A stretch of DNA of 54,971 nucleotides, from assembly GCA_018692315.1 (NCBI GenBank), contig JABHKC010000188.1, positions 1 through 54,971 of the forward strand. Reading direction: 5' to 3'. The DNA is from Bacteroidota bacterium (GTDB lineage: Bacteria; Bacteroidota; Bacteroidia; Bacteroidales; JABHKC01). The notes below the pieces were generated by a model. That model was not told the origin of the DNA. It ran no database searches and worked only from the letters and a program-made list of their open reading frames with translations. How positions within the stretch are numbered: position 1 is the stretch's first letter; every line of letters begins with the position of its first letter. Below are positions 1 through 54,971 of this stretch, piece after piece. The position numbers and the translations under genes are program-made.

Positions 1-175
1 CCTGAATAATTCATAAATTTTCGTAACGAAAGGTTAAAATGTGTATCAGATTTGAACTACCACAGATTTTTATTTTTGAGTAATAGCGAGCTATTTTGAT
101 GGAATAAAAATTGAGGACGGTCAAAGATGATGTGCAGTTTGAGCTTGTGGTAGAAATATTTATGAATTATTCAGG
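1..175. repeat. MITE-like element with 17-bp terminal inverted repeats
   Basis: Bases 1-17 (CCTGAATAATTCATAAA) are the exact reverse complement of bases 159-175. Closer in, CTACCACA near 56-63 pairs with TGTGGTAG near 146-153, so the ends can fold into a longer imperfect stem. No reading frame of useful length lies inside. This fits a small non-autonomous mobile element or the fused ends of a decayed insertion sequence. The left boundary coincides with the window edge, so a target-site duplication cannot be checked. Confidence 0.5.
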
Positions 176-291
176 TTAAGATAGCATTATTTTTAAGTTT
201 TATATTATTGATGCGTCAAACTATCAACAAGATGGTTTGAAAATATGTCTCCAAATCGAAACCATTGTTATCGAAGCTCAGCAGCTTGAAT

Positions 292-684
292 TTATATTAG
301 TCCTAAACCAACTTTTATTTCTTCTGCTCTTTCGAGGTATTGGTAAATTTCTTCTCGTTTCGGATCAATACCTTTTTCTACAGCTTCTTTGCTTCTATTA
401 TACTGATTTTTAGTAAAGTTAATAAATCTTTTGGCTCTGGTGAAAGCATCTTTCTGGTCTTGCTCCGAAAATGTTTTCAGTTCGTCTATAACTATTTGTG
501 TGAAGTTGCCTTTGTTAGATTCCCAAAGTTCCAAAACTTCCTTTTTTTCTTTTTTTGTTAGATTATAGTCTAATTTGAAAACTCTATCAACATTTTTAAT
601 TTCATTTTTTGAAACATCATCATCAACACCTGCAATTGCAATCATTCCTGCATAAACTGCTTGTTTAAAATTAAATTCTGCCAT
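292..684 (-). CDS. Small helical protein, possibly TerB-like
   Basis: A 130-residue protein with no signal peptide or membrane segment. Residues ~8-40 (AVYAGMIAIAGVDDDVSKNEI and the following VDRVF segment) resemble the acidic-loop helix of TerB-fold proteins, in which a helix ends in a D/E-rich turn before a second helix. The rest is charged and rich in Lys, Glu and Asn, and is predicted mostly helical. TerB-like proteins often act as cytoplasmic scaffold or metal-associated proteins, but the match here is a short pattern only. The gene stands alone between the left-edge repeat and a 350-bp gene-free stretch. The start ATG at 684 follows an AT-rich leader. The family call is tentative; the reading frame itself is convincing. 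Confidence 0.55.
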   Translation of the reverse strand: MAEFNFKQAVYAGMIAIAGVDDDVSKNEIKNVDRVFKLDYNLTKKEKKEVLELWESNKGNFTQIVIDELKTFSEQDQKDAFTRAKRFINFTKNQYNRSKEAVEKGIDPKREEIYQYLERAEEIKVGLGLI

Positions 685-1035
685 TTTTTTAGTTTTATTA
701 AATATATTTATTAAGTTTATTTTTATTCAAATATTTTATACATCATTAAGTATCAGTACAATTACTTATATTTATAATTGATTCAATCATGAAAATTTTG
801 CATTATTTTTTTAAATGTAAATATATATATAAAAGTCGGAAACAAAATTTTTATTAAAAAAAAATGCTTTTTGAAGTGTGAAAATTTCATCATTTCAAAT
901 TTTGTTTTCAATTTTAAATGAAACTCAGTTCTGTCCATTTATATTTTTTTTGATTTCCATCTTTACAGAAAATTGTCTGTTTTAATAAAAATATACTGGA
1001 AAATGTTAGAATTTATGTATTAGCAAGAATTAGGC
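685..1035. other. Gene-free AT-rich stretch
   Basis: About 350 bases of very AT-rich sequence between the TerB-like gene and the hairpin at 1036. It should contain the leader and promoter of the minus-strand gene that starts at 684. I see no convincing promoter core, RNA gene or long repeat in it. Confidence 0.5.
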
Positions 1036-1073
1036 AAAAAAAAGGAAAGGGATTTTTATCTCTTTCCTTTTTT
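1036..1073 (-). terminator. Rho-independent terminator (bidirectional)
   Basis: A run of As followed by GGAAAG, an ~11-base loop and CTTTCC, then Ts. Read on the minus strand this gives a GC-containing stem followed by a U-tract, 20 bases beyond the stop of the LruC remnant. Its symmetry would let it work in both directions. Confidence 0.7.
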
Positions 1074-1093
1074 CTAAAATTTGACTTGTTGAA

Positions 1094-1590
1094 TTATGGA
1101 GCTAAATTTGGCAAATATGGATAAATTGCTGGATTTAGGTAATGTGCACAAACATTTGGAGTGAAACTTGAATGCTGTTCAATGTAAAAGTGAGAACAAG
1201 CTCTGTATCCTGTTTTTGGTTTATACCAATCTGCAAAATTTGCACCATTGCTTTCTACCCAATCAATAAATTTGAGATGCCCGAGGTTCATTTCAAGAAC
1301 ATTTACTGTTGAATCAACCACATCATTTACATTGATAGGACATCCTGACTCAATTGTATAATCAAAGTATGAACCTACATTTATTCCCCAGGCAAATTGT
1401 TTCCTGGAGTCCTGTAATCGTCATCCGGAGTGCTACATGTACCTAAAACTGTGGTGGCATAATCTGGCAAGTGTATTTCTAAACAACGACCAAAGGATGT
1501 AAAATTCTAAATAATAAAAGGATTCCTATTAGTAAGATTCAAATCGGTAGTTAAAACTCTTGAAACAAAATCAATATTATTAGTGAATAG
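1094..1590 (-). pseudogene. Decayed C-terminal fragment of an LruC/DUF4842 surface protein
   Basis: Joining minus-strand frames recovers the C-terminal part of an LruC-domain (DUF4842) protein, a Bacteroidota surface lipoprotein family of unknown function. In order one reads NRNPFII, EIHLPDYATT, TPDDDYRTPGNNLP, WGINVGSYFDYTIE and HLKFIDWVESNGANFADWY. These follow the family pattern of NPFI..., E(I/V)HLPDYPPT, DDD...YxTxNNLPW and HLxFAEWAESxGxxYxDWY. Two lesions are visible. An in-frame TAG at 1507-1509 sits between NPFII and NFTSFG. One base is missing near 1391-1392, between NNLP and WGINV. The N-terminal several hundred residues are absent; an in-frame TAA precedes about position 1590. The remaining open stretch (1094-1321) has only a GTG start and is unlikely to be a functional protein. 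Confidence 0.75.
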
Positions 1591-1691
1591 TTACAAAATA
1601 CTTTATACAAATAATTTTCTTTTATTTCAATTTTAATAATCAAAGTGTAAATTTTAAATTATTTTTGTAACTTTTTGTAAAAACTTTAACT

Positions 1692-2225
1692 ATGGATAAC
1701 TTTAGCTTTAGCTATATCGACATAATTATTCTTGTACCCTTGCTATGGGGCGCATATAAAGGGATAAAAAAAGGTTTAATTATTGAAGCTGCAAGTTTGG
1801 CTGCATTACTAATTGGAGTATATGGGGCCTCGATTTTTTCTTCATTGACCAAAGGAATTTTGACAAATACCTTCAATTTTCATTCGGAATATATGAGTAT
1901 AATTTCGTTTGGAATTACTTTTATTTTGATTGTATTTGTGGTTCATCTTATTGCTAAGGCTATTGACAGATTGGTTAGTGCCGTATCTCTGGGTTTTTTC
2001 AATAGAATTGCAGGATTGATTTTTGGTGTTGCGAAATTTGCTTTTTTTATCAGTATAATAATTGCTATTTTCAACAAATTCGATAAAGATTCAAAAATTA
2101 TTAAACCCGAATTGAAAGAAAAATCTTTTCTTTATGAACCAATTTCGTCTTTAGCTCCTATGATTTTTCCTTATTTGAATTTTGACAATGGTAAATCTGA
2201 AAAATCTGTTGAAAAGGAAATTTGA
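1692..2225 (+). CDS. CvpA family membrane protein
   Basis: A 177-residue inner-membrane protein with about four hydrophobic segments (roughly residues 7-25, 30-50, 65-88 and 100-125) and a charged C-terminal tail. The opening (a Y-x-D-hydrophobic helix, then WGAYKGIKKGLIIEAASLAAL) is the typical N-terminus of the CvpA/colicin V production family: a short first helix, a G-x-x-KG turn and a second helix. The family is linked to envelope homeostasis and export; its exact activity is unsettled. The start ATG at 1692 follows the leader directly, and a TAnnTTTG-type sequence lies at 1660-1667. The gene appears to be monocistronic and ends just before a ~130-bp repeat element. Confidence 0.8.
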   Translation: MDNFSFSYIDIIILVPLLWGAYKGIKKGLIIEAASLAALLIGVYGASIFSSLTKGILTNTFNFHSEYMSIISFGITFILIVFVVHLIAKAIDRLVSAVSLGFFNRIAGLIFGVAKFAFFISIIIAIFNKFDKDSKIIKPELKEKSFLYEPISSLAPMIFPYLNFDNGKSEKSVEKEI

Positions 2226-2234
2226 TATTTGTTC

Positions 2235-2365
2235 TTTAAGGGACTTCTAAAAATGCAAATTTCTTCGTTGTTTCAAAATTTCAAAATCCTCATTTACATT
2301 AGTAAACTACGGTTTTGAAATTTCTTACGCCTTGAAATTTACTATTTATAGAAGCCCCCCTTTAG
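2235..2365 (+). repeat. ~130-bp dispersed repeat, copy 1, with terminal inverted repeats
   Basis: This segment starts with GGGACTTCTAAAAAT and ends with TATTTATAGAAGCCCCCC, so its ends are imperfect inverted repeats. The same architecture and most of the interior (TTTCTTCGTTGTTTC, AAATCCTCATTTACA, TTTCTTACGCCTTGAA) recur at 51375-51502. It has no coding potential and looks like a MITE or REP-type element. Confidence 0.8.
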
Positions 2366-2468
2366 AATAAACTTTCCAATTTCAAAAAAATGGAAAAATA
2401 ATTTCTTATAATTATAAATATATCAGCAGAAATAAACTCGTGTAAATTAATTTGAAAATTTATAACTG

Positions 2469-4418
2469 TTAGCATTCTTTCCAATCGCCATTTTCTTTTA
2501 TCAATGCAATGAGTTCTTCAACTGCATTTTCTTCAGGAATATTTTTTTTCACAACCATATGCTCTTTATACAAAGATATTTTGCCTTTTTGGGTACCAAC
2601 GTATCCGTAGTCTGCATCGGCCATTTCGCCTGGTCCGTTCACAATGCAGCCCATCACTCCAATTTTTAAGCCTTTAAGATGCCCTGCTTTATTGCGAATT
2701 TTTGCAGTAGCAGTTTGTAAATCAAAAAGTGTACGCCCGCAAGAAGGGCAAGAAATGTATTCTGTTTTTGTAGTTCTGACTCGGCAAGCTTGCAATATTC
2801 CAAAGGAAAATGAATTAATTTTTTCAGGATTGGTATCAGAGTTTTCTTCAATTTTGTTTTGAATGAAAATTCCATCTCCAAATCCGTCAATAAATAGTGC
2901 ACCTATGTCAGCCGAACTTTTCAGCAATAGCGATTCGAAAGAATTCTCTGAATAAGAGCGATTAATTATTACCGGAATTGGGATGTCTCTTATTTTTAAT
3001 TCATTGAAAAAAGCGCGTTGGTCGGCAATGCCATTCGTGTTAGTCGTTTGGAGAATAAAAACACTTGTTTTATCCTTTGAGAAATCCTCAAATACTATTT
3101 CTGAAAAATCGGAATATTTAAGTTTGACAAAATTTATTTTTGCAGATTTTATTTTTGCCTTGGTAAATTCATCTAAATCGTAAATCGGAAAATAATTTTC
3201 ATTTTTTTCAAAGGAAGAAAGCCAATGTTTATACGAACAGATGATTTTCAAATTTTCAGGGAGCGTAAAACCTACCTTATTTATATCAATAAAAACATAT
3301 TCAGCAGCAAAATCATTTTTTGTCCATTGGTTTCTATTTTTATCAAAAAAATATCCAATTTTTTGAAAATCCGATTGTTCGATTTTTATTGAACTAAAAT
3401 CGGCAAGCACAACTGGCACGTTTTTATTGCCGATATTCTCAATATTTCTACTTAATCTTTTTTGATATTCGTAGGGATTGTATGCTATTTTCGAAATTGG
3501 TTTTATGGATTCGTGATTTTTTAAATTTTGAAAATTATCTCGCAATTTTTTCGCAACCGGAATTTCTCTTTCAGGGTCTTCGGTGAGCGATATTCTTATA
3601 GTAGCACCTATTCCATCGTTAAGTAAAGTTCCAATTCCGATGGCAGATTTTATCCTACCATCTTCGCCTTCGCCAGCTTCTGTAACTCCAAGATGGAGCG
3701 GATAATTCATTCCTTCTGCTTGCATTTGGCTCACTAACAAACGATTCGCCTGAACCATAATTTGTGTGTTGCTGGCTTTCATTGAAATCACGATATTATG
3801 AAAATCCGTGTCCCGACAAATTCGTAAAAATTCCATCGTAGATTCTACCATTCCTTTTGGGGTGTCGCCATATTTGCTTAAAATCCTGTCGGATAAAGAG
3901 CCATGATTTGTCCCAATGCGAATGGCTGTATTATTTTCTTTGCAAACTTTCAGTAATGGCAATAGGTTTTGATGAATTTTTTCTATTTCAAGTTTATATT
4001 CATCGTCTGTAAAATCTAATTTTTTAAAGTTTTTCTTATCAACATAATTTCCAGGATTTATCCTGACTTTATCGACATTTTTTGCAGCAACTAATGCTGC
4101 TTTCGGATTAAAATGAATATCGGCAATCAAAGGATTTGTGTATCCTTTTTTGCGTAGTTCAGATTTAATAATTGCCAAATTATCAGCTTCTTTCACTCCT
4201 TGAGCAGTGATTCTAACGAAATCGGCACCTTCATTAAATATTTTTATAGTTTGCTGAACTGTCGCTTCTGTATCCATAGTATTTGTGTTTGTCATCGACT
4301 GAACACTGACAGGATTATCTCCGCCAATTTCTTTTTGTCCAATTTTTACAATTGAAGATTTTGAGCGGGAAAATTCAGTAATACTATTACAATAATTGTT
4401 TTTTAGAGTTGAGTTCAT
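2469..4418 (-). CDS. ispG: 4-hydroxy-3-methylbut-2-enyl diphosphate synthase, long form
   Basis: IspG (GcpE) reduces methylerythritol cyclodiphosphate to HMBPP in the MEP isoprenoid pathway, using a 4Fe-4S cluster in the cytoplasm. The N-terminal TIM barrel carries QSMTNTNTMDTEAT, RITAQGVKEADNLA, LIADIHFNPKAA and KVRINPGNYVD. The C-terminal domain carries the cluster ligands CPSC and, 31 residues on, GCIVNGPGE. The protein is about 650 residues, against ~370 for the E. coli enzyme. The extra ~250-residue domain between barrel and cluster domain is the insertion known in plants, Chlamydia and Bacteroidota. The reading frame extends to 4442 through a TTG, but the ATG at 4418 (MNSTLKNN) is the more likely start. 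The gene lies 43 bases after a VOC gene on the same strand, so the two may be co-transcribed. Confidence 0.95.
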   Translation of the reverse strand: MNSTLKNNYCNSITEFSRSKSSIVKIGQKEIGGDNPVSVQSMTNTNTMDTEATVQQTIKIFNEGADFVRITAQGVKEADNLAIIKSELRKKGYTNPLIADIHFNPKAALVAAKNVDKVRINPGNYVDKKNFKKLDFTDDEYKLEIEKIHQNLLPLLKVCKENNTAIRIGTNHGSLSDRILSKYGDTPKGMVESTMEFLRICRDTDFHNIVISMKASNTQIMVQANRLLVSQMQAEGMNYPLHLGVTEAGEGEDGRIKSAIGIGTLLNDGIGATIRISLTEDPEREIPVAKKLRDNFQNLKNHESIKPISKIAYNPYEYQKRLSRNIENIGNKNVPVVLADFSSIKIEQSDFQKIGYFFDKNRNQWTKNDFAAEYVFIDINKVGFTLPENLKIICSYKHWLSSFEKNENYFPIYDLDEFTKAKIKSAKINFVKLKYSDFSEIVFEDFSKDKTSVFILQTTNTNGIADQRAFFNELKIRDIPIPVIINRSYSENSFESLLLKSSADIGALFIDGFGDGIFIQNKIEENSDTNPEKINSFSFGILQACRVRTTKTEYISCPSCGRTLFDLQTATAKIRNKAGHLKGLKIGVMGCIVNGPGEMADADYGYVGTQKGKISLYKEHMVVKKNIPEENAVEELIALIKENGDWKEC

Positions 4419-4460
4419 TAGCCTGTAATAACGAAATTGCAAATAATCAATAAAAAATCA

Positions 4461-5516
4461 CTAATCCTTCACTCTCCCAAAAGCAAGAGTTCTAAGCATC
4501 CATTTTGGCAGAGCTTTTTCAGGGTTTCTTTTTCTTAAATTTAAATACCAGCCCAATTTTTTCAGGATAGGGATTTTATGGGTTTCAACGAATTCTATCA
4601 AAGTGCCATCCGGATCTTCTATGTAGGAAAACTGTCCGGCAGCCTCGCCCATATCAAAACTGTTGCTCGAATCGACTGTGAATTCAAATCCCTTCGAGGC
4701 ACATTCTTTTTTAATATCCTCAATCCCATTTACATCGAAACATAAATGTATGAATCCTAAATCTCCCCAAAATCTATTTTCAAAGATTTTTCGGGCTTCG
4801 TAATCTATTGCTTGAATAAGTTCTATGCTTGTTGCACCCAACAATTCGCTAAATGCGCCTTGTCGTTTTTTGCTATGGCTTAATAAAATGCGCCGAAATT
4901 TTTTGTTTCCACCTGGCAAATTTGCAAAGTCAGGAAACACTCCAATCTCGTCGTAAATAATATTGTCGTATTCTAAAATATCGACATACAATTTTTTAGC
5001 TTTTTCGATATCTGAAACTCCAATAATTGCTCCTGAACAACCACCTGTGAAATGCTTCGATTTTGAAAACCAATCTTTCGATTCTTCTATTTGAAAAATA
5101 TTACCTAGAAAATCCCGCAAATAAAAAACTCGTTCTCCTGCCGGATTGATTTCAATTTTGCCAATTATTTCGAGCTTTTGTTGACTAAATTTTTCAAAAG
5201 CAATAGAAATATTTCTGGTTTTTATTTTTGCAACATAAATTCCTAAATCTCCGGTTTGTACTTCAAAATCAGGAGCTTCTGCTTTTCGTTTTGTGTATTG
5301 CCAAATTTCAAATCCACCACCGCCATTTATATTCATAGCTAAAACTGCATGTCTTTCCTGTGGCTCTCCTCCAGTGTATGGAAGCATTAGGCCGGCAGTT
5401 GCAGCTTCGTCAAAAATAGGTATATCCATTCCGAAGGCTTTTCTATACCATTTCCATGTTTTATAAACATCGGGGTTTCCAATGCCAATTTGCTGTATTC
5501 CACTTATTATTTTCAT
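4461..5516 (-). CDS. VOC family protein with two glyoxalase-fold domains
   Basis: A 351-residue cytoplasmic protein with two vicinal-oxygen-chelate modules. The first covers about residues 1-130, opening with IQQIGIGNPDVYKTWKWYRKAF and closing with FYLRDFLGNIFQIEE. The second covers about residues 160-310, with AIIGVSDIEKAKKLYVDILEYD, GFIHLCFDVNGIEDIKKEC and YIEDPDGTLIEFVETHKIP. Metal ligands of the second module are probably the His in FIHLCFDV and the Glu in LIEFVE. VOC enzymes include glyoxalase I, extradiol dioxygenases and epimerases; nothing here selects one substrate. A ~40-residue basic C-terminal tail follows the second module. The gene lies directly upstream of ispG on the same strand, but no pathway link is evident. 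Confidence 0.8.
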   Translation of the reverse strand: MKIISGIQQIGIGNPDVYKTWKWYRKAFGMDIPIFDEAATAGLMLPYTGGEPQERHAVLAMNINGGGGFEIWQYTKRKAEAPDFEVQTGDLGIYVAKIKTRNISIAFEKFSQQKLEIIGKIEINPAGERVFYLRDFLGNIFQIEESKDWFSKSKHFTGGCSGAIIGVSDIEKAKKLYVDILEYDNIIYDEIGVFPDFANLPGGNKKFRRILLSHSKKRQGAFSELLGATSIELIQAIDYEARKIFENRFWGDLGFIHLCFDVNGIEDIKKECASKGFEFTVDSSNSFDMGEAAGQFSYIEDPDGTLIEFVETHKIPILKKLGWYLNLRKRNPEKALPKWMLRTLAFGRVKD

Positions 5517-5701
5517 TTTACTTTTTGCTGTTATTTATTTTGATAAAAATATTAGAAATTATAAATTGGGAAAAATCTTCTGTAATTTAAAGATTCTTTC
5601 AATAAATAATTAAAATTTTCAAAGTAATATTCTTGAATCATAATTCACCTTAAAACTATCGAAATGAAATTTGTAATTCATAATTACTAATTCATAACTC
5701 T

Positions 5702-6496
5702 CTATGTTGATTTAACTTTCAAAGCAATTTTTTCAAATATGGCTGGGAAAAATCTTCGTATATGAACTAATAAAACTTCTTTGCCTCCAATATTTACTTC
5801 TTTTTTGTTTTTTTTGATTGCATCAATTATTTGTTGTGCACATAATTCCACCGGAATTCCGTGTTTTTGACCGCCGTCCATTTTTCCATATGGTTTCCCA
5901 TTGCCCGAGAGTGCATTTTTTGAGATATTTGTTTGCACACGCCCAGGTATCGCAATTGTAACTTTAATATTTTTCTTTTTTAGTTCGAGCCTGGCAGTTT
6001 CATAAAATCCATGAAGGGCATGTTTCGATGCAGAATATGCCGAGCGTAGTGGAAATCCAAATTTCCCAACTATGCTACTAATTGCAACAATATGCCCGCT
6101 TTTTTGTTTTATCATAGTAGGTAAAACGCTTTTAGTGAGGGTAATGGAAGAGAAAAAATTCACTTCCATTAATTTTCGGTCGTTTTCGATAGGTGTTTCT
6201 TCAATATACGATCTCTGGCTCATGCCACCGTTGTTTATCAGCAAATCTATTCTCCCAAACTTTTTTATTAACGAATTTGTAAGCTCATCAATATTTTTTG
6301 TGTCAAGTAGATCGAAAGCTGCAATAAATATATTATCTGCATTTTCTGCACAATTATTTTTTACTCTTTCCAATTCGTTTTCCCGGCGTGCCGAAATTAT
6401 TATTTTAGCTTTTTCTTTGCTAAATAAATATGTTAAAGCCTCGCCAATTCCGGACGAAGCTCCTGTTATCCAAACTATTTTTCCAGTGTAATTCAT
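5702..6496 (-). CDS. Short-chain dehydrogenase/reductase (SDR)
   Basis: A 264-residue classical SDR oxidoreductase with an NAD(P)-binding Rossmann fold. The cofactor motif is TGASSGIGEAL at residues ~11-21, followed by a basic RR after beta-2 (SARRENEL), which favours NADP(H). The structural NNGG motif lies near residue 90. The catalytic triad is the Ser of AISSIVG plus YSASKHAL (Tyr and Lys four residues apart). PGRVQTNIS matches the usual PGxVxT segment. The C-terminus (VHIRRFFPAIFEKIALKV) is basic and hydrophobic, as in DHRS7-like SDRs that sit at membranes. The substrate cannot be predicted. The gene is divergent from the MnmD-like gene with a 134-base gap. Confidence 0.85.
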   Translation of the reverse strand: MNYTGKIVWITGASSGIGEALTYLFSKEKAKIIISARRENELERVKNNCAENADNIFIAAFDLLDTKNIDELTNSLIKKFGRIDLLINNGGMSQRSYIEETPIENDRKLMEVNFFSSITLTKSVLPTMIKQKSGHIVAISSIVGKFGFPLRSAYSASKHALHGFYETARLELKKKNIKVTIAIPGRVQTNISKNALSGNGKPYGKMDGGQKHGIPVELCAQQIIDAIKKNKKEVNIGGKEVLLVHIRRFFPAIFEKIALKVKST

Positions 6497-6630
6497 TATT
6501 CTTGCAAAAGTAATTTTTCAAATTAGATATTTTGAAACTTATGGAAAATATTTTGTTGTACTGGTTTAAATATTAGAAAAATGGAATTACTTTGTGAATC
6601 ATTTATCTTATTAATAATTCTGCAAATTTT

Positions 6631-7293
6631 GTGAATAAATATAAAATCATAACCAGCGATGATGGTTCAAATACAATTTTTCTGCCTGAGTATAATGAAA
6701 GCTACCATTCAACTTTTGGTGCAATTCAAGAATCGATGCATGTTTTCATAAAATCAGGTTTTTTAGAGATAGAGAAGCAAGAAATTTCTGTGTTTGAGCT
6801 TGGTTTTGGGACAGGTTTAAATACCCTATTAACATTTATTGAGGCTGAAAAACTTGGGAAAAGTATTGATTATCATGCAATTGAATTGTTTCCTCTAAAA
6901 AAAGAATTGGTTAAACAACTTAACTATTGCAAATTGTTAAGTCAAGAATGCGACCAAATTTTCAATAAAATACATGAAGTTGCTTGGAACCAAAGCGTAG
7001 CTATTTCTGACAATTTTAGTTTAACAAAAATAATAGCAAATTTCGAGAATTTTGAGTTTGCCGAAAAAATTGATCTTTTTTATTTCGATGCTTTTGCACC
7101 GGAAGTTCAACCCGAACTTTGGACAAACTCTATTTTCGAAAGAGTGTTCGATAACATGAATAAGAATGGAATTTTGACTACTTATTCTTGCAAAGGTTCT
7201 GTAAAACGAGCTTTAAAATCGGCAGGATTTCAAATAGAGAAAATTCCTGGACCAAAAGGTAAACGTGAAATCTTGAGGGCAAGGAAAATGTGA
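6631..7293 (+). CDS. mnmD: MnmD-like tRNA 5-methylaminomethyl-2-thiouridine methyltransferase
   Basis: A 220-residue SAM-dependent methyltransferase of the MnmC N-terminal/MnmD type (Methyltransf_30). It would carry out the last methylation of the wobble uridine modification (nm5s2U to mnm5s2U) in certain tRNAs. Family features are the opening SDDGSNTIFLPEYNESYHSTFGA, the SAM-binding loop FELGFGTGLNTL, FYFDAFAPEVQPELW and the closing YSCKGSVKRALKSAGF...GPKGKREILRA. It lacks the FAD oxidase half of E. coli MnmC, as in standalone MnmD proteins. The start is a GTG at 6631; no earlier in-frame ATG fits, and the first residues already match the family opening. It is transcribed toward the sigma factor gene 62 bases downstream, which has its own promoter. 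Confidence 0.85.
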   Translation: MNKYKIITSDDGSNTIFLPEYNESYHSTFGAIQESMHVFIKSGFLEIEKQEISVFELGFGTGLNTLLTFIEAEKLGKSIDYHAIELFPLKKELVKQLNYCKLLSQECDQIFNKIHEVAWNQSVAISDNFSLTKIIANFENFEFAEKIDLFYFDAFAPEVQPELWTNSIFERVFDNMNKNGILTTYSCKGSVKRALKSAGFQIEKIPGPKGKREILRARKM

Positions 7294-7309
7294 ATTTGTA
7301 AATTTAATT

Positions 7310-7334
7310 GCAACTATTTTTATATCTTGCATCT
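7310..7334 (+). promoter_or_regulatory. Putative ECF-type promoter, shared with 11286
   Basis: GCAACTATTT, six bases, then CTTGCATCT, ending 22 bases before the sigma factor ATG. The same ten-base and nine-base blocks with the same six-base spacing occur at 11286-11310. The AAC-containing upstream block resembles -35 elements read by ECF sigma factors, so autoregulation by the adjacent sigma factor is likely. Confidence 0.65.
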
Positions 7335-7355
7335 ATAATTTGAATAATTAAAAAT

Positions 7356-8603
7356 ATGGTTGTTGATCAACAATTAGTTACTGGCTGTAGAGCTGCTGAT
7401 GAGAAGTCGCAAAGATTGTTGTACGAACAATTTTCTCCAACTATGTTTGGAATTTGTTTGAGCTATTGCACGAATCGTCAGGAAGCAGAAGATTATTTAC
7501 AGGAAGGATTTATTACTATTTTTAATAAAATAGATAAATATTCGGGTGAAGGAAGTTTTATTGGTTGGATGCGAAGAATAATGATCAACACCGTTCTTAT
7601 GGGGTTAAGGGCAAAAAAGATTGAAAATAAAGTTGTAAGCATTGACAAAATCAACGAATTAAATATTGATTCAAAAAGTTTTGACAATTCGGAATATTGC
7701 GGCGAAGAAATTAAGTCAACAATATTAGATGCCGAGTTTGACTCAAAAGAGATTCTCGAAATTGCTCACACCTTGCCCGAAGGATATAGAGCTGTTTTTA
7801 ATCTTTATGTTATTGAAGGATATAAACATAAGGAAATTGCAAAAACTTTGGGTATAAAAGAATCGACATCGAAAAGTAAGCTTTTACGTGCAAGAAAACA
7901 ACTTCAACAAAAGTTATTTGATATAAGCATGGAAAGGAAGAAAAAAAACAAAAGGAAATTAGTTTACGCATTTGCACCTTTGGCTATGAATGAAAATTTT
8001 AAATATATAGACGAAATATTAAAAAAAGCATATACTAACTTGCAAGCTACACCCACGAAAAATTGGTTGGATTTGAAGCAAAAAATGCAATCGTATGGGA
8101 ATAAAACTTCAAGTATAGAATCTGCCCAATCAGAAATATCTAATTCTGGCATTGAATTACAAAATTCATTTTTAAGTTCAGTAAGTAATGCTGGTTCTAC
8201 TTTTATTAACTTTTTAAGCACTCATATTATTTCAACTCTTAGCATCGTAACTGTTGCAACTATCGGAATAACTTACCTCTCCTTGGAGAATACCAATGAT
8301 ATTGAAAATAGTAGTATCTCAGTAAAAAATGCTGAAAACAAAAATATTATTGAAACAAAAAACCAAAATATTTTATCTACGGAAAATTCAAGTGTGAGCA
8401 ATACGGAAAACGATATTATACATACAATAGAGGATAAACCTGAACACTCCACAAATATTGGCTCAATCAATGAAAATATTTTGCCCGATAATGTGATTAT
8501 CGATACAATAAAAGTTCCAGTCAAAAAAACTATTTATAAGACAAAAACCATTAGAATTACTGATACAATCAGGAAACAAAAACAAATATTTAGAAACAAA
8601 TAG
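7356..8603 (+). CDS. ECF sigma factor fused to anti-sigma-like segment and membrane anchor
   Basis: A 415-residue protein, more than twice the usual ECF sigma length. Sigma region 2 spans ~20-85 (LLYEQFSPTMFGICLSYC, then DYLQEGFITIFNKIDKY and a FIGWMRRIMINT helix). Region 4 spans ~133-187 (LPEGYRAVFNLYVIEGYKHKEIA, then KESTSKSKLLRARKQL). Residues ~213-247 (YIDEILKKAYTNL...TPTKNWLDLKQKM) resemble the short cytosolic segment at the N-terminus of Bacteroidota membrane partners of ECF factors. One hydrophobic helix follows at ~291-308, then a Ser/Asn-rich stretch and a tail with DTI repeats (IDTIKVP, TDTIRK). The predicted topology puts the sigma domain in the cytoplasm and the C-terminus in the periplasm. 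Activation by proteolytic release or by conformational signalling from the barrel protein encoded 20 bases downstream is inferred. The frame is intact throughout. Confidence 0.85.
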   Translation: MVVDQQLVTGCRAADEKSQRLLYEQFSPTMFGICLSYCTNRQEAEDYLQEGFITIFNKIDKYSGEGSFIGWMRRIMINTVLMGLRAKKIENKVVSIDKINELNIDSKSFDNSEYCGEEIKSTILDAEFDSKEILEIAHTLPEGYRAVFNLYVIEGYKHKEIAKTLGIKESTSKSKLLRARKQLQQKLFDISMERKKKNKRKLVYAFAPLAMNENFKYIDEILKKAYTNLQATPTKNWLDLKQKMQSYGNKTSSIESAQSEISNSGIELQNSFLSSVSNAGSTFINFLSTHIISTLSIVTVATIGITYLSLENTNDIENSSISVKNAENKNIIETKNQNILSTENSSVSNTENDIIHTIEDKPEHSTNIGSINENILPDNVIIDTIKVPVKKTIYKTKTIRITDTIRKQKQIFRNK

Positions 8604-8622
8604 TGCGATTTAAATACGGATT

Positions 8623-9786
8623 ATGTTTGCAATGTTTTCTGAAAAAAAAACGAAATCTGATATGCAAAAAGCTAATCATTTTTATTTTTTAATATTAATG
8701 ATTTTTTTATTTGTAATAAATTCAAATGCGTCAAATATTAAGAGTGTTTTTATAGGCTATGAACAATTTGTGATTGAGCCTGATACCATAATAGTTTACG
8801 ATACAATTTATACATACGATACAGTTTTTACTTATCAAACAATTCATGATACAGTTTTTTACTACGATAGTCTATTTGTAGATGAGATTGAAAAAATGAA
8901 AAAAATAGAACATAAAAAAGCTGATTTGCGGGCAAACTGTTACGACAATTTTGATTTTGATTTTAGAAATTCAATAATACAGAAAAATAAAATCGAAAAA
9001 TCGAATATTGATATCATTTGGGCTTACGGTATTAAAAGCTATAGAGCATCGTTTCCTGAAACAAATGATTTATATAAATTTCGGGAAAAAGCTATTCAAT
9101 CTGCAAATAGCTTGAATATTGGTTTTAAATATAATTATAATATATGGAAGAAACTGTCGCTTAGTAGCGGATTGTCATACTCATTATCTCATGATAATTT
9201 TTCCTTCAGCTACGATAATCTGAACATTGATACATCTTTGGTAGCAGATATTTTTGAAAATATCCATAGCAATGTCGATTCAGTTTATTTCATCAATATT
9301 GATTCATTGTTTTCAATGGGCGATACTATTTGGGAAACATTTTACGACACTTCCTATTCATATACTTTTGATACCAATTATGTTGAAAAATATGATACAG
9401 TTTTTATAAATCATTCGAAAAATGCAATAAATAAAATAGAATATCTTCAAATTCCATTAATTGCTTCATGGTATTTCAATTTCGGAAATCTTAACTTCTC
9501 GTTAAGTAGTGGTATCATTAATGAGTTTTTAATCAGGCATAAAAAATACGAAGTTTATTTCGAAGACGATTTGTATTCAACAAAACTTCAAACAAAGAAT
9601 GAACTTCAAAGCTATTCATTGTCGCTATATATCTCATGTCTTGCCGAATACAAGTTTTCAACTCAATGGAGTTTTTTAGTTGAACCTTATTTTAAGCAAT
9701 CAATTTTCAACTTATATAAAAATGACGATTATAAATTAAAAACAAACATATCTGGCTTAAAAACAGGCTTAAGGTATTATTTCTGA
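8623..9786 (+). CDS. Outer-membrane beta-barrel protein with DTI/DTV repeat region
   Basis: A 387-residue exported protein. The first ATG gives a 14-residue extension (MFAMFSEKK...); the ATG at 8665 (MQKANHFYFL) would give a more typical signal peptide ending near NSNAS. After cleavage comes a repeat region at ~55-90 built on Y-D-T-I/V units (VYDTIYTYDTVFTYQTIHDTV). The C-terminal part alternates polar and aromatic/hydrophobic residues and ends in GLKTGLRYYF, with a terminal Phe as in outer-membrane barrels. The arrangement resembles PorT-like or OmpA-type barrels found downstream of ECF sigma genes in Bacteroidota. It probably forms an operon with the sigma fusion and may pass a surface signal to its periplasmic tail, which carries similar DTI units. 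No substrate can be named. Confidence 0.7.
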   Translation: MFAMFSEKKTKSDMQKANHFYFLILMIFLFVINSNASNIKSVFIGYEQFVIEPDTIIVYDTIYTYDTVFTYQTIHDTVFYYDSLFVDEIEKMKKIEHKKADLRANCYDNFDFDFRNSIIQKNKIEKSNIDIIWAYGIKSYRASFPETNDLYKFREKAIQSANSLNIGFKYNYNIWKKLSLSSGLSYSLSHDNFSFSYDNLNIDTSLVADIFENIHSNVDSVYFINIDSLFSMGDTIWETFYDTSYSYTFDTNYVEKYDTVFINHSKNAINKIEYLQIPLIASWYFNFGNLNFSLSSGIINEFLIRHKKYEVYFEDDLYSTKLQTKNELQSYSLSLYISCLAEYKFSTQWSFLVEPYFKQSIFNLYKNDDYKLKTNISGLKTGLRYYF

Positions 9787-9793
9787 TATAATT

Positions 9794-11284
9794 ATGAAAA
9801 GATTTGTTCTGATATTTGCTTTAACTATAATATTTTTTAAAGTTTTTGCATACCAATTTAAAATTGAGGGATTTGTTACCGACACTTTCGGCAATGATAT
9901 TAATCATCACGAGGTTTATATCTATTCTTTATCTATGGCAGATGTGGAAAAAGTAGAAACAAATAAATCCGGCTATTATTCAAAAGTTTTTAACATTCCA
10001 TTTGGCTACTTTCCAAAATTTTATGTTCAGTCATGGTCAAACTGCAATGGAGATTATTACAACCAAACCGAGACTTGTACTGCGTATCATGGTACAATAA
10101 ATCTTGACTTTGAAGTTTGTAATCAGCATATTCCGCAACATGTCCATATTCCAAATTTTCAAATGGAAAAAATCAATAATCTTTCATACGGATTTATCAA
10201 TACATCCTTTGGTTTTACTGACTCGGTTTATTGGTCATTTGAGTTCGATACAATTTCAACTGAATTTATGCCAATTATCAATTTTCCTGAAAAAGGGCTC
10301 TACGATATTTGTTTACAGATTTTTGATCATAATGATTTTAATGGAGAAATATGTGAAACTCTACCTATTGGCGAATTTGAATCGGCAGTAGGTACTGTTA
10401 AACATAATGGTATAAACTTGCAAGTCGGTATCATATATTTGTATCAAAGATGTAAACCCAAAACATTTACCTGGATTTCAAAATACGAAATTGTTAATGG
10501 AGAATTTGAAATTCCTCACATATTTTACAATCATTTTTACATTCAGGCAATACCGCAATTTGACATAAATTTCCCATATTTTCCAAAATATCTGCCTACT
10601 TATGTCGGAAATTCAGGAATATGGCAGAATGCAGACTCAATTACGATGCAATCGCCAATTCCACCTTTTACTATCGAACTAAATTCTTATGACGAAATGT
10701 TTTATGGAAGTGGTTCAATCTCCGGTACAATAATTCGGCATGATTCAGTTGATTTTAGTTTAGTGCCTATTTGGCTTACATATAACCATTTGCCTCCAGT
10801 TACAGTTTATTTATTGAATGATAATAATGAGATACTGGATTTTAGGTTTTTGGAAACATCTATGGACTTTGAGTTTTTGCAAATTCCATTAGGAAACTAT
10901 CGTATAAAAACAGACGTTTTTAATTATATTCCTATTATTCATCAAATTAATTTATCGGAAGAAAACAAAAATTATATAGTCCCTGATATTAGAATTTATC
11001 AAGATGAGATATTGCTAAACACAGAAACAAACCTGAGTAATTTTTATTCATTTAATATATTTCCTAATCCTTCTAAGGATTTCATTCGCATAGAAAGTTC
11101 AGTTTTTTTACTTAGTGTAAAAGTTTTTGATCTACAATCTGTAGAAATATTTTGTGCTGAATCTATTAATTCGAGAACATATAATCTGGACATAAATGCC
11201 TATGAATTTGGCATTTATATTGTTGAATTAGAAACATATAATAATCAAAAATACAGAAAGAAAATAGTTAAAATAAAAAATTAG
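9794..11284 (+). CDS. T9SS-secreted protein with type A C-terminal sorting domain
   Basis: A 496-residue protein with a signal peptide (MKRFVLIFALTIIFFKVFA) and a carboxypeptidase-regulatory-like beta segment near the N-terminus (KIEGFVTDTFGNDINHHEVYIYSL). The middle is rich in Tyr, Phe and Asn and not recognisable. The C-terminus from ~425 is a classic Por secretion tail: FNIFPNPSKDFIRIES, KVFDLQS, then YEFGIYIVELET...KKIVKIKN. Such tails direct export across the outer membrane by the type IX system and surface attachment. It starts 7 bases after the barrel gene and is probably co-transcribed with it. The likely role is a surface component of the sigma-controlled regulon; no enzyme motif was seen. 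Confidence 0.75.
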   Translation: MKRFVLIFALTIIFFKVFAYQFKIEGFVTDTFGNDINHHEVYIYSLSMADVEKVETNKSGYYSKVFNIPFGYFPKFYVQSWSNCNGDYYNQTETCTAYHGTINLDFEVCNQHIPQHVHIPNFQMEKINNLSYGFINTSFGFTDSVYWSFEFDTISTEFMPIINFPEKGLYDICLQIFDHNDFNGEICETLPIGEFESAVGTVKHNGINLQVGIIYLYQRCKPKTFTWISKYEIVNGEFEIPHIFYNHFYIQAIPQFDINFPYFPKYLPTYVGNSGIWQNADSITMQSPIPPFTIELNSYDEMFYGSGSISGTIIRHDSVDFSLVPIWLTYNHLPPVTVYLLNDNNEILDFRFLETSMDFEFLQIPLGNYRIKTDVFNYIPIIHQINLSEENKNYIVPDIRIYQDEILLNTETNLSNFYSFNIFPNPSKDFIRIESSVFLLSVKVFDLQSVEIFCAESINSRTYNLDINAYEFGIYIVELETYNNQKYRKKIVKIKN

Positions 11285-11285
11285 T

Positions 11286-11310
11286 GCAACTATTTATTAA
11301 ACTTGCATCT
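11286..11310 (+). promoter_or_regulatory. Putative ECF-type promoter, second copy
   Basis: GCAACTATTT, six bases, then CTTGCATCT, starting just after the TAG of the preceding gene and ending 28 bases before the next ATG. Both blocks and their spacing are identical to the copy at 7310-7334. Conservation of the blocks and not the spacer points to selection on a promoter. Confidence 0.65.
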
Positions 11311-11338
11311 TAAGGCTATAAACAAAAAATAAACGAAT

Positions 11339-12355
11339 ATGAAAAGAACATTTTTTTTACTAGGATTAATTTTTGCTGCAACAATTACCTTTGCACAAAT
11401 CAACGGTGGACACGGTGGACACGGAAATCATGGAGGAAACGGTGGCGGCGGTAACGGCGGCAATGGCGGAGGTCCTGGTGGACCCGGCTGTGGAGATACC
11501 ATCATTGTTGTAAGCGATACAATTATTTATTTGCCCGGTGATACAATTTTCACGCATTTTGGCGATACGATTATTGTTACTGATACAATTTTCGGACACG
11601 GCAATCATGGTGGACATGGCAATCATGGAGGACACGGTCATAATGTTGGCGATTCTATAATTTACCTACCCGGCGATACAATTTTCTGTCCTTCCGGTGA
11701 TACTTTAATAGTATCAGACACAATTTTCAGTCATGGTTGGCATGGACATGTTGGTCTAAATGCAACAGATACAATTGTTCATTTACCTGGCGATACTATA
11801 TTTACGCACTTTGGCGATACAATAATTGTTACTGATACAATTTTCGGACATGGAGGTTATGGAAACCACGGTGGACAAGGCGGACATGGAAATCATGGTG
11901 GACAAGGCGGACATGGAAATCATGGCGGACAAGGCGGACATGGAAATCATGGTGGACAAGGCGGACATGGAAATCATGGAGATCATGGTGGAAATGCTCA
12001 AATCTCTGATTCTTGTCTTTGTGAATACTACTCATCAATGGTAGAAACAACAAATCAGATGATTGATGAACAAAAAACAGCTTTAAGTATTGTAAACGAG
12101 ATTACTATAAGCGGATTAAAATCATATCCAAATCCTGTAAGCGACAATCTGAATTTAGAGCTTGTTTCTGATATTTCATCATCAGCAAATATTAAAATAT
12201 ACTCCATCACAGGAAGTGTTTTATATAACGAAAATGTTGAGCTGCACCAAGGTGCAAATTCATTCCATATCAATGTGAAATTTATTCCACAGGGAAGCTA
12301 TCTTATTACTATATCAACCCAAAATTCTTTGGAAACTTTACGATTTGTAAAATAG
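11339..12355 (+). CDS. His/Gly-repeat T9SS-secreted surface protein
   Basis: A 338-residue protein with a signal peptide (MKRTFFLLGLIFAATITFA) and highly repetitive mature sequence. Gly/His/Asn tracts alternate with three copies of a ~40-residue beta-like unit (DTIIYLPGDTIFTHFGDTII followed by VTDTIFGHG). Near residues ~178-218 a nine-residue unit (HGGQGGHGN) is repeated four times almost exactly. The C-terminal ~80 residues form a type A Por sorting tail (LKSYPNPVSDNLNLEL, KIYSITGSVLYN, FIPQGSYLITISTQ), so the protein should be exported by T9SS and displayed on the cell. The dense histidines could bind metal ions such as Ni, Zn or Cu; that is inference. Its promoter is nearly identical to that of the sigma fusion at 7356, which makes it a likely target of that sigma factor. 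Confidence 0.8.
   Translation: MKRTFFLLGLIFAATITFAQINGGHGGHGNHGGNGGGGNGGNGGGPGGPGCGDTIIVVSDTIIYLPGDTIFTHFGDTIIVTDTIFGHGNHGGHGNHGGHGHNVGDSIIYLPGDTIFCPSGDTLIVSDTIFSHGWHGHVGLNATDTIVHLPGDTIFTHFGDTIIVTDTIFGHGGYGNHGGQGGHGNHGGQGGHGNHGGQGGHGNHGGQGGHGNHGDHGGNAQISDSCLCEYYSSMVETTNQMIDEQKTALSIVNEITISGLKSYPNPVSDNLNLELVSDISSSANIKIYSITGSVLYNENVELHQGANSFHINVKFIPQGSYLITISTQNSLETLRFVK
11871..11982 (+). repeat. 27-bp tandem repeat array (4 units)
   Basis: About four head-to-tail copies of a 27-base unit containing GGTGGACAAGGCGGACATGG, encoding HGGQGGHGN, within the His/Gly surface protein. The copies differ at only one or two bases (GGT/GGC), so the array expanded recently and is likely to vary in copy number between strains without breaking the frame. 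Confidence 0.85.
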
Positions 12356-12374
12356 ATTAATTGTTTAGAGTTAT

Positions 12375-12408
12375 GAAAAAGGCTGTCTTTTATAGGCAGC
12401 CTTTTTTT
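12375..12408 (+). terminator. Rho-independent terminator
   Basis: AAAAAGGCTG, a ~12-base loop and CAGCCTTTTTTT, 20 bases after the stop of the His/Gly protein gene. It has a stem with a GC core and a U-tract and closes the sigma-factor gene cluster. Confidence 0.85.
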
Positions 12409-12491
12409 GTATCATTAAATTTGTTTAAATAGTCAGTGTCGGGTACTTGAAGTTAATAATAAGCTTTCTCTGATTTTCGAGTTATTGTACA

Positions 12492-12520
12492 CACGGATTG
12501 CAAATCCGCGATAGCTGGGG
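12492..12520 (+). repeat. REP-like palindrome, copy 1
   Basis: CACGGATTGCAAATCCGCG followed by ATAGCTGGGG. The core CGGATT-GCA-AATCCG is a near-perfect palindrome. The flanking AGCTGGG gives an orientation shared with the copies at 12574 and 13861. Confidence 0.7.
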
Positions 12521-12573
12521 TTTAGCAAAGGTAAAAATTATTTTTTACAATTAAGGGTGGTTTTGTGTTGTTG

Positions 12574-12606
12574 GACGCACGGATTACAAATCCGCGATAG
12601 CTGGGA
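12574..12606 (+). repeat. REP-like palindrome, copy 2
   Basis: GGACGCACGGATTACAAATC followed by CGCGATAGCTGGGA, in the same orientation as the copy at 12492. Between copies 1 and 2 lie ~55 gene-free bases. Confidence 0.7.
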
Positions 12607-12674
12607 TGCTTTAAGCTCGCACTAAAGAGAGCTTTCTATTGTTTCAATAACCAGAAAGTGCCATTTCTATCTAA

Positions 12675-13109
12675 CTACTGATTTGATGATGATATTATCA
12701 AAAAATGAGAAAACTCATCATTGCTAAATCCTTTAATATTATTCATAGATAAGGAAGAAATATAATATTCGCCACTATTTAAATTCAGACATCGTATTTT
12801 AATCGCACAATCTTTTTTATTAGAATATATTTTACATTGGTATACAATATTTCCATCTGAATCGAAAAACAAAACTTTATCTCCTTGCCTAGCATCACAA
12901 TTCATGACTGTATCTAGGCTTGGATATAGATTAGCAATTTCTTTTTGGGGAATAAAGAAAAAAAGTTTACCAGCATCCATTAATAACTGACGATGATAGT
13001 TATCAATTATTTGTTTTTCTTTATCAAATTCAGATTCATAAAAACAACTACAGGATGAAACAAGTAAAACAAAAAAGATCCATATAAACTTTGAAGAAAA
13101 TTTAATCAT
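12675..13109 (-). CDS. Small lipoprotein of unknown function
   Basis: A 144-residue protein with a lipoprotein signal: a basic start, a hydrophobic helix (FIWIFFVLLVSS) and a lipobox ending at the Cys of VSSCS near residue 20. The mature part is predicted mixed alpha/beta, with a segment GDKVLFFDSDGNIVYQCKIY that looks like a beta hairpin. I recognise no family. It is flanked by REP-like palindromes at 12574 and 13188 and stands alone in a repeat-rich intergenic region, which suggests a lineage-specific accessory gene. The start ATG at 13109 gives the signal peptide directly, supporting the frame. Confidence 0.6.
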   Translation of the reverse strand: MIKFSSKFIWIFFVLLVSSCSCFYESEFDKEKQIIDNYHRQLLMDAGKLFFFIPQKEIANLYPSLDTVMNCDARQGDKVLFFDSDGNIVYQCKIYSNKKDCAIKIRCLNLNSGEYYISSLSMNNIKGFSNDEFSHFLIISSSNQ

Positions 13110-13187
13110 TAGTATTATTTTTAGTTGGATTTGAATACATGTCGATATTAAAATTATCTTTTATCCTAAAGAAATTAATAAAACCAC

Positions 13188-13220
13188 CCTGCTAGCGCGG
13201 ATTTGCAATCCGTTCGTCCA
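13188..13220 (-). repeat. REP-like palindrome, copy 3 (inverted)
   Basis: CGCGGATTTGCAATCCG flanked by CCCTGCTAG and TTCGTCCA. It is the reverse complement of the orientation of the other three copies. It lies 22 bases beyond the end of the transposase remnant and forms an inverted pair with the copy at 13861. Confidence 0.7.
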
Positions 13221-13241
13221 AAATAGATAGAACCCAAAGAT

Positions 13242-13809
13242 TTAAACGTAAGTCTTCAGTTGAGACATTTCTACAATAATTTCTATCAAATTAGGCAATT
13301 CCGCATAATTTAGTGCAGAACTAAATAAATAATCCTGCGGTTCTTGTACTATCATTTCTTGCACCGGATTTTGATGAATGTAATTTAGTTTCTCATAAAA
13401 AAATCATTAGTATAAATCACCTTTGCATGATTACTATCTTGCCAGAGTTTATACTTCTGCTCACGTTTTAAGTGCTCACAATATTTTTGCATAATGGCAA
13501 AAGCCACTCCCTTCTACTTTCCGGTTCGTTCTTTATTTGCCCAATTATCTTTTTCGATGTGAATTTCTTAAAATCTCGCAAAATATCTGAAAGACAAAAG
13601 CCTTCTGCTGCACTGCAAATCAAATGTAAGTGGCTGTGCATTAAAACCCATCCATAAATTTCCAGGCCTTTATTTCTCTGACAATATTTAAGTGAATCTA
13701 CAATTGCCATTTTATGGTTTTTATGAGTAAAAACATATAGCCAGCCAACAGTTGTCATAGTGATAAAATATTCTTTGTCAGGTTCGTACATTTTATATTT
13801 ATCAGACAT
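13242..13809 (-). pseudogene. Decayed REP-associated tyrosine transposase (RAYT, Y1/IS200-like)
   Basis: Three minus-strand frames together rebuild a ~185-residue REP-associated transposase. The first piece (13468-13809) has EYFITMTTVGWLYVFTH, YGWVLMHSHLHLI (the HxH metal-binding motif) and SRREWLLPL. It then shifts frame near 13490 to QKYCEHLKREQKYKLWQDSNHAKVIY. It shifts again near 13392 to KLNYIHQNPVQEMIV, EPQDYLFSSALNYAELPNL and a TAA at 13242. These pieces are in the order found in intact RAYTs, which end in LWQ...NHP..., KxxYIHxNPV and DYLYSSARNY. The two shifts make it inactive as it stands. It is flanked on both sides by REP-like palindromes, as expected for this domesticated transposase family. 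Confidence 0.8.
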
Positions 13810-13860
13810 TTAGCAAAGATAAATATATTTCTTAACAATTTAGCTTAGCACGTGTTCTTT

Positions 13861-13892
13861 GACGTATGGATTGCAAATCCGCACGAGCTGGG
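13861..13892 (+). repeat. REP-like palindrome, copy 4
   Basis: GACGTATGGATTGCAAATCC followed by GCACGAGCTGGG, about 50 bases upstream of the transposase start. It shares the palindromic core and AGCTGGG flank of copies 1 and 2. Confidence 0.7.
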
Positions 13893-13926
13893 TTTAGGTA
13901 AAAGTCAGAATTACTAAATAGGGACT

Positions 13927-16900
13927 TTAATTAGGGTAAACCAAAATACTTGAATTGATCATTTTAATTTGGTATGCCTCGCCCGGCTTCATATTTCCAA
14001 TATTATTAATTGAATAAATAGGCCAATAGACTTCTCCATTTTCATCCTTAGCAATATGAATGTTTGTTGCTATTGAATTGAACATCAAGCTAATTGAAGC
14101 TTCCGATTGTCGCAAATAGCCAACAATACTCCAACCCTGATTTAATGAAATTGGAGTGTTTTGCGGCTCCACAGCATTTCCAATAATTATAGTGCTTGTA
14201 GTCGCATTCATTTTTATTTGATAGCCTCTGCCAATAATATGATTCCCAATACTATTTACATTAAACTGTGGCCAAAAAACCAAGCCAAACTGGTCTTTTA
14301 TTATTTCAAGTTCTTGAAGAATATTTCCAAAAATACTATCTAAAGTTGGTTCAAATGGATCAATATATGTTGAAAATAAATTCCAGCCCGAATCTATCTG
14401 AACAGATTGAGTTTGGTATGAAAATGCAAGTAGTTCTTCCAATCCACTTAAGCCATTTGTAGCGAAGGTGTTAGAGTTTGGGTAATTGTTTGTATTGTAT
14501 GTTGCCTGAGCGTCATACTCCATGTTATTATTTGGAGTCCAAATTTTCCATTTGAATTCTTCGTTTTGAGAGTAACCATCATTCCCGAGACTTTCGCCAT
14601 AAGTGGGTAACACAATTGATGTTCCTGCCCACATAGAAAAACCACCACAAGCCAAAAATCCCAACGAATCATAAAATACACCAATATAATCACCAATCGA
14701 AATTTGATTCCCATCAATAGTTAAGGCTGCTGTTTCAGGAATAATAATATTATGAATAATACCTGTATTAGCAAAAAACCAAGGAACTATGTTCGTGTAG
14801 GTACATGAACCATCATCGATTGTTGCATTTGGATTATAATTGTCTGCGCTTGAATCGGTGCAACCAAGAACATCGATAGAAATTGTGTCGCCTGTAATTG
14901 ATAGAGTAAAATCGCCTGATGAATTATTATATCCATAAACTTTCACATAATAAGTTCCTGCAAATAAAGTGTCGAATACAATTTCGGATTGTAGTAAACA
15001 AAAGTCATCATTGTGGGCAATGTAATTTGAATCGCTGCAATTCTCCCAAATTTGAAGTTGAGTGTCATAATTGGAGCCACACAAAGAAACCACAACATTT
15101 GAATAAATTCCATCTACCGTAAAACTATACCACCATAAATAATAAGGAGATATTGAATTACTAACTGCGGGTTCATTTACATTTCCATAGATAAAAGAAT
15201 TTGAACAACTTTCTCCTGCTTCAGTAATCCAACAATTGCCATCATCAACATTTGCATTCGGATTATAGTTAAAGGCAATTGGGTTTGTACATCCAAAAAT
15301 TATTGAGTCGGTATCTAAAGTTAAATTCAAAATAAAATCAGTAGATTGTGGTGCAGGATAGCTTGATACAATAGCATAATACGTTCCCGGAAAAACTGCA
15401 ATATTCTCGAAAGAGCCACCATTATATCCATATGCAGAGCTAATACAATTGTAATAATTTTCTGGACAATCATCTAATATTACCATCCCCGCCCAATCTC
15501 CAACAACAGAGCCACTTAAAGCGCCGGAATCTGATACTACAAATTCATAAACAATATCATCGCCGTTGAGCCAAGTTCCTCCACAATCTAAATTTTCGAA
15601 GTCGTCTCCATAATTTTCGGTAGTGCCCTGAAAATTAATTACCGGTAGATTTAAAATATATGGTATTTCGCAAGTTTCGCCTGGCAGATACAAAATGTTT
15701 TCTGCAGTAAAGGATAAAGTATCATTATTGTTTATTTGGTCGCCAGGCAATGATGTATAAATTGAAAAATTATAAACTTGATTTACAGAAAGATCGGCAA
15801 TTGTTGAGAAGTAGAAATCGAGGGTATCCATTGGCAAAATTGTATCGCTGACGGTTTCACTAACTATAATAGTATCGTTGATGGAATATATTACAATAAA
15901 ATTGCTGGCAGGATTTGAAGCAAAATTTGCTATTTCTACATTCACCATTTCAGAGTTTGTTAAATTATAGCCTGTAGTTGGTGAGTTAGCTGCCACAATG
16001 CTAAGGTCGTTAGTTGGTACAGAAACAAAAACAGTATCGCAAACCAAATTGCTTTGACAATTATTCAATGAAGTATAATAAATTGTTCCGTTCCATCGGC
16101 GTGGCGAAAATGTCTGCCCAAATGGATATTCTTTCCCTGCACCAGTAGTAATTTGCAAGTTTTCGTCTGCAAAAGTTTCTAAACTTGATAGAGTTGTATA
16201 ATTCATCTCAATGGAATTGGTCGAACTTATGTATAAAGCATAAGTTTCTCCTGCATTCAAAAACAAGTTGCTTATGTCGATATGAGCCGGAACATCTGTA
16301 CCAAGACCGGTGATAGCTTGGCTTTCTAAAAAGGTCCATGCTGTGGCATCTGTCTCAAAACCTAAATATGTGCCAGCTTTATAGTATATTTCAATTGTAG
16401 TTTCACCTGCATCAATATTTAGATCAAATCCATTAATAATTATGCTATTAATTATCGAAATATCAAACATATTACCATGGTGGTCGTTGTTGGCCGAAAA
16501 GATTGTGCTAAGAATGTTGGGAAATGTTCTCGATGCTTGAACAAAATATTCTGTTGTAGATAAAAGTATTGGAGTTTCAAATATGTTTGTAATTTGCAGA
16601 AATGAAGTGTCAATGCCGCTATACCATAAATGAGAAATTTCAGGATCGTTTGGCAGCAATTCTATGGTTGCAGTTTGTCCTGAAAAAATATTATAATTTG
16701 AGGCTGATGGAGCAGTTGGGTTCAGGTATGAAGTAATTGTTTTTTGTAGGGTATCATTCTGAAAAATTGGATCATTAGCTAAAAAAATAAATGTAGTAAT
16801 TTCGAAATCTATTTCCGAAATTGTACTCAAATCAATAGATGTGCTAAAAGTATGATAATAAATTTCGCCAGGTAGAACTATGGCAGTTATAGGTTCTATT

Positions 16901-19263
16901 ATTGCAGGAGCACCATCAATACTCATTCCCGCAATGAATCCTCCATTGATTTCCTCTCCATTATTTCTTATTTTAATAATTGTGTTTTCTTGCCCAAGTC
17001 CACATCCCGAGGAAGGAAATTCAATTGACAAAAGTTCGGCATCGTAGTGAGGTTGAGCGAAAAAGTCTTTGCAAAATTCATTGTTGTAAAATGCCGAATC
17101 GCCTAACATTTCTGCCGAAGCACAAATAGTGTTAAATCCTCCAGGAATCACTAAATTTGGCATTGTGATAGTATCAGAATCTAAACTTGCCAGAATACCT
17201 GTCCAATTTTGAGAAACTATTGTTCCATTATTAACTTGATATTTTAGTAAAATGGAACTAACTGTATCTGTTCCAAAATTTGTAATTACAATTTCTACCG
17301 GAATAATATCGTCAACAATTTCAATTTCCAGAGGATTAAGAATGGCTGTAATACCAACATCTAAGGCTATATTATCAACAATCTTGATATTGTCTATCGA
17401 AATGTCGCTTTGCCAGGTTTCGTTCACACCATCGCCTATTGTAGCCCGAAATCTGATAATTAGATTGTCAATGCCTGCATAATTTGAAAGATCAATTTCG
17501 GCGAATTCCCAACTACTTCCCTGGCTGCCAGAAATGTTCCATACATCATTTGTCCATACATCATCATTTATATCGATATGCAGAATTCCCATTCCGGCAC
17601 CGAGCATATGATAATTGAAGCTAATTTGAGGTGAACTTAATAATGAAAAATCGCACAATGTGAGCAAAGAGGCTTCATCGCCAAAGATACGAGGTGAAGA
17701 AGATTCGGTATAAAAATAGAAATTGCCTGAAAATGCAGTATCGGGACCTGTATTTAATGAAGGCGTAGTTCCTGAATTTAATGTCCAATCAAAATCGTCT
17801 TCACTTGATTGAAGGAAATTTCCTATTCCGGTTTCGAAACTTTCTGTAAAAGGAAAATTATTTATTTCATCAATAATAATAAAATTCAAAATTTCAGAGA
17901 GTGTATCATTCAGCAAATTTTCATCGCTAATACCATTTGGTGAGCTTGTCCAGATTTGAATATTATGTGAAATTGAATTAAAATTATAGGAACCAATATT
18001 TATACTATCTTCTTGGTTTCCAGCTGATAGATTCCCATTCCAGTAAAATGGAACGCCTATATTTCCATCTGCTGACCAATTTATTGTTGCTGAATTTAAT
18101 GTACTTAATCCATAATTCTTTAAAGAAATCAGTATGTCCGAATTGCCAGTAAACATTGGCAAATCTTCTAATGCTGAAACGCCTGCGTCATTTGAAGAAG
18201 GGCTATGTATATATAAGGTATAGTCCTCTGTTTCGCCCCAGGAATAATTTCCGCAAGGAGAAATTTCTGAAACTGAGTTGAAATTTGCATTTCCTCCAAT
18301 TTCTGCCACAACTATGCGCATTCGTAAGGAATCTGAAATTGCCGAAACCGGAACTTCAATATTTTTATTATATGTAGTTGTGGGATTAACCAATTCTAAT
18401 ATTGCGACTTCTTCATTCTGATCATAGAAATTTCCGTTTCCGTTCCAATCAATAAAAACTTTGCCTCCTTTGTTGTAATTTCCGCCACAAGTGCCAATTG
18501 TGATATTCAAATTATATTCATTTAATGGAAATAAATCTGTTACCATGTAGGTAAAATCTGAATATGTTGCACAGATTCCGGCAGTATTATTCGATAAAGT
18601 ATTAAAAACAACTTCATCAATTTCAGAATCTACGGAACTATTTGCCTGAGAATAGCAATATTCGGGATCGAATGATAATTGCACATTGGCAAAATATTCT
18701 ACTAAATTTCCATCGGGAGGTAAATCGGGATTTGGGTTTGTATTGTCGCTATAATAATATATACTTTGAGCTCCAATGTTAGAAGGACTACATAAAAATT
18801 CGTCAGTGTTTAAGTGCCAACCAGTAGTATTTTCATCTATTGCAATAACTAAATTCGACACATTGCTGTAATAAAAAGGACTATCGAAAACAATTTTCAT
18901 CATATTTTGTGATGTGGAAACAAATCCCGAAAAAACCGGATTTAGGGCAGAAATTGAAATCCAATCAGTATGATTTTCAAATGTGTCTTTTTCTGTAGTC
19001 CCCATATAAACATTTATTGAATCAGTCCAAATTGAGCCAGAATATTCGAAAATTATGGAGAAAATTGTACCTGATATTTCTATACTTGTTTGAGGATAAA
19101 TTATTTGGCTATAAGTATATCCGTAATATGGCTCTATCGGTATATGTTGATTTACAATAGAATCGTTACCAATTGAAACATTTTGCGTAAATGCGGTATT
19201 TGATAGAAAAAAGATGAAAGTTGTAATGAAAATTACAATAATGTAATGGTATAATTTTTTCAT
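13927..19263 (-). CDS. Giant secreted multidomain adhesin-like protein
   Basis: A 1778-residue exported protein with a signal peptide (MKKLYHYIIVIFITTFIFFL...NTAFTQ). Recognisable parts in order are a GEVED-type domain (~250-350, with FIDWNGNGNFYDQNEEV and GETEDYTLYIH); CARDB/Ig-like beta repeats (DAGVSALEDLPMFTG..., DVGITAILNPLEIEI...); and a MAM-like or cleaved-adhesin domain between them (FPFTESFETGIGNF...DIDNIKIVDN). Two Asp/Asn-rich calcium-type repeats, each following a GCT start (FNYNPNANVDDGNC and DNYNPNATIDDGSC), surround an IDTQLQIW-type PPC-like beta domain. The C-terminal ~160 residues contain two related units (SGWNLFSTYIDP... and QGWSIVGYLRQS..., each followed by a GxxYQIKM segment). 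No canonical T9SS tail is visible. The likely role is surface adhesion or matrix structure. It is monocistronic on the minus strand. Confidence 0.8.
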   Translation of the reverse strand: MKKLYHYIIVIFITTFIFFLSNTAFTQNVSIGNDSIVNQHIPIEPYYGYTYSQIIYPQTSIEISGTIFSIIFEYSGSIWTDSINVYMGTTEKDTFENHTDWISISALNPVFSGFVSTSQNMMKIVFDSPFYYSNVSNLVIAIDENTTGWHLNTDEFLCSPSNIGAQSIYYYSDNTNPNPDLPPDGNLVEYFANVQLSFDPEYCYSQANSSVDSEIDEVVFNTLSNNTAGICATYSDFTYMVTDLFPLNEYNLNITIGTCGGNYNKGGKVFIDWNGNGNFYDQNEEVAILELVNPTTTYNKNIEVPVSAISDSLRMRIVVAEIGGNANFNSVSEISPCGNYSWGETEDYTLYIHSPSSNDAGVSALEDLPMFTGNSDILISLKNYGLSTLNSATINWSADGNIGVPFYWNGNLSAGNQEDSINIGSYNFNSISHNIQIWTSSPNGISDENLLNDTLSEILNFIIIDEINNFPFTESFETGIGNFLQSSEDDFDWTLNSGTTPSLNTGPDTAFSGNFYFYTESSSPRIFGDEASLLTLCDFSLLSSPQISFNYHMLGAGMGILHIDINDDVWTNDVWNISGSQGSSWEFAEIDLSNYAGIDNLIIRFRATIGDGVNETWQSDISIDNIKIVDNIALDVGITAILNPLEIEIVDDIIPVEIVITNFGTDTVSSILLKYQVNNGTIVSQNWTGILASLDSDTITMPNLVIPGGFNTICASAEMLGDSAFYNNEFCKDFFAQPHYDAELLSIEFPSSGCGLGQENTIIKIRNNGEEINGGFIAGMSIDGAPAIIEPITAIVLPGEIYYHTFSTSIDLSTISEIDFEITTFIFLANDPIFQNDTLQKTITSYLNPTAPSASNYNIFSGQTATIELLPNDPEISHLWYSGIDTSFLQITNIFETPILLSTTEYFVQASRTFPNILSTIFSANNDHHGNMFDISIINSIIINGFDLNIDAGETTIEIYYKAGTYLGFETDATAWTFLESQAITGLGTDVPAHIDISNLFLNAGETYALYISSTNSIEMNYTTLSSLETFADENLQITTGAGKEYPFGQTFSPRRWNGTIYYTSLNNCQSNLVCDTVFVSVPTNDLSIVAANSPTTGYNLTNSEMVNVEIANFASNPASNFIVIYSINDTIIVSETVSDTILPMDTLDFYFSTIADLSVNQVYNFSIYTSLPGDQINNNDTLSFTAENILYLPGETCEIPYILNLPVINFQGTTENYGDDFENLDCGGTWLNGDDIVYEFVVSDSGALSGSVVGDWAGMVILDDCPENYYNCISSAYGYNGGSFENIAVFPGTYYAIVSSYPAPQSTDFILNLTLDTDSIIFGCTNPIAFNYNPNANVDDGNCWITEAGESCSNSFIYGNVNEPAVSNSISPYYLWWYSFTVDGIYSNVVVSLCGSNYDTQLQIWENCSDSNYIAHNDDFCLLQSEIVFDTLFAGTYYVKVYGYNNSSGDFTLSITGDTISIDVLGCTDSSADNYNPNATIDDGSCTYTNIVPWFFANTGIIHNIIIPETAALTIDGNQISIGDYIGVFYDSLGFLACGGFSMWAGTSIVLPTYGESLGNDGYSQNEEFKWKIWTPNNNMEYDAQATYNTNNYPNSNTFATNGLSGLEELLAFSYQTQSVQIDSGWNLFSTYIDPFEPTLDSIFGNILQELEIIKDQFGLVFWPQFNVNSIGNHIIGRGYQIKMNATTSTIIIGNAVEPQNTPISLNQGWSIVGYLRQSEASISLMFNSIATNIHIAKDENGEVYWPIYSINNIGNMKPGEAYQIKMINSSILVYPN

Positions 19264-19583
19264 TTTCTGAATATTTATTTATTCTAATTTTCAGTAATAT
19301 AGATAGTTCAATATAAAATATTTCATTAGTAAAAGTAGTAATAATTTTAGCATTTCAGTATATTTTTAATTCAGACTTACATTTTAATCTGCATTATATA
19401 AGCTTTGAGAATTTTGTTCAATTTTCTTTTTAATAAGTTTAATGTTTTAAATTTGCAGGCAGAAAAAATTACTTCATAGATTTGTTTAATTTTATGAAAT
19501 AAAAAAATAATTAAATAAAAATTGTTTTAAAAATTAATTTATATACTTTTGCACTCCCAAATTATTATTGAAATTTTATTGAG
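19264..19583. other. Divergent intergenic region with the rplU promoter
   Basis: A 320-base AT-rich gap between the divergent adhesin and rplU genes. It holds the rplU promoter near 19544 and the leader of the adhesin gene. I see no other structured element. Confidence 0.5.
19521..19552 (+). promoter_or_regulatory. Putative Bacteroidota housekeeping promoter for rplU-rpmA
   Basis: TACTTTTGC at 19544-19552 fits the Bacteroidota -7 consensus TAnnTTTGC. A TTG at 19522-19524, about 20 bases upstream, fits the -33 element. It lies 31 bases before the rplU ATG. Confidence 0.6.
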
Positions 19584-19895
19584 ATGTACGCAATTGTAGA
19601 AATATTAGGTCAACAATTTAAAGTTGAAAAAGACAGCAAAATATTTGTTCATAGAATCGATGCGGAAGCAGGCGAGCAAATTGATTTTGAGAAAGTTTTA
19701 TTGATAGACAACGACGGAGATGTCAAGCTTGGACAACCAACTATTGATGGTGCAAAAGTATCGGCAAAAATTCTTTCGCATATGAAAGGAGACAAAGTTC
19801 AAGTTTTCAAGAAAAAGAGAAGAAAAGGATATAAAGTGTTAAACGGGCATCGTCAGTATCTCAGTCATATTCAAATTGCTGAAATTGTATCGTAA
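19584..19895 (+). CDS. rplU: 50S ribosomal protein L21
   Basis: A 103-residue protein, the normal length for bacterial L21, which binds 23S rRNA in the large subunit. Family features are the opening [20 protein letters not shown], the central [20 protein letters not shown], and the basic tail [20 protein letters not shown] followed by [10 protein letters not shown]. It is the first gene of the usual rplU-rpmA pair, 33 bases before rpmA, with a good promoter just upstream. Confidence 0.97.
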
Positions 19896-19928
19896 GTTTT
19901 AAATGTAAAATCTTAAACACAAAATAAA

Positions 19929-20267
19929 ATGGCACATAAGAAAGGAGCTGGTAGTTCAAAAAACGGAAGAGAGTCGGAAAGTAAACGACTTGGTGTAAAA
20001 ATTTATGGTGGTCAGTTTGCCAGAGCTGGTAACATTATTGTTCGTCAACGAGGAACAAAACACAATCCTGATGTTAATGTTGGAATTGGAAAAGATCATA
20101 CTCTTTTTGCTTTGACAGATGGTATTGTTGAATTTAGAAAAAGAAGAAATAATAGATCTTATGTTTCAATTGAGCCTATATATTCGACGGTTGAAGGAGA
20201 AGTAATTGTAGAAAATGAAATTACCGAAGAAGTTGTTGAAGAAAAAGTTGAAACCCCCGAAAATTAA
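19929..20267 (+). CDS. rpmA: 50S ribosomal protein L27 with acidic C-terminal extension
   Basis: L27 sits near the peptidyl-transferase centre of the 50S subunit. The first ~85 residues are canonical ([64 protein letters not shown]). The N-terminus begins directly with MAHKKGAGS, without the cleaved leader seen in Firmicutes. The protein continues about 27 residues beyond the usual end with a very acidic tail ([21 protein letters not shown]). It follows rplU by 33 bases and ends shortly before a strong terminator, so rplU-rpmA is a two-gene operon. Confidence 0.96.
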
Positions 20268-20301
20268 GAGCAAACAGAATAAAGAATAACTTATTCAGAA
20301 T

Positions 20302-20352
20302 AAAAAATCTCCTGTATTGATAATAGACTTGTCATAGCAGGAGATTTTTTTA
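20302..20352 (+). terminator. Rho-independent terminator of rplU-rpmA
   Basis: AAAAAATCTCCTG and CAGGAGATTTTTTT pair in a 13-base stem across a ~23-base loop and end in a U-tract, 34 bases after the rpmA stop. Confidence 0.85.
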
Positions 20353-20467
20353 TTTAGGATAATTCTTGTAATTTCTTCAATTATAGAAAAATACATGTCA
20401 AATTGTTTAAATTTGAATTTGCAATATTCAGTTTAGAGATTTGTCAAGAATTTAATGAAATAAAATT

Positions 20468-21742
20468 ATGCTTACAGTAAAATTTATCCTCGACAATAAA
20501 GAATTATTAATTGAACGACTATCAATCAAAAATTTCGATGCAGAGGGAATTTTTGATGAGGTGATTGCAGCAGATTTGCAAAGAAAATCGACACAACAAA
20601 AGTTAGATGAGATTTTATCGAAACTGAATAGCTCATCGAAACAAATTGGTCAATTATTCAAATCAGGTAAAATTGAAGAAGCAAATAAAGCAAAAGCGGA
20701 AACTGCTGAATTAAAAGAATTGTCGAAAGATTTGAACAAGCAATTGCCAATTGTTGAAAAAAAACTTCATGATTTTTTAACACTCATCCCCAATATTCCT
20801 CACGAAAGCGTCCCAAGAGGCAATAGCGAAGCAGATAACACAGAAATTGCAACTGGTGGGAAAATGCCAGAAATGTGCGAAAATCCTTTAGCTCATTGGG
20901 ATTTGGCAAAAAAATATGATATAATAGATTTTGAATTAGGAAATAAAATTACCGGTGCAGGTTTCCCTGTTTATAAAGGAAAAGGAGCAAAATTGCAAAG
21001 AGCTCTAATCAATTTTTTTCTTGACGAAGCACAAAATAATGGATATGCCGAAATTCAACCTCCAGTTTTAGTAAATGAAGATTCTGGTTTTGGGACAGGC
21101 CAATTGCCCGACAAAGAAGGTCAAATGTATCATGTTGGAGCCGATAATCTTTATTTAATTCCAACCGCCGAAGTTCCTATTACAAATATTTACAGAAATG
21201 TAATTTTGAGTGCAAATGATTTTCCGATAAAAAATACTGCATATTCGCCATGTTTCAGACGCGAAGCGGGTTCGTATGGAAAAGATGTGAGAGGGCTAAA
21301 TCGTTTGCACCAGTTCGATAAAGTAGAGATTGTAACTATTGCTCATCCTGAAAAGTCGTACGAAATTCTTAAAGATATGGTGAAATATGTTTCCAAATTG
21401 ATTGAGAAATTAGAACTTCCATACAGACTGCTAAAACTTTGCGGAGGCGACCTAAGTTTTACCTCGGCACTTACGTTCGATTTTGAAGTTTTTGCAGCAG
21501 CACAAAAAAAATGGCTAGAGGTAAGTTCTGTTTCAAATTTTGAAAACTATCAGGCAAATCGGCTAAAACTCAGATTCAAAGAAGAAGGCGGAAAGAAAAC
21601 AAAATTGGCACATACTCTTAATGGAAGTGCTTTGGCATTGCCCAGAATAGTTGCCGCCCTTCTGGAGAACAATCAAACAACCGAAGGAATAAAAATCCCA
21701 AAAGTCTTGCAAAAATATACCGGATTTGAGATTATTTCGTAG
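20468..21742 (+). CDS. serS: Seryl-tRNA synthetase
   Basis: A 424-residue class II aminoacyl-tRNA synthetase of standard length that charges tRNA(Ser) with serine. An N-terminal coiled-coil arm (~30-100, rich in Lys, Glu and Leu) is followed by the catalytic core. Motif signatures include GAGFPVYKGKGAKLQRALINFF, EIQPPVLVNEDSGFGTGQLPD, LIPTAEVPITNIYRN, SPCFRREAGSYGKDVRGLNR and LHQFDKVEIV, and the closing motif 3 LNGSALALPRIVAALLENNQ. It is a single gene with no partner; a ~626-base gene-free stretch follows. Confidence 0.97.
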   Translation: MLTVKFILDNKELLIERLSIKNFDAEGIFDEVIAADLQRKSTQQKLDEILSKLNSSSKQIGQLFKSGKIEEANKAKAETAELKELSKDLNKQLPIVEKKLHDFLTLIPNIPHESVPRGNSEADNTEIATGGKMPEMCENPLAHWDLAKKYDIIDFELGNKITGAGFPVYKGKGAKLQRALINFFLDEAQNNGYAEIQPPVLVNEDSGFGTGQLPDKEGQMYHVGADNLYLIPTAEVPITNIYRNVILSANDFPIKNTAYSPCFRREAGSYGKDVRGLNRLHQFDKVEIVTIAHPEKSYEILKDMVKYVSKLIEKLELPYRLLKLCGGDLSFTSALTFDFEVFAAAQKKWLEVSSVSNFENYQANRLKLRFKEEGGKKTKLAHTLNGSALALPRIVAALLENNQTTEGIKIPKVLQKYTGFEIIS

Positions 21743-22368
21743 AATTATTAGTCTGAAAAATCAGATTGAAATTTGAATTTTATTGAATAAAAATTTGGTT
21801 TATAGCAACATTTACAATGAATGTTGATACTCTCGAAAATGCCTATTGTTTCATTGGAATGTTCCAGGATTGTTTCTTTGTAAAATCGAATAATTTTGGT
21901 ATCTAATCAGTGTGTTTAAAGTGCTGAATTTATGATTATTGAAGTTTATTTTAACCGCAAAGAACGCTAAGTTATTGAATATTTTTTCTTTGCGAAAAAT
22001 TACGATTTACATAGCGACCTTTGCGCTTATATTATTTATTTTGCTTTAGTTTAGCATGATACAATTTATTGTCATACACTGATTAGTTACTAATTTAGAA
22101 ATATTTTTATCGTAAACTCAGAAGTGCTATTTTTAAGAAATACTGCCATTTCGCTCATAAACTTTTAAAAAGACAACTCATTGTATAAAATATTATTCAC
22201 ACAAGTTGCTACATATTTTAAATTATTTTGGCTACACTCATAGGTTTGCATTTTGTGGTAATCCAGAATTAATTTGACTTATTCTATTGGATTAATTTCC
22301 TTAAAGTCTAATCCGACTGTTGAAATTTTCAAATATTTTAGTATTTTCCCATTTTTAAATGAAAAATT
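21743..22368. other. Gene-free region after serS
   Basis: A 626-base stretch with no credible reading frame. It contains the inverted-repeat element at 21903-22086. Just after serS is a short stem (AGTCTGA...TCAGATT near 21750) without a clear U-tract. The last ~200 bases are the leader of the PhnD-like gene; no consensus promoter stands out. Confidence 0.5.
21903..22086 (+). repeat. MITE-like element with 11-bp terminal inverted repeats
   Basis: CTAATCAGTGT at 21903-21913 and ACACTGATTAG at 22076-22086 are exact reverse complements. Inside, CCGCAAAGAACGC pairs partly with TTCTTTGCG, and a third CTTTGCG follows. The spacing and lack of coding capacity suggest a small non-autonomous element or a long structured repeat. 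No clear target duplication flanks it. Confidence 0.5.
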
Positions 22369-23292
22369 ATGAAATGGAGTTTATATATAGTACTGATGAT
22401 TTTTGGAATATCTTGTACGAATAGTAATAAAAAAAATACTGTAGATTTTTCCGAAGTAAATGCCACAGAGTCAGATACAACTGTCATAGGTTCAAAATCT
22501 GTTTATATCGCAATAGCATCGATGACATCGCCAAAAGAAACACATATCTACTATAGCGATTTAATGAAATATATCTCAAAAAAAGTTGGATTTCCAATCT
22601 ATATAAAGCAAAAAAAAACATACGAAGAAGTAAATTCTCTTTTAGAAAATTCTGAAGTAGATTTTGCATTTATTTGTTCGGGTGCCTATGTCGAAGAATA
22701 CAAAAAGAGTGAAATCAGACTGTTAGTTGCACCTGAAATTGAGAATAAAACCTTTTACAATGCCTATATAATTGCTCACAAAGATTCTAAAATTGAAAAG
22801 TTCAAAGATTTCGAGGGCAAAAGTTTTGCTTTTACTGATCCGCTATCGAACACAGGCAGACTGTACCCAAAAAAGAAACTATTTGAGCTAAAGAAAAAGG
22901 AAGAAAGTTTTTTTCAGAAGACAATTTTCACATATGGACATGATATTTCAATTCAAATGGTAAATCGTGGGATTATAGATGGAGCATCTGTTCATGGTTT
23001 GATTTTTGATTATCTCTCATCTCATAATCCCGATAGAGTAAAAAATATTATGATAATTGAAAAATCTGAGGAATTTGGAATGCCGCCCATAGTAAGCCCA
23101 AAATCGATTACAAATAGCTGTTTCGATAGATATCAGCAGGTTTTTCTTGATATGCACAAAGATAGTATAGGAAATGCAATTTTGGAAAAGCTTAATATTA
23201 ATAGATATGTTACAGTTGACGATTCTATATATAATAGTGTTTTTCAATTAAAAGAATATATTGAAAATGCTTCGTCAGAAAAAAGTAATTAG
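22369..23292 (+). CDS. PhnD-like periplasmic binding lipoprotein
   Basis: A 307-residue lipoprotein (lipobox GISC, Cys near residue 16) with a type 2 periplasmic binding fold of the phosphate/phosphite/phosphonate (PhnD-like) family. Typical pieces are YSDLMKYISKKVGFPIYIKQKKTYEEV, VDFAFICSGAYVEEY, YIIAHKDSKIEKFKDFEGKSFAFTDPLSNTGRLYPK and IDGASVHGLIFDYL. No ABC permease or ATPase genes are nearby. It overlaps the sensor kinase gene that follows, which is followed in turn by a sigma-54 regulator. This matches known sensing trios such as AioX-AioS-AioR, in which a PhnD-like protein presents an oxyanion to the kinase. The ligand here is unknown; an oxyanion is a reasonable guess. Confidence 0.85.
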   Translation: MKWSLYIVLMIFGISCTNSNKKNTVDFSEVNATESDTTVIGSKSVYIAIASMTSPKETHIYYSDLMKYISKKVGFPIYIKQKKTYEEVNSLLENSEVDFAFICSGAYVEEYKKSEIRLLVAPEIENKTFYNAYIIAHKDSKIEKFKDFEGKSFAFTDPLSNTGRLYPKKKLFELKKKEESFFQKTIFTYGHDISIQMVNRGIIDGASVHGLIFDYLSSHNPDRVKNIMIIEKSEEFGMPPIVSPKSITNSCFDRYQQVFLDMHKDSIGNAILEKLNINRYVTVDDSIYNSVFQLKEYIENASSEKSN

Positions 23293-24766
23293 CATTCCAC
23301 TTTTTTGGAAATTTGCTATAATATCGACCCTCATAATTGTTGTTTTTGGATCAACCAACATATATCTGTTGTGGTCTTCTGTCTATACTTCATTCGAAAA
23401 AGAAATAGACAAACGATGCAAGGTGTTAGCCAGAATTGTTTCTGAAAAGGCTTTAACACCAATTGTTTACGATGACAGATTGAGCTTGTATAAAATATTT
23501 GATGATATTACACAGAGCGATCCAAGCATATCTTATATTTTTATTTTAAATAATTCTGGAGAATTAGTCGCACAATCGTATGGCACAAAAATTCCGGGAA
23601 GTTTGCTAAAAATAAATTCATTGAAATCGGGCGAGTATAATATAAAGGTTATAAAAACTCAAAATTATAAATATCCGGTAATTCGAGATATTGCTTATCC
23701 AATCTTAAATGGCGAGGTAGGAGTTGTAAGAATTGGAATAGCCGAAGAACACATTCAGCAAGAAATGATAAAAGCATCGAACAAATTGCTTATCATGATA
23801 ATTTCATTTTTCGTTTTTGGACTATTAGGAGCATTTTTCTTTTCATATATAATAACTTCTCCAATAAAAAAAATTAGTCAAAAAGCTCAGGTAATTGATT
23901 TGGGACATATAGATTCGGAAGATTACAATATTCAATTATCTAAAGTAAAAATTCCATTCAATTATACAATTGATGATGAATTAGATATGTTAGTCGAAAA
24001 ATTTTCTGAAATGCTTATCCGATTGAAAAATAGTTATTTAGAGATAAAAGAAACAGAAATAGCATTGATTCAGGCAGAGAAACTTGCTTCTCTTGGAACT
24101 CTTTCGGCCGGTGTTGCTCACGAAATAAATAATCCAATTTCAGGAATAAAAAACTGTATTAACAGAATCATTAAAAACCCAAAGAATATTGAGCAAAATG
24201 CCAAATATATTGTACTTATAAATGAAGCTATTGAAAAAATAGAAAAAGTAGTGAAGCACTTATTGAGCTTTAGTCGAAAGCAAGAAATTGTGCTCGAAAA
24301 AGTAAATTTAAATTTGATTATTGAAAAAGCCATTCTACTTACAAAATTTAAATTACAAACTAGCAATATTCCTATAAAGATAGTATCAGACAAAGAAAAT
24401 TTTGTTAAAGGAAGTTCTAACCACTTAGAACAAGTATTTGTTAATTTAATATTTAATAGTGTAGATGCTATTACTGAAAGAAAGGAGAAAGATCCATCTA
24501 TTGATGGGAAAATTGAAATAGAAATCAAAAATATTTCCGACAAATGTTTTGTGCATGTTATGGATAATGGCAATGGAATCCCTAAAGATATTCAAAAGAA
24601 AATTTTTGATCCGTTTTATACCTCAAAAAGTGTAGGAAAAGGTACTGGCTTGGGTTTGTCTGTAACTTTCAATCTGATAAAAGAACATGGCGGAGAAATT
24701 CGATTTAGGAGCACAGTAGGCTTGGGCACTGAATTTGTAATTGAATTGAATAGTCATTCAAATTAA
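23267..24766 (+). CDS. Membrane sensor histidine kinase paired with PhnD-like protein
   Basis: A ~500-residue kinase. TM1 lies at ~14-38 and TM2 at ~175-198, with a ~135-residue periplasmic sensor region between them that looks PAS/Cache-like (YIFILNNSGELVAQSYG..., VGVVRIGIAEEHI). A HAMP-like linker follows, then the dimerisation helix with phospho-acceptor His ~287 in GVAHEINNP. The ATPase domain has the N box (NLIFNSVDA), G1 (DNGNGIP), F box (FDPFYTS) and G2 (GKGTGLGLSV). It is of the NtrB/AtoS type. An in-frame TTG at 23261 precedes the ATG at 23267, which I prefer. It overlaps the PhnD-like gene by 26 bases, so the two are probably translationally coupled. Confidence 0.93.
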   Translation: MLRQKKVISIPLFWKFAIISTLIIVVFGSTNIYLLWSSVYTSFEKEIDKRCKVLARIVSEKALTPIVYDDRLSLYKIFDDITQSDPSISYIFILNNSGELVAQSYGTKIPGSLLKINSLKSGEYNIKVIKTQNYKYPVIRDIAYPILNGEVGVVRIGIAEEHIQQEMIKASNKLLIMIISFFVFGLLGAFFFSYIITSPIKKISQKAQVIDLGHIDSEDYNIQLSKVKIPFNYTIDDELDMLVEKFSEMLIRLKNSYLEIKETEIALIQAEKLASLGTLSAGVAHEINNPISGIKNCINRIIKNPKNIEQNAKYIVLINEAIEKIEKVVKHLLSFSRKQEIVLEKVNLNLIIEKAILLTKFKLQTSNIPIKIVSDKENFVKGSSNHLEQVFVNLIFNSVDAITERKEKDPSIDGKIEIEIKNISDKCFVHVMDNGNGIPKDIQKKIFDPFYTSKSVGKGTGLGLSVTFNLIKEHGGEIRFRSTVGLGTEFVIELNSHSN

Positions 24767-24773
24767 TTAATTT

Positions 24774-26114
24774 ATGAAGATATATGTTGTAGATGATGAA
24801 CGAATTATAAGAGTTTCTCTTGCCGACGAATTACGAGATTTCGGCTTTGAAGTTTACGAGTTTGCAAACGCTAATTCAGCACTCATGCAAATGCAAAATG
24901 TGTTGCCAGACATTGTCATAACCGACCTAAACATGCCAGAGGTTAATGGTATAGAATTTCTGAAAAGAATAAAAAAATATAATCAAAATATCTATGTAGT
25001 TTTAATGACTGCATATTCCACAGTTTCTACAGCTATTGATGCAATGAAACTTGGAGCCTACGATTATATAGAAAAGCCTTTCGACAATAAAAAAATGCTC
25101 ATGATTTTAGAACATATCAATGAGCTTAAACAGGTAAAAGATGAGAATAGAACACTAAAAATAAAGTTGAAGCGCGACTACGATTTTTCATCATTTATCG
25201 GAGCCAGCCAACATATTTTAGATGTTTTTAATTTGGTTAAGATAGTTGCACAAAAATCAACAAGTGTGCTGCTCGTTGGCGAAACCGGAACAGGAAAGGA
25301 ATTGCTTACAAATATTATTCATTATAATAGTGATAGAAGCAAAAAGCCATTGATAAAGGTAAGTTGTGCTATTTTAAGCCGAGAAATATTTGAGTCGGAG
25401 CTTTTCGGGCATGAAAAAGGTGCATTTACCGGTGCTATTGCCGATAAGGCTGGAAAATTTGAAATAGCAAATGGAGGAGTACTCTATCTCGATGATATTG
25501 ATGATGTTCCTTTAGATTTGCAAGTCAAGCTATTAAGGGCTCTTGAAGAAAGAGAAATTGAAAGGGTAGGAGGGAATAAGATTATAAAAATTGATATTAG
25601 GCTTATTGCATCAACAAAAAGGGACCTTAGAAAAATGGTTGATGATGGGGAATTCAGAGAAGACTTATTCTATAGATTGAATGTTTTTCCAATAAACTTG
25701 CCACCATTACGTGAAAGACCCGGCGATATTGTTAAATTGACAAAGCATTTTGTTTCCATTTTTTCTAACGATAGTGAGAAACAAATTGATAACGAAGTGT
25801 TTGAGGTTTTGAAAAAGTATCCTTTTCCGGGTAATGTGAGAGAATTACGTAATCTAGCCGAACGTTTGACACTTTTAAGTATGGAAAATAAAATTGATGA
25901 TAGTATAATTCCATATGAAATTAAATTTCCGGGATTCAAGCCCACTTATTTCACTTTCAACGAAAAGTCATTAAATGATATTCTTGAAGAAGTTGAAAAA
26001 AGTGCTATTCTCAGTGCATTAGACAAATCTCGTTGGAACAAATCGAAAGCTGCAGATTTATTAGGGCTTCCTGCATCAACACTTAAATCGAAGATAACTA
26101 AATTTGATTTGTAA
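24774..26114 (+). CDS. Sigma-54-dependent response regulator (NtrC/AtoC type)
   Basis: A 446-residue activator with three domains. The receiver domain (1-~115) has acidic residues D7/D8, phospho-acceptor D51 (VITDLNMPEVNG) and K101. The AAA+ sigma-54 interaction domain (~138-370) has Walker A GETGTGKE at 169-176, the sigma-54 contact GAFTGA at 216-221, Walker B LYLDDIDDVP, and an R finger region (REDLFYRLNVFPINLPPLRER). A Fis-type helix-turn-helix lies near the end (KSRWNKSKAADLLGLPASTLKSKI). The gene begins 7 bases after the kinase and ends before a terminator, giving a three-gene operon. Its target is unknown; the haem lipoprotein gene 309 bases downstream is the obvious candidate, although I found no clear -24/-12 promoter there. 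Confidence 0.95.
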   Translation: MKIYVVDDERIIRVSLADELRDFGFEVYEFANANSALMQMQNVLPDIVITDLNMPEVNGIEFLKRIKKYNQNIYVVLMTAYSTVSTAIDAMKLGAYDYIEKPFDNKKMLMILEHINELKQVKDENRTLKIKLKRDYDFSSFIGASQHILDVFNLVKIVAQKSTSVLLVGETGTGKELLTNIIHYNSDRSKKPLIKVSCAILSREIFESELFGHEKGAFTGAIADKAGKFEIANGGVLYLDDIDDVPLDLQVKLLRALEEREIERVGGNKIIKIDIRLIASTKRDLRKMVDDGEFREDLFYRLNVFPINLPPLRERPGDIVKLTKHFVSIFSNDSEKQIDNEVFEVLKKYPFPGNVRELRNLAERLTLLSMENKIDDSIIPYEIKFPGFKPTYFTFNEKSLNDILEEVEKSAILSALDKSRWNKSKAADLLGLPASTLKSKITKFDL

Positions 26115-26208
26115 TTTTCCCTTTTGAAGTTTTTAATTTTGAACTGTTTTGGAAATTGTACAGTGTGAATAGAATTCTATTTTCAGTACCCTTAAATTGG
26201 AATATTTG

Positions 26209-26254
26209 AGCGACAAAAACTCGTCAATATCGACGAAATTTAGTCGCTTTTTTG
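26209..26254 (+). terminator. Rho-independent terminator of the sensor operon
   Basis: AGCGAC pairs with GTCGCT, with an inner stem CGTC/GACG, followed by TTTTTT. It begins 95 bases after the regulator stop. Confidence 0.7.
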
Positions 26255-26376
26255 TTTCTTTTAATTCCGTAAAAAAAAATAATATAAAAGAATAAATTAT
26301 TTTTTCCTTTCATACCGAAACATTGAGCTTATCATGCCATTGCTCTATTTTTTTTATCTTTTGTAGGCATATTATT

Positions 26377-26394
26377 TGAATGCAGGCATGCAAT
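26377..26394. promoter_or_regulatory. Imperfect palindrome upstream of the haem lipoprotein gene
   Basis: TTGAATGC-AG-GCATGCAA is a dyad with seven of eight pairs matching, 30 bases before the ATG at 26424. It could be an operator or activator site for this gene; nothing else supports a specific regulator. Confidence 0.35.
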
Positions 26395-26423
26395 TAAATT
26401 TTTAATAAACTAAATTATTAAGT

Positions 26424-27638
26424 ATGAAAAAGTATTATGTGTTTTTAACAACCATTCTTTTTTTGAGTGCCTCATTGTTTATAACAAGCTGCTCTGATGA
26501 TGATGATGACCCAGTAGTTGATCCGGGTGAAAGTTCAACAGAACTTCTTGTGAAAAAGTTTTCTGAAGCTCCAACCTTAGATGGTACTGTAGATGATATG
26601 TGGGCTGAAGCTCAAAAATTGGTTGGAACTACTGAAGTTCCAAACTTAGCAGCAAGAGGAACTTATTTGAATGGCGATGGTGAAGGTATTGAGGAAGATC
26701 TAGGATTGTTTGATCCATATACAGGAGAAACTTATGACTATACAATGCGTGCAGGCTATTCAGGAACTGACATTTATTTTTTATTAGAATGGGAAGATGC
26801 TGATGATAGTAAAGACAGACAATCTTGGTATTTCGATGCTGATGATAATTTGTGGAAAGGTGAACATAAATATGCTAACCACGATAATGACAAATTTTAC
26901 GAAGATAAATTTGCATTTTTATTCCCTATTGGTGAAGTATCTGGTTTCAATGCTTCAACTTGCTATGCAGTCTGTCATCAAAATTTGACTCTGGAGAATC
27001 CAAAAGACAAACATACAAGACATTATACTCTTGTTGATGGTGAAAAAATTGATATGTGGCATTGGAAACGTGTAAGAGGAACGTATCTTGGACAGGTTGA
27101 TGATCAAATGATGAACTATGCTGATCCTACCGGATCTTCTGCAAATGGAAGACATGGAGATGGAACCGGACAAGGTGGATATTCTGGAAATTCACAAACT
27201 TTAAATAATGGTGTTGCTGACGTAAGTGTACCATTGTATATTATACCTGATAAAACTGATTACTACTGGATTAGCCAAGATGATATAGACGATGGAACGG
27301 CAAAAATGGTAACTGCCGTTGATAACTTTGGTGTATTAACTTATGATGGTGGTACAATAGATCCTTCAACAGGTGGATATGAACAAGGAACTGGTGTAAA
27401 ACGTTTCCCAAGTGTTACAACAAGAGCATTCACTTTGGGCCGAGCTGATATTGATATTCGTGCAATCCATACAGGAACTGGCTGGGTTTGCGAATTCACT
27501 CGAAAATTAGACACAGGCGATGAGGACGATGTAGTATTTAATATTGAAGAAGAAATAGCTTTTGGTTTAGCTATTTTTAATAATGCAGCAATTGCTCATG
27601 CTGTTAAGCCAAATTTAAATATGAAATTTGAGCAATAG
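26424..27638 (+). CDS. Ethylbenzene-dehydrogenase-type haem-binding lipoprotein
   Basis: A 404-residue lipoprotein (signal then TSCSDDDDD, lipidated Cys near 23). The mature part resembles the haem-binding gamma-subunit family of type II DMSO-reductase enzymes (EB_dh). It opens with a carbohydrate-binding-like segment (APTLDGTVDDMWAEA, then YTMRAGYSGTDIYFLLEWEDAD) and ends with DIRAIHTGTGWVCEFTRKLDTGDEDDVVF and FGLAIFNNA. A CYAVCH motif near 180 suggests a covalently attached c-type haem with a CX3CH spacing. No catalytic molybdopterin or iron-sulfur partner is adjacent. It may act as an electron carrier or haem-based relay. It has its own terminator and lies between the three-component sensor and the Crp/Fnr gene. 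Confidence 0.8.
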   Translation: MKKYYVFLTTILFLSASLFITSCSDDDDDPVVDPGESSTELLVKKFSEAPTLDGTVDDMWAEAQKLVGTTEVPNLAARGTYLNGDGEGIEEDLGLFDPYTGETYDYTMRAGYSGTDIYFLLEWEDADDSKDRQSWYFDADDNLWKGEHKYANHDNDKFYEDKFAFLFPIGEVSGFNASTCYAVCHQNLTLENPKDKHTRHYTLVDGEKIDMWHWKRVRGTYLGQVDDQMMNYADPTGSSANGRHGDGTGQGGYSGNSQTLNNGVADVSVPLYIIPDKTDYYWISQDDIDDGTAKMVTAVDNFGVLTYDGGTIDPSTGGYEQGTGVKRFPSVTTRAFTLGRADIDIRAIHTGTGWVCEFTRKLDTGDEDDVVFNIEEEIAFGLAIFNNAAIAHAVKPNLNMKFEQ

Positions 27639-27656
27639 TTTGTTAATTAGTTAATG

Positions 27657-27708
27657 AAAAAAAGAACCTGCGAGGAGGGCATTATTTATCAATCGCAGGG
27701 TCTTTTTT
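27657..27708 (+). terminator. Rho-independent terminator
   Basis: AAAAAAAGAACCTGCGA and TCGCAGGGTCTTTTTT pair across a ~18-base loop, with one bulge, and end in a U-tract 20 bases after the haem lipoprotein stop. Confidence 0.8.
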
Positions 27709-28092
27709 GAAAATACAAATTTGCCGATCTATTTTAAAGAGAGCTTTTCATTTATAGTCATGATAAGATCGCAGAATTTATATACACAGTTTAATAAGTT
27801 AGTTAATTCAAGTTTCGCACTTTCAAAATTGCAAAAAATGCTAATTTCAATGGTTTGTAAATCTACCAATTCTATTGGTTAAAACTCTTTTAAAATGAAC
27901 TTTACTCCAGGAATTCCAATTGTTGATATAATATTGTTTTTTCTTTAATTTTTTAATGATAAAAAAGTAACGAGTCCAATAGCTATCGGAATTGTTTCGA
28001 TTGAAACAACTAAAGGAATAACTATTTAAACTGAATTTAATTATGAAGAGGAAAAATGTACTATGTGAAAAAATCTTATTATTTGCACAGAG
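27709..28092. other. Gene-free stretch before the convergent Crp/Fnr gene
   Basis: About 380 AT-rich bases between the terminator and the end of the minus-strand regulator gene. Short frames such as NFTPGIPIVDIILFF near 27895 and VTSPIAIGIVSIETTKGITI near 27970 could be scraps of a dead gene, but they are too short to assign. Confidence 0.4.
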
Positions 28093-28785
28093 TTATCCAA
28101 AACGGCTTACTTTTTCAAGCATATCTATATCTAATATCTCAAATTCATTGCCATTAGATTTAATTATTCCATCATCTTTAAATGTTTTTAGAATTCTTAT
28201 CATACAAGCTTTTGAAGTAACAGTGAAATCTGCCAGTTCCTGCCTCGACAATAATGCATCAAACGATTTTTCTTTAAAGATAGTTCTCGATAAATACAAC
28301 AGACCATCTGCTACTCTGCCAATGGCTTTTTTTTGCGATAGTTCGTAAAAACGATTCAAGGTATTGGTTGCTCTTCTTGAGAACTCTTTTATAAATCCGT
28401 CCGAAAAATCACGATTGTTGAAAACCAAGGATTTAAAATCGTTTTTGTTGATATAACATACCTTCATATTAGAAAGAGCTGAAACAGAGTAGCGTGAAAC
28501 TTCTCCGTAATACAGACCCGGTCCGTTTAACATTGTTACAGGTTTTGAAATTGCATGGACTAATTCTTTCCCACTATTTCCTTCAATGTAGATTTTTGCA
28601 AAGCCGCTTACTAAAAATGCAACATATGAAATTGGCGAACCTTGTTTTATAATTGTATCTCCTGCCCGATAATTAGTTTCAAATCTATTTTTATTAACCA
28701 AATTAAGTTCATTTTCAGATAGATGCTTGAAAATATCACATTTCAGATCACAATCTATGCAATTAGTTGAAATCATATCTTCCAT
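28093..28785 (-). CDS. Crp/Fnr family regulator with FNR-like cysteines
   Basis: A 230-residue regulator with a cyclic-nucleotide-type sensor domain (~25-145) and a winged helix (~160-225). Three Cys are clustered at the N-terminus (C9, C12, C16 in NCIDCDLKC), with a fourth at C110 (SALSNMKVCYINK), which aligns with the ligand Cys122 of E. coli FNR (MVCEIPF). Four such residues could hold an oxygen-sensitive 4Fe-4S cluster. The recognition helix reads TSKACMIRIL: the conserved Arg is kept, but the Glu and Ser used by E. coli FNR to read TTGAT are not. The gene is divergent from the cytochrome genes across a 358-base region with a perfect TTGAT-N4-ATCAA palindrome. The likely role is control of the neighbouring anaerobic respiration genes. 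Confidence 0.85.
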   Translation of the reverse strand: MEDMISTNCIDCDLKCDIFKHLSENELNLVNKNRFETNYRAGDTIIKQGSPISYVAFLVSGFAKIYIEGNSGKELVHAISKPVTMLNGPGLYYGEVSRYSVSALSNMKVCYINKNDFKSLVFNNRDFSDGFIKEFSRRATNTLNRFYELSQKKAIGRVADGLLYLSRTIFKEKSFDALLSRQELADFTVTSKACMIRILKTFKDDGIIKSNGNEFEILDIDMLEKVSRFG

Positions 28786-28920
28786 ACAATAATGTAATAG
28801 TTAAGGATGTAATATTCAAAAAAATTAAAAAACCTTATATGGTGTCTCATTTTATTAGTTCATTACAACATTAATAATTTATAAATTTTAAGTACAAATA
28901 TATATAATAATTTATTCTCA

Positions 28921-28934
28921 TTGATATATATCAA
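28921..28934. promoter_or_regulatory. FNR-type binding site, perfect palindrome
   Basis: TTGATATATATCAA fits the FNR consensus TTGAT-N4-ATCAA at every defined base. It lies between the Crp/Fnr gene and the hexahaem cytochrome gene, 136 bases before the Crp/Fnr ATG and 210 bases before the cytochrome ATG. Confidence 0.7.
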
Positions 28935-28990
28935 CAAAAATATGATAAAAAATATTAATATTACAAAATAAAATATGTAATACACATATT

Positions 28991-29013
28991 ATTATCATTA
29001 TTAATGTGATAAT
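28991..29013. promoter_or_regulatory. Inverted repeat in the Crp/Fnr-cytochrome intergenic region
   Basis: ATTATCA and TGATAAT, seven bases each with a nine-base gap, form a perfect inverted repeat 131 bases upstream of the hexahaem gene. It may be an operator; AT-richness makes chance possible. Confidence 0.35.
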
Positions 29014-29143
29014 TGTCAACTAATTTTCTTGCTTCATGAGGTTTTTATGATTAACATTGACATCGTTTTGTTTAATAAAAACTGCACTATAAATGCAGGT
29101 AGAGTATATTGATTTTAAATTATTATTAACTAAAAATTAGATT

Positions 29144-30145
29144 ATGAAAAAGTTTAAAAGTTATTATTTCTTCAGTTTTTTAGCTATTACATTTTTTAGC
29201 TTATACATTGTAGGCTGTACTGGAGATGATGGACCAGCTGGACAAGCTGGAATGGATGGTGAGGATGGTACTGCAAACTGTCTTACATGCCACAACGAAA
29301 CAATGGACCTGAAAACCAAAATTTTACAGTGGACAGAATCTGGGCATGGTAGCGGAGATTCTTATGCAAGAGGTTCAAGCTCAAGTTGTGCAGAATGTCA
29401 TGCTCATGAAGGTTTTATGCAACTTATTGCTGGCGAGGAAGTAACAGGTGCTGCTTTTCCAACCCCTGTTGGATGTAGAACATGCCATCCTATTCACCAA
29501 GCATTCACAATGGATGATTATGCTATTAATACTGTTGAGGCGGTTACACTTAGTGGAGAATATAGTGTTGGAGTTGAAGTTAATATAGGAACCGGTAATC
29601 TTTGTGTTAACTGTCACCAATCCAGACTTCGTGAATACGGAATAGAAATTGATGGAACTGGCGACCTTACAATAGCAAGTCATTTTGGCCCACACCACGG
29701 ACCTCAAACTAATGTTTACGTTGGTGCTGGATTATTCGAAATTCCAGGTTCTGTAGCTTATACCAACTCAGTACATGCTAGTACTATCGACAACGGTTGT
29801 GTAACTTGTCATACAAACGAAGGAAATCATACTTTTGAAGCAAGCGAGGACGCATGTGCTGTATGTCATACCGATTTTGATGATGATTTTGATTACCGAG
29901 GTGTTCAAACTGATTATCATACAATATATGATACCTTAACAAGCTTATTATTAGCAGAAGGATTGATAGAGTGGGTTGAAGAGGATGAAATGTACGAAGC
30001 TATTTCAGGTGAAGTTACTACTCATAACAAAGCTGGTGCTCTGTTCAACTGGGTAGCTCTTGGAGCAGAAGACGGCAGTTTCGGAATTCACAATACCGCA
30101 TATTCAATGGCTGCTCTACAAAATTCAATTGAAGTATTTAATTAA
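29144..30145 (+). CDS. Hexahaem c-type cytochrome lipoprotein
   Basis: A 333-residue exported protein with a lipobox-like IVGCTGDD near residue 25, so it is probably membrane-anchored by lipid. It carries six CXXCH haem motifs in order: CLTCH, CAECH, CRTCH, CVNCH, CVTCH and CAVCH. A short collagen-like stretch (DDGPAGQAGMDGEDG) precedes the first motif and may act as a flexible stalk. Several His in the spacers (HGSGD, SHFGPHHGP, HAHEGF, NSVHAST) could be axial ligands for bis-His haems. It is the first gene of the redox cluster, downstream of the FNR-type site, with its own terminator. The likely role is outer-membrane or periplasmic electron transfer; no catalytic site can be named. Confidence 0.88.
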   Translation: MKKFKSYYFFSFLAITFFSLYIVGCTGDDGPAGQAGMDGEDGTANCLTCHNETMDLKTKILQWTESGHGSGDSYARGSSSSCAECHAHEGFMQLIAGEEVTGAAFPTPVGCRTCHPIHQAFTMDDYAINTVEAVTLSGEYSVGVEVNIGTGNLCVNCHQSRLREYGIEIDGTGDLTIASHFGPHHGPQTNVYVGAGLFEIPGSVAYTNSVHASTIDNGCVTCHTNEGNHTFEASEDACAVCHTDFDDDFDYRGVQTDYHTIYDTLTSLLLAEGLIEWVEEDEMYEAISGEVTTHNKAGALFNWVALGAEDGSFGIHNTAYSMAALQNSIEVFN

Positions 30146-30191
30146 TCTATGGCAACTGTATATTTTTGGATTACAGTATAAATGTTTTAAC

Positions 30192-30246
30192 ATACATAGA
30201 TAATTTTGCATTGGCAAGGAGTAAAATCCTTGTCTATGTATTTTTA
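30192..30246 (+). terminator. Terminator after the hexahaem gene
   Basis: Outer stem ATACATAGA/TCTATGTAT and inner stem CAAGGA/TCCTTG, followed by TTTT. The inner hairpin is perfect. It separates the hexahaem gene from the next cytochrome gene. Confidence 0.8.
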
Positions 30247-30340
30247 AAGCAAAAATTTTGTATCCTTTTAAGGATTTTCAAATAATAAATATGTAGATAT
30301 AAACCTGTATAAATAATGTAATAATCAATTGAAATTTATT

Positions 30341-30712
30341 ATGAAAAAAAATTATTTAATCAATGGATTTGTTTATGCAATAATTTGCTTTGCTTTGTAT
30401 TCTTGCGAATATGAAACTGTTCAACCAATGGACCTTCAGCAAACCGATCCAGTTAGTTTTTCAGAACAAATAGCTCCTATTTTCGAAAACGCATCATGCA
30501 CTAGTTGCCACAGCGGTGCAGTATCGCCTGATTTGACAATTGGAAATTCATACAACAGCATCAGCAGTGGAAATTTAGTTGATGTAGACAATCCTTCGGA
30601 AAGTATAATTGTTATGAAAATAAATGAAGGACATGGTACAGCAAACGACGTTTCGCCACCTGACAGAGCATTAATTCTACAATGGATTGAAGAAGGTGCA
30701 CTGGATAATTAA
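30341..30712 (+). CDS. Monohaem cytochrome c lipoprotein
   Basis: About 123 residues with a signal peptide ending in a lipobox (ALYSCEYE). A single haem motif CTSCH lies in a planctomycete-type cytochrome segment (VSFSEQIAPIFENASCTSCH, then SGAVSPDLTIGNSYNSI), and the C-terminus is DRALILQWIEEGALDN. The sixth ligand may be the Met of VMKINEGHG or a nearby His. The frame can be opened at a TTG at 30329, but the ATG at 30341 gives a normal signal peptide. It is 27 bases before the barrel gene. Proteins of this type commonly sit beside DUF5777 barrels in Bacteroidota, so the two may work together at the outer membrane. Confidence 0.85.
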   Translation: MKKNYLINGFVYAIICFALYSCEYETVQPMDLQQTDPVSFSEQIAPIFENASCTSCHSGAVSPDLTIGNSYNSISSGNLVDVDNPSESIIVMKINEGHGTANDVSPPDRALILQWIEEGALDN

Positions 30713-30739
30713 ATAAGCTTTAATTAAAATCTATTAGAA

Positions 30740-31624
30740 ATGAAAAAAAAAATAGCTAACAGTATAAGTATTTTGTTGATTTTAAGTATATTATTTTCTG
30801 TATCAACATTTGCCCAAGGTGAAAAACCAAAGAAAAAACCTGTGGATGATAAACCTGTACGCTTTGCTTGGAACGGTGAATTATTGATAGATAATCAAAC
30901 ACCATTAATGCAAAATCCAAAAACATTGCAACTCATTATTCATCACCGTTTCGGAACATTTGGAAATGGCATGTCTGACCTGTATGGAATATATGCACCC
31001 TCGAATATCAGGCTTGGTCTGAATTATGGTATAAGCGATTGGCTGACCGTGGGTTTTGGTACTGAAAAGAACAATAAAATGCAGGAACTTAATTGGAAAG
31101 TCAAGCTTTTGAAACAAACCAAATCTGGCCGGATTCCTGTTGATATAACATACTTCGGTAATGCGGTAATTGATGGCAGGGATGAAACTTTTTTCGGTGC
31201 TACCTATTCTTTCACAAATCGGTTTAGCTATTTTAATGAATTAATTGTATCAAGAAAAGTTACAGATAAAATATCCATATTGCTTGCAGGCTCATACTCA
31301 CATTTCAATATGGTTGATACTGCTACAACTAATGGAATAGGAAATGATAAAGCCGGTTTGACGTTTGGTGGTCGATACAATTTCCTTAATGATTTGTCAT
31401 TTATTTTCGAATATGATTATCCATTTGATATTAAGGGAACTGAAGAATATCCGGCAAAACCTAACCTTGGTTTTGGACTGGAAGTTAGTACCAGCACGCA
31501 TATTTTTCAGATTTTTGCAGCACAATATGATAATATCATCAATCAGAAAAATTTTGTTTTTAATCAAAATGATATGACTGATGAAGGATGGTTGTTAGGT
31601 TTCAATATCATAGTCAGGTTTTGA
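30740..31624 (+). CDS. DUF5777-like outer-membrane beta-barrel
   Basis: A 294-residue protein with a signal peptide (...ILFSVSTFAQ) and a mature part of alternating hydrophobic and polar strands (RLGLNYGISDWLTVGFGTEKN, GLTFGGRYNFLNDLSFIFEYD, LGFGLEVSTSTHIFQIFAAQ) ending in GFNIIVRF. The terminal Phe, IIHHRFGTFGNG and NIRLGLNYGI fit the DUF5777 family, often found next to c-type cytochromes in this phylum. About 12-14 strands would fit its length. It lies between two monohaem/hexahaem lipoprotein genes and the inner-membrane redox genes. A role as an outer-membrane sheath or porin partner of cytochromes is inference from context. Confidence 0.75.
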   Translation: MKKKIANSISILLILSILFSVSTFAQGEKPKKKPVDDKPVRFAWNGELLIDNQTPLMQNPKTLQLIIHHRFGTFGNGMSDLYGIYAPSNIRLGLNYGISDWLTVGFGTEKNNKMQELNWKVKLLKQTKSGRIPVDITYFGNAVIDGRDETFFGATYSFTNRFSYFNELIVSRKVTDKISILLAGSYSHFNMVDTATTNGIGNDKAGLTFGGRYNFLNDLSFIFEYDYPFDIKGTEEYPAKPNLGFGLEVSTSTHIFQIFAAQYDNIINQKNFVFNQNDMTDEGWLLGFNIIVRF

Positions 31625-31667
31625 TGAATTAAATTTTTTGGAACAGAACAAACTAATAGGTTTTAAT

Positions 31668-32657
31668 ATGAACAAAAAGCAGAAAGCTAATGAATCGTCA
31701 AGAAGGAAATTCCTTAAAATTGGAATTGGAATTGGTGCAGGTTTAGCAACAGGATTAGGCAGCAGAGAATTGCTGGCTTCAGATTCAGAAATAGAAAAAA
31801 AAACAGGGAAGAAAGTTAAATTGTTAACAGCGGAAGGTAAGCTGGTTGAAGCTGATGAATCTTCAATAAGTTATAAAACTGTAAAACCTGCTCTTGGTGA
31901 AGAAGCGAAAGAAGGATTGCCTAATAGGAAATTTGTAATGGTAATAGATCTGGCAAGGTGCAAAAATGCCAGAAAATGTGTTGATGCCTGCCAAGAAGGC
32001 CATCATTTACCCAAGGATCATGAGTGGATAAAATTATATCTTTTACAGGATTCTGAAGCTACTGCACCATATTGGTTTCCTCGTCCTTGTTTTCATTGCG
32101 ACAGTCCTTTGTGTGTTAGTGTTTGCCCTGTGGGTGCAACATACAAACGAAGCGACGGAATTGTGCTTGTAGATAATCAAAGGTGTATAGGATGCAAGTT
32201 CTGTATGACAGGATGTCCATATTCAGCACGTGTATTCAATTGGACTGAGCCACATGTTGAAGAAAAAACAAAAGAAGAAATAGGGCCTTACTCGCCGGAA
32301 ACAAATTTTCCTCCTGTTGAAGGTACAGTTGGGAAATGTGTTTTTTGTGCCGATAATCTCAGAAATAATAAATTGCCACGTTGCGTTACTGCATGTCCTA
32401 TGGGTGTTATTTATTTCGGAGATGTACTTGAAGATACGGTTACAAACGGCTCAGATACTATACGTTTAAGTACATTACTAAAAGACAAAAGTGGCTATAG
32501 GTATCTTGAAGAATTAGGTACTCAACCCTCAGTTTATTATCTGCCTCCGGTAAATCGTAAATTCCCGGTTGAAAGAGGTTTTAAAGGTCTTGAGCCGGAA
32601 GTAAAGGAAAGGTATTCAAATACTCAGTATATGAACAAACAAAAAGACAATGAATAA
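31668..32657 (+). CDS. Tat-exported 4Fe-4S ferredoxin subunit (DsrO/NrfC-like)
   Basis: About 329 residues with a twin-arginine signal (SSRRKFLKIGIGIGAGLA), so it is folded with its clusters before export. Four cysteine groups follow: CKNARKCVDAC; CFHCDSPLCVSVCP; CIGCKFCMTGCP; CVFCADNLRNNKLPRCVTACP. This is the four-cluster layout of electron-transfer subunits in the DMSO-reductase superfamily and of Qrc/Act/Dsr complexes. Group 1 has Ala where the second Cys of CxxCxxC normally stands, which may alter that cluster. Electrons probably pass between the NrfD subunit encoded next and a periplasmic carrier. The frame can be opened at a TTG at 31638; the ATG at 31668 fits the Tat signal better. 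The gene overlaps the NrfD gene by 8 bases. Confidence 0.92.
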   Translation: MNKKQKANESSRRKFLKIGIGIGAGLATGLGSRELLASDSEIEKKTGKKVKLLTAEGKLVEADESSISYKTVKPALGEEAKEGLPNRKFVMVIDLARCKNARKCVDACQEGHHLPKDHEWIKLYLLQDSEATAPYWFPRPCFHCDSPLCVSVCPVGATYKRSDGIVLVDNQRCIGCKFCMTGCPYSARVFNWTEPHVEEKTKEEIGPYSPETNFPPVEGTVGKCVFCADNLRNNKLPRCVTACPMGVIYFGDVLEDTVTNGSDTIRLSTLLKDKSGYRYLEELGTQPSVYYLPPVNRKFPVERGFKGLEPEVKERYSNTQYMNKQKDNE

Positions 32658-33966
32658 TTCGAAAGTTGATCAGTTATTGAAGGAGTTTACACCTGAGCTT
32701 GAGAACACATCTAAATCATGGTACTTTATTTTCCTAATTTGCATATTGATTTTTGCTTTTGGAATATATGGACTTGTTACTCAAATTACCGAAGGCCATA
32801 TTGTTACTGGTATGCGCGATCATGTAGTTTGGGGAGTTTATATAGTTAATTTCATTTTCTTCATGGGATTAAGTTATGCTGGAGCACTCATTTCCGGTGT
32901 TTTACATTTGTTTAAATCAGAATGGAGAAAACCAATTATAAGGATGTCAGAACTAATTACAGTTATTTCACTGGTGATTGGTCCGGTATTTATCCTCTTT
33001 TGTATCGGACGTCTCGATAGGTTACATTATCTGATTATTTATCCTCGAATTCAGTCTCCTATTACCTGGGACGTAATTGCTATTTCTACAGATATTATCG
33101 GGTGTTTTATATTTCTCTATTTGTCATTTATTGAAGATTTTGCTTATCTTAGAGATTATAAAAACCTGAATGTTAAACCATGGAGAAAGAAGATTTATAG
33201 AATTCTTTCTTTAGGCTATAAAGGTACTATCATACAAAAAGCACGCATAAAAAGATCTAAAAATATAATGGCTGCTATGATCATTGCAATTGCAATTATT
33301 GTATATTCGGTATTAGCCTGGATTTTTGGTGTTACACTTCAGCCAGGCTGGCATAGTACTATTTTCGGACCTTATTTCGTTATTGCAGCAGTTTATTCAG
33401 GGACAGGGCTGTTAATTATAATTATGTGGATATATCGTGAAATTTATCACTTAGAAGAGTATATAACCCTGAAACACTTCGTTAATATTGGCACTCTGTT
33501 GCTTATTGTTGGTGCATTTTACGGATATTTTACTTTTAGCGATTATCTGACCAAATGGTACGGTTCAGTAAAAATGGACAAAAAATTAATTGATGCTCTT
33601 TTTACAAACTACTATGGGTTGTTTATATTAGCAAATTATGTAGGAGTTTTAGTACCTATAGTTGTAGTTGGTTTCCGTCGCTTTCGCAACATACGTAATA
33701 TTACTATTAGTGCAGTAATAACTGTAATTGCACTTTGGGTTAACCGTTTTCTAATTGTGGTGCCAACACTTGAAACTCCTTACATTCCAATTCAGGATAC
33801 AAGGTCTGAATGGCTAACTTATTCATCTACATGGGTGGAATGGTCATTAACAATGGCCGGAGTTGCGGTATTTTGTATGTTATTTATGCTGGCAACTAAA
33901 CTGGTTCCAATAGTTTCTATATCGGAGCTTGCCGAAGAAAATGAGCGTGGATTAATGCGTGAATAA
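32650..33966 (+). CDS. nrfD: NrfD/PsrC-type quinone-interacting membrane subunit
   Basis: A 438-residue integral membrane protein with about ten transmembrane helices. Family features include GHIVTGMRDHVVWGVYIVNFIFF, SYAGALISGVLHLFKSEWRKP, SELITVISLVIGPVFILFCIGR and the conserved Trp/Pro-rich loop before the last helices. NrfD-type subunits bind menaquinol at the periplasmic side and pass electrons to the ferredoxin partner; many lack haem. The start ATG overlaps the ferredoxin stop by 8 bases, so the two subunits are translationally coupled. No molybdopterin subunit accompanies the pair, as in Qrc- and Act-like modules whose partner differs from classical oxidoreductases. The symbol nrfD is used for the family and does not imply nitrite reduction. 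Confidence 0.9.
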   Translation: MNNSKVDQLLKEFTPELENTSKSWYFIFLICILIFAFGIYGLVTQITEGHIVTGMRDHVVWGVYIVNFIFFMGLSYAGALISGVLHLFKSEWRKPIIRMSELITVISLVIGPVFILFCIGRLDRLHYLIIYPRIQSPITWDVIAISTDIIGCFIFLYLSFIEDFAYLRDYKNLNVKPWRKKIYRILSLGYKGTIIQKARIKRSKNIMAAMIIAIAIIVYSVLAWIFGVTLQPGWHSTIFGPYFVIAAVYSGTGLLIIIMWIYREIYHLEEYITLKHFVNIGTLLLIVGAFYGYFTFSDYLTKWYGSVKMDKKLIDALFTNYYGLFILANYVGVLVPIVVVGFRRFRNIRNITISAVITVIALWVNRFLIVVPTLETPYIPIQDTRSEWLTYSSTWVEWSLTMAGVAVFCMLFMLATKLVPIVSISELAEENERGLMRE

Positions 33967-33982
33967 GCAAAAAAAAGAAAAA

Positions 33983-34849
33983 ATGAGAAATCAATATTAT
34001 ATATCACAATTGTTCTTTATTCTGTGTTTTTTTACAACAATTGTTATGGTAGCTGAGACAGAGGCTGAGGAAGTTGAAATACTTGAAATATATTCAGATA
34101 TGTCTTATCTAAAGCAAAGTGACGGAAACATGCAGTTTACTGTAGTGTTTACATTTGATGGAGAAGAAGATACTGAAGCTGTATCGAATGTACCTGTAAG
34201 TTTTTATACAAATGAAGATGAACCAGTTAAAATTGCTGAGGTATATACAGATATGACTGGTACAGCAGTTCTTCGAATTGCTCCTGATTATAAATTTCCT
34301 TTAAATTATGATGGCTATTTTTATATTAAAGCTGTATTTGATGGAAACGAGAAATTTGAAGGTAGTGAAAGCGAGATTAGCTATATTGATATTTCCTTGG
34401 ATTTAAGTTTTGATGAAATAGAAGGAAAGAAGTATATAGTTGCAAAAGCGTATAAGCTGAACAAGAGTGGAGGAATTGAAGAAATTAATGACGAAGATGT
34501 ATTTTTTTATGTGCCCCGCATGTTTACCCGATTACCAATTGGCAGTGGCTATTTGGAAGAAGGAAAGGCTTTGTTGGAATTTCCTACAGAACTACCTGGA
34601 GATACAATCGGAAAAGTTACAGTAGTAGCAAGAATTGAAGACCATTCCGTTTTTGGAAATGTAGAGAAAATATCTTCAGTAAAGTGGGGTATTGAAAAAA
34701 TTAATACCTATTCTGAAGACCATCGTGCTCTGTGGACAGAGATAGCTCCTAAATGGATGATGATTACGCTAATGATCATGCTTTCAGGAGTTTGGGGGCA
34801 TTACATTTATACAATTGGTCAGTTATTTAAGTTAAAGAAAGATGCTTAA
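33983..34849 (+). CDS. Signal-anchored Ig-like periplasmic protein with C-terminal TM
   Basis: About 288 residues: an N-terminal signal (QLFFILCFFTTIVMVAE), two beta-sandwich-like segments (~35-130, VVFTFDGEEDTEAVSNVPVSF; ~140-235, ILARV-type strands in TIGKVTVVARIEDHS), and one C-terminal helix (WMMITLMIMLSGVWGHYIYTIGQLF) followed by a basic KLKKDA. The topology is a periplasmic domain tethered to the inner membrane. It contains no haem or metal motif. A GTG at 33959 would overlap the NrfD stop; I prefer the ATG at 33983. Its place between NrfD and the cytochrome c gene suggests a scaffold or docking subunit of the same complex. I do not recognise the family. Confidence 0.75.
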   Translation: MRNQYYISQLFFILCFFTTIVMVAETEAEEVEILEIYSDMSYLKQSDGNMQFTVVFTFDGEEDTEAVSNVPVSFYTNEDEPVKIAEVYTDMTGTAVLRIAPDYKFPLNYDGYFYIKAVFDGNEKFEGSESEISYIDISLDLSFDEIEGKKYIVAKAYKLNKSGGIEEINDEDVFFYVPRMFTRLPIGSGYLEEGKALLEFPTELPGDTIGKVTVVARIEDHSVFGNVEKISSVKWGIEKINTYSEDHRALWTEIAPKWMMITLMIMLSGVWGHYIYTIGQLFKLKKDA

Positions 34850-34881
34850 TGCTATATAAATATTATTAAACTTTAATTAAT

Positions 34882-34886
34882 GGAGG
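34882..34886 (+). promoter_or_regulatory. Shine-Dalgarno site deciding the cytochrome c start
   Basis: GGAGG lies 5 bases before ATG 34892, a standard ribosome-binding distance. The frame can also be opened at the ATG at 34880, but the GGAGG falls inside that codon run (ATGGAGG), so 34892 is the likely start. Strong Shine-Dalgarno sites are uncommon in this window. Confidence 0.7.
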
Positions 34887-34891
34887 TAATT

Positions 34892-35305
34892 ATGAAATCT
34901 AAACTTAGAATTATGTTAGTGAGTACTTTTGTACTGGCTTTGTTTGTTGTGATGCAATCTTTTATTGTATTACAGGAAAAACCGAAAGAGTGGAAAGTTC
35001 CGACTAAATATCAGAAAATGGAAAATCCTACAAAAGGGGATGCTGATCTTAAAGTTGGGAAAATGCTTTACAATAAAAATTGCAAGTCATGCCACGGTAA
35101 TAAGGGACTGGGTGATGGCCCTAAAGCAAAAAAACTTGATACTTTCCCAGGTAACTTTTCTAAAGACCTGAAAGGGCAAGCTGATGGATCGATATTTTAT
35201 AAGTCATTATTTGGCAGGGATGAAATGCCCAATTATGAAAAAGATATTCCTGATGAAAATGATATGTGGAATATCATTAATTATATGAGAACTTTTGAGA
35301 AGTAA
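34892..35305 (+). CDS. Monohaem cytochrome c (class I)
   Basis: About 137 residues with an N-terminal hydrophobic helix (IMLVSTFVLALFVVMQSFIVL) that may be a signal peptide or an uncleaved anchor. The class I cytochrome fold is seen in DLKVGKMLYNKNCKSCHGNKGLGDGPKA (haem motif CKSCH) and NDMWNIINYMRTF at the C-terminus. The likely Met ligand lies in GRDEMPNYEKDI. It is followed by a terminator and then by the heptahaem gene. It could shuttle electrons between the inner-membrane complex and outer-membrane cytochromes. Confidence 0.92.
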   Translation: MKSKLRIMLVSTFVLALFVVMQSFIVLQEKPKEWKVPTKYQKMENPTKGDADLKVGKMLYNKNCKSCHGNKGLGDGPKAKKLDTFPGNFSKDLKGQADGSIFYKSLFGRDEMPNYEKDIPDENDMWNIINYMRTFEK

Positions 35306-35322
35306 TTAAAAACTGTCTTATC

Positions 35323-35359
35323 AAATGGAGTTGCATGGTTTTGCAACTCCATTTCTCTT
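35323..35359 (+). terminator. Hairpin terminator within the redox cluster
   Basis: AAATGGAGTTGCA and TGCAACTCCATTT form a perfect 13-base stem around a six-base loop, followed by CTCTTTTATT. It lies 18 bases after the cytochrome c stop, so the heptahaem and cytochrome b genes are partly or separately transcribed. Confidence 0.8.
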
Positions 35360-35389
35360 TTATTATTAAAATCTAAACTAGTGTTAAGT

Positions 35390-36355
35390 ATGAGAATCTT
35401 TCTTTATAAACACATCCTAATTATATTTGTGTTAGGTGCATTAGTTGCAGTTGCCCAAGATGCTGAAACTTCGACAGAAGTGCCTGACTATGTTATTGAA
35501 AACGAAGGATGCCTTAAATGCCATGGGGAGCCAAAGTTTAACATGTACAACAGTGATTCTTCCTTGGTTTTTAAGAAACAAATGCACCACATAATTAACA
35601 AGGAATTGTATTATGATTCCTTAGCTGTTCATCGTGAATTTAAGTGTATTGATTGCCATTCAGACGAATTTTACGACTTTCCTCATTCGTTAGATGTCAG
35701 GTTTGAACCTCCATATACATGTATGGATTGCCATGAAGGTGATGAAGATTATATTCAATTTAATTTTGAAGGAATTGCTGATGAATATATGGCCAGTATA
35801 CATCATACCACTTATAATGATGATTTTAGCTGCTGGAAATGCCATAATCCACATGGTTATATACTACATGCCAGGAATGATAAGAATGTAAAAGAAATAG
35901 TTAAATATAACAATAATGTTTGCCTTAGCTGTCATACTAATGTTGACAGGTTTGAACTGATTTCAGATCATAAAACAATGGATATAATAAGCAATCATCA
36001 GTGGCTTCCAAATCAAGTTGCGCATTTCGAAAGTGTAAGATGTATTGATTGTCATACAAAAGTAAGTGATACTACATTGATTGCACATGAGATACAGGGA
36101 AAGGATAAAGCAGTAAAAAATTGTGTTGAATGCCATCAACAAAATTCGCATTTGATGGCCAGTCTTTATAAGTTTAGATTAAAAGAGAATAGAATGCAGA
36201 ACGGTTTTATGAATGCTGTTATTCTAACTGATTCTTATGTGATCGGTGCAAATAGAAATCTGTCACTAAATAAGGTAAGTATCCTGATTTTTATTTTTAC
36301 ACTCGGAGGAATTTTATTACATGTAATTTTAAGGGTTTTTACATCAAAAAAATAA
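35390..36355 (+). CDS. Membrane-anchored heptahaem cytochrome c
   Basis: About 321 residues: a signal peptide (...VLGALVAVAQD), seven haem motifs in order (CLKCH, CIDCH, CMDCH, CWKCH, CLSCH, CIDCH, CVECH), and one C-terminal transmembrane helix (VSILIFIFTLGGILLHVIL). Extra His in HHIINKE, HSLDVRF, HHTTY and NPHGY could be axial ligands. The layout resembles NapC/NrfH-linked multihaem cytochromes fused to an anchor. It is followed 6 bases on by the cytochrome b gene, so the pair likely forms a quinol-oxidising unit. GTG 35381 opens the frame; the ATG at 35390 is preferred. Confidence 0.9.
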   Translation: MRIFLYKHILIIFVLGALVAVAQDAETSTEVPDYVIENEGCLKCHGEPKFNMYNSDSSLVFKKQMHHIINKELYYDSLAVHREFKCIDCHSDEFYDFPHSLDVRFEPPYTCMDCHEGDEDYIQFNFEGIADEYMASIHHTTYNDDFSCWKCHNPHGYILHARNDKNVKEIVKYNNNVCLSCHTNVDRFELISDHKTMDIISNHQWLPNQVAHFESVRCIDCHTKVSDTTLIAHEIQGKDKAVKNCVECHQQNSHLMASLYKFRLKENRMQNGFMNAVILTDSYVIGANRNLSLNKVSILIFIFTLGGILLHVILRVFTSKK

Positions 36356-36361
36356 GAAATC

Positions 36362-36976
36362 ATGGCAGATGAAAAAATATATTTATATCCTGTATGGATC
36401 AGGATATGGCATTGGTTTAATGCTTTGTCGTTTATTACACTTACAATATCAGGTTTGAGCATGCAATATTCAAATATTGATTTCACAATATTACCTTTTG
36501 AATTATCAGTTACACTACATAATTTTTCAGGTATTGCTGTAATTATTCTGACTACTTTTTTTATTGTTGTAAATCGTTTCACCCGAAATGGTGATTATTA
36601 TAATATAAAGTTAAAATCTCTGGCTACAAGACTTACAAATCAGTCGAAATATTATTTATTTGGAATATTTAAAGGAGAGTCATGCCCATATCCTGTTAGT
36701 TTGGAAAGGAAGTTTAATCCTTTACAACGGCTAGCATATGTATTGGTTATGTATATATTCTATCCTGTTTTAATAATTTCGGGAATAGGATTATTTTATC
36801 CGGAATTAATACCTATGAACTTCTTAGGATTGAACGGCATATTATTGACAGCAATCTTACATGCAACATTGGGATTTATATGTTCATTGTTCCTTATTGT
36901 ACATGTATATTTATGTACTATGGGTAAAAAACCAGGTTCGCTTTATAAAGGTATGATTACTGGATACCATCAGTAG
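36362..36976 (+). CDS. Cytochrome b561-type membrane subunit
   Basis: A 204-residue protein with four transmembrane helices and histidines positioned to bind two b-type haems (RIWHWFNALSF, TLHNFSGIAVI, LHATLGFICSLFLIVHVYL). The type matches the cytochrome b subunits of formate dehydrogenase, Ni-Fe hydrogenase and thiosulfate reductase complexes. These oxidise or reduce quinone and exchange electrons with a periplasmic partner. The partner is most likely the anchored heptahaem protein encoded 6 bases upstream. The gene ends 15 bases before the convergent PKD/CHU_C gene with no terminator in between. Confidence 0.85.
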   Translation: MADEKIYLYPVWIRIWHWFNALSFITLTISGLSMQYSNIDFTILPFELSVTLHNFSGIAVIILTTFFIVVNRFTRNGDYYNIKLKSLATRLTNQSKYYLFGIFKGESCPYPVSLERKFNPLQRLAYVLVMYIFYPVLIISGIGLFYPELIPMNFLGLNGILLTAILHATLGFICSLFLIVHVYLCTMGKKPGSLYKGMITGYHQ

Positions 36977-36991
36977 TATTCATTTTATTAA

Positions 36992-38668
36992 CTACTCCCG
37001 GACCAAATAAACAATTCCAGGAATTTCAATTGGATTATCATTTAGGTCTTTGCCAGAAATTATGTAATAGTACATTCCGTTTGAGGCTGGCGTACCATCG
37101 TAAATATTTCCATCCCAACCTTTATTTGTATCTGCCCATTCATATATTTTTTCACTTCTTTTGTTAAGAATTATACAACGAAAGCCGGAAATTGAGTTTG
37201 TTTTTACTGAAAATACATCATTTTTGCCATCACCATTTGGTGTGAAAATGTTTGAAACTTCTGCAATTTTGCCATTTCCTGCAATAATTTCACTTATTTC
37301 AAGCGAATCGGTACAACCTGCGTTGTCTGATATTTTTAGTTTCACAATATATTTTCCTGCATTCAAATATAAATTTTCAGGATTTTTATTGTTGGAATAA
37401 TTTCCGTCTCCAAACTTCCATTCATAATTAATTTTCCAGTTACCCGAAATAGCCTCTCCGTTTATAGTTGATTTATTTCTAAAATATACAATTGTTGGAA
37501 TTGTTTTTTCGTAATTAGAAATCTCGAAATCGGCTTTTAGTTTTGGTGGCTCAGTCAGTTTTTTAGAATTGGATGAACTACAACCATTTTGGTTTTTCGT
37601 AGTTAAAGAAATAGTGTGTTCGTTGCTATTTTCCCAAAACAAACTAATTGTATCTTTAAAAATGTCGCTAAGTCTATTTCCCGTAAGGATGCCATCGTCA
37701 AAGTCCCATGAGTAGTTTCGTATCTTTGGGTCTTTTATCAAAATTTTTGCAATTCCACCAAAGCATTTTATTTTTTCGACTATAATAAATTCGGAATTAG
37801 GAATATCCAAAAAATCAATTATCACAGGATTTTCTGTACTGCAAGCAGAATTCGTTTCAGTCCAAATGATTTCTTTTTTGCCAAATTCTGCTGAACTGAA
37901 TTTTGTTTTCGTGCTGGTATGATTTTGAGCTACAATGTTTTCGGGGAATTTCCAAAATCCGGATTTGCCTTGAGAATTAAGCGTAATTTCAAGTCCGCAA
38001 ATTTCCTGCGATTCAATTTTTTGAACTTCAGGAATTTCTACAAATTCAATTTCAACTTTTGCAGAAACAGATTTTTCATTCAGGTTTTCAGTCCAAATAA
38101 ATTGATAAACACCATATGAGTTTGCCTGAATTTTTGCATTTGGGTCGCTATTTGCATTTTTATATTTGTCTGAATTGAATTGTATATTTTTTGAACTACA
38201 AGTCCAAATTGCTTTGGAATTTTTATTTGTAAGAATTGCATTCAACTGAAAATCTTGCCCGCAAATTATTTCATTTTCTCCGGCAGAGGTTTTCAGAAGT
38301 TTTGTTTTTTTCTGGTTTTCAGAAGTTTGAGTAGGAGATTTTTCAGTATCCGGTTTTTTCGATATAGTAGATTTAATATTTGGTTCATATATTCTATTTT
38401 CCACTGCAACATTTTGGTTTTTCAATGGTCTTGAATTTGTAATTTTATTTTCCTCAGAAAAATTGCTATAAAAAAACATCGAAGAAACTATAGCTATTGC
38501 GGAAATTCCTAAGATTAAAAACCGATATTTTGAAACAAAACCAGCCTTAGGCTTTATTCCTCTTGTAGCCTTTATTTTGTCTAAAACACGATTGGGAGCT
38601 TCAGGAGAATAATTCTCGAATTTGTCTCTAATCGTTTTTTCAAATCTATTTTCAGTAATGTCTTCCAT
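36992..38668 (-). CDS. Membrane protein: anti-sigma-like N-terminus, PKD domains, T9SS type B tail
   Basis: A 558-residue protein with an unusual layout. Residues ~1-36 (ITENRFEKTIRDKFENYSPE, then APNRVLDKI) resemble the short cytosolic segment of Bacteroidota ECF partners. One transmembrane helix lies at ~48-68. The rest should be periplasmic or surface-exposed: Ser/Asn-rich linkers, PKD-like domains (IRNYSWDFDDGILTG; YEWKFGDGNYSNNKNPENLY), and a C-terminal gliding-motility/CHU_C domain (VSNIFTPNGDGKNDVFSVKT, LNKRSEKIYEWADTNKGWDG, GMYYYIISGKD). That domain is the type B T9SS sorting signal. The gene follows the second ECF sigma gene by 14 bases on the same strand, and so likely encodes its regulatory partner. 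A normal cleaved signal peptide is absent. Confidence 0.85.
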   Translation of the reverse strand: MEDITENRFEKTIRDKFENYSPEAPNRVLDKIKATRGIKPKAGFVSKYRFLILGISAIAIVSSMFFYSNFSEENKITNSRPLKNQNVAVENRIYEPNIKSTISKKPDTEKSPTQTSENQKKTKLLKTSAGENEIICGQDFQLNAILTNKNSKAIWTCSSKNIQFNSDKYKNANSDPNAKIQANSYGVYQFIWTENLNEKSVSAKVEIEFVEIPEVQKIESQEICGLEITLNSQGKSGFWKFPENIVAQNHTSTKTKFSSAEFGKKEIIWTETNSACSTENPVIIDFLDIPNSEFIIVEKIKCFGGIAKILIKDPKIRNYSWDFDDGILTGNRLSDIFKDTISLFWENSNEHTISLTTKNQNGCSSSNSKKLTEPPKLKADFEISNYEKTIPTIVYFRNKSTINGEAISGNWKINYEWKFGDGNYSNNKNPENLYLNAGKYIVKLKISDNAGCTDSLEISEIIAGNGKIAEVSNIFTPNGDGKNDVFSVKTNSISGFRCIILNKRSEKIYEWADTNKGWDGNIYDGTPASNGMYYYIISGKDLNDNPIEIPGIVYLVRE

Positions 38669-38682
38669 TTTTCAAATCAATA

Positions 38683-39231
38683 TTATTGCTTGTTGGCAAT
38701 CTTTAGTTCTTCCAAGATTTTTACTTGAAGGTGTTTTCTTGCCTTTGCAAATTGTGTTTTCGAAGTACTCTCAGAAATATTCATTATTTCGGCAATTTCA
38801 CGATGTTTGTATCCTTCAATTGCAAAAAGATTGAACACCATTTTGTATCCTTGAGGCATGCTTTGAACAATTTGCATTAGCTCGTTTGTCGATATTTTCG
38901 AGATTATTTCGTTTTCGAAAATCAAACTGTCGCCAAAATTTTCTAAATCGTAATCGTCTGAGTGGCGTTTATTTTTCTTATAAAAATTTATTGCTGTGGT
39001 AACCATAATTCGCCTTAGCCAACCCTCGAAAACTCCTTCGAATCTAAAGTGCTTCAAATTGTCGAGTACTCGTATAAACCCATCGTGTAAAAGATCTTCT
39101 GCTTCCATTTTGTTTTTGGCATATCGCAGACAAATACCAAATAATTTAGATGAAAAGCGTTTGTATAATTCATCTAAAGCTTTTTCGTCATTTTTTAAAC
39201 ATCCTTTTATTAATTCTTTTTCCTTTAGCAT
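38683..39231 (-). CDS. ECF sigma factor
   Basis: A 182-residue sigma-70 family ECF factor of normal length. Region 2 (LYKRFSSKLFGICLRYAKNK, then AEDLLHDGFIRVLDNL and FEGWLRRIMVTTAINFY) and region 4 (MPQGYKMVFNLFAIEGYKHREIAE, then SESTSKTQFAKARKHLQ) are complete. It is clearly related to the sigma half of the fusion at 7356: both share the FGICL, GYK(H) and E-S-T-S-K segments. Its partner is encoded 14 bases downstream. A GTACAACTATTT block upstream (39266-39277) resembles the first block of the promoters at 7310 and 11286. Confidence 0.93.
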   Translation of the reverse strand: MLKEKELIKGCLKNDEKALDELYKRFSSKLFGICLRYAKNKMEAEDLLHDGFIRVLDNLKHFRFEGVFEGWLRRIMVTTAINFYKKNKRHSDDYDLENFGDSLIFENEIISKISTNELMQIVQSMPQGYKMVFNLFAIEGYKHREIAEIMNISESTSKTQFAKARKHLQVKILEELKIANKQ

Positions 39232-39249
39232 TTTTCAGCTTTACCAATT

Positions 39250-39277
39250 GACAATTTGCTATTGTAAATAGTTGTAC
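39250..39277 (-). promoter_or_regulatory. Putative autoregulated promoter of the second ECF gene
   Basis: On the minus strand GTACAACTATTT is followed at a short distance by GCAAATTGTC, 19-46 bases before the sigma ATG. The CAACTATTT block is shared with the promoters at 7310 and 11286, but the second block differs. Confidence 0.4.
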
Positions 39278-39437
39278 GTGATTATGGAAAGAAATTGGAA
39301 ATTCGAAACTAAAAATCTTAATAATTGTAAATTTCTATATCTTTAGATTATTGAAAATCTGAAAATTAGCAAAATATCTAAGTCAAATAAATTAAGCATT
39401 ATTTCCGAAGCCCACTAAAATCCCAAATCCCCAATTT

Positions 39438-40211
39438 CTAATTTCCAATTTCAATTTCAACACTAACCGGACAATGGTCTGAATGAAAAACCTGAGGCAA
39501 AATTGAAGCCGATTTTATTCTATCTTTAATTGTTTCAGAAAGCATAAAATAATCGATTCTCCAACCAAGATTTTTCTGTCTGGCAGCGGCGCGATAGCTC
39601 CACCACGAATAATTGTGAGGCTCTGAATTAAATAATCTGAAACTGTCGAGAAATCCGTTTCCAAGAAATTTGCTAAGCCATGCTCGTTCTTCAGGCAAAA
39701 ATCCGGAAGTTTTTTGTTGTCTTTTTGGGTTGTGAATATCGATTTCTGTATGGCAAATGTTAAAATCGCCGCATACAATAAGATTTGGCCTTGTGGTTTT
39801 AAGTTCGTTGATGTAATTGTAAATATCGTCGAGAAACTCCATTTTAAATTTCTGCCGAATATCTCCGCTTGAACCGGAAGGAAAATAAATATTTAATAAG
39901 GTCGTATCTCCATAATCGCAGCGGATAACACGACCTTCGTTATCATATTTTGGATTTTTCATTCCGTACTCGTGAAAATCCGCTTGAGTTTTTGTAAAGA
40001 TTGCAACTCCGCTGTATCCCTTTTTTTGTGCTGAAAAACAGAAACATTTATAGCCAAGTTGTTCAAATTCAAGTTGTGGTATTTGCGAAATTTGTGCTTT
40101 GCTTTCCTGAATGCAGAGAATATCGGGATTTTCGGTTTTTACCCAATCTATCAATCCTTTCTTTACCGCTGCTCTAATTCCGTTTACATTATACGATATT
40201 ATTTTTGCCAT
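39438..40211 (-). CDS. xth: Exodeoxyribonuclease III
   Basis: A 257-residue endonuclease/exonuclease/phosphatase-family enzyme that cuts at abasic sites in DNA and degrades 3' ends in base-excision repair. Motifs: SYNVNGIRAAVKKGL, LCIQESKAQ, VAIFTKT, LLNIYFPSGSSGD, VCGDFNICH, GWRIDYFMLS and HSDHCPV with the catalytic His. Length and order are standard. It is a single gene with no operon partner. Confidence 0.95.
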   Translation of the reverse strand: MAKIISYNVNGIRAAVKKGLIDWVKTENPDILCIQESKAQISQIPQLEFEQLGYKCFCFSAQKKGYSGVAIFTKTQADFHEYGMKNPKYDNEGRVIRCDYGDTTLLNIYFPSGSSGDIRQKFKMEFLDDIYNYINELKTTRPNLIVCGDFNICHTEIDIHNPKRQQKTSGFLPEERAWLSKFLGNGFLDSFRLFNSEPHNYSWWSYRAAARQKNLGWRIDYFMLSETIKDRIKSASILPQVFHSDHCPVSVEIEIGN

Positions 40212-40348
40212 GTCTAATTGTTTTAATTCAATATTATAGACAAAAATAGATTTTTCAATTAGAATATAATGTTATTTCTTTTCCGGAAATTTTCTGAAAA
40301 TTGAATGAATTCTAAAAGATAGGTTCAACGCACAAATGGTAAATGTTT

Positions 40349-40858
40349 TTATCTATGATCAGGATTTCTTTTCCCAACCGTGAAGTATAATAGACGAAGG
40401 AAAAAGTAAATGTCAACACAAAAGATTAGGTAAAGATTAAACATATAGTTTTCTCTGTAATGCGATTCGAAAATTCCACTTCCGTTTAAAAATGAAATGG
40501 CAATAATCACAACTGCCAAAATTCTAATAATAGTAGTAGAAATCTTTGTAATATTTAATTTTCCAAAATATTTTTTATTTCGTACCAGAGCAGCAATGTT
40601 ATAGCTTACCATTACAAAACAATGCAAAGCCGAAGCAGACCGAAAGGTTGTATCTTCATCAAAATATCCTTTTAAGACAACTGGAATGACACAAAAAACT
40701 GCAACTATACATGCTAATTCAACCATCATGTAAAATCGAACCAAATTCACTTTGTCAAGGTCTGTCCATTTTTCAACTTTTGGATTCAATATGGAAAAAA
40801 GTGCAGCAAAACCCGCTATTGTAACAGATAATTCACTTAATGTTAAAAGTTCTTCCAT
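40349..40858 (-). CDS. Four-helix membrane protein, tandem paralogue A
   Basis: A 169-residue inner-membrane protein with four hydrophobic segments (~8-26, 43-63, 77-92 and 105-125, with a further hydrophobic C-terminal stretch ~138-160). It is roughly three-quarters identical to the protein encoded just upstream on the same strand. Both open with LLTLSELSVTIAGFAALFSILNPK and share RFYMMVELACIVAVFC and the YLIFCVDIYFFLRLLY end. No known catalytic or transport motif was recognised. The pair clearly arose by gene duplication. Confidence 0.75.
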   Translation of the reverse strand: MEELLTLSELSVTIAGFAALFSILNPKVEKWTDLDKVNLVRFYMMVELACIVAVFCVIPVVLKGYFDEDTTFRSASALHCFVMVSYNIAALVRNKKYFGKLNITKISTTIIRILAVVIIAISFLNGSGIFESHYRENYMFNLYLIFCVDIYFFLRLLYFTVGKRNPDHR

Positions 40859-40928
40859 AAGTTTTTGGGCACTTTTGTTTGTAAATAATTAATTTGTCAA
40901 GTCTTTCAATGAATTGTTTTTTATATTT

Positions 40929-41432
40929 TTAGTTGACTTTTTTTATTCCAATAGAGAAATAAAGCAGGCGTAGGAAAAAGTATATATCAACTACAAAAAT
41001 TAAGTACATATTAAACATGTAACTCTCTCTATAATACGATTTAAAAGTACCCAAACCATTTAAGAGGGCTATTACAATAATTACAATTGCCAGGATTCTG
41101 ATGACAACTGTAGAAAATCCTGCAATGTTCAATTTCCGTAAATGTTTTTTGTTACGTACAAGTGCAGCATAATTGTAAACTATCATTGTGAAAAAATGCA
41201 GCACAGAAACAGAGCGAAATGTTGTTTCCGGCTCAAGATACCCTTTTAAAACTACGGGTATGATACAAAAAACTGCAACGATACATGCTAATTCAACCAT
41301 CATGTAAAATCGAATCAAATTCACTTTGTCAAGTTCCGTCCATTTTTCAATTTTAGGATTTAATATCGAAAAAAGTGCGGCAAAACCGGCTATTGTAACA
41401 GATAATTCACTTAGTGTTAAAAGTTCATCCAT
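40929..41432 (-). CDS. Four-helix membrane protein, tandem paralogue B
   Basis: A 167-residue paralogue of the protein encoded 70 bases downstream. Conserved segments (ELSVTIAGFAALFSILNP; ELDKVNLIRFYMMVELACIV; NYAALVRNKK; VDIYFFLRLLY) fix the shared topology, with about four or five membrane helices. It diverges mostly in the loop after residue 66 (EPETTFRSVS vs DEDTTFRSAS) and the C-terminus. Its role is unknown. It is the first gene of the pair. Confidence 0.75.
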   Translation of the reverse strand: MDELLTLSELSVTIAGFAALFSILNPKIEKWTELDKVNLIRFYMMVELACIVAVFCIIPVVLKGYLEPETTFRSVSVLHFFTMIVYNYAALVRNKKHLRKLNIAGFSTVVIRILAIVIIVIALLNGLGTFKSYYRESYMFNMYLIFVVDIYFFLRLLYFSIGIKKVN

Positions 41433-41835
41433 GAATATAAATGCAATTTTTTACATCAATAATTAAACTTGTAAAATTTTTCTTCCAAATCTTTTTTCAA
41501 TGATACAGTTTTTTGTAATATTCTCCAAATAGTGAGGATATAATAATTCATATACGTGACAAAAATGTGGGATTCTGCCACTTATTGTAACAAGTTTTTG
41601 CAAATTTATGTCTCCCAATTGTTCGCTTGTTCATTTGCATATTTGTCAATAATTGACTTCAATCTTTCATTTCAGAATTTCAATTTATCCATGAAGCTGG
41701 TGAAATTTCTGCCAAATATTTTGCTATTGTCCTTCAGAAAAATTGATAAATTTATAAAATAATTCTAACAAATTACTATTAACTAATTTGCAAATGAGTA
41801 TTACAAATTATTGGTTTTTTGACAAATAAACTCTT
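41433..41835. other. Gene-free stretch upstream of the tandem membrane genes
   Basis: About 400 bases between the tandem pair and the phosphate transporter. The only feature is the near-palindrome at 41556-41591. The 68-residue frame starting there looks like chance. Confidence 0.5.
41556..41591. repeat. Imperfect 36-bp palindrome
   Basis: The arms GTGACAAAAATGTGG and GCCACTTATTGTAAC pair with a few mismatches across a six-base loop. A stem of this size could be a protein-binding site or a REP-type unit. No second copy was found by eye. Confidence 0.4.
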
Positions 41836-44088
41836 TTATGACTTTGCTGAAGTTTTACTTAATAATAGGAAATCTCTATAAGCCTTAAGTAAATTGATTG
41901 CAAAAAGAAGCATGTTTTTGGTTTCGTACAAAATACCGAAATATAGCATGCTATTTTTAGTTCCTGTATCTTCACTTTTGATTTTATTAATTTGTTCTTT
42001 TCTATAATCATCAAGAAGTTCAAGAATTTCTTGCTGTTTTGAAATTGCAGTTTCAACTTCCGAGAATTCTTCGCTTTCAATTATTTTAAGCATTTTTTGA
42101 ACAAATTCATTCAAGTCAAGTTTTACTTTTATTAGATTATCAATTTGGTATTGTGCCAATCCGGGATGATTATTGTCGATATGCATAAAGCTAGGATTCG
42201 ATATAAATGTCATGCAGTGTGCCATTTCTCGAACATAGTCCAAAATCTGAACATAAAAAGGTCCGGATTCTATCGAATCGTCGCGGAAATTTTTGAGTGT
42301 TTTAAAAATGTTGTCTTTCAGTTTTTTGGCATTCGTATTCAATTGATTCACTTCGTTTTTTACACTAAGAAGTTGCTTGCGGTCTTCGTTTATCAATCCT
42401 ACTATTGTTTTGTTGTATAAGTCAGAAAACTGGTTTATATTATAAATAATTTTTGAAGAACTTTTCTGTAATACTTTACTTTTTTCATAAACAATATTTT
42501 CTTCTTCAAGTTCTTTTTCTTTTTTGCTTTCTTTTTTGCTGTGAATTAGATGAGTTCTGTAAATAACCAAAGCGGCAAGAGCTATTAACAAAGTAATTGC
42601 AACAATTCCGCCCCAATTGATGATTAGTGCAACAACAAATGATACAGTAAATGCAATTAATGCAGTAAAGAACCAACCTCCAATAATGGTTAAAACGCCG
42701 GTTACTCTATAAACTGCACTTTCTCTGCCCCAGGCACGATCGGCAAGCGAGGTTCCCATTGCAACCATAAATGTTACATATGTTGTAGATAATGGAAGTT
42801 TCAATGATGTTGCAAAAGAAATCAAAATACTTGCTACCACAAGATTTACTGAGGCTCTCACTAAATCGAAAGAGATTTTATCATCATCTGATTTTTCCTG
42901 CAAATAACTTGATTGGTCAAATTGCTTATCAATTTTTTGGGAAACCGTAGCCGGAATCAATTTAGTTACATATTTATTCAAATTTAGTCCACCTCTCACA
43001 ACCGATCGTGCGAAAATACTTGAGCCAAATCTTTCTTCCCCTTCATCTTGTCGGCTTAAATCGAGAGAAGTTTTTACAACCGATCGTGCTTTTTTTGATA
43101 GCCACAATGTAATTACCATAATCAAACCCGCGATTATAAGATATTCTGTAGGTGTTTTAATTTTCCCTGTGAGCATGGACATCGAAAAAGTATCAGGATT
43201 TCCAGCATCTGCAATCCATGCTTTATACGACTCGAATCCTGCAAGTGGAACTCCAATGAAATTTACTAAGTCGTTTCCAGCAAATGCCATAGCTAAAGCA
43301 AATGTTCCAACTAAGACGATGGTTTTCAAAACATTTAGGCTGAAAATCCATGAAAATAATTGCAAAAGAACAGTCCAAATAATAAAACTATAGAGTAATA
43401 TTAATAAGGTATTTTCACTTATCCAGGCTTTCATTTCACTTGTCATGAAAGAAGTCCCTTTGGCTCCTTTTATCAAAATGAAATATGTAATAGCAGAAAT
43501 TGCAATGCCTCCCCAAATTGAGCCATATCGTTTCACATTTTTCTTAAAATTAAAAGAGAATATCAACCTAGTAAAATACTGAACAATAGCACCCACCGAA
43601 AATGCCACAACAACAGATAACAATATGCCGGAAATAATAGCCATAGCTTTACCTGTATTGATATATTCGGTAATCTCAAGGGCATTTGGGTCGTTCGTAA
43701 TTTTGATGATTGAAACTGCTACAGCTGCACCAAGAAGTTCGAAAACAATCGAAACCGTAGTTGAAGTTGGCAAACCAAAAGTATTGAACATATCTAATAA
43801 TATGACATCAGTTATCATGACTGCAAGAAATATTATCATTATTTCGGAGAAGTAAAAATGCTGTGGATGGAAAATTCCCTTTCGTGCAATTTCCATCATG
43901 CCGCTCGAAAATGTAGCTCCCACAACTATTCCAAGACTCGCCACTATCATTAGAACCCAAAATGGAGCCGATTTAGACCCAATAGCAGAGTTCAAAAAAT
44001 TTACCGCATCGTTGCTAACTCCTACAATCAAATCGGAAATTGCAAGTGCAAATAAGACTACAACCAAAATAATGTAAAATGTCGTCAT
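41836..44088 (-). CDS. pitA: PiT family phosphate transporter with PhoU-like C-terminal domain
   Basis: A 750-residue protein. The first ~490 residues are an inorganic phosphate transporter of the PiT type (about 10-12 helices). It has two signature repeats: the N-terminal GVSNDAVNFLNSAIGSKSAP and the internal MAFAGNDLVNFIGVPLAGF. A further membrane pair ends near residue 515. The last ~210 residues are charged and helical (NQFSDLYNKTIVGLINEDRK, MAHCMTFISNP, KVKLDLNEFVQKML) and match PhoU-type four-helix domains, which may modulate the transporter. The long fused form is common in Bacteroidota. It is divergent from a PhoR-like sensor kinase gene. Confidence 0.9.
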   Translation of the reverse strand: MTTFYIILVVVLFALAISDLIVGVSNDAVNFLNSAIGSKSAPFWVLMIVASLGIVVGATFSSGMMEIARKGIFHPQHFYFSEIMIIFLAVMITDVILLDMFNTFGLPTSTTVSIVFELLGAAVAVSIIKITNDPNALEITEYINTGKAMAIISGILLSVVVAFSVGAIVQYFTRLIFSFNFKKNVKRYGSIWGGIAISAITYFILIKGAKGTSFMTSEMKAWISENTLLILLYSFIIWTVLLQLFSWIFSLNVLKTIVLVGTFALAMAFAGNDLVNFIGVPLAGFESYKAWIADAGNPDTFSMSMLTGKIKTPTEYLIIAGLIMVITLWLSKKARSVVKTSLDLSRQDEGEERFGSSIFARSVVRGGLNLNKYVTKLIPATVSQKIDKQFDQSSYLQEKSDDDKISFDLVRASVNLVVASILISFATSLKLPLSTTYVTFMVAMGTSLADRAWGRESAVYRVTGVLTIIGGWFFTALIAFTVSFVVALIINWGGIVAITLLIALAALVIYRTHLIHSKKESKKEKELEEENIVYEKSKVLQKSSSKIIYNINQFSDLYNKTIVGLINEDRKQLLSVKNEVNQLNTNAKKLKDNIFKTLKNFRDDSIESGPFYVQILDYVREMAHCMTFISNPSFMHIDNNHPGLAQYQIDNLIKVKLDLNEFVQKMLKIIESEEFSEVETAISKQQEILELLDDYRKEQINKIKSEDTGTKNSMLYFGILYETKNMLLFAINLLKAYRDFLLLSKTSAKS

Positions 44089-44322
44089 AATAATTACTAT
44101 TTAATATTTTTTGCAAAAGTAAATAGTTGAAAATTACGTATGTTAATTTAATGTTAGCATTTTATTAAATCTTTTTGTGATAAAATTCAAACTCTGTATA
44201 TAATTGAAAGTTAGGGATATATGATTTTGGTTCAAAAAATGAGGATTGATTTACTCAGAAAATGGTATCAATACTTTATTTTTGATTTCAGTTTTTTCAC
44301 TTTTCTTTATCTGCCGAAAATG

Positions 44323-44330
44323 TATATTTG
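44323..44330 (+). promoter_or_regulatory. Putative -7 element for the kinase gene
   Basis: TATATTTG fits the Bacteroidota TAnnTTTG core, 27 bases upstream of the ATG at 44358. No clear -33 TTTG is visible at the expected distance. Confidence 0.4.
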
Positions 44331-44357
44331 TAAGCAAATTGTAATTACAAATTCATT

Positions 44358-45398
44358 ATGAAGTTTTCATCGCCAAAGCAATTATCGATTTTCATTTCTG
44401 TTTTAATATCCGTTGCATTTCTAATATTAGTTAGTGTTTCTCATTTCTTAGAAATTTCTCTTTGGGTGTATTTGATATTAATTTCACTTTTTGTCTTTAT
44501 ACTATTCTATGTTTTACTCTTATTTTTATTCAAAGATTTTATTACAAATAAGATAAAGCCTATTTATAAAATAATTCATAAAATAAAGGATAGTAGCTAT
44601 TTATCCAATGAAAAGCTTGAAAGTGGAGACATTATTTCGGCAGTAGAAAAAGAAGTAAAAGAGTGGGAACATCTAAAAACCAAAGAAATAGATAGTTTAA
44701 AAGCAAATGAAAAATACAGAAAAGAATTTCTTGGTAATGTTTCTCACGAACTGAAAACGCCAATTTTTAATATTCAGGGATATATTTTTACACTTTTAGA
44801 TGGCGGACTTGAAGACAAATCGATAAATCGGAAATATCTTGAACGAGCAGAGAAAAGTGTAAATCGATTGGTCAATATTGTTGAAGATCTTGTTACAATT
44901 TCTTTCATAGAATCGGACGAGATAAAACTTAAATTCGAAAGATTCAACCTAATTTCTGTTATTGAAGAGATTTTTGAAATGCAGGAAGTGAGGGCTTCTG
45001 AAAAAAATATTTCCTTGAAATTCTCCAACAAACTTACAAAGCCGGTTTCTGTATTTGCTGATAAAAAAGGAATATTTGAGCTTATCAGTAATTTGATTAT
45101 TAATTCGATAAAATACGGAAACACAAACGGAAACACAGAAATTGAAATATTTGACATGGATAAAGTTGTGGTAGTCGAGGTTAAGGACGATGGAATTGGA
45201 ATAGCCGAAAAATATCATCATAGAATATTCGAAAGATTTTTCAGAATTGAAAAAAGCCGTTCAAGAAATGAAGGCGGAACAGGGCTTGGCCTTGCAATTG
45301 TAAAACATATTATCGAAGCACACAATCAAACAATTAGTATGAATAGTGCTGTTAATCAAGGCACTTCATTTACTTTTACTTTACAAAAAGCTATTTGA
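44358..45398 (+). CDS. Sensor histidine kinase, PhoR-like
   Basis: A 346-residue kinase with two closely spaced N-terminal helices (~9-29, 34-58), so almost no periplasmic sensor domain. Phospho-acceptor His ~130 lies in EFLGNVSHELKTP. The ATPase domain has the N box (NLIINSIKYG), G1 (DDGIGIAE), F box (FERFFR) and G2 (GGTGLGLAIV). This layout and length fit the Bacteroidota PhoR-like group. It is orphan: no response regulator gene is adjacent. Its divergent position beside the phosphate transporter suggests phosphate-linked signalling, but that is inference. Confidence 0.88.
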   Translation: MKFSSPKQLSIFISVLISVAFLILVSVSHFLEISLWVYLILISLFVFILFYVLLLFLFKDFITNKIKPIYKIIHKIKDSSYLSNEKLESGDIISAVEKEVKEWEHLKTKEIDSLKANEKYRKEFLGNVSHELKTPIFNIQGYIFTLLDGGLEDKSINRKYLERAEKSVNRLVNIVEDLVTISFIESDEIKLKFERFNLISVIEEIFEMQEVRASEKNISLKFSNKLTKPVSVFADKKGIFELISNLIINSIKYGNTNGNTEIEIFDMDKVVVVEVKDDGIGIAEKYHHRIFERFFRIEKSRSRNEGGTGLGLAIVKHIIEAHNQTISMNSAVNQGTSFTFTLQKAI

Positions 45399-45508
45399 TT
45401 ACTTATATATCTCAAAGCATTTTTCTCCAAAAAGCCAATTTAATAAAGCAAATTAATTTCTTATTTTCGCAAATTGATTTGTTGAATAGAAAAAATAATT
45501 TTATTGAT

Positions 45509-47254
45509 ATGAAAAACACAGATAATCTGACACTTGTAAAAGAGAAAGCACAACAATGGTTGGAAGGAAGTTATGACGAAAAAACAAAAGAACAAGTAAA
45601 ATATTTGCTTCAAAATGATGAGAAAGACTTAGTCGAATCTTTCTATAAAGACCTTGAATTTGGAACTGGTGGTTTGCGAGGAATAATGGGAGTTGGAACA
45701 AACCGCATGAATATTTATACTGTTGGAATGGCAACTCAGGGATTGTGTAACTATTTGAAACAAAATTTCAAAGACAGGGAGCAAATAAAAGTTGCAGTAG
45801 CATACGATTGCCGCAATAATAGTCCTCTATTTGCCGAAACTACAGCCAATATTTTTTCTGCAAATGGAATAAAAGCATACCTTTTTGAATCTTTGCGACC
45901 AACTCCTGAACTTTCGTTTGCAATTCGTCATTTCGGATGCCAAAGTGGGGTGGTAATTACAGCTTCTCACAACCCAAAAGAATATAATGGTTTCAAGGCA
46001 TATTGGGACGATGGTGGGCAATTAATAAATCCGCACGATGTGAATGTTGTTGAAGAAGCACGTAAAATTACTGATATAAATGAAGTTAAATTTTCCGGAA
46101 ATAATGACCTTATAGAAATTATTGGAAATGAAATTGACGAACTTTATCTCGAAAATGTAAAATCGCTTTCATTGTCGCCCGAAGTGATTGAACAACAAAA
46201 AGATATGAAAATAGTTTACACTCCAATTCATGGAACTGGGGTTAAATTAGTCCCCGAAATTTTGCGAAAATATGGCTTCACTAATATTTTTAATATCAAA
46301 GAGCAAGATAAAGTTGATGGTAATTTTCCAACAGTAGTTTCGCCGAATCCAGAAGAACCAGCAGCTCTGAAAATGGCTATTGAGCGAGCACAAGAAGTTG
46401 ATGCAGAAATTGTTATGGCAACAGATCCCGATGCCGACAGAGTGGGAATTGCTGTGAAAGACCTAAACAATAATTTCACTTTGCTAAATGGAAATCAGAC
46501 TGCTGCAATTTTGATTTATTATCTGCTCAGAAAATGGTCGGAGAACGGAAAAATTAAGGGTAAGGAATACATTATCAAAACAATAGTTACAACAGAGCTA
46601 TTAGTCGATATTGCCAAAAAGTATAAAGTTGAATATTTCGATACTCTTACCGGATTTAAATTTTTTGCCGATATTATGAAAAAATTGGAAGGCAAAAAAA
46701 CTTATATCGGAGGCGGTGAAGAAAGTTACGGTTACCTTGCCGGCGAATTTGTTCGCGACAAAGATGCAGTTATGGCATGTGCATTAATTGCAGAAGCCAC
46801 AGCATGGGCTAAAAATCAAGGCAAAAAGTTAATCGAATTATTGATAGAGATTTACATCGAATTTGGTTTTTATAAAGAAAACTTAATCTCAATTGTTAAA
46901 AAAGGAAAAGAAGGAACAGAAGAAATTAAAAAAATCATGGATAATTTCAGAAATAATCCTCCTTCACATATTAACAATTCGAAAATTGTACTTATCAAAG
47001 ATTATCTTTTACAAGAAGAAAAAGACCTTAATCTAAATACTTCAAAAGCAATAGAATTGTCAAAATCAAATGTTCTACAATTTTTCTTAGAAGATGGATC
47101 TAAAATATCAATTCGTCCTTCGGGAACAGAACCTAAAATAAAATTCTATTTCGGAGTGAAAGAAAAACTTGAACGAAAAGAGGATTTTGAGACAGTGAAT
47201 AGAATTTTAGATGAGAAAATTGAAAGTGTAATTAAATCGCTGAAACTAAGGTAG
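45509..47254 (+). CDS. Phosphohexomutase (phosphoglucomutase/phosphomannomutase)
   Basis: About 581 residues, of the alpha-D-phosphohexomutase superfamily. Characteristic segments are LEFGTGGLRGIMGVGTNRMN (N-terminal loop); the phosphoserine loop VVITASHNPKEYNGFK; the metal loop ATDPDADRVGIAVK; the sugar loop GGGEESYGYLAGEFVRDKD; and the phosphate loop ISIRPSGTEPKIKFY. It interconverts hexose 1- and 6-phosphates; glucose is the best guess for this long form (as in PgcA-type enzymes), but mannose cannot be excluded. The open frame extends upstream to TTG 45395; the ATG at 45509 (MKNTDNLTL) is the likely start. The kinase gene ends 110 bases before it. Confidence 0.93.
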   Translation: MKNTDNLTLVKEKAQQWLEGSYDEKTKEQVKYLLQNDEKDLVESFYKDLEFGTGGLRGIMGVGTNRMNIYTVGMATQGLCNYLKQNFKDREQIKVAVAYDCRNNSPLFAETTANIFSANGIKAYLFESLRPTPELSFAIRHFGCQSGVVITASHNPKEYNGFKAYWDDGGQLINPHDVNVVEEARKITDINEVKFSGNNDLIEIIGNEIDELYLENVKSLSLSPEVIEQQKDMKIVYTPIHGTGVKLVPEILRKYGFTNIFNIKEQDKVDGNFPTVVSPNPEEPAALKMAIERAQEVDAEIVMATDPDADRVGIAVKDLNNNFTLLNGNQTAAILIYYLLRKWSENGKIKGKEYIIKTIVTTELLVDIAKKYKVEYFDTLTGFKFFADIMKKLEGKKTYIGGGEESYGYLAGEFVRDKDAVMACALIAEATAWAKNQGKKLIELLIEIYIEFGFYKENLISIVKKGKEGTEEIKKIMDNFRNNPPSHINNSKIVLIKDYLLQEEKDLNLNTSKAIELSKSNVLQFFLEDGSKISIRPSGTEPKIKFYFGVKEKLERKEDFETVNRILDEKIESVIKSLKLR

Positions 47255-47354
47255 TTTATGAAACTTCATGGGTTTGCAAAATTGTTTTTTTGATATAGAA
47301 ATTTAACAATAAAAATCTGATTCATTGTCAAACTAAAACGATAAACATAGCAAT

Positions 47355-47585
47355 TTGAAAAAAATAATAGAAATATTCACAGGTTGGAGAAATTTGTTTT
47401 TTGGCAATCCGGAAACCAAAGAAATGGCTGAAGCCAGAATGAAAATCTGTACGAGTTGCGATCATGCCAGCGAAAAAATATATTTACATTGCAGTGCCTG
47501 TGGGTGCTATATTCCTGCAAAAGCAAATAGCAAAGAATCGGATTGCCCAATGAATTATTGGGATAACGAAGAATACAATAACTAA
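47355..47585 (+). CDS. Small Cys-rich protein, zinc-ribbon-like
   Basis: A 76-residue protein with cysteines in [25 protein letters not shown]...ESDCPM. The CxxC pair near 32-35 and the CxxCxC group near 46-51, with a further C near 63, fit a zinc-ribbon or other small metal-binding fold. The N-terminal half ([19 protein letters not shown]) is charged and helical. The start is a TTG at 47355; the first internal ATG would remove a third of the protein. It is 10 bases before the YjbQ-family gene and likely co-transcribed with it. Function unknown. Confidence 0.7.
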
Positions 47586-47595
47586 TATTTACGAC

Positions 47596-48012
47596 ATGAA
47601 ATCATTTAGAAAAGAGCTTTGGTATAATACATCAAAAAGAAGAGAGTTGATAAATATAACTCCTGAAATTGATAGTTGTGTTTATGAAAGCGGCATTCAG
47701 GAAGGCTTTGTGCTTGTGAATGCAATGCACATAACAGCAAGCGTTTTTATAAACGATGACGAATCGGGTTTGCATCAGGATTATGAAAACTGGTTAGAAA
47801 AACTAGCTCCTGAAAAACCATATTCGCAATATCATCACAATGGATTTGAAGACAATGGCGATGCACATTTGAAGCGTACAATAATGGGGCGAGAGGTTGT
47901 TGTTGCCATTACTAATGGAAAATTAGATCTTGGCCCATGGGAGCAAATTTTTTATGGAGAATTTGATGGAAAAAGACGAAAAAGGGTCTTGGTGAAAATT
48001 ATTGGTGAATAG
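47596..48012 (+). CDS. YjbQ family (UPF0047) protein
   Basis: A 138-residue protein of standard family length. Typical segments are [79 protein letters not shown] and KRVLVKIIG. The His in HITAS, DAHLKR and nearby acidic residues make the probable active or metal site. Members can substitute for thiamine phosphate synthase in E. coli tests, but their natural role is unsettled. Confidence 0.92.
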
Positions 48013-48153
48013 CAAATTGTGAAATTCTTTTTCATTACAACAGTTTTATCTTTACGAAAAGATTAATGAAATATTAGTCAAACTTATTTCAGCTTATAAA
48101 TTGAAGATTCCTTCAATCAAAACTTCGTAATCATAAAATTTGTTGAATGGTTT

Positions 48154-48711
48154 TTAGAATGCATCATCATCGAAGTCATCATCTTCATCAAAGTCGTCAT
48201 CTTCTTCAAAAAACTCCTCATCTAATAAATGATCGTTTAAAGCTGCCATTTTGATGGCTGAAATTGCTGCTTCAGAACCTTTGTTCCCAAATTTCCCACC
48301 GGCACGGTCTTGGGCTTGCTCAAGATTATTGGTCGTTAAAACTCCAAAAATTACAGGGATATCAGCATCTATATTTACTTGGGTGATTCCGTTTGCTACT
48401 GCTTGACAAATATAATCGAAATGAGGAGTTTCGCCTTTGATAACGCAAGCTAAAACTATAATTGCATCAAATAGTCTGTTTTCTACAAGGGCTTTTGCTG
48501 CATATGAAAGTTCAAATGCTCCAGGAACTGAATATTTTTCTATTGCTTCTTCCGTCGCGCCATATTGGATGAGTGTATTGCAGGCTCCTTCATAAAGTGC
48601 TTCGGTTATTTCTTTATTCCATTCAGCTACAACAATCCCAAACGAAAAGTTTTCGGCTGATGGTATTAAATTAAAATCGTTATTAGTACCATTACTTTTG
48701 TTTGTCTGCAT
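48154..48711 (-). CDS. ribH: 6,7-dimethyl-8-ribityllumazine synthase with acidic tail
   Basis: A 185-residue riboflavin-pathway enzyme that joins the ribityl-pyrimidine with 3,4-dihydroxybutanone phosphate. Family segments: FSFGIVVAEWNKEIT, VPGAFELSYAAK, IIVLACVIKGETPHFDYICQAVANGI, IPVIFGVLTTNNLEQAQDRAGGK and NKGSEAAISAIKMA. The catalytic His is in GETPHFDY. It continues ~20 residues beyond the usual end with an almost entirely acidic tail (EEFFEEDDDFDEDDDFDDDAF). Other riboflavin genes are not in the window. Confidence 0.95.
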   Translation of the reverse strand: MQTNKSNGTNNDFNLIPSAENFSFGIVVAEWNKEITEALYEGACNTLIQYGATEEAIEKYSVPGAFELSYAAKALVENRLFDAIIVLACVIKGETPHFDYICQAVANGITQVNIDADIPVIFGVLTTNNLEQAQDRAGGKFGNKGSEAAISAIKMAALNDHLLDEEFFEEDDDFDEDDDFDDDAF

Positions 48712-48751
48712 AATTTATTTCCCTTTTTTTAAGATAATGATTTATTAGAAC

Positions 48752-48789
48752 AAAAAAAAAGTACCAAAATTGTCTTGATACTTTTTTTT
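48752..48789 (-). terminator. Terminator between TPR gene and ribH
   Basis: AAAAAAAAGTA and TACTTTTTTTT pair in an 11-base stem around a ~16-base loop. On the minus strand it follows the TPR gene by 16 bases and precedes ribH. The stem is mostly A-T, so strength is uncertain. Confidence 0.65.
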
Positions 48790-48805
48790 CAGAAAATTAA
48801 TTCAA

Positions 48806-49477
48806 TTATTTCATTTTAGCTCTTTGAATATATTTTTTAATATATCTTCCTTCGTTAGATTTTTCGTATTCTATATCAATTCTTTCATACAATTGCAGGG
48901 CTTTCTCGTAGTCGCCAAGTTTCTCGTAAACCAAACCTGCTTTCATTAAATAAAGTGGAGTTGTAAATTCGTTCTCAAACTTTGAAGCTTTCAGGTAATA
49001 ATCTAAGGCTTCGTCAGTATTTTCGAGTTCCATATTTGCATCGCCAATTGCACCGAGCGAAACGGGCTCTAAAATATAATCGTCAGAATCAAAAGTTTGT
49101 AAGTGCTCAATTGCCGATTCGTAATCTCCGAGTCTTAGGTAAGAAATTCCAGCATAGTAATTTGCTAAATTCCCAACTTTAGTAACTCCAAATTCATCTA
49201 TAATATCAAGAAAACCAAGATTATTTCCGTCTCCATTTAAAGCCAAATTAAAAGAGTCTTTCTCGAAATATTGTTCTGCAAAGAAAACATTTGCTAATGC
49301 TTCTTCTTGCAATGGTTTGATATACAATTTGTTGTATGCTAAATAGCCTCCAACTATAATTACAATAGCAGCTACAATAATCGATAAACTTTTCTGATTA
49401 TCCTCAATGTACTGTTCCGTCTTACTTAATGCATCCTCTACTATTTCAAAGTTGCCGTCCGTTTTTTTCTTCGCCAT
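48806..49477 (-). CDS. Membrane-anchored TPR protein (YfgM-like)
   Basis: A 223-residue protein with a charged cytosolic N-terminus (MAKKKTDGNFEIVED...), one transmembrane helix (~30-49, LSIIVAAIVIIVGGYLAYNKL) and periplasmic TPR repeats (~98-220: YYAGISYLRLGDYESAIEHL; GDANMELENTDEALDYYLKA; MKAGLVYEKLGDYEKALQLYERI). The design matches YfgM-type periplasmic chaperone-linked proteins. It is co-directional with ribH but separated by a terminator. Confidence 0.85.
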   Translation of the reverse strand: MAKKKTDGNFEIVEDALSKTEQYIEDNQKSLSIIVAAIVIIVGGYLAYNKLYIKPLQEEALANVFFAEQYFEKDSFNLALNGDGNNLGFLDIIDEFGVTKVGNLANYYAGISYLRLGDYESAIEHLQTFDSDDYILEPVSLGAIGDANMELENTDEALDYYLKASKFENEFTTPLYLMKAGLVYEKLGDYEKALQLYERIDIEYEKSNEGRYIKKYIQRAKMK

Positions 49478-49839
49478 TTCAATATTATTTTTCTTAAAAA
49501 GTTCGCAAATATAATTCTTTTATTTCTAACAAATAATTTTTAGTTTAATTTTAAAAAATATTTTAGCTCAAAGCAAGAAATTGTGATTGTGTAAATAGTT
49601 TTTTATTTGAGAATTCGACATGGTTTTATTACAAATATTGTTTATTTTTCTGGGATATTTCACTAAATTGTAGTTTTCGATAAATTCGTAATTCTTATTT
49701 AGATAGTTTATATTTTTGAATTCGAACCTTTTGCAAACAATTTTCTCTGATATAATAAATATTAATAATTTTACCATTTTAAGAAGACTAATTTTAGTTC
49801 GGTTTTATAGAAAAGTTAATAAAAGTTAGAGAGTGTTTT
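49478..49839. other. Divergent intergenic region between the TPR gene and recF
   Basis: A 362-base AT-rich gap holding the leaders of both divergent genes. A 69-residue minus-strand frame inside (49568-49777) is Asn/Lys/Ile-rich and looks like chance. No clear promoter core was found. Confidence 0.5.
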
Positions 49840-50961
49840 ATGTTTTTACAAAATCTATCATTAATAAATTTCAAAAATTACGATATTGTCGAAACCCAAT
49901 TTTCGCAACGAATAAATTGTTTCATTGGAAACAATGGTGTTGGAAAAACCAATATTTTAGATTCTATTTTTTATCTGTCGTTTTGTAAAAGTTGTTTCAA
50001 TTTTTCGGATTCGAGCAATATTAAACATAAAAGAGATTTTTTTGTAATTCAGGGAACTTATAACAAAAATGAGAAATTAGAAAAAATCTATTGTGGTGTT
50101 AAATTAAACCAGAAAAAACAATTTAAACGAAACGACAAAGAATACTCAAGGCTTTCGGAGCATATTGGGGTTATCCCTCTTGTGATAATTTCGCCAATGG
50201 ATAGCAACCTTATTGTTGGAGGCAGCGACGAAAGACGGCGATTTGTCGATACTGTTATTTCGCAATTCGATATTAATTATTTGCGCAATTTGATAAAATA
50301 CAACAAAGCTTTAACTCAACGAAATGCCTTTTTAAAATCTATATCGCAAAAACCAAATTTCGATAGCGATTCAATTGAAATTTGGAACGAACAACTTGTG
50401 TTTTATGGTGAGAAAATACATGAAAAAAGGGTCGATTTTATAAATAGATTAATTCCTCTTTTTCAGAAATATTACGATATTATTTCTGAAAATAGCGAGA
50501 TTGTCGATTTAGAATATTCATCGCAGTTGAACGACAGTGGCTTAGAAAAACTTTTGATTGAATCGTTAGAAAAGGATAAAATTCTTCAATACACGACTAA
50601 AGGTACCCATAAAGACGATTTGGTTTTTAAACTCAAAAATTTTCCTCTAAAAAGAAATGGCTCACAAGGACAACAAAAAACATTTATTGTGGCTCTGAAA
50701 CTCGCACAATACGATTTTATGAAAATGACAAATGATTATAAACCAATACTTTTGTTAGATGATATTTTCGACAAGTTCGATGCAAAAAGAGTTAAACAGA
50801 TTGTAAAATTACTTTCGGGAAACAATTTTGGGCAAATTTTTATTTCCGATACCAGCCAGGATAGATTGCATAAAATACTTTCTGAAATTGATATTGAAAA
50901 TATAATATTTAATATCGAAAATGGAATTATTACACAGGCTGACAGTTTCGCAAACCAATGA
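49840..50961 (+). CDS. recF: DNA replication and repair protein RecF
   Basis: A 373-residue SMC-like ATPase that helps load RecA at single-strand gaps. Walker A is GNNGVGKTNILDSI near 30-43. The family segment RRRFVDTVISQ lies near 130, the ABC signature GSQGQQKT near 275, and Walker B LLLDDIFDKFD near 305. The start ATG at 49840 opens MFLQNLSLINFKNYD, the usual RecF N-terminus. It is followed by the DUF721 gene, the standard neighbour in this phylum. Confidence 0.95.
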   Translation: MFLQNLSLINFKNYDIVETQFSQRINCFIGNNGVGKTNILDSIFYLSFCKSCFNFSDSSNIKHKRDFFVIQGTYNKNEKLEKIYCGVKLNQKKQFKRNDKEYSRLSEHIGVIPLVIISPMDSNLIVGGSDERRRFVDTVISQFDINYLRNLIKYNKALTQRNAFLKSISQKPNFDSDSIEIWNEQLVFYGEKIHEKRVDFINRLIPLFQKYYDIISENSEIVDLEYSSQLNDSGLEKLLIESLEKDKILQYTTKGTHKDDLVFKLKNFPLKRNGSQGQQKTFIVALKLAQYDFMKMTNDYKPILLLDDIFDKFDAKRVKQIVKLLSGNNFGQIFISDTSQDRLHKILSEIDIENIIFNIENGIITQADSFANQ

Positions 50962-51047
50962 GTCTAAAATCACATTCTGTTTGCATTCAATGTTATTATA
51001 ATTACTAAAACATTGAATTTTAAATAAATACATAGTTGAAAAAATAA

Positions 51048-51338
51048 ATGAGAAGAAACAATACAGTAGCTGTAAAATCAATTGTTGAAGAAATACTTCA
51101 AAAAAACAAATTAGATAATAAACTGAAAGAAGTTAGGCTAATTAAAAATTGGGAATTTATAGTTGGAAAAATTGTTGCAAATGCTACTACAAATCTATAT
51201 ATAAAAAATCGTTGTCTTTTTATTCATCTCAGTTCATCGGTTGTTAGGAGCGAACTTCAAATGTTGCAGACAACTGTAATTGAGGCTGTAAACAAATATG
51301 CCGGAGAAAAAATTGTTGAAAAAGTTGTTTTACGTTGA
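51048..51338 (+). CDS. DUF721 (DciA-like) protein
   Basis: A 96-residue protein with VKSIVEEILQKNKLDNKLKEV at the start and WEFIVGKIVANATTNLYIKNRCLFIHLSSSVVRSELQMLQ in the middle. This is the typical DUF721 pattern with a conserved W...G.....T....... and L....S. Related DciA proteins load the replicative helicase in many bacteria that lack DnaC. It sits 86 bases after recF, as in many Bacteroidota. Confidence 0.88.
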   Translation: MRRNNTVAVKSIVEEILQKNKLDNKLKEVRLIKNWEFIVGKIVANATTNLYIKNRCLFIHLSSSVVRSELQMLQTTVIEAVNKYAGEKIVEKVVLR

Positions 51339-51374
51339 AAAAGGATGAACCAGGGATTTAAGAATTTGAAGATT

Positions 51375-51502
51375 TAGGGAGACTTCTAAAAATACAAATT
51401 TCTTCGTTGTTTCTAAATTTTAAAATCCTCATTTACAATAGCAAACTGCGGTATTACAATTTCTTACGCCTTGAACTTTACTATTTTTAGAACTCCCCTT
51501 AG
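51375..51502 (+). repeat. ~130-bp dispersed repeat, copy 2
   Basis: Begins AGGGAGACTTCTAAAAATA and ends TATTTTTAGAACTCCCCTTA, so the ends are inverted repeats. Interior blocks TTTCTTCGTTGTTTC, AAAATCCTCATTTACA and TTTCTTACGCCTTGAA match the copy at 2235-2365, with scattered substitutions. It lies between the convergent DUF721 and permease genes. Confidence 0.8.
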
Positions 51503-51535
51503 AAATGAATAAAATCAAATCTCCAATTCTCAAAA

Positions 51536-52615
51536 CTATTTCGGAGCAATTCGATAAGAAATATATCCTACAAAAACAAATATTATATTTGGTAGCCAAA
51601 CAGCAACAAGCGGATTAAGGCTGCCATTTATAGCAAATTGAGACGAAAACCTCATAAATAAAATGTAGCTAAAACTTATTGCAATTCCTAAACCGATGTG
51701 TAGTCCAATACCTCCTTTCACTTTTCTTGATGCAATAGTTACGCCTATTAAGGTCAAAATAAATGTAGAAAAAGGGTAAGCAATTCTATTATATTTTTCA
51801 ATCAAATAACTTTCAATATTGCTTGCACCTCGCACTTTTTGTTGTTCAATAAAACTGTTCAGCTCGTGAATGTTCATTGTTTCAACAATGTTGAGCCGGC
51901 TGCTGAAATCTTTTGGTTTAACCGTAAGGCTTGTGTCAATTTTTTTCCCTTTTTCAAAACGCTCATCTAAGCCATCAATATGCCTGATAAAGTAATTATA
52001 AATATCCCATTTTTTTGTTTCCTTATTCCATTTTATATAGTCGGAAGTAAGTTTTGAAACTAATTTTTTATCTTCAAATTTTTCGAGCGAAAAAAGTTGC
52101 CCGGTGTGAGTAGTAGTGCTGTAACTTTCCATATACATATAAACACCAGGCAAGATTTGTTTGTGAATATGCTTATCGTAGTTTCGGTACGGATTTTTCA
52201 AATATTTTTCAGCAAATTCGAGCCTGTTTTTATTTGCAGGAGGAATAATATAGCTATTCAAAATAAAAGAAAACAATGCAATAATAATTGCCGAAAGCAA
52301 ATATGGAAGCATTAATCGCAGAAAGCTTACACCACTGCTTAAAATTGCAATAATCTCGGTATTGTATGCCATTTTCGATGTGAAAAAAATTACTGCAATA
52401 AAAGTAAATAGAGCACTGTACAAATTCACAAAGTAGGGCACAAAATTCATGTAATAATCAAAAATGATTTCAGACAATGGAGCTTCTTTTTCTATAAAAT
52501 CATCAATTCGTTCAGTGATATCAAAAACAATGGCGATGCTGATTATTAAAATTATTGCGAAAAAGAATGTCCCAATAAATTTTTTAATTATATAAATGTC
52601 TATTTTTTTTAACAT
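51536..52615 (-). CDS. LptF/LptG-type lipopolysaccharide export permease
   Basis: A 359-residue YjgP/YjgQ-family permease. Three N-terminal membrane helices open the protein (residues ~10-30, 55-80, 100-120), then a periplasmic beta-jellyroll-like domain (~130-265, KQILPGVYMYMESYSTTTHT...) and three more helices at the C-terminus (~280-355, FSTFILTLIGVTIASRK; IGLGIAISFSYILF). It belongs to the complex that extracts LPS from the inner membrane for transport to the outer membrane. I cannot separate LptF from LptG by sequence alone. It precedes the esterase gene on the minus strand with no clear operon signal. Confidence 0.9.
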   Translation of the reverse strand: MLKKIDIYIIKKFIGTFFFAIILIISIAIVFDITERIDDFIEKEAPLSEIIFDYYMNFVPYFVNLYSALFTFIAVIFFTSKMAYNTEIIAILSSGVSFLRLMLPYLLSAIIIALFSFILNSYIIPPANKNRLEFAEKYLKNPYRNYDKHIHKQILPGVYMYMESYSTTTHTGQLFSLEKFEDKKLVSKLTSDYIKWNKETKKWDIYNYFIRHIDGLDERFEKGKKIDTSLTVKPKDFSSRLNIVETMNIHELNSFIEQQKVRGASNIESYLIEKYNRIAYPFSTFILTLIGVTIASRKVKGGIGLHIGLGIAISFSYILFMRFSSQFAINGSLNPLVAVWLPNIIFVFVGYISYRIAPK

Positions 52616-52642
52616 AAAAAAGATAACAGTTTGTTGTGTCTT

Positions 52643-53410
52643 TTATTTTTTCAATTCTTGTTGTAGCCAATTTCTAATTTCAACTAATTCGTTTGGTGTA
52701 ATTGCATGATCTGCATCATACTCTTTATATTCCGTTTTTATTCCAAGCTTTTTCAAAGATTTATGAACTTCTCTGGCATCTTCAATGAGTACAATTTTAT
52801 CGTTTTTGCCATGACCAACAAATGCAGACAGATGAGAGTATTTTTCAGATGTTGAAATTTTTTCACTTAAATCTTCGCCAAGCTTGCCACTCAAAGCTAC
52901 TATGCCATTTATTATTTCGGGAAACAAAATCATAAATTCGAGCGACATCATTGCACCCTGACTGAATCCCAAAATATATACTTTGTCGGGATTACAATTA
53001 TTTTTTTCAATATAGTCCTGAACAAAATTTTTCAAAGCATACAAACTTTCTGCTGCTTGCTGTTTGTCGTAATCGTGAACTACACCATCCTTAAAAATCA
53101 ATTCGTACCACGCAAATTTGCCTTTTGATAACTCAATTGGGGCTTGCATGCTTACAATTGTAAAATTGGAATCGATGTCTGAAAATACCTTAGAAAAATT
53201 TCTTTCATTGCTTCCAAAACCATGAAGCAAAAGTAGCAATGGTTTTTTCGCTTCATTTTTTGCTTTGGCTGGAAAAACATCATATACAAATGGGTGATGT
53301 ATTATCGACTTTTGAGGCTGTCCACAGGAAATTCCAAAGATTATAATCCCAATAAGAAAAACTACAAACAGTTGATTTTTCCACAACTTTAAATTACAGA
53401 CTGTTTTCAT
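52643..53410 (-). CDS. Alpha/beta-hydrolase lipoprotein (carboxylesterase-like)
   Basis: A 255-residue lipoprotein (lipobox GISC, Cys near residue 29) with an alpha/beta-hydrolase fold of the phospholipase/carboxylesterase (DLH-like) group. The nucleophile Ser lies in GFSQGAMMS; the Asp is probably in GHGKNDKIV and the His in DADHAIT. The oxyanion region is LLLLHGFGSNERNF. The protein should act in the periplasm or at the outer membrane on small esters. It lies 27 bases upstream of the LptF/G-like gene on the same strand. Confidence 0.88.
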   Translation of the reverse strand: MKTVCNLKLWKNQLFVVFLIGIIIFGISCGQPQKSIIHHPFVYDVFPAKAKNEAKKPLLLLLHGFGSNERNFSKVFSDIDSNFTIVSMQAPIELSKGKFAWYELIFKDGVVHDYDKQQAAESLYALKNFVQDYIEKNNCNPDKVYILGFSQGAMMSLEFMILFPEIINGIVALSGKLGEDLSEKISTSEKYSHLSAFVGHGKNDKIVLIEDAREVHKSLKKLGIKTEYKEYDADHAITPNELVEIRNWLQQELKK

Positions 53411-53502
53411 TATGTTTTTTTAACATTAAATTTTTATCGGTAATTGAAATTGAATATTCAAATAGAAACTGAAATTTTCTTTAGATTATTAAGTAATTTA
53501 TT

Positions 53503-54633
53503 TCAAAGTCTAAACTTTACAGCATTTGTCATGTTTTTTTTCCATTCATGAAATTCGCCCGAATTAATTTTTTCTCTCGCTTCCTTTACTAACCACAAAT
53601 AAAAAGCAAGATTGTGAATACTTGCAATTTGTGCTCCGAGAATTTCTTTAGAAACTATCAAATGTCGCAAATATGCCTTCGAATATTGAGTATCCACAAA
53701 ACAATTGTTTGCCGGATCGATAGCTGAAAAATCGTTTTCCCACTTTTTATTTCTAATATTTATGATTCCTTCGCTGGTGAAAAGCATTCCATTTCTGCCA
53801 TTTCTGGTTGGCATAACACAATCGAACATATCTATTCCCAGTGAAATAGCTTCCAGAATATTTTCAGGAGTCCCAACACCCATCAAGTAGCGTGGTTTTT
53901 CTTCGGGAAGAATGTTGTTCACAAGCTCAATCATTGAATACATGTCTTCTGCCGGCTCGCCTACCGACAATCCTCCTATTGCGTTTCCTTCGCAATTGAA
54001 AGAGGCAATTTTTTCGGCAGATTGTTTTCGTAAATCTTTGAAAACACTTCCCTGAACTATAGGAAAAAATGTCTGTGAATGAGCATATTTTGGCTCAGTT
54101 TTGTCGAAATGTTCAATGCCTTGCTTCAACCATTTGTGAGTTAGCTCCATAGACTTTTTCGCATATGAATATTCGCAAGGGTAAGGTGTGCATTCGTCAA
54201 ATGCCATAATTATATCTGCACCAATAATTCGTTGAATATCTACGACATTTTCAGGTGTGAAATTATGTTTTGAACCATCGATATGCGATTGGAAAATTAC
54301 TCCTTTTTCGCTAAGTTTTCTCCTTTCGGCTAAGGAAAAAACCTGATAACCACCACTATCGGTCAGTAGTGGTTTTTTCCAATTTATGAATTTATGTAGC
54401 CCGCCTGCTTTTTCAATAATATCTATTCCAGGTCGCAAATAAAGGTGATAGGTATTTCCAAGAATTATTTGCGATTTAATATCATTTATCAACTCTCGCT
54501 GATGAACTGCTTTTACAGTTCCGGCTGTCCCGACAGGCATAAAAATTGGAGTCTCAATTTTTCCATGATCAGTTTCTATTAAACCCGTTCGTGCCTTCGA
54601 ATTATTATCTTTATTTAAAATATTAAATTTCAT
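53503..54633 (-). CDS. tgt: tRNA-guanine transglycosylase
   Basis: A 376-residue enzyme that replaces guanine-34 of certain tRNAs with preQ1 in queuosine synthesis. Segments include GTAGTVKAVHQRELI, ILGNTYHLYLRPG, LLTDSGGYQVFSL, DIIMAFDECTPYP, AIGGLSVGEP, RYLMGVGTPENILEAI and DCVMPTRNGRNG. The nucleophile Asp and the catalytic Asp lie in FDCVMPT and MAFDECT. The usual zinc group CxCxxC is NNCFVD here: only one of three Cys remains, as commonly seen in Bacteroidota. It is a single gene. Confidence 0.95.
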   Translation of the reverse strand: MKFNILNKDNNSKARTGLIETDHGKIETPIFMPVGTAGTVKAVHQRELINDIKSQIILGNTYHLYLRPGIDIIEKAGGLHKFINWKKPLLTDSGGYQVFSLAERRKLSEKGVIFQSHIDGSKHNFTPENVVDIQRIIGADIIMAFDECTPYPCEYSYAKKSMELTHKWLKQGIEHFDKTEPKYAHSQTFFPIVQGSVFKDLRKQSAEKIASFNCEGNAIGGLSVGEPAEDMYSMIELVNNILPEEKPRYLMGVGTPENILEAISLGIDMFDCVMPTRNGRNGMLFTSEGIINIRNKKWENDFSAIDPANNCFVDTQYSKAYLRHLIVSKEILGAQIASIHNLAFYLWLVKEAREKINSGEFHEWKKNMTNAVKFRL

Positions 54634-54911
54634 TTCTATATTTTTTCGGGAGGCAAAGATACAGCATTTTTTTTGTGATTTTTTTGTATTTATATTGATA
54701 TCTGATATGGGAAAATATGGATATGATCTCTAAACAGCAAGTTTGAAAATTTTAGCAATTTACTGAAGAATGAAAAAAAATAAAACTTTTTTCTCTCACA
54801 TAATCAGGCATATACAATCATTTTCTGAAAATACGCTCAAAAAACATGAAAGATATTTTGGCTTTTTGTTATTACTATATGAAAGGCATTAGTTTTTTGA
54901 AAAAACATTGA

Positions 54912-54971
54912 ATGAAAAAATTAGAAAAAAGAATAAATACTATTCAAAAGATTATAGAATTTCTTGCAAAC
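54912..54971 (+). CDS. Start of a gene running off the window (partial)
   Basis: An ATG at 54912 opens MKKLEKRINTIQKIIEFLAN and continues past the right edge. The basic amphipathic start looks like a real N-terminus, but 20 residues cannot identify it. Confidence 0.3.
   Translation, partial: MKKLEKRINTIQKIIEFLAN

Follow-up and report, generated by a model that had tools for sequence, protein, structure and literature searches.

An ECF sigma factor fused to an anti-sigma-like segment and a membrane anchor, with a conserved operon and a shared promoter motif, in environmental Bacteroidales

The window analysed here is a stretch of 54,971 nucleotides, positions 1 to 54,971 of contig JABHKC010000188.1 (assembly GCA_018692315.1) of a Bacteroidota bacterium of the order Bacteroidales. 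At 7356-8603 (+), it contains a single intact frame of 415 aa, hereafter gene 1, that runs from ATG to TAG without internal stop. Gene 1 begins with sigma region 2 (residues 22-88, 7419-7619 (+); PF04542, Sigma70_r2, E 3e-13) and region 4 (residues 132-183, 7749-7904 (+); PF08281, Sigma70_r4_2, E 8e-16), both above the Pfam cut-offs, and it scores as an ECF sigma factor against the TIGR02937 sigma70-ECF model (93.6 bits vs a cut-off of 42.9). From residue 211 on, eight anti-sigma proteins encoded by separate genes align by their N-termini with the fusion, which delimits an anti-sigma-like segment at residues 211-256 (7986-8123 (+)) with Met211 as its first residue. Hydropathy analysis revealed exactly one transmembrane segment (residues 290-310, 8223-8285 (+); hydropathy 1.62). 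The predicted periplasmic tail ends in a stretch conserved in fused and split members (residues 380-407, 8493-8576 (+)), and the two DT[IVL] motifs of gene 1, at residues 383 and 403, both lie within its last 35 residues. No Pfam family matched the C-terminal half above its cut-off. ECF sigma factors are normally free, not membrane-anchored. A preliminary description of this DNA had nevertheless read sigma domains, anti-sigma-like segment, transmembrane helix and tail as parts of one intact frame, and Pfam, alignment and hydropathy agree. At the sequence level, this single-polypeptide architecture is confirmed, and it is repeated in four further genomes.

We searched 393 genomes of the order with the sigma part as the query (E 1e-40 or better, at most eight candidates scored per genome). 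A match was found in 114 genomes, and an intact fusion, defined as an open frame of 414-429 aa without internal stop, in five of the 393, own genome counted (G000, G144, G315, G363 and G031). The five fusions are spread over three families, f1 (own genome as sole member), f32 (three of four genomes) and f4 (one of eight), and the homologues share 29-45% identity with the window protein. Because independent genomes carry intact fusions, the fusion is no assembly error; the preliminary description, which had proposed verification in independent assemblies and a search for further fusions, had named the lack of any homologue sharing the fusion as one finding that would speak against it, and such homologues exist. 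When the order search was redone from G363 (392 genomes), the same fusions were recovered and none was added. A 591-aa open frame in G104 was rejected because it reads through a TGA that separates a sigma gene from a Dma-like gene. In two overlapping samples of 395 genomes each, one drawn from the class and one from the phylum, only the own genome was recovered at E 1e-75; given this cut-off and the scoring of four candidates in each genome, remote fusions of the Dma3 type discussed below would escape. Similarly, the C-terminal half of gene 1 used as query against 99 genomes (own included, E 0.001) returned only its own gene; since G031, which is among the 99 and carries a fusion, was missed, this half is too divergent for a single-sequence search. 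Viral contigs yielded three relatives that matched the sigma part only, and none of 26 plasmid records reached 80% query coverage.

A scan of named species genomes gave 571 loci, the best 80 of which were kept. Three of these 80 are fusions (G144, G315 and G031 again) and 77 are split; in 67 of the 77, a simple cut indicated a hydrophobic segment in an ORF downstream. Since most relatives are split, fusion is most simply the derived state, which supports in kind what the preliminary description had proposed.

Split versions of the module itself, the source of the eight separate anti-sigma proteins, were found at L070, L102, L028, L031, L021, L029, L026 and L027. At each of them, a short anti-sigma gene comes after the sigma gene, and its product has the N-terminal motif, transmembrane helix and tail of the module. 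A gene for an outer-membrane protein with DTI repeats begins after the anti-sigma gene in L102, L028, L031 and L026, a gene other than that of the barrel is next in L070, L021 and L029, and the contig of L027 ends there. These eight loci are better counterparts of gene 1 than the second ECF locus of the window, which the preliminary description had compared with it. That locus is indeed split over two genes (sigma, 38683-39231; anti-sigma, 36992-38668), but its sigma factor groups with L121 (100/99), outside the 42-row branch that holds the fusions, and its anti-sigma protein has another far end, made of PKD and T9SS type B sorting domains.

The 36992-38668 (-) protein, in which the transmembrane helix was checked, and L006 (contig C212 of the own genome) are both anti-sigma-like proteins ending in PKD and CHU_C T9SS type B sorting domains. 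Judged from their domains, proteins of this type are apparent anti-sigma factors that would reach from the cytosol toward the surface by a sorting domain, not a barrel. The own genome also encodes, at L005 (contig C121), a split sigma factor and a 471-aa Dma-like protein whose stop and start overlap; the latter has an anti-sigma-like start, a hydrophobic segment (by eye) and a PF13568 barrel. Elsewhere in the window, at 40349-41432 (-), two neighbouring ORFs of 169 and 167 aa, both membrane-protein-like and very close to each other in sequence, apparently arose by tandem duplication.

Three genes follow gene 1 on the same strand, and this conserved operon, like the promoter motif that it shares, was absent from the preliminary description. 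Gene 2 (8623-9786 (+)) is predicted to encode an outer-membrane beta-barrel preceded by a hydrophobic N-terminal segment and DT(I/V) repeats, and has a homologue in all five fused loci. Gene 2 itself has no Pfam match, and PF13568 was found in four of the eight aligned members. In the structure model of gene 2 (mean pLDDT 60), residues 33-159 are disordered. By E-value, OmpT was the top Foldseek hit, although its TM-score by target was 0.28, and the OmpA, OprF and Ail barrels reached 0.5-0.6; the model thus resembles small outer-membrane barrels. Gene 3 (9794-11284 (+)), also with a homologue in 5/5 fused loci, combines a weak CarboxypepD_reg match with a T9SS type A sorting domain (PF18962, 38.7 bits; TIGR04183). 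Gene 4 (11339-12355 (+)), with a homologue in 3/5 fused loci, encodes a Gly/His-rich and DTI-rich protein with a T9SS type A sorting domain (PF18962, 44 bits). With PF18962 scores above the cut-off of 27 and a hydrophobic N-terminal segment, the products of genes 3 and 4 both qualify as T9SS cargo; the sorting domains were checked in the two window genes, and their relatives align across the same C-terminal part. No gene 4 homologue was seen at L048 or L049. The G031 contig stops about 0.9 kb beyond gene 3, unrelated genes lie beyond the gene 3 homologue of G363, and the flanking genes seen vary from locus to locus. A gene 3-like protein is also encoded at 7814-9457 of L101, after a separate sigma and Dma-like pair, and the partnership with gene 3 may therefore predate the module.

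Genes 4 and 2 have the densest DT[IVL] motifs of the window (12 motifs, 3.55 per 100 aa, and 6 motifs, 1.55 per 100 aa, respectively, vs 0.27 over 45 window ORFs). The distribution in L046 is like that of the window, gene 4 of L047 has a single DTI motif, and one of the two DT[IVL] motifs in gene 1 of L049 sits further in. A 1778-aa ORF at 13927-19263 (-) carries 11 DT[IVL] motifs.

Upstream DNA of the 13 module loci revealed an ECF-like promoter motif, TGCAAC-N15/16-YATC, in 10 of the 13, with GCAAC located 39-47 bases before the start. L048 has the variant TACAAC at the same place, and L021 and L027 have TGCAAC without the second element. In the window, the motif (TGCAAC-N15-CATC) lies ahead of gene 1 at 7309-7333 (+), and a second copy is found at 11285-11309 (+), 54 bases ahead of the start of gene 4. 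The motif also directly precedes gene 4 in L046 and L047, a position that was not used to define it, and it precedes both gene 1 and gene 4 in G144 and G315. The 25-base pattern matches the window twice, vs 0.21 matches expected, and 2 of 100 shuffles reach two. Throughout the own genome, TGCAACYN13GCATC has exactly two matches, those ahead of gene 1 and gene 4; it has three in G144 and two in G031, and its backward control matches nowhere in the five genomes covered. When one or two bases were added to the spacing, the own genome gave four matches (three inside opposite-strand ORFs, one without a downstream ORF) and the backward control gave one, in G315. With the same relaxed spacing, G144 gave six matches, among them those at gene 1 and gene 4 and two more that lie 65 and 168 bases ahead of ORFs (L153 and L164), and G363 gave two, both inside ORFs, the G363 module having the TACAAC variant. 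Generic sigma-70 promoters occurred at chance level, and no terminators were found.

Among the best 80 of the 571 loci, the motif is present in 5/5 module loci vs 0/75 others, a comparison that is post hoc because the motif was derived from the module. The looser GCAAC-N17-YATC occurs at 10 of these 75 non-module loci and at the own paralogue L005. In addition, GCAAC-N18-GTC occurs 28 times among the 75 non-module ECF loci, and is perhaps the autoregulatory promoter that these ECF factors of Bacteroidota have in common. Given these N17 and N18 matches elsewhere, the first half of the motif is common to many ECF loci, and the module is marked by the second half and the spacing.

The AlphaFold2 model of gene 1, built on an alignment of 27 rows, has a mean pLDDT of 67.7. 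Most of the sigma part is confident (block pLDDT 89-97 in region 2 and 91-93 in region 4), and the anti-sigma-like segment is modelled as two helices, 216-227 and 237-256, with block pLDDT of 73-87 and 58 in the last part. The transmembrane region appears as a weak helix at 281-308, with pLDDT mostly below 50. Values below 50 throughout residues 287-377 fit a long disordered tether between the membrane and the tail, or may equally reflect a lack of data because the alignment is thin. With both sigma domains superposed, the model matches the SigW-RsiW complex (Z 13.7, 4.5 A over 158 residues), CnrH-CnrY (5.1 A over 150) and RpoE-NepR (5.1 A over 152). Superposition is poorer on the SigK (7.8 A) and BldN (12.3 A) complexes, region 2 alone superposes on the sigma factors bound to RseA or MucA, and the SigH structures bound to RNAP whose alignment spans both domains deviate from the model by about 26 A. 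These superpositions hint that the modelled sigma domains adopt the closed, inhibited arrangement; the docking site of the anti-sigma helices is not visible in the model.

Gene 1 belongs to a known kind of protein, the sigma/anti-sigma fusion, which is known in Bacteroidota too; given IutY and Dma3, both fusions of this kind, it is less surprising than the preliminary description had stated. In the literature on fused or membrane-tethered sigma factors that we consulted, such a fusion is described for Bacteroidota only in PMC13088901. There, Dma3 of Bacteroides thetaiotaomicron, encoded in a two-gene locus (bt_2778-2779), is described as carrying a sigma domain at the N-terminus of an anti-sigma protein, and the Dma plan as anti-sigma domain, transmembrane helix, disordered tether and barrel in one chain. 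Another mark of the Dma family is a partner sigma factor from group ECF21. By described architecture, gene 1 and gene 2 together recall Dma3, with N-terminal sigma and anti-sigma domains, a transmembrane helix, a disordered tether and an outer-membrane barrel at the far end. Unlike in Dma proteins, the barrel here has its own gene instead of forming the C-terminus of the same polypeptide, the tether ends in a conserved tail, and two T9SS-tailed genes come next, one of them with the same promoter motif. The anti-sigma segment matched the N-terminus of the Dma-like protein of L101 weakly in hhalign (E 9e-5, probability 59), and the gene 2 barrel matched the barrel of the same protein with a probability of 95 (E 2.9e-8) and that of the Dma-like L050 with a probability of only 22. 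Taking the Dma plan and the L101 homologies together, the module resembles a Dma3-like chain severed at the junction of tether and barrel.

Other systems share parts of this plan. IutY of Pseudomonas putida (ECF243) likewise unites a sigma factor and a membrane anti-sigma factor in one polypeptide tied to an outer-membrane protein; it responds to aerobactin via a cell-surface signalling receptor (PMC5411451, PMC8999054) and is released by Prc and RseP (PMC5411451). The neighbour here differs in being a small barrel, no FecR or TonB-receptor domain was found in genes 1 and 2, and genes 1-4 have no Pfam match to a FecR-like or TonB-dependent transducer domain up to E 0.1. A separate sigma factor and a barrel-bearing anti-sigma factor are described for P. 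vulgatus (M0N98_03761 and M0N98_03760), the sigma gene rising 33-fold on toxin treatment (PMC9308784); the order of sigma, anti-sigma, membrane span, periplasmic span and barrel is the same, but the cut is opposite, between sigma and anti-sigma, with the barrel fused. ECF48, ECF52 and ECF53 of Actinobacteria also have a C-terminal anti-sigma-like domain and transmembrane helices, and differ by a zinc-finger anti-sigma domain, by other extensions and by hosts without this outer membrane, according to the account in PMC8999054.

From these observations, we favor a model in which gene 1 encodes a cis-inhibited, membrane-tethered and autoregulated sigma factor that would be freed by proteolysis and coupled to the neighbouring barrel, a functional reading to which we assign a probability of roughly 0.55. 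The sigma domains would be kept inactive in cis by their own anti-sigma segment, and the single transmembrane helix would hold the protein at the inner membrane. The periplasmic tail would report on the gene 2 barrel, most likely via pairing of DTI/V strands. Loss or change of this contact would trigger proteolysis on the periplasmic side and then cleavage within the membrane, a step for which one M50 site-2 protease is encoded, freeing the sigma domain. The freed sigma factor would transcribe its own operon and gene 4, which encodes a T9SS-tailed surface or secreted protein. Of these steps, release by proteolysis is likely.

In favor of this model, we count the persistence of the fusion in three families, the homology of the segment to the eight split anti-sigma forms, the superposition of the sigma part on SigW-RsiW and CnrH-CnrY, the homology of the gene 2 barrel to the L101 Dma-like barrel, the two occurrences of the promoter pattern in the genome, the DT[IVL] motifs dense in genes 4 and 2 and present in the gene 1 tail, the M50 gene and the IutY precedent. 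The own genome has a single M50 family gene, and its presence is weakly informative because 14/14 control genomes have such proteases. Against the model, we count the 27-row structure model with its low confidence for transmembrane helix and tail, the split loci at which the barrel gene is not next (L070, L021 and L029) or the contig ends (L027), the single DTI motif in gene 4 of L047, the loci L048 and L049, at which no gene 4 was seen, and the variant or incomplete promoter motif in L048, L021 and L027.

Proteolysis is the step that an alternative dispenses with. The sigma factor could act from the membrane, a change relayed via the transmembrane helix opening the cis-inhibited domains so that RNA polymerase is recruited without cleavage. 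The sequence makes no demand for cleavage, ECF41 and ECF238 are switched through the conformation of a C-terminal extension, as described in PMC8999054, and the one further genomic match to the promoter pattern is 4 kb away on the same contig. However, the nearest characterised fusion, IutY, is released by proteases, and the extension here is homologous to anti-sigma proteins, a type of extension whose removal by proteolysis is described in PMC8999054. We therefore consider action from the membrane unlikely.

The boundary between the sigma and anti-sigma parts bears on two further alternatives. In L070 and L102, both genes share one reading frame, interrupted by a single stop (TAG or TAA) that the ATG adjoins directly. 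The start methionine of the split anti-sigma proteins aligns with the Met211 column in seven of the eight loci, L026 being off by two columns; in L029, L031 and L070, this start was picked among possible starts. Met211 is kept in 5/5 fusions, although the L048 row was too short to show it in the alignment of fused and split forms, and K196 and M211 are the only invariant residues across the fusions within residues 190-215. This conservation would fit a locus with two products, the fusion and a free membrane anti-sigma factor from a new translation start at Met211, equivalent to the old split product and setting the ratio of inhibitor to sigma factor. Still, five sequences are few, and the methionine may be retained for its packing where the anti-sigma helix begins, so we regard a second product as improbable.

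The same single in-frame stop that parts the genes in L070 and L102 is also what a neutral read-through would have removed, the long protein then working unchanged as the old complex did. In agreement with this, the tail is common to fused and split members, and the promoter motif is found in 10/13 loci irrespective of the fusion. The trees allow one or two such events. The sigma tree, with 79 rows, places the fused sequences at three points, the window gene (WIN7356) with L067 (99/96), L068 with L069 (100/100), and L048, which together with split module loci make up a mixed group of 11 (94/76); the AU test did not reject one fused clade (p 0.42). A tree of joined sigma, anti-sigma and barrel sequences (13 rows, five of them under half filled) placed four fusions together (84/86) and L048 apart, with an AU p of 0.131 for one fused clade, which appeared in 6% of bootstrap trees. 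One or two fusion events are thus possible on these sequences. On the other hand, the fusion persists at 29-45% identity and in the three families, and hence has been at least long tolerated, and a single chain should by reasoning fix the sigma:inhibitor ratio and call for cleavage or a membrane-bound holoenzyme, which together make a purely neutral origin rather improbable. Finally, an assembly or sequencing error or a decayed gene is contradicted by the intact frames in five genomes, with nothing found in its favor, and can be set aside as extremely improbable.

The favored model of a barrel-coupled, proteolytically freed sigma factor can be extended to the sensing of type IX secretion. The tail would dock by strand pairing on the barrel's DTI repeats. 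While waiting in the periplasm, the product of gene 4, which has these repeats too and whose gene carries the same promoter motif, would compete for this dock. PorA and SigP provide a precedent for T9SS-type cargo feeding back on a sigma pathway (PMC7712824). We hold this extension to be doubtful; if true, sigma output would track the backlog of its own secreted product, closing a loop between a single sigma factor and a single cargo.

The most useful feature of this module is that its fused and split forms are, at the extreme, one stop codon apart. Because both forms exist, the effect of fusing a sigma factor to its inhibitor on stoichiometry, speed and the need for proteolysis is testable in matched pairs. 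With just two genomic matches to its predicted promoter pattern, the circuit also appears to be a small one. In these environmental Bacteroidales, it connects an ECF sigma factor to a barrel of the outer membrane and to proteins with T9SS tails.
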